This document shows positions 1 through 6,772 of a DNA stretch of 6,772 nucleotides, in pieces. The notes under the pieces are model-generated. The model saw nothing but the letters and a program-made list of their open reading frames with translations. It did not search any database and was not told where the DNA came from. Both the position numbers and the translations under genes were made by a program. This DNA is from an uncultured Clostridium sp. (GTDB lineage: Bacteria; Bacillota; Clostridia; Oscillospirales; Acutalibacteraceae), in NCBI GenBank assembly GCA_900547915.1, contig URIN01000078.1, positions 1-6,772 on the forward strand, read 5' to 3'. The first letter of the stretch is position 1. Each line of letters begins with the position of its first letter.

Positions 1-27
1 GCAGCGTCAGATGTGTATAAGAGACAG
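1..27 (+). other. Nextera (Tn5) sequencing adapter remnant, not genomic
   Basis: The first 27 bases match the 3' part of the Nextera read-1 adapter. Positions 9-27 are the 19-base Tn5 mosaic end AGATGTGTATAAGAGACAG, preceded by GCAGCGTC from the adapter tail. Genomic sequence therefore begins at position 28. This is library-preparation carry-over at a contig end and not a natural transposon end. The match is exact over its whole length, so confidence is very high. Confidence 0.97.
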
Positions 28-218
28 GTGTTACGCTTTCTGACCTTACTAAGGACGGGGGCGAGCAGATAAGCCTTTTCGGCGCTGAAAAGGGAGCGGA
101 CAGCGAAAAACTCAAAAAAGTTGACGCCGCTGTTGATGCTATCAGAAACAAATTCGGCGATTCAAAAATACTGCTCGGTTCAACAATGAACACAAAAAGA
201 CCAAAGAAAAAGAATTAA
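28..218 (+). CDS. dinB: DNA polymerase IV (Y-family), C-terminal fragment
   Basis: This open frame is cut at its 5' end by the contig boundary. The first complete codon is at 30 and the stop is TAA at 216-218, leaving 62 residues. The fragment begins VTLSDLTK, then has EQISLFG, then the helix DAAVDAIRNKFGDSKIL, and ends in a basic tail (KRPKKKN). This order is typical of the end of the little-finger domain of DinB/UmuC-type translesion polymerases: an xQxSLF segment resembling the beta-clamp binding motif, then D-x-IR-x-KFG. By family knowledge the whole enzyme copies past DNA lesions without proofreading. The catalytic palm is outside the window, so activity cannot be judged. A strong terminator follows 8 bases after the stop, making this the last gene of its unit. 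UmuC-like relatives share the tail, so the subfamily is less certain than the family. Confidence 0.8.
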
Positions 219-226
219 AAAATAAA

Positions 227-252
227 GCGCACGGTTTTCCGTGCGCCTTTTA
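227..252. terminator. Bidirectional intrinsic terminator
   Basis: A perfect 8-bp stem (GCGCACGG at 227-234, CCGTGCGC at 239-246) closes a TTTT loop. On the plus strand it is followed by CTTTT, ending the polymerase gene. On the minus strand the same stem is followed by TTTATTTTTTAATT, so it can also end transcription of the convergent wall-protein gene whose stop is at 309. Confidence 0.9.
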
Positions 253-308
253 ATTTACTGCTTTTTGAATTTATGTTGAAAATTTTGCCTGCGGCAACTT
301 AGTTTTTA

Positions 309-1349
309 TTATGCCTTTTTCTTTTTAGCCGCAGCCGCAAATGCCATCAGGGCAACTGCCGCAGCGCCTATTGCAGGTGCAATCTCAACTCCCGTTGCAG
401 GTGATTTTTTGCTTGTGTCGCTGTTTTTGTTGTCAGCGGCTGTTGTTGTCTGTGCCTGTGTTGTGGTTTCGGGCGCTGTTGTGCTCTCCTGCTCATCTTC
501 CTGCGCAATCGGCATATAGAAGCTCAGTGCAAACACAGCGTCTGCCGTAGCGTAGTATTCGTCATAATCCGCCTTGAAACCGCCCGTCTTTTCATCATAG
601 AAATTCTTAATCAGAATATCATAAACGGCGTCAGCCTTTTCGGTGTTGCCTGCAATTGAGTATGCAGCAAGCGCAAGTGCTGTTGAATCGGCGTTTGCGC
701 CGTAGTTTGAATAGCCGTTTTCAGTATAATAAGTTTCAAGCAGTTTGTAAGCGTCCTCCGTGTATTCATCATATGCGCCCGCTGTTTTCATTGCAAGGAT
801 AAACATTGCAAGATCGTCTGGTGATGTGCCGTAGCCGCTCCAGAAATCAGTACCCGTGCCGACTGTATAATATTTTGCAAGCGCATCGCTGAGAGCCTTA
901 ACTGTATCGTCAAGTCCGAGTGCTTTTGCCGCCTCTATGGCGTAAAAATAGTTGTATGGTGTTGAAACCGGGCTTGCGTCAGCATTTTTGAGCGCATCTT
1001 TAAGATTAACACCGTTTGCGTTTTCAGGGTCAATTCCCGCCGCTTTCGCAATGCAGACTGCCATACCGATTGTGCCGGGGTCTGTAAGCTTTGATTCGCT
1101 TGCCGCCTGTGCAACGGATTTGAAATAAGCGTCTGTGTATGCGCTTATGTCTGCTCCTGAACGGGCAAGAATGTAAAGATTTTTGGATGACGAAACGTCA
1201 TATCCGTTTTTGCTGTAATTGCCGTCAAAGGCAAATGCCACAGCGGTGTCTGTTTTTTGTTTCACATCGCTTTTTGTTGCGCCGAATGCCGTTACGGATG
1301 TGCAGATAACAAGCATTACACATAATAGCGCTGCCGTAATTTTTTTCAT
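309..1349 (-). CDS. Sortase-anchored alpha-toroid protein, probable corrinoid-binding surface protein
   Basis: The product has 346 residues. Residues 1-24 are a signal peptide (MKK, hydrophobic core, AFGA). Residues ~25-282 form an all-helical repeat region with the look of prenyltransferase/squalene-cyclase-type alpha toroids: motifs GYGTSPDDLAMFILAMKTAG (172-191), GYSNYGANADSTALALAAYS (212-231) and GGFKADYDEYYATADAVFAL (256-275) recur at toroid spacing. A Glu/Thr/Gln-rich linker follows (283-315), then a sorting signal: SPATG (316-320), a hydrophobic stretch and a KKKKA tail. Family knowledge says such proteins are exported and joined to peptidoglycan by a sortase; SPATG is a variant of LPXTG. 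A cobalamin riboswitch precedes the gene, and the same fold forms the alpha domain of intrinsic factor and transcobalamin. I therefore infer corrinoid capture at the cell surface. The start is ATG 1347-1349, with GGTGAGG 7 bases upstream. Binding itself is not shown by the sequence. Confidence 0.85.
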   Translation of the reverse strand: MKKITAALLCVMLVICTSVTAFGATKSDVKQKTDTAVAFAFDGNYSKNGYDVSSSKNLYILARSGADISAYTDAYFKSVAQAASESKLTDPGTIGMAVCIAKAAGIDPENANGVNLKDALKNADASPVSTPYNYFYAIEAAKALGLDDTVKALSDALAKYYTVGTGTDFWSGYGTSPDDLAMFILAMKTAGAYDEYTEDAYKLLETYYTENGYSNYGANADSTALALAAYSIAGNTEKADAVYDILIKNFYDEKTGGFKADYDEYYATADAVFALSFYMPIAQEDEQESTTAPETTTQAQTTTAADNKNSDTSKKSPATGVEIAPAIGAAAVALMAFAAAAKKKKA

Positions 1350-1383
1350 ACTATAACCTCACCGTCATATTTTTTACGCCTCA

Positions 1384-1547
1384 AACGGATATCCCGGCTC
1401 GCACATTGCCTACTCTCCGCCTTCCCCTCAAGCGGTGTTACCCCCGTCTGAGAGTGGCATCTGGATTTCGTATTGCTTACGGTAGAGTGAGCTGCCGCGG
1501 CTTTTCACCGCGTTCCCCGTGGAAAAGACGGCTCTTTCCCTCGGCGC
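1384..1547 (-). ncRNA. Cobalamin riboswitch
   Basis: Read on the minus strand, the leader has the conserved blocks of cobalamin riboswitches in the right order. GGGGAACGCGGTGAAAAGCC comes first, with a GC-rich arm and GGCAGC. Then come CCGTAAG, the ATGCCACT block (1453-1460), GGGGAAGGCGG with GAGTAGG (1409-1427), and a B12-box-like end GAGCCGGGATATCCG (1386-1400). The predicted transcript starts near 1547, right at the aptamer's 5' edge. Between the B12 box and the start codon there is no hairpin with a U-run. Control is therefore more likely by hiding the ribosome binding site (GGTGAGG, 1357-1363) than by termination; this is inference. Exact ends and P1 pairing are approximate. By family knowledge, high cobalamin would turn the downstream wall-protein gene off. 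Confidence 0.9.
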
Positions 1548-1553
1548 AAAAAG

Positions 1554-1582
1554 ATTATAACCTGTAAATACCATATTGTCAA
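1554..1582 (-). promoter_or_regulatory. Consensus promoter of the riboswitch and wall-protein gene
   Basis: On the minus strand there is a perfect -35 TTGACA (1582-1577), a 17-base spacer and a perfect -10 TATAAT (1559-1554). The expected start is a G near 1547, just before the riboswitch. Both boxes match the sigma-A consensus at all six positions, implying strong basal transcription gated by the riboswitch. Confidence 0.88.
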
Positions 1583-1604
1583 ACGCTTATTGTTCTGCTA
1601 AAAT
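1576..1604 (+). promoter_or_regulatory. Promoter of the DUF4430 gene, overlapping the divergent -35
   Basis: On the plus strand there is TTGTCA (1576-1581), a 17-base spacer and TAAAAT (1599-1604), each box one mismatch from consensus. The -35 box shares five base pairs with the minus-strand -35 (1577-1582), so two polymerases could hardly occupy both at once. The expected start, about 7 bases after the -10, falls at 1611, exactly on an ATG. Confidence 0.65.
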
Positions 1605-1610
1605 ATGCCT

Positions 1611-2306
1611 ATGAAAAAGAAACAACTTATTATAATTTTGTCGGCTATCCTTGCCGTGCTCATTGTTGTTTTCACCGTGCTTGCCGTAAACGGCAGTGCA
1701 AGAAAAGCACAGCAGAATACCACCGTCAGCACAAGTGCTTCCACGCAGGCTCAGCAGTCAGCTTCTCAAACCGAAACGCAGGCAAGCAAACCCCAAACGC
1801 AGGAAACGACTGCCGCCGCCGAAAGCAAAATCGATAAAAAAGATAATAAAAAAGACAATACAACCCAAAAACAGCAGTCTGCGGTATCAGAAAAAACAAC
1901 GCAGGCTGAGCGTGAGACCGAAAAGCAGAGCGTAACGGTAACTATTGAAGTCACCTGCAAGAACGCCCTTGCCTATGAGAGTACCACCCAAAATGGAGAA
2001 GAACTCAATTTAAACCTGCCGAAAAGCGGATATATAATTGAGACCGAAAGCCTTACACTTGAAAAAGGCGCCACTGTTTTTGACGCTCTCAGCAGTGTCT
2101 GCTCGTCAAACGGCGTTTCTCTGAAATATCAGAGTAAAGCGTACATTCAGGCTATCGGTGGACTTGCAGAAAAAGACTGCGGCGGCTCAAGCGGCTGGAT
2201 GTACCGCGTAAACGGTGAAAGTCCTATGAAAGCCGCGTCAAAATACACGCTTTCGGACGGGGACAGAATAGAGTGGTACTATGTTACCAACTCGTCAGAC
2301 AGATAA
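1611..2306 (+). CDS. Membrane-anchored DUF4430 (transcobalamin C-terminal-like) protein
   Basis: From ATG 1611 the product has 231 residues. It has a short basic N-terminus (MKKK) and a hydrophobic helix (~5-27) without a lipobox cysteine, so it is either an uncleaved anchor or a signal peptide. A long Gln/Thr/Ser/Lys-rich, low-complexity linker follows (~28-106). The C-terminal DUF4430 domain (~107-226) shows TLEKGATVFDAL, a YIQAIGGL strand, GSSGWMYRVNG and LSDGDRIEWYY, the signature blocks of that family. DUF4430 is the fold of the beta domain of intrinsic factor/transcobalamin, which closes over bound cobalamin. It diverges from the riboswitch-controlled toroid protein, so I infer a corrinoid-binding partner. 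An ATG at 1605 would add Met-Pro, but it abuts the -10 box and would lie before the predicted transcript start. Neither ATG has a ribosome binding site. The domain call is firm; the ligand is inferred. Confidence 0.85.
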   Translation: MKKKQLIIILSAILAVLIVVFTVLAVNGSARKAQQNTTVSTSASTQAQQSASQTETQASKPQTQETTAAAESKIDKKDNKKDNTTQKQQSAVSEKTTQAERETEKQSVTVTIEVTCKNALAYESTTQNGEELNLNLPKSGYIIETESLTLEKGATVFDALSSVCSSNGVSLKYQSKAYIQAIGGLAEKDCGGSSGWMYRVNGESPMKAASKYTLSDGDRIEWYYVTNSSDR

Positions 2307-2323
2307 ATATAGCAAAAAAATAA

Positions 2324-2354
2324 CCGCAGGCACTGCCTGCGGCTTTTTGTTTTT
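2324..2354. terminator. Bidirectional intrinsic terminator
   Basis: CCGCAGGC (2324-2331) pairs perfectly with GCCTGCGG (2335-2342) around an ACT loop. It is followed by CTTTTTGTTTTT on the plus strand and by TTATTTTTTT on the minus strand. It ends the DUF4430 gene and the convergent phosphatase gene. Confidence 0.92.
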
Positions 2355-2382
2355 AGTTTTATAAATGCAGAGATTTTGTCTG

Positions 2383-3213
2383 CTAACTTGTATAATTTTT
2401 TTCGCTTTCAAATTTTTCAAGCAGAAAACGTGCCACTCCGTCCTCACCGTTTGAGCCTATAACGGCGGTTGCCATATCTTTTAACTGCTTAACGGCGTTT
2501 GAAACGGCATAACATTCGTCCGCCTCTGCAAAAAGGTCAATATCGTTTTCGCTGTCACCGAAAACAACAAGTTTATCGCACCCGAGCGCCTTTTTCAGTT
2601 TCAGAGCGGCGTTTGCTTTTGTTGCCCCCTTCGGCATTATTTCAAGCCACTGCCTGCCCGTGTAAATATCACGCTGATAAAGACATCTGTATTTTTCTTT
2701 AAACTTTTCATAGAGCGGGTGCAGCTTTTCAGCGCTGTCTATGCAGGTGAAATAAAATATATCACCACGCCAAAGTTCGCTCTCGTTTTGGGCAGGTGTT
2801 TTTCTGCTGTCTCCGTTTCTGGTGGCAACAAATTCCGCTGCCCCTTCGGAAAGAGTTTCAGGCAAATATGTAAATCGCTCTTTTTTGCCGTCATATGAAT
2901 ACACTATTGGACTTATTCCCGCACCAAGCAAAGCGGGCAGGATTTCTTTTTCTTCTCCGCTGAAAAATGAGGACAGCAGTATTTTTCCGCTTTTGTAATC
3001 CGCTGTGAAAACACCGTTGTAAGCTATCATCGGCAGGCGGCAGTCAATGCCTTTTGTAACTTTCAGCGCTGTGTTTCTTGACCTTGCAGTGGCAAATGAA
3101 AACAGCATTCCGCTTTTTACAAGGCTGTTTATCGTGTTTGCGGTAAAGGGCGATATTCTGCATTCGGGTGTCAGCAGAGTGCCGTCAAGGTCTGAAACAT
3201 AAAGCGTTTTCAT
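2383..3213 (-). CDS. Cof-type HAD-superfamily sugar-phosphate phosphatase
   Basis: The product has 276 residues, the usual length for the Cof/YidA-like HAD subfamily (IIB cap). The four HAD motifs are present. Motif I is DLDGT, with nucleophile D8 and acid/base D10. Motif II is FATARS, with T42. Motif III is K199 in PKGATK. Motif IV is GDSENDIDLF, with D220, N223 and D224 for magnesium. The cap lies between motifs II and III (~80-190). By family knowledge it is a cytoplasmic magnesium-dependent phosphatase acting on small phosphorylated metabolites; substrates vary and cannot be read from sequence. The start is ATG 3211-3213, with AGGAAG seven bases upstream and a strong promoter at 3267-3295. 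It appears to be a single-gene unit ending at the terminator shared with the DUF4430 gene. Confidence 0.92.
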   Translation of the reverse strand: MKTLYVSDLDGTLLTPECRISPFTANTINSLVKSGMLFSFATARSRNTALKVTKGIDCRLPMIAYNGVFTADYKSGKILLSSFFSGEEKEILPALLGAGISPIVYSYDGKKERFTYLPETLSEGAAEFVATRNGDSRKTPAQNESELWRGDIFYFTCIDSAEKLHPLYEKFKEKYRCLYQRDIYTGRQWLEIMPKGATKANAALKLKKALGCDKLVVFGDSENDIDLFAEADECYAVSNAVKQLKDMATAVIGSNGEDGVARFLLEKFESEKNYTS

Positions 3214-3266
3214 ATTGCACTTCCTTTAATAAAAACAGGCGTAATCAGCCGCCATTCTTTATCTGA

Positions 3267-3295
3267 ATATTAGCGTGCTCTATAAAATTTGTCAA
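3267..3295 (-). promoter_or_regulatory. Promoter of the HAD phosphatase gene
   Basis: On the minus strand there is TTGACA (3295-3290), a 17-base spacer and TAATAT (3272-3267). The expected start is near 3260, giving a leader of about 45 bases with AGGAAG before the ATG. Confidence 0.82.
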
Positions 3296-3336
3296 CATTT
3301 TATCCTTGGACTGTAATTTTTAATCCGTTATTATAT

Positions 3337-3356
3337 TACACTTTTAAAAAAGTGTA
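3337..3356. repeat. Palindrome in AT-rich intergenic region, possible operator
   Basis: TACACTTT (3337-3344) and AAAGTGTA (3349-3356) form a perfect 8-bp inverted repeat with a 4-base centre. The half-site AAAGTGTA occurs once more at 3416-3423, just after the proposed -10 of the miniprotein promoter. No GC-rich stem is present, so a terminator role is unlikely. An operator for an unknown regulator is possible but unproven. The rest of 3214-3517 shows only the two promoters and a weak 5-bp hairpin at 3476-3490. Confidence 0.4.
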
Positions 3357-3385
3357 TGATTATTTTTATATTTTACCGCTTTTTG

Positions 3386-3414
3386 TTGACTTTTTGGAAT
3401 TTTAGTGTTTTTAT
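3386..3414 (+). promoter_or_regulatory. Possible promoter of the tandem miniprotein genes
   Basis: TTGACT (3386-3391), a 17-base spacer and TTTTAT (3409-3414). The -35 is good; the -10 matches only four of six positions. The expected start near 3421 falls within the AAAGTGTA half-site and gives a leader of about 97 bases. The extreme AT content makes chance matches likely, so this is tentative. Confidence 0.35.
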
Positions 3415-3517
3415 TAAAGTGTAAGCAGGTGAATTTTGCTTGCTTATGCCATCGATTAAAATTCCTTGTTTCAGCAGGGCGCAGTGCCCTAAAAGTAAAA
3501 AGAGCGGAGATGTTATT

Positions 3518-3742
3518 ATGAAAGAAAAAACCGTTCGCATAATTCTGTATACTGCTTGGATAGTGATAACCGTGGCTGTTTTGATTACTTTGCTTTGCCT
3601 TGGTGAGGACAGAGTGAACGCAAGTGAACCGCTCAGACAGCTTGACCGTTTCTTCCCCTGGATTTCCTGCGTGGTGCTGCTGGTGATATCCCTTATCTCC
3701 GGCAAGCTTTATAAAAAAGAACACGGCGGCAAAGCAGAATGA
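3518..3742 (+). CDS. Two-helix membrane miniprotein A, unknown function
   Basis: This protein has 74 residues and two predicted membrane helices (~7-28 and ~46-61). A short polar loop containing GEDRVNASEPLRQLDR lies between them, and the C-terminus is basic (GKLYKKEHGGK). The ATG at 3518 is chosen because GGAG sits 8 bases upstream. The frame stays open back to 3440, but that extension is polar and has no ribosome site. It is clearly related to the next gene: after a one-residue shift they share GE in the loop, LR, FP at the start of helix 2, and a G-[KR]-[LI]-Y-K ending. I do not recognise the family. Small paired membrane proteins can be toxins, holin-like, transporter accessories or immunity proteins; nothing here selects among these. 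Confidence 0.7.
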   Translation: MKEKTVRIILYTAWIVITVAVLITLLCLGEDRVNASEPLRQLDRFFPWISCVVLLVISLISGKLYKKEHGGKAE

Positions 3743-3775
3743 TAATATTTATTCATCTGAAATGAAGGTGATTTG

Positions 3776-3994
3776 ATGAAAAAAAGAACTGCAAGTATTT
3801 TGGTGCGCTGCATTGCAGTTGCGGCGATAATTATTTTTGAGTTAGTTATATATTTTGTTTTCGGCGAAGAGTCGGTAATGCAAAGAGGCGTGCTCAGAAC
3901 ACTGTGGATACTTTTCCCTTGTATTGTTGTGTTGTTTACAATAGCGGCAGATCTCATAATCGGCAGAATATATAAGAATAAACCCCAGAAGTAA
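3776..3994 (+). CDS. Two-helix membrane miniprotein B, paralogue of A
   Basis: This protein has 72 residues. ATG 3776-3778 is preceded by AAGGTG five bases upstream; a TTG at 3773 would only add one residue and leave poor spacing. It has two hydrophobic helices (~8-29 and ~46-62), the loop GEESVMQRGVLR and a basic tail (GRIYKNKPQK). It aligns with miniprotein A along its whole length with a one-residue offset, so the pair probably arose by tandem duplication. The gap to gene A is 33 bases with no terminator, so the two are probably co-transcribed. A bidirectional terminator lies 17 bases downstream. Function is unknown. It could form a hetero-oligomer with A in the membrane, but that is only inference. 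Confidence 0.7.
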   Translation: MKKRTASILVRCIAVAAIIIFELVIYFVFGEESVMQRGVLRTLWILFPCIVVLFTIAADLIIGRIYKNKPQK

Positions 3995-4011
3995 AAAGAA
4001 TATATAAAATA

Positions 4012-4043
4012 AAAAATCCGAGTGCATATGCATTCGGATTTTT
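4012..4043. terminator. Bidirectional intrinsic terminator between miniprotein B and tRNA-Ala
   Basis: AATCCGA (4015-4021) pairs with TCGGATT (4034-4040). The centre is the palindrome TGCATATGCA (4023-4032), flanked by one non-Watson-Crick position. Runs of A on the left and T on the right let it act on both strands: it ends the miniprotein pair on plus and the tRNA gene on minus. Confidence 0.85.
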
Positions 4044-4119
4044 TGGTGGAGCATAGGGGATTCGAACCCCTGACCTCCACACTGCCAGTGTGGCGCGCTC
4101 CCAACTGCGCTAATGCCCC
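4044..4119 (-). tRNA. tRNA-Ala (anticodon GGC)
   Basis: A 76-base cloverleaf with encoded CCA, on the minus strand. The acceptor is GGGGCAT/ATGCTCC with one G-U pair; the D-arm is GCGC/GCGC. The anticodon stem CCACA/TGTGG holds loop CTGGCAG, with anticodon GGC at 4086-4084. The T-arm AGGGG-TTCGAAT-CCCCT is followed by ACCA. It reads GCC (and GCU) alanine codons. Confidence 0.97.
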
Positions 4120-4137
4120 TTAACGAATTGTGTAATA

Positions 4138-4166
4138 ATTCTACTATATTTCAGACTGAAAATCAA
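4138..4166 (-). promoter_or_regulatory. Likely promoter of tRNA-Ala
   Basis: On the minus strand there is TTGATT (4166-4161), a 17-base spacer and TAGAAT (4143-4138). The predicted start is near 4131, about 12 bases before the mature tRNA. It lies just beyond the acetyltransferase stop at 4170. No terminator separates the two genes, so read-through from the his unit could also reach the tRNA. Confidence 0.6.
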
Positions 4167-4169
4167 TAT

Positions 4170-4706
4170 CTAATTATCATTTTTTGATGCGTCGGTTTGC
4201 CTTTGCAAACGGTAAACAATGTGAGGCATATCAATGCCGTAATAGTGTTTCGTTATACTGCCGCAGATCTTCATTCCGTTTCTTTCCGCAACCTTTCTTG
4301 ACGGCAGGTTATTATCTCTGATTATGGAATAAATCTCTGCCATACCAAGCACGTCAAATGCGTATCTGTTGCACGCCTGTGCCGCCTCTGTGGCGTAGCC
4401 GCTGTGCCAGAATTTTTTTTGAAAAAGATAGCCTGTTTCGGGCACACGCTCAGTGCCTAAATTCTGATAAGTTATTCCGCACTGACCTATCATTTCTCCG
4501 CTCTCTTTAAGCACCGCTGCCCACAGCCCGAATCCGTCTTCTTTGTATCGCCTTTGCTGATTTTCAAACCAATTAATAACCTCTTCATCAGAAAATGCGT
4601 GTTCATAGGCGTACATAACTTCTTCGTCCTGCAGGATTTTTCTGAGGGCAGGCAGGTCATTTTCAGTCATCTCTCGCAGAACAAGCCGCTTTGTTTCAAT
4701 TCTCAT
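4170..4706 (-). CDS. GNAT-family N-acetyltransferase, RimJ/RimL-like
   Basis: The product has 178 residues, normal for the Acetyltransf_3/RimJ-RimL group. It starts MRIETKRLVLREMTENDLPAL, the typical opening strand and helix. GLWAAVLKESGEMIGQCG (60-77) is the central hairpin. GYLFQKKFWHSGYATEAAQA (92-111) is motif A, where the backbone binds the acetyl-CoA pyrophosphate. DNNLPSRKVAERNGM (131-145) is the closing motif. By family knowledge it transfers acetyl from acetyl-CoA to an amine, often a protein N-terminus or an antibiotic; the substrate cannot be read here. The start is ATG 4704-4706, with a modest GGTGA four bases upstream. It begins 24 bases after the hisF stop and is probably co-transcribed with it, but no role in histidine synthesis is implied. 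Confidence 0.9.
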   Translation of the reverse strand: MRIETKRLVLREMTENDLPALRKILQDEEVMYAYEHAFSDEEVINWFENQQRRYKEDGFGLWAAVLKESGEMIGQCGITYQNLGTERVPETGYLFQKKFWHSGYATEAAQACNRYAFDVLGMAEIYSIIRDNNLPSRKVAERNGMKICGSITKHYYGIDMPHIVYRLQRQTDASKNDN

Positions 4707-4730
4707 TGCATCACCATATTGTGGCTAGGG

Positions 4731-5489
4731 TTACATCCTAACCGAAACGCCGTTTTCACGAAGATATTTTTTCAGTTCTGGAATGGGCAGTTCGTTAAAA
4801 TGGAAAAGACTTGCCGCAAGCACTGCGTCAGCCGCGCCTTTTGTGAAAGCATCGTAAAAATGCTCCTTTTTGCCTGCTCCGCCGGATGCTATAACCGGTA
4901 TGCCCACAGCTGTTGAAACGGCGTGGGTCAGCTCAATGTCATAGCCGTTTTTCTGTCCGTCACAGTCCATAGATGTCAGCAGAATTTCACCTGCTCCGCG
5001 CTTATACGCTTCTTTTGCCCACTCAACAGCGTCAATTCCGGTCGGTATTCTGCCGCCGTTGAGGTAAACTTCCCAGCCTCCATTTTCACGGCGCTTTGCG
5101 TCAATGGCGCACACAACGCACTGGCTGCCGAATTTTTCAGCCGCTTCATTTATCAGGTCAGGATTGCGCACTGCCGCAGAGTTTACGGAAATTTTGTCAG
5201 CTCCTGCTCTGAGCAGTTCCTTAAAATCGTCAGTGGTTCTTATTCCGCCGCCAACGGTGAACGGAATAAATACGGTCTTTGCAACTCTTTCAACTATATC
5301 CATCATAGTGCCTCGGCCCTCGTGCGTGGCGGTGATGTCAAGCAGCACAAGCTCGTCCGCACCCGCTCGGTCATAAGCCGCAGCGCACTCAACGGGGTCG
5401 CCTGCGTCTCTTAAATCAACAAATGAAACGCCTTTTACAACTCTGCCGTTTTTTACATCCAGGCAGGGGATTATTCTTTTTGCATACAT
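4731..5489 (-). CDS. hisF: Imidazole glycerol phosphate synthase, cyclase subunit HisF
   Basis: The product has 252 residues, full length for this beta/alpha barrel. It takes ammonia from HisH and converts PRFAR to imidazole glycerol phosphate and AICAR, joining histidine synthesis to purine recycling. [16 protein letters not shown] carries catalytic D11, and CAIDAKR carries D130. Phosphate-binding loops are at FTVGGGIR (77-84), SVNSAA (101-106), [13 protein letters not shown] (172-184), IASGGAG (200-206) and AASLFH (225-230). ATG 5487-5489 is three bases past the hisH stop, and its ribosome site GGAGGAA is the end of the hisH coding sequence, so translation is probably coupled. No key residue is missing. 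Confidence 0.98.
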
Positions 5490-5492
5490 ATC

Positions 5493-6104
5493 TTATTCCT
5501 CCGCCGCAATGAAATTCTTTAGTACCTGTAATCCTGCACTGCCGCTTTTTTCTGGGTGAAACTGTGTTGCAAACATGTTACCGCGTTCAATTGCACATTC
5601 GATTTTAACACCGTATTCTGTGGTCGCCGCAACATCGCTTTCGTCTGCGCCGTTTAGGTAATAGGAATGAACAAAATAAAAGTAAGAGCCGTTTTCAATT
5701 CCACTGAAAAGACGGCTGTTTTCACGTATCTCAATGCTGTTCCAGCCTATGTGCGGCACTTTAAGTCCGTTGTTGCTGGGTATAAGAGAGATATTACCGT
5801 TAAGAAGCCCAAGCCCGCTTGAGTTTGGGCTTTCGTCACTCTCTGCAAACAAAAGCTGGAGTCCAAGGCATATTCCCAAAAACGGCTTGCCGCTTAAAGC
5901 CGCTTTTTTTACTGCACCGTCAAGTCCTCTTGAGCGCATGGAAGCCATCGCGTCACCGAATGCGCCTACTCCGGGCAGAATAACGCTGTCCGCTTTTTCT
6001 ATTTCGGCGGGATCTGATGTAACAATGCTTTTTGCGCCGATATAATCCAGCGCTTTTTTTACGCTCATCAGGTTGCCTGCACCGTAATCTATAATTGCCG
6101 TCAT
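5493..6104 (-). CDS. hisH: Imidazole glycerol phosphate synthase, glutamine amidotransferase subunit HisH
   Basis: The product has 203 residues, the usual length. It hydrolyses glutamine and passes ammonia through the HisF barrel. A class I amidotransferase triad is visible: C79 in FLGICLGLQ, and H183 and E185 in QFHPEKSG. PGVGAFG (44-50) forms the oxyanion-hole region. The frame is open to an ATG at 6134, but I choose ATG 6102-6104. It gives the canonical MTAIIDYGAGN start and has AAGGAGC seven bases upstream, whereas the upstream ATG directly abuts the -10 box, ahead of the predicted transcript start. It is the first gene of the minus-strand unit hisH-hisF-acetyltransferase. hisA, often between these two genes, is absent here. 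Confidence 0.97.
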   Translation of the reverse strand: MTAIIDYGAGNLMSVKKALDYIGAKSIVTSDPAEIEKADSVILPGVGAFGDAMASMRSRGLDGAVKKAALSGKPFLGICLGLQLLFAESDESPNSSGLGLLNGNISLIPSNNGLKVPHIGWNSIEIRENSRLFSGIENGSYFYFVHSYYLNGADESDVAATTEYGVKIECAIERGNMFATQFHPEKSGSAGLQVLKNFIAAEE

Positions 6105-6125
6105 CTTGCCGCTCCTTAATTTATA

Positions 6126-6153
6126 ATTATACATAATTTTATCATAACGCCAA
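6126..6153 (-). promoter_or_regulatory. Probable promoter of hisH-hisF
   Basis: On the minus strand there is a perfect -10 TATAAT (6131-6126), with TTGGCG 16 bases upstream (6153-6148) as a four-of-six -35. The predicted start is near 6119, giving a very short leader that is mostly the ribosome site. An alternative (TTGCAA-17-TAAAAT) lies slightly upstream. No attenuator or T-box is seen in this leader. Confidence 0.6.
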
Positions 6154-6171
6154 CTTCATTGCAATATTTCA

Positions 6172-6200
6172 TTGACAAATGCGGTTGTTTGAGATACAAT
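6172..6200 (+). promoter_or_regulatory. Strong promoter of the structured RNA and tRNA-Ser
   Basis: TTGACA (6172-6177), a 17-base spacer and TACAAT (6195-6200), only one mismatch in twelve. The expected start is a G at 6206-6207. It diverges from the hisH promoter. Confidence 0.85.
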
Positions 6201-6205
6201 TCAAT

Positions 6206-6451
6206 GGTAAACTCAAGGTCTAGTCAGACCTGCGTAAGGCAGTCTGCCAAGCAGAAATGAGATTTTTTATTAGCGAGTAAGCCAACAGAAACCGTAATCG
6301 ATTTGCTTGAAAGCCTTGCAAAAAGCGGAACCGCCTTTCCTCAAAATTTGCTCAACCGTACAGATTTGAGGTACTGCTCCAAGCGGAAGATCTTTCGCTT
6401 CTAATTAAAATTTAATAGCTCAAAAACTTAAAAAATGAGTTTTGAATATAC
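6206..6451 (+). ncRNA. Unidentified structured RNA leading into tRNA-Ser
   Basis: About 245 bases follow a near-consensus promoter and contain no credible gene: the longest ATG frame near the start is 18 codons without a ribosome site. Several pairings are visible. CAGAC-C-TGC/GCAGTCTG forms a hairpin near 6225-6246, competing with GGTCT/AGACC and TCTGC/GCAGA. CCTCAAA/TTTGAGG encloses ~6340-6370. AAGCGGAA/TTTCGCTT (6381-6400) closes a GATC loop. Long-range AAACTCA (6209-6215)/TGAGTTT (6436-6442), and an AU-rich match of 6259-6273 with 6401-6421, could close the whole as a rod. A rod with a 3'-side hairpin recalls 6S RNA, but I see no sequence signature that proves it. There is no strong terminator before the tRNA, so co-transcription and processing are likely. 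Confidence 0.5.
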
Positions 6452-6540
6452 GGAGACGTATCGAAGTGGTCATAACGGGGCTGACTCGAAATCAGTTAGG
6501 GAGCAATCCCCCGCGAGTTCGAATCTCGCCGTCTCCGCCA
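6452..6540 (+). tRNA. tRNA-Ser (anticodon CGA)
   Basis: An 89-base class II tRNA with encoded CCA. The acceptor is GGAGACG/CGTCTCC with G73. The anticodon stem GCTGA/TCAGT holds loop CTCGAAA, with anticodon CGA at 6487-6489. A long variable arm (GGGAGCAATCCCC) is present, as required for serine. The T-arm is GCGAG-TTCGAAT-CTCGC. It reads UCG codons. Confidence 0.96.
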
Positions 6541-6613
6541 TAAAAAAGCAGGTGCACTTTTGTGCACCTGTTTTTTATATAATGCGAGATACGAAAAGGG
6601 CAATGCGAAGCAT
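6520..6613 (+). repeat. 94-bp direct repeat, copy 1
   Basis: This segment covers the last 21 bases of tRNA-Ser, its terminator and the start of a hairpin element. It is repeated exactly 159 bases downstream at 6679-6772. The flanking base before each copy differs (T versus G), so the left border of the repeat is sharp; the right border of copy 2 is the window end and so unknown. Confidence 0.97.
6549..6576 (+). terminator. Intrinsic terminator after tRNA-Ser
   Basis: CAGGTGCAC (6549-6557) and GTGCACCTG (6562-6570) form a perfect 9-bp stem with a TTTT loop, followed by six T. An A-run before the stem also gives a minus-strand terminator. It ends the RNA/tRNA-Ser transcript. Confidence 0.94.
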
Positions 6614-6688
6614 AGAAACAGTCCGGGGGACTGTTTCGGTGCCCGGGTGCGTGCCGCCGAACGCAGAAGTGAGGCGGGCGAATCTCGC
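6584..6688. repeat. Nested-hairpin element between the tRNA-Ser repeat copies
   Basis: Several inverted repeats sit inside one another. GCGAGAT (6584-6590) can pair with ATCTCGC (6682-6688). GGGCA (6598-6602) pairs with TGCCC (6640-6644), enclosing ATGC-GAA-GCAT (6603-6613) and a perfect 10-bp hairpin GAAACAGTCC-GGG-GGACTGTTTC (6615-6637). CCGCC (6654-6658) pairs with GGCGG (6673-6677). It is GC-richer than its surroundings and carries no gene. This resembles small dispersed palindromic repeats of Firmicute genomes, but I cannot name a family. Confidence 0.6.
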
Positions 6689-6699
6689 CGTCTCCGCCA
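6679..6699 (+). pseudogene. tRNA-Ser 3'-end remnant
   Basis: These 21 bases exactly copy the end of the intact tRNA-Ser(CGA): the 3' side of the T-arm, the acceptor strand, G73 and CCA. The bases before are the GGCGGG of the hairpin element, not a tRNA body, so no functional tRNA can form. Confidence 0.85.
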
Positions 6700-6707
6700 T
6701 AAAAAAG

Positions 6708-6735
6708 CAGGTGCACTTTTGTGCACCTGTTTTTT
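6708..6735 (+). terminator. Second copy of the tRNA-Ser terminator
   Basis: The same 9-bp stem, TTTT loop and six-T tail as at 6549-6576, carried along in the direct repeat. No gene in between needs it. Confidence 0.85.
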
Positions 6736-6772
6736 ATATAATGCGAGATACGAAAAGGGCAATGCGAAGCAT

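Follow-up and report, generated by a model that had tools for sequence, protein, structure and literature searches.

The window analysed here, a stretch of 6,772 nucleotides from an uncultured Clostridium sp. (contig URIN01000078.1), holds two neighbouring genes that are transcribed away from one another. One of these (309..1349, minus strand) encodes a protein of 346 amino acids that is predicted to be exported, sorted to the cell wall and folded as an alpha/alpha-toroid; the other (1605..2306, plus strand, with a second ATG at 1611 as a possible start) encodes a DUF4430 protein of 233 amino acids. A cobalamin riboswitch aptamer (RF00174; 1367..1557, minus strand; 61.6 bits against a gathering cut-off of 31.5, E 8.6e-14) ends 17 bases before the ATG of the toroid gene. 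The preliminary description placed the genes back to back, with the riboswitch preceding the first. They are neighbours and the riboswitch does precede the toroid gene, but because the genes are divergent it leads the toroid gene alone in the window. The other genes nearby are those of a HAD hydrolase, a GNAT protein, HisF/HisH-like proteins, tRNAs and two short membrane ORFs, and we know of no B12 role for any of them.

Judged by eye, the toroid protein starts with an export signal. AlphaFold2, using an alignment of 43 sequences, predicts a helical ring over residues 25 to 285 or so, with a mean pLDDT of 84.6, followed by a disordered threonine-rich stretch and then by the SPATG sorting signal. 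From this model and the column counts of the same alignment, the toroid domain spans residues 25 to 288 approximately (486..1277, minus strand). The column counts also pick out three conserved loops, FWxG[YW]GTSxDD, GYxNYGANADSTALALA and TGGFxxDYDxYYATADA, each of which stands just before a helix in the model. At the C-terminus (312..407, minus strand) SPATG is followed by a hydrophobic stretch and KKKK, and the features of a sortase substrate (xPxTG, hydrophobic stretch and basic tail) are all present. SPxTG is found in 41 of the 43 aligned homologues and 15 of the 43 match Gram_pos_anchor at E ≤ 0.1. The earlier proposals of an exported alpha-toroid and of a wall-sorting signal are therefore borne out as predictions, the former by the export signal and the modelled ring and the latter by the C-terminus and its conservation. 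Neither Pfam nor NCBIfam gave a domain above cut-off for the toroid protein, and none of the 43 window-type toroid chains matches DUF4430 at E ≤ 0.1.

The toroid model is most similar in structure to GH105/lyase and cyclase toroids, which is a match to a generic fold. Transcobalamin appears at Foldseek rank 17 (E 0.010) and is absent from the 50 VIA rows listed. By sequence, a search of the PDB with the toroid profiles retrieves squalene-hopene cyclases (8pak, E 2.2e-8) but no transcobalamin, and a kinship with transcobalamin at this level was rejected since the profile searches found no link. So too was a reading as a terpene cyclase: DxDD, the class II cyclase motif, is absent from the window toroid and present anywhere in only 3 of the 43 family members. 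The comparison of the toroid with transcobalamin that had been called for thus gives an alpha/alpha toroid, as anticipated, but one for which GH105/lyase and cyclase toroids score best, and the modelled fold does not by itself point to transcobalamin.

The DUF4430 protein is recognised by Pfam with an E value of 1.5e-21. The structure model and a comparison of tethers place a membrane anchor helix at residues 6–27 (1620..1685, plus strand), and this is followed by a flexible linker of about 75 residues rich in serine, threonine, glutamine and lysine (residues 29–101; 1689..1907, plus strand; pLDDT < 50), in line with the long-tethered membrane protein that had been proposed. The C-terminal domain, which AlphaFold2 models with confidence, is assigned by Pfam DUF4430, the model and structure comparison as a beta-grasp domain of transcobalamin type with a beta-hairpin (1917..2294, plus strand). 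In the model a helix (158–168) leads into the hairpin strands (173–177 and 180–184), and a beta-hairpin after the helix is the feature of the transcobalamin-like clade of the SLBB superfamily. The top 14 VIA rows for this domain are haptocorrin, intrinsic factor or transcobalamin entries throughout, so that the predicted fold matches these proteins as had been expected; by sequence the DUF4430 profile reaches the transcobalamin beta domain with an E value of only 1.4. The suggested likeness to a split intrinsic factor hence holds for the fold of the beta domain, but the toroid resembles that of the animal proteins no more than it resembles other toroids. No NCBIfam match over the cut-off was found for the DUF4430 protein among the best 25 of 70.

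The region ahead of the toroid start codon suggests how the riboswitch might act. The ribosome-binding site lies in a hairpin, P13/L13 (UAUGAC-GGUGAG-GUUAUA; 1352..1369, minus strand; fold −4.2 kcal/mol, z −3.38), and the GUGAG of its loop is complementary to the CUCAC of an aptamer loop, L5 (1487..1491, minus strand). A hairpin with the loop GGUGAG holds the ribosome-binding site in the window and in 10 relatives, and the stem is kept across these 11 loci. Among their 10 distinct sequences, 90% of the cells of the P13 stem are paired and covariation scores 0.378, and 0 of 500 shuffles attained either value. At a slide of +3, however, the score is 0.337, and kinship of the sequences can inflate all of the measures. 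Two of the five covariation measures do not exceed the shuffles, these being the pairs changed on both sides (2, reached by 460 of 500) and the further pair types (5, reached by 119 of 500), again over 10 distinct sequences. We take the complementarity of the two loops to be the L5–L13 kissing-loop design, which predicts a translational OFF switch for the toroid.

In the loci where the DUF4430 gene comes first the arrangement is another. All 11 of these that have a riboswitch carry CCAUU in the L5 region of the aptamer, and an exact AAUGG occurs near or past the aptamer end in 5 of the 11. Hairpins with T runs ahead of the start were seen by eye in several such loci, of which a hairpin scan found one, in L014; these suggest transcriptional control there. 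The two types of locus also differ in how the DUF4430 protein is held, as a lipobox-like motif is present in all 12 DUF4430-first loci and a membrane helix instead in the divergent loci. The occurrence of two kinds of membrane tether is an argument that it is important to keep the beta domain at the membrane.

Each gene of the divergent pair has its own promoter-like site. That of the toroid gene (TTGACA-17-TATAAT; 1554..1582, minus strand) matches the consensus at 12 of 12 positions, and sites with a spacing of 17 or 18 and the same full match precede the toroid in all 11 divergent loci, the window included. That of the DUF4430 gene (TTGTCA-17-TAAAAT; 1576..1604, plus strand) has 10 of 12 matches and overlaps the −35 element of the toroid, the −35 region being common to both sites. 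Among the divergent loci one lipobox-like match was noted in the DUF4430 proteins, at L009, where it falls inside the helix.

A scan with the toroid alignment as sole bait, covering a single genome of each species, yielded 29 loci, all in genomes named as Clostridia. Four were left out of the locus count since the toroid sits on or close to the end of a contig or its frame is broken or cut (L004, L012, L020 and L025), and that of L027 was identified by tblastn and not by the profile scan. A DUF4430 gene adjoins the toroid gene in all 25 testable loci, divergently in 10, as DUF4430 then toroid in 12 and as toroid then DUF4430 in 3. RF00174 precedes the pair in 24 of the 25; in L021 the pair is present and the RF00174 search found no riboswitch. 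On each of the two protein trees (29 rows each, with L036, L084 and L085 added) at least two changes among the three gene orders are needed, so that the adjacency has outlived rearrangement. Both the DUF4430 neighbour and the riboswitch have been retained by more than chance. The earlier account would have been undermined had relatives lacked the pair; the search for conserved adjacency and for the riboswitch instead found both to be kept.

The 29 genomes contain 30 cobalamin riboswitches, distributed over 27 of them. Twenty-four are at the pair, two at a DUF4430 gene whose toroid is on another contig (G004 and G020), two before large DUF4430 surface proteins (L032 and L034) and two before surface proteins that have sorting-like C-termini and are without DUF4430 (L030 and L031). 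The pair or its DUF4430 half thus takes 26 of the 30. As a contrast we sampled 100 genomes from the family of G001: the toroid profile was found in 11 and the riboswitch in 61, of which 57 were over the cut-off. At 9 of 30 riboswitch places taken from this sample a DUF4430 or A1-type toroid match lay within about 1.5 kb, and outside the bait set the riboswitch therefore often leads other genes. DUF4430 surface proteins under riboswitches with no confirmed toroid were seen at L083, L034 and L032. On plasmids only distant DUF4430 proteins were matched (9 records in one search and 1 in another). A Latilactobacillus plasmid has a run of genes for an LPXTG protein, DUF4430, T, A and S, and Pfam finds no toroid in its LPXTG protein.

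The importer and the need for B12 were read from the 29 relatives, which are mostly metagenome bins and possibly incomplete, so that absences weigh less than presences. In some loci the pair runs directly into genes of an ECF transporter. L028 forms a single operon of riboswitch, toroid, DUF4430, CbiQ/EcfT, double ABC ATPase and ECF S component; L036 has toroid, DUF4430, T, A and S; and the run in L085, which extends to the contig end, comprises toroid, DUF4430, a T-like frame that matches nothing in Pfam and a double ABC protein. In L084 MetH is followed by a DUF4430–toroid fusion, a tethered DUF4430 protein, a T component (CbiQ at 18.4 bits, below cut-off) and an ABC–ABC–S fusion. The T, A and S components are thus linked to the pair in L028, L036 and L084, with L085 ending at the contig edge. 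The riboswitch search was negative at L036, L084 and L085. The toroids of these operons are homologous to those of the window type (hhalign 97.3%, E 1.7e-11). Fused versions of the pair, which the preliminary description suggested looking for, come to one. L086 was considered as a second and set aside, as its N-terminal domain is unconvincing against DUF4430 (hhalign 12.7%, no Pfam DUF4430), and L084 alone is claimed as a fusion.

A profile built from four such S components, two of them supplied by G028 and G029, which are themselves among the 24, matches at exactly one place in 24 of the 29 genomes (E ≤ 2.5e-54) and gives no match in the other 5. Eight of the 24 places were inspected; T, A and S were together in 7, and one was cut by a contig end. 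CobA/BtuR is present in 11 of the 29 genomes and in 7 of these it shares the strand of S and lies 2.3–2.6 kb upstream. From the operon links, the single place of the S profile and CobA/BtuR, the most likely importer is an ECF system for corrinoids, to judge from these gene arrangements one that is usually unlinked from the pair. BtuCDF was also considered as the usual importer and rejected, with FecCD over the cut-off in just 5 of the 29 genomes (9 at E ≤ 0.001).

A B12-binding domain scores over the cut-off in every one of the 29 genomes, and in 27 it is in an open frame of 769–822 amino acids. We read these frames as MetH from their length and from the domains of the 776-residue protein of L084 (S-methyl_trans, Pterin_bind and both B12 domains). 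MetE (PF01717) was found in 2 of the 29 genomes and CobS in none.

Read together, the gene arrangements and predicted proteins support a B12-repressed surface capture module that would feed an ECF corrinoid importer. The reading we prefer, to which we give a probability of about 0.6, is a two-chain surface clamp of toroid and beta-grasp DUF4430 protein that passes corrinoid to a dedicated ECF importer, its toroid being switched off by cobalamin. When B12 is scarce the ribosome-binding site would be free, allowing the toroid to be produced and attached to the wall. The beta-grasp domain could then reach out on its flexible tether, cap a corrinoid held in the mouth of the toroid and bring it back to the importer at the membrane. 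With ample B12 in the cell, the L5–L13 kissing loop would hide the ribosome-binding site of the toroid. This mechanism supposes that the toroid binds corrinoid, that both chains meet around one ligand, that the ECF S component receives the corrinoid from the pair and that the toroid riboswitch is an OFF switch. The original interpretation as a corrinoid capture pair is therefore supported in part, by the conserved pair, the riboswitch, the beta fold, the tethers and the ECF link, but draws no help from the likeness of the toroid to transcobalamin.

The same components could also act without a clamp. The toroid in the wall and the DUF4430 protein at the membrane might each bind corrinoid independently, with the ligand hopping on to the ECF S component and no sandwich being formed. 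Such a relay would suit the DUF4430 proteins that have no toroid match in the chain or nearby (L032, L034, L037, which is on a 3-kb contig, and L038), and also L084, where the toroid chain has a DUF4430 domain of its own besides the membrane-tethered one. The 43 window-type toroid chains, however, are without a beta domain of their own and the genes are still adjacent after at least two order changes, and we regard a relay as unlikely. A role for the toroid as a surface enzyme or glycan binder under B12 control, GH105/lyase- or cyclase-like, which frees or collects bound corrinoid and leaves the DUF4430 protein as sole binder, would seem improbable. While the structure matches to GH105/lyase and cyclase toroids and the profile match to squalene-hopene cyclases are what this would lead one to expect, the rarity of DxDD in the family, the predicted export and wall sorting and the continuation of the same gene pair into ECF operons argue against it.

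The pair might instead serve for a different ligand, for example cobalt, haem or an incomplete corrinoid. Pfam names the T component of the linked operons CbiQ, 'cobalt transport protein', which hints at cobalt, though EcfT proteins belong to the CbiQ family too. A reviewer of the 2007 paper discussed below cautioned against B12 as the only ligand (PMC1796856). We consider this very improbable: the gate is a cobalamin riboswitch, MetH (in L084) and CobA/BtuR (in seven genomes) lie within the ECF clusters, and with CobS in 0 of 29 genomes cobalt could hardly become B12.

The clamp can be set beside several known systems. In animals, intrinsic factor, haptocorrin and transcobalamin are each one soluble chain, whereas here there are two, one predicted to be wall-sorted and one membrane-anchored. 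Since the toroid and the beta domain are encoded by separate genes the pair falls outside the intrinsic factor family, though it probably works like intrinsic factor. Whether it amounts to a two-piece intrinsic factor in Clostridia, with a wall toroid and a membrane-tethered lid that capture and deliver by closing and pulling back as a clamp, seems to us evenly poised. Burroughs et al (2007) named the SLBB superfamily, described secreted or wall-anchored Gram-positive SLBB proteins, toroid and SLBB fusions and CbiO/CbiQ operons in organisms that usually do not make B12, and put forward B12 scavenging as the function, with a transfer to animals (PMC1796856). The pair shares with those scavengers the Gram-positive secreted or wall-anchored setting, the CbiO/CbiQ operons, the combination of toroid and SLBB and the usual lack of B12 synthesis. 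Those described there, however, are fusions and paralogous SLBB pairs, whereas here an SLBB-free toroid is accompanied by a lone tethered SLBB domain and a cobalamin riboswitch; the main text of that paper has no occurrence of 'riboswitch' (PMC1796856). The view that no such system had been described stands for the split toroid/SLBB pair, which was not found in the open-licence PMC literature searched, but not for fused toroid/beta-grasp scavengers, which were predicted in 2007. As far as found, what is new is the separate toroid and tethered DUF4430 protein under a riboswitch, and what is known, and mostly predicted, are the fused scavengers.

ECF-CbrT of Lactobacillus delbrueckii is likewise an ECF importer in a B12 auxotroph without BtuCDF, a likeness of importer type; a surface capture protein was not found described for it (PMC5997447), in contrast to the surface pair seen here. 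The Bacteroides surface lipoproteins BtuG and BtuH also catch B12 at the surface ahead of a transporter, but they are single-chain binders of the Gram-negative outer membrane and BtuG is a beta-propeller (PMC6143338, PMC8941943). The RF00174 riboswitch of the window leads a predicted cell-wall protein, with the ribosome-binding-site hairpin used in close relatives.

Surface capture of corrinoids by Gram-positive bacteria that use B12 but lack BtuCDF is, as far as searched, little known. With the present pair, its riboswitch and an ECF importer found once per genome, such capture could be tested using a few purified proteins. If true, the two-piece clamp would give Gram-positive bacteria a counterpart of BtuG, and the pair would be a split relative, still living, of the bacterial stock proposed as the source of the animal B12 carriers. 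A real clamp would mean that the architecture of those carriers can work as two separately tethered chains, and would offer clues to where intrinsic factor came from and to how Clostridia compete for B12.

The DUF4430 gene of the window is preceded by a promoter-like site whose -10 element, TAAAAT, directly abuts the ATG (window 1576-1611), and in several divergent relatives, in which the toroid and DUF4430 genes likewise point apart, the corresponding -10 ends a few bases 5' of the ATG. With the -10 at or near the start codon and no ribosome-binding site seen, the sequence suggests that the DUF4430 mRNA is translated leaderless. Five of the divergent loci (L001, L002, L006, L008 and L009) also carry an FMN riboswitch, at a distance of about 5-8 kb from the toroid gene; its presence there may reflect retained synteny only.

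In genome G004 the cobalamin riboswitch appears to be divided between contigs, with its 5' half on one and its 3' end, together with the toroid gene, on the other. A repeated element, present in two copies that are 98% identical (L035 9764-9887 and L004 1-124), appears to sit within this riboswitch.

The opening bases of the window's contig finish with AGATGTGTATAAGAGACAG (window 9-27), the Nextera transposase adapter, so that the contig starts in library adapter and not in genome. Towards the other end, the 260 non-coding bases running from the HisH-like gene to the tRNA (window 6190-6450) gave no Rfam match above the gathering score. An exact 94-base direct repeat (window 6520-6613 and 6679-6772, spacing 159) takes in both the 3' part of a tRNA, up to its end, and the hairpin that follows; as the contig stops with the second copy, the repeat may be an assembly artefact.

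Other surface proteins are also found behind cobalamin riboswitches. Two are very large, each with one DUF4430 domain plus an aBig_2 domain: a 1225-residue protein (L032 2566-6243, forward strand) under a second cobalamin riboswitch of G023, and a 1366-residue protein (L034 5550-9650, reverse strand) behind the sole cobalamin riboswitch found in G021. Two further large proteins with sorting-like C-termini, in G013 (L030 8201-9895, reverse strand) and G018 (L031 2320-4563, forward strand), are related to each other; with neither a DUF4430 domain nor a confirmed toroid, they are possibly another B12-regulated capture protein.
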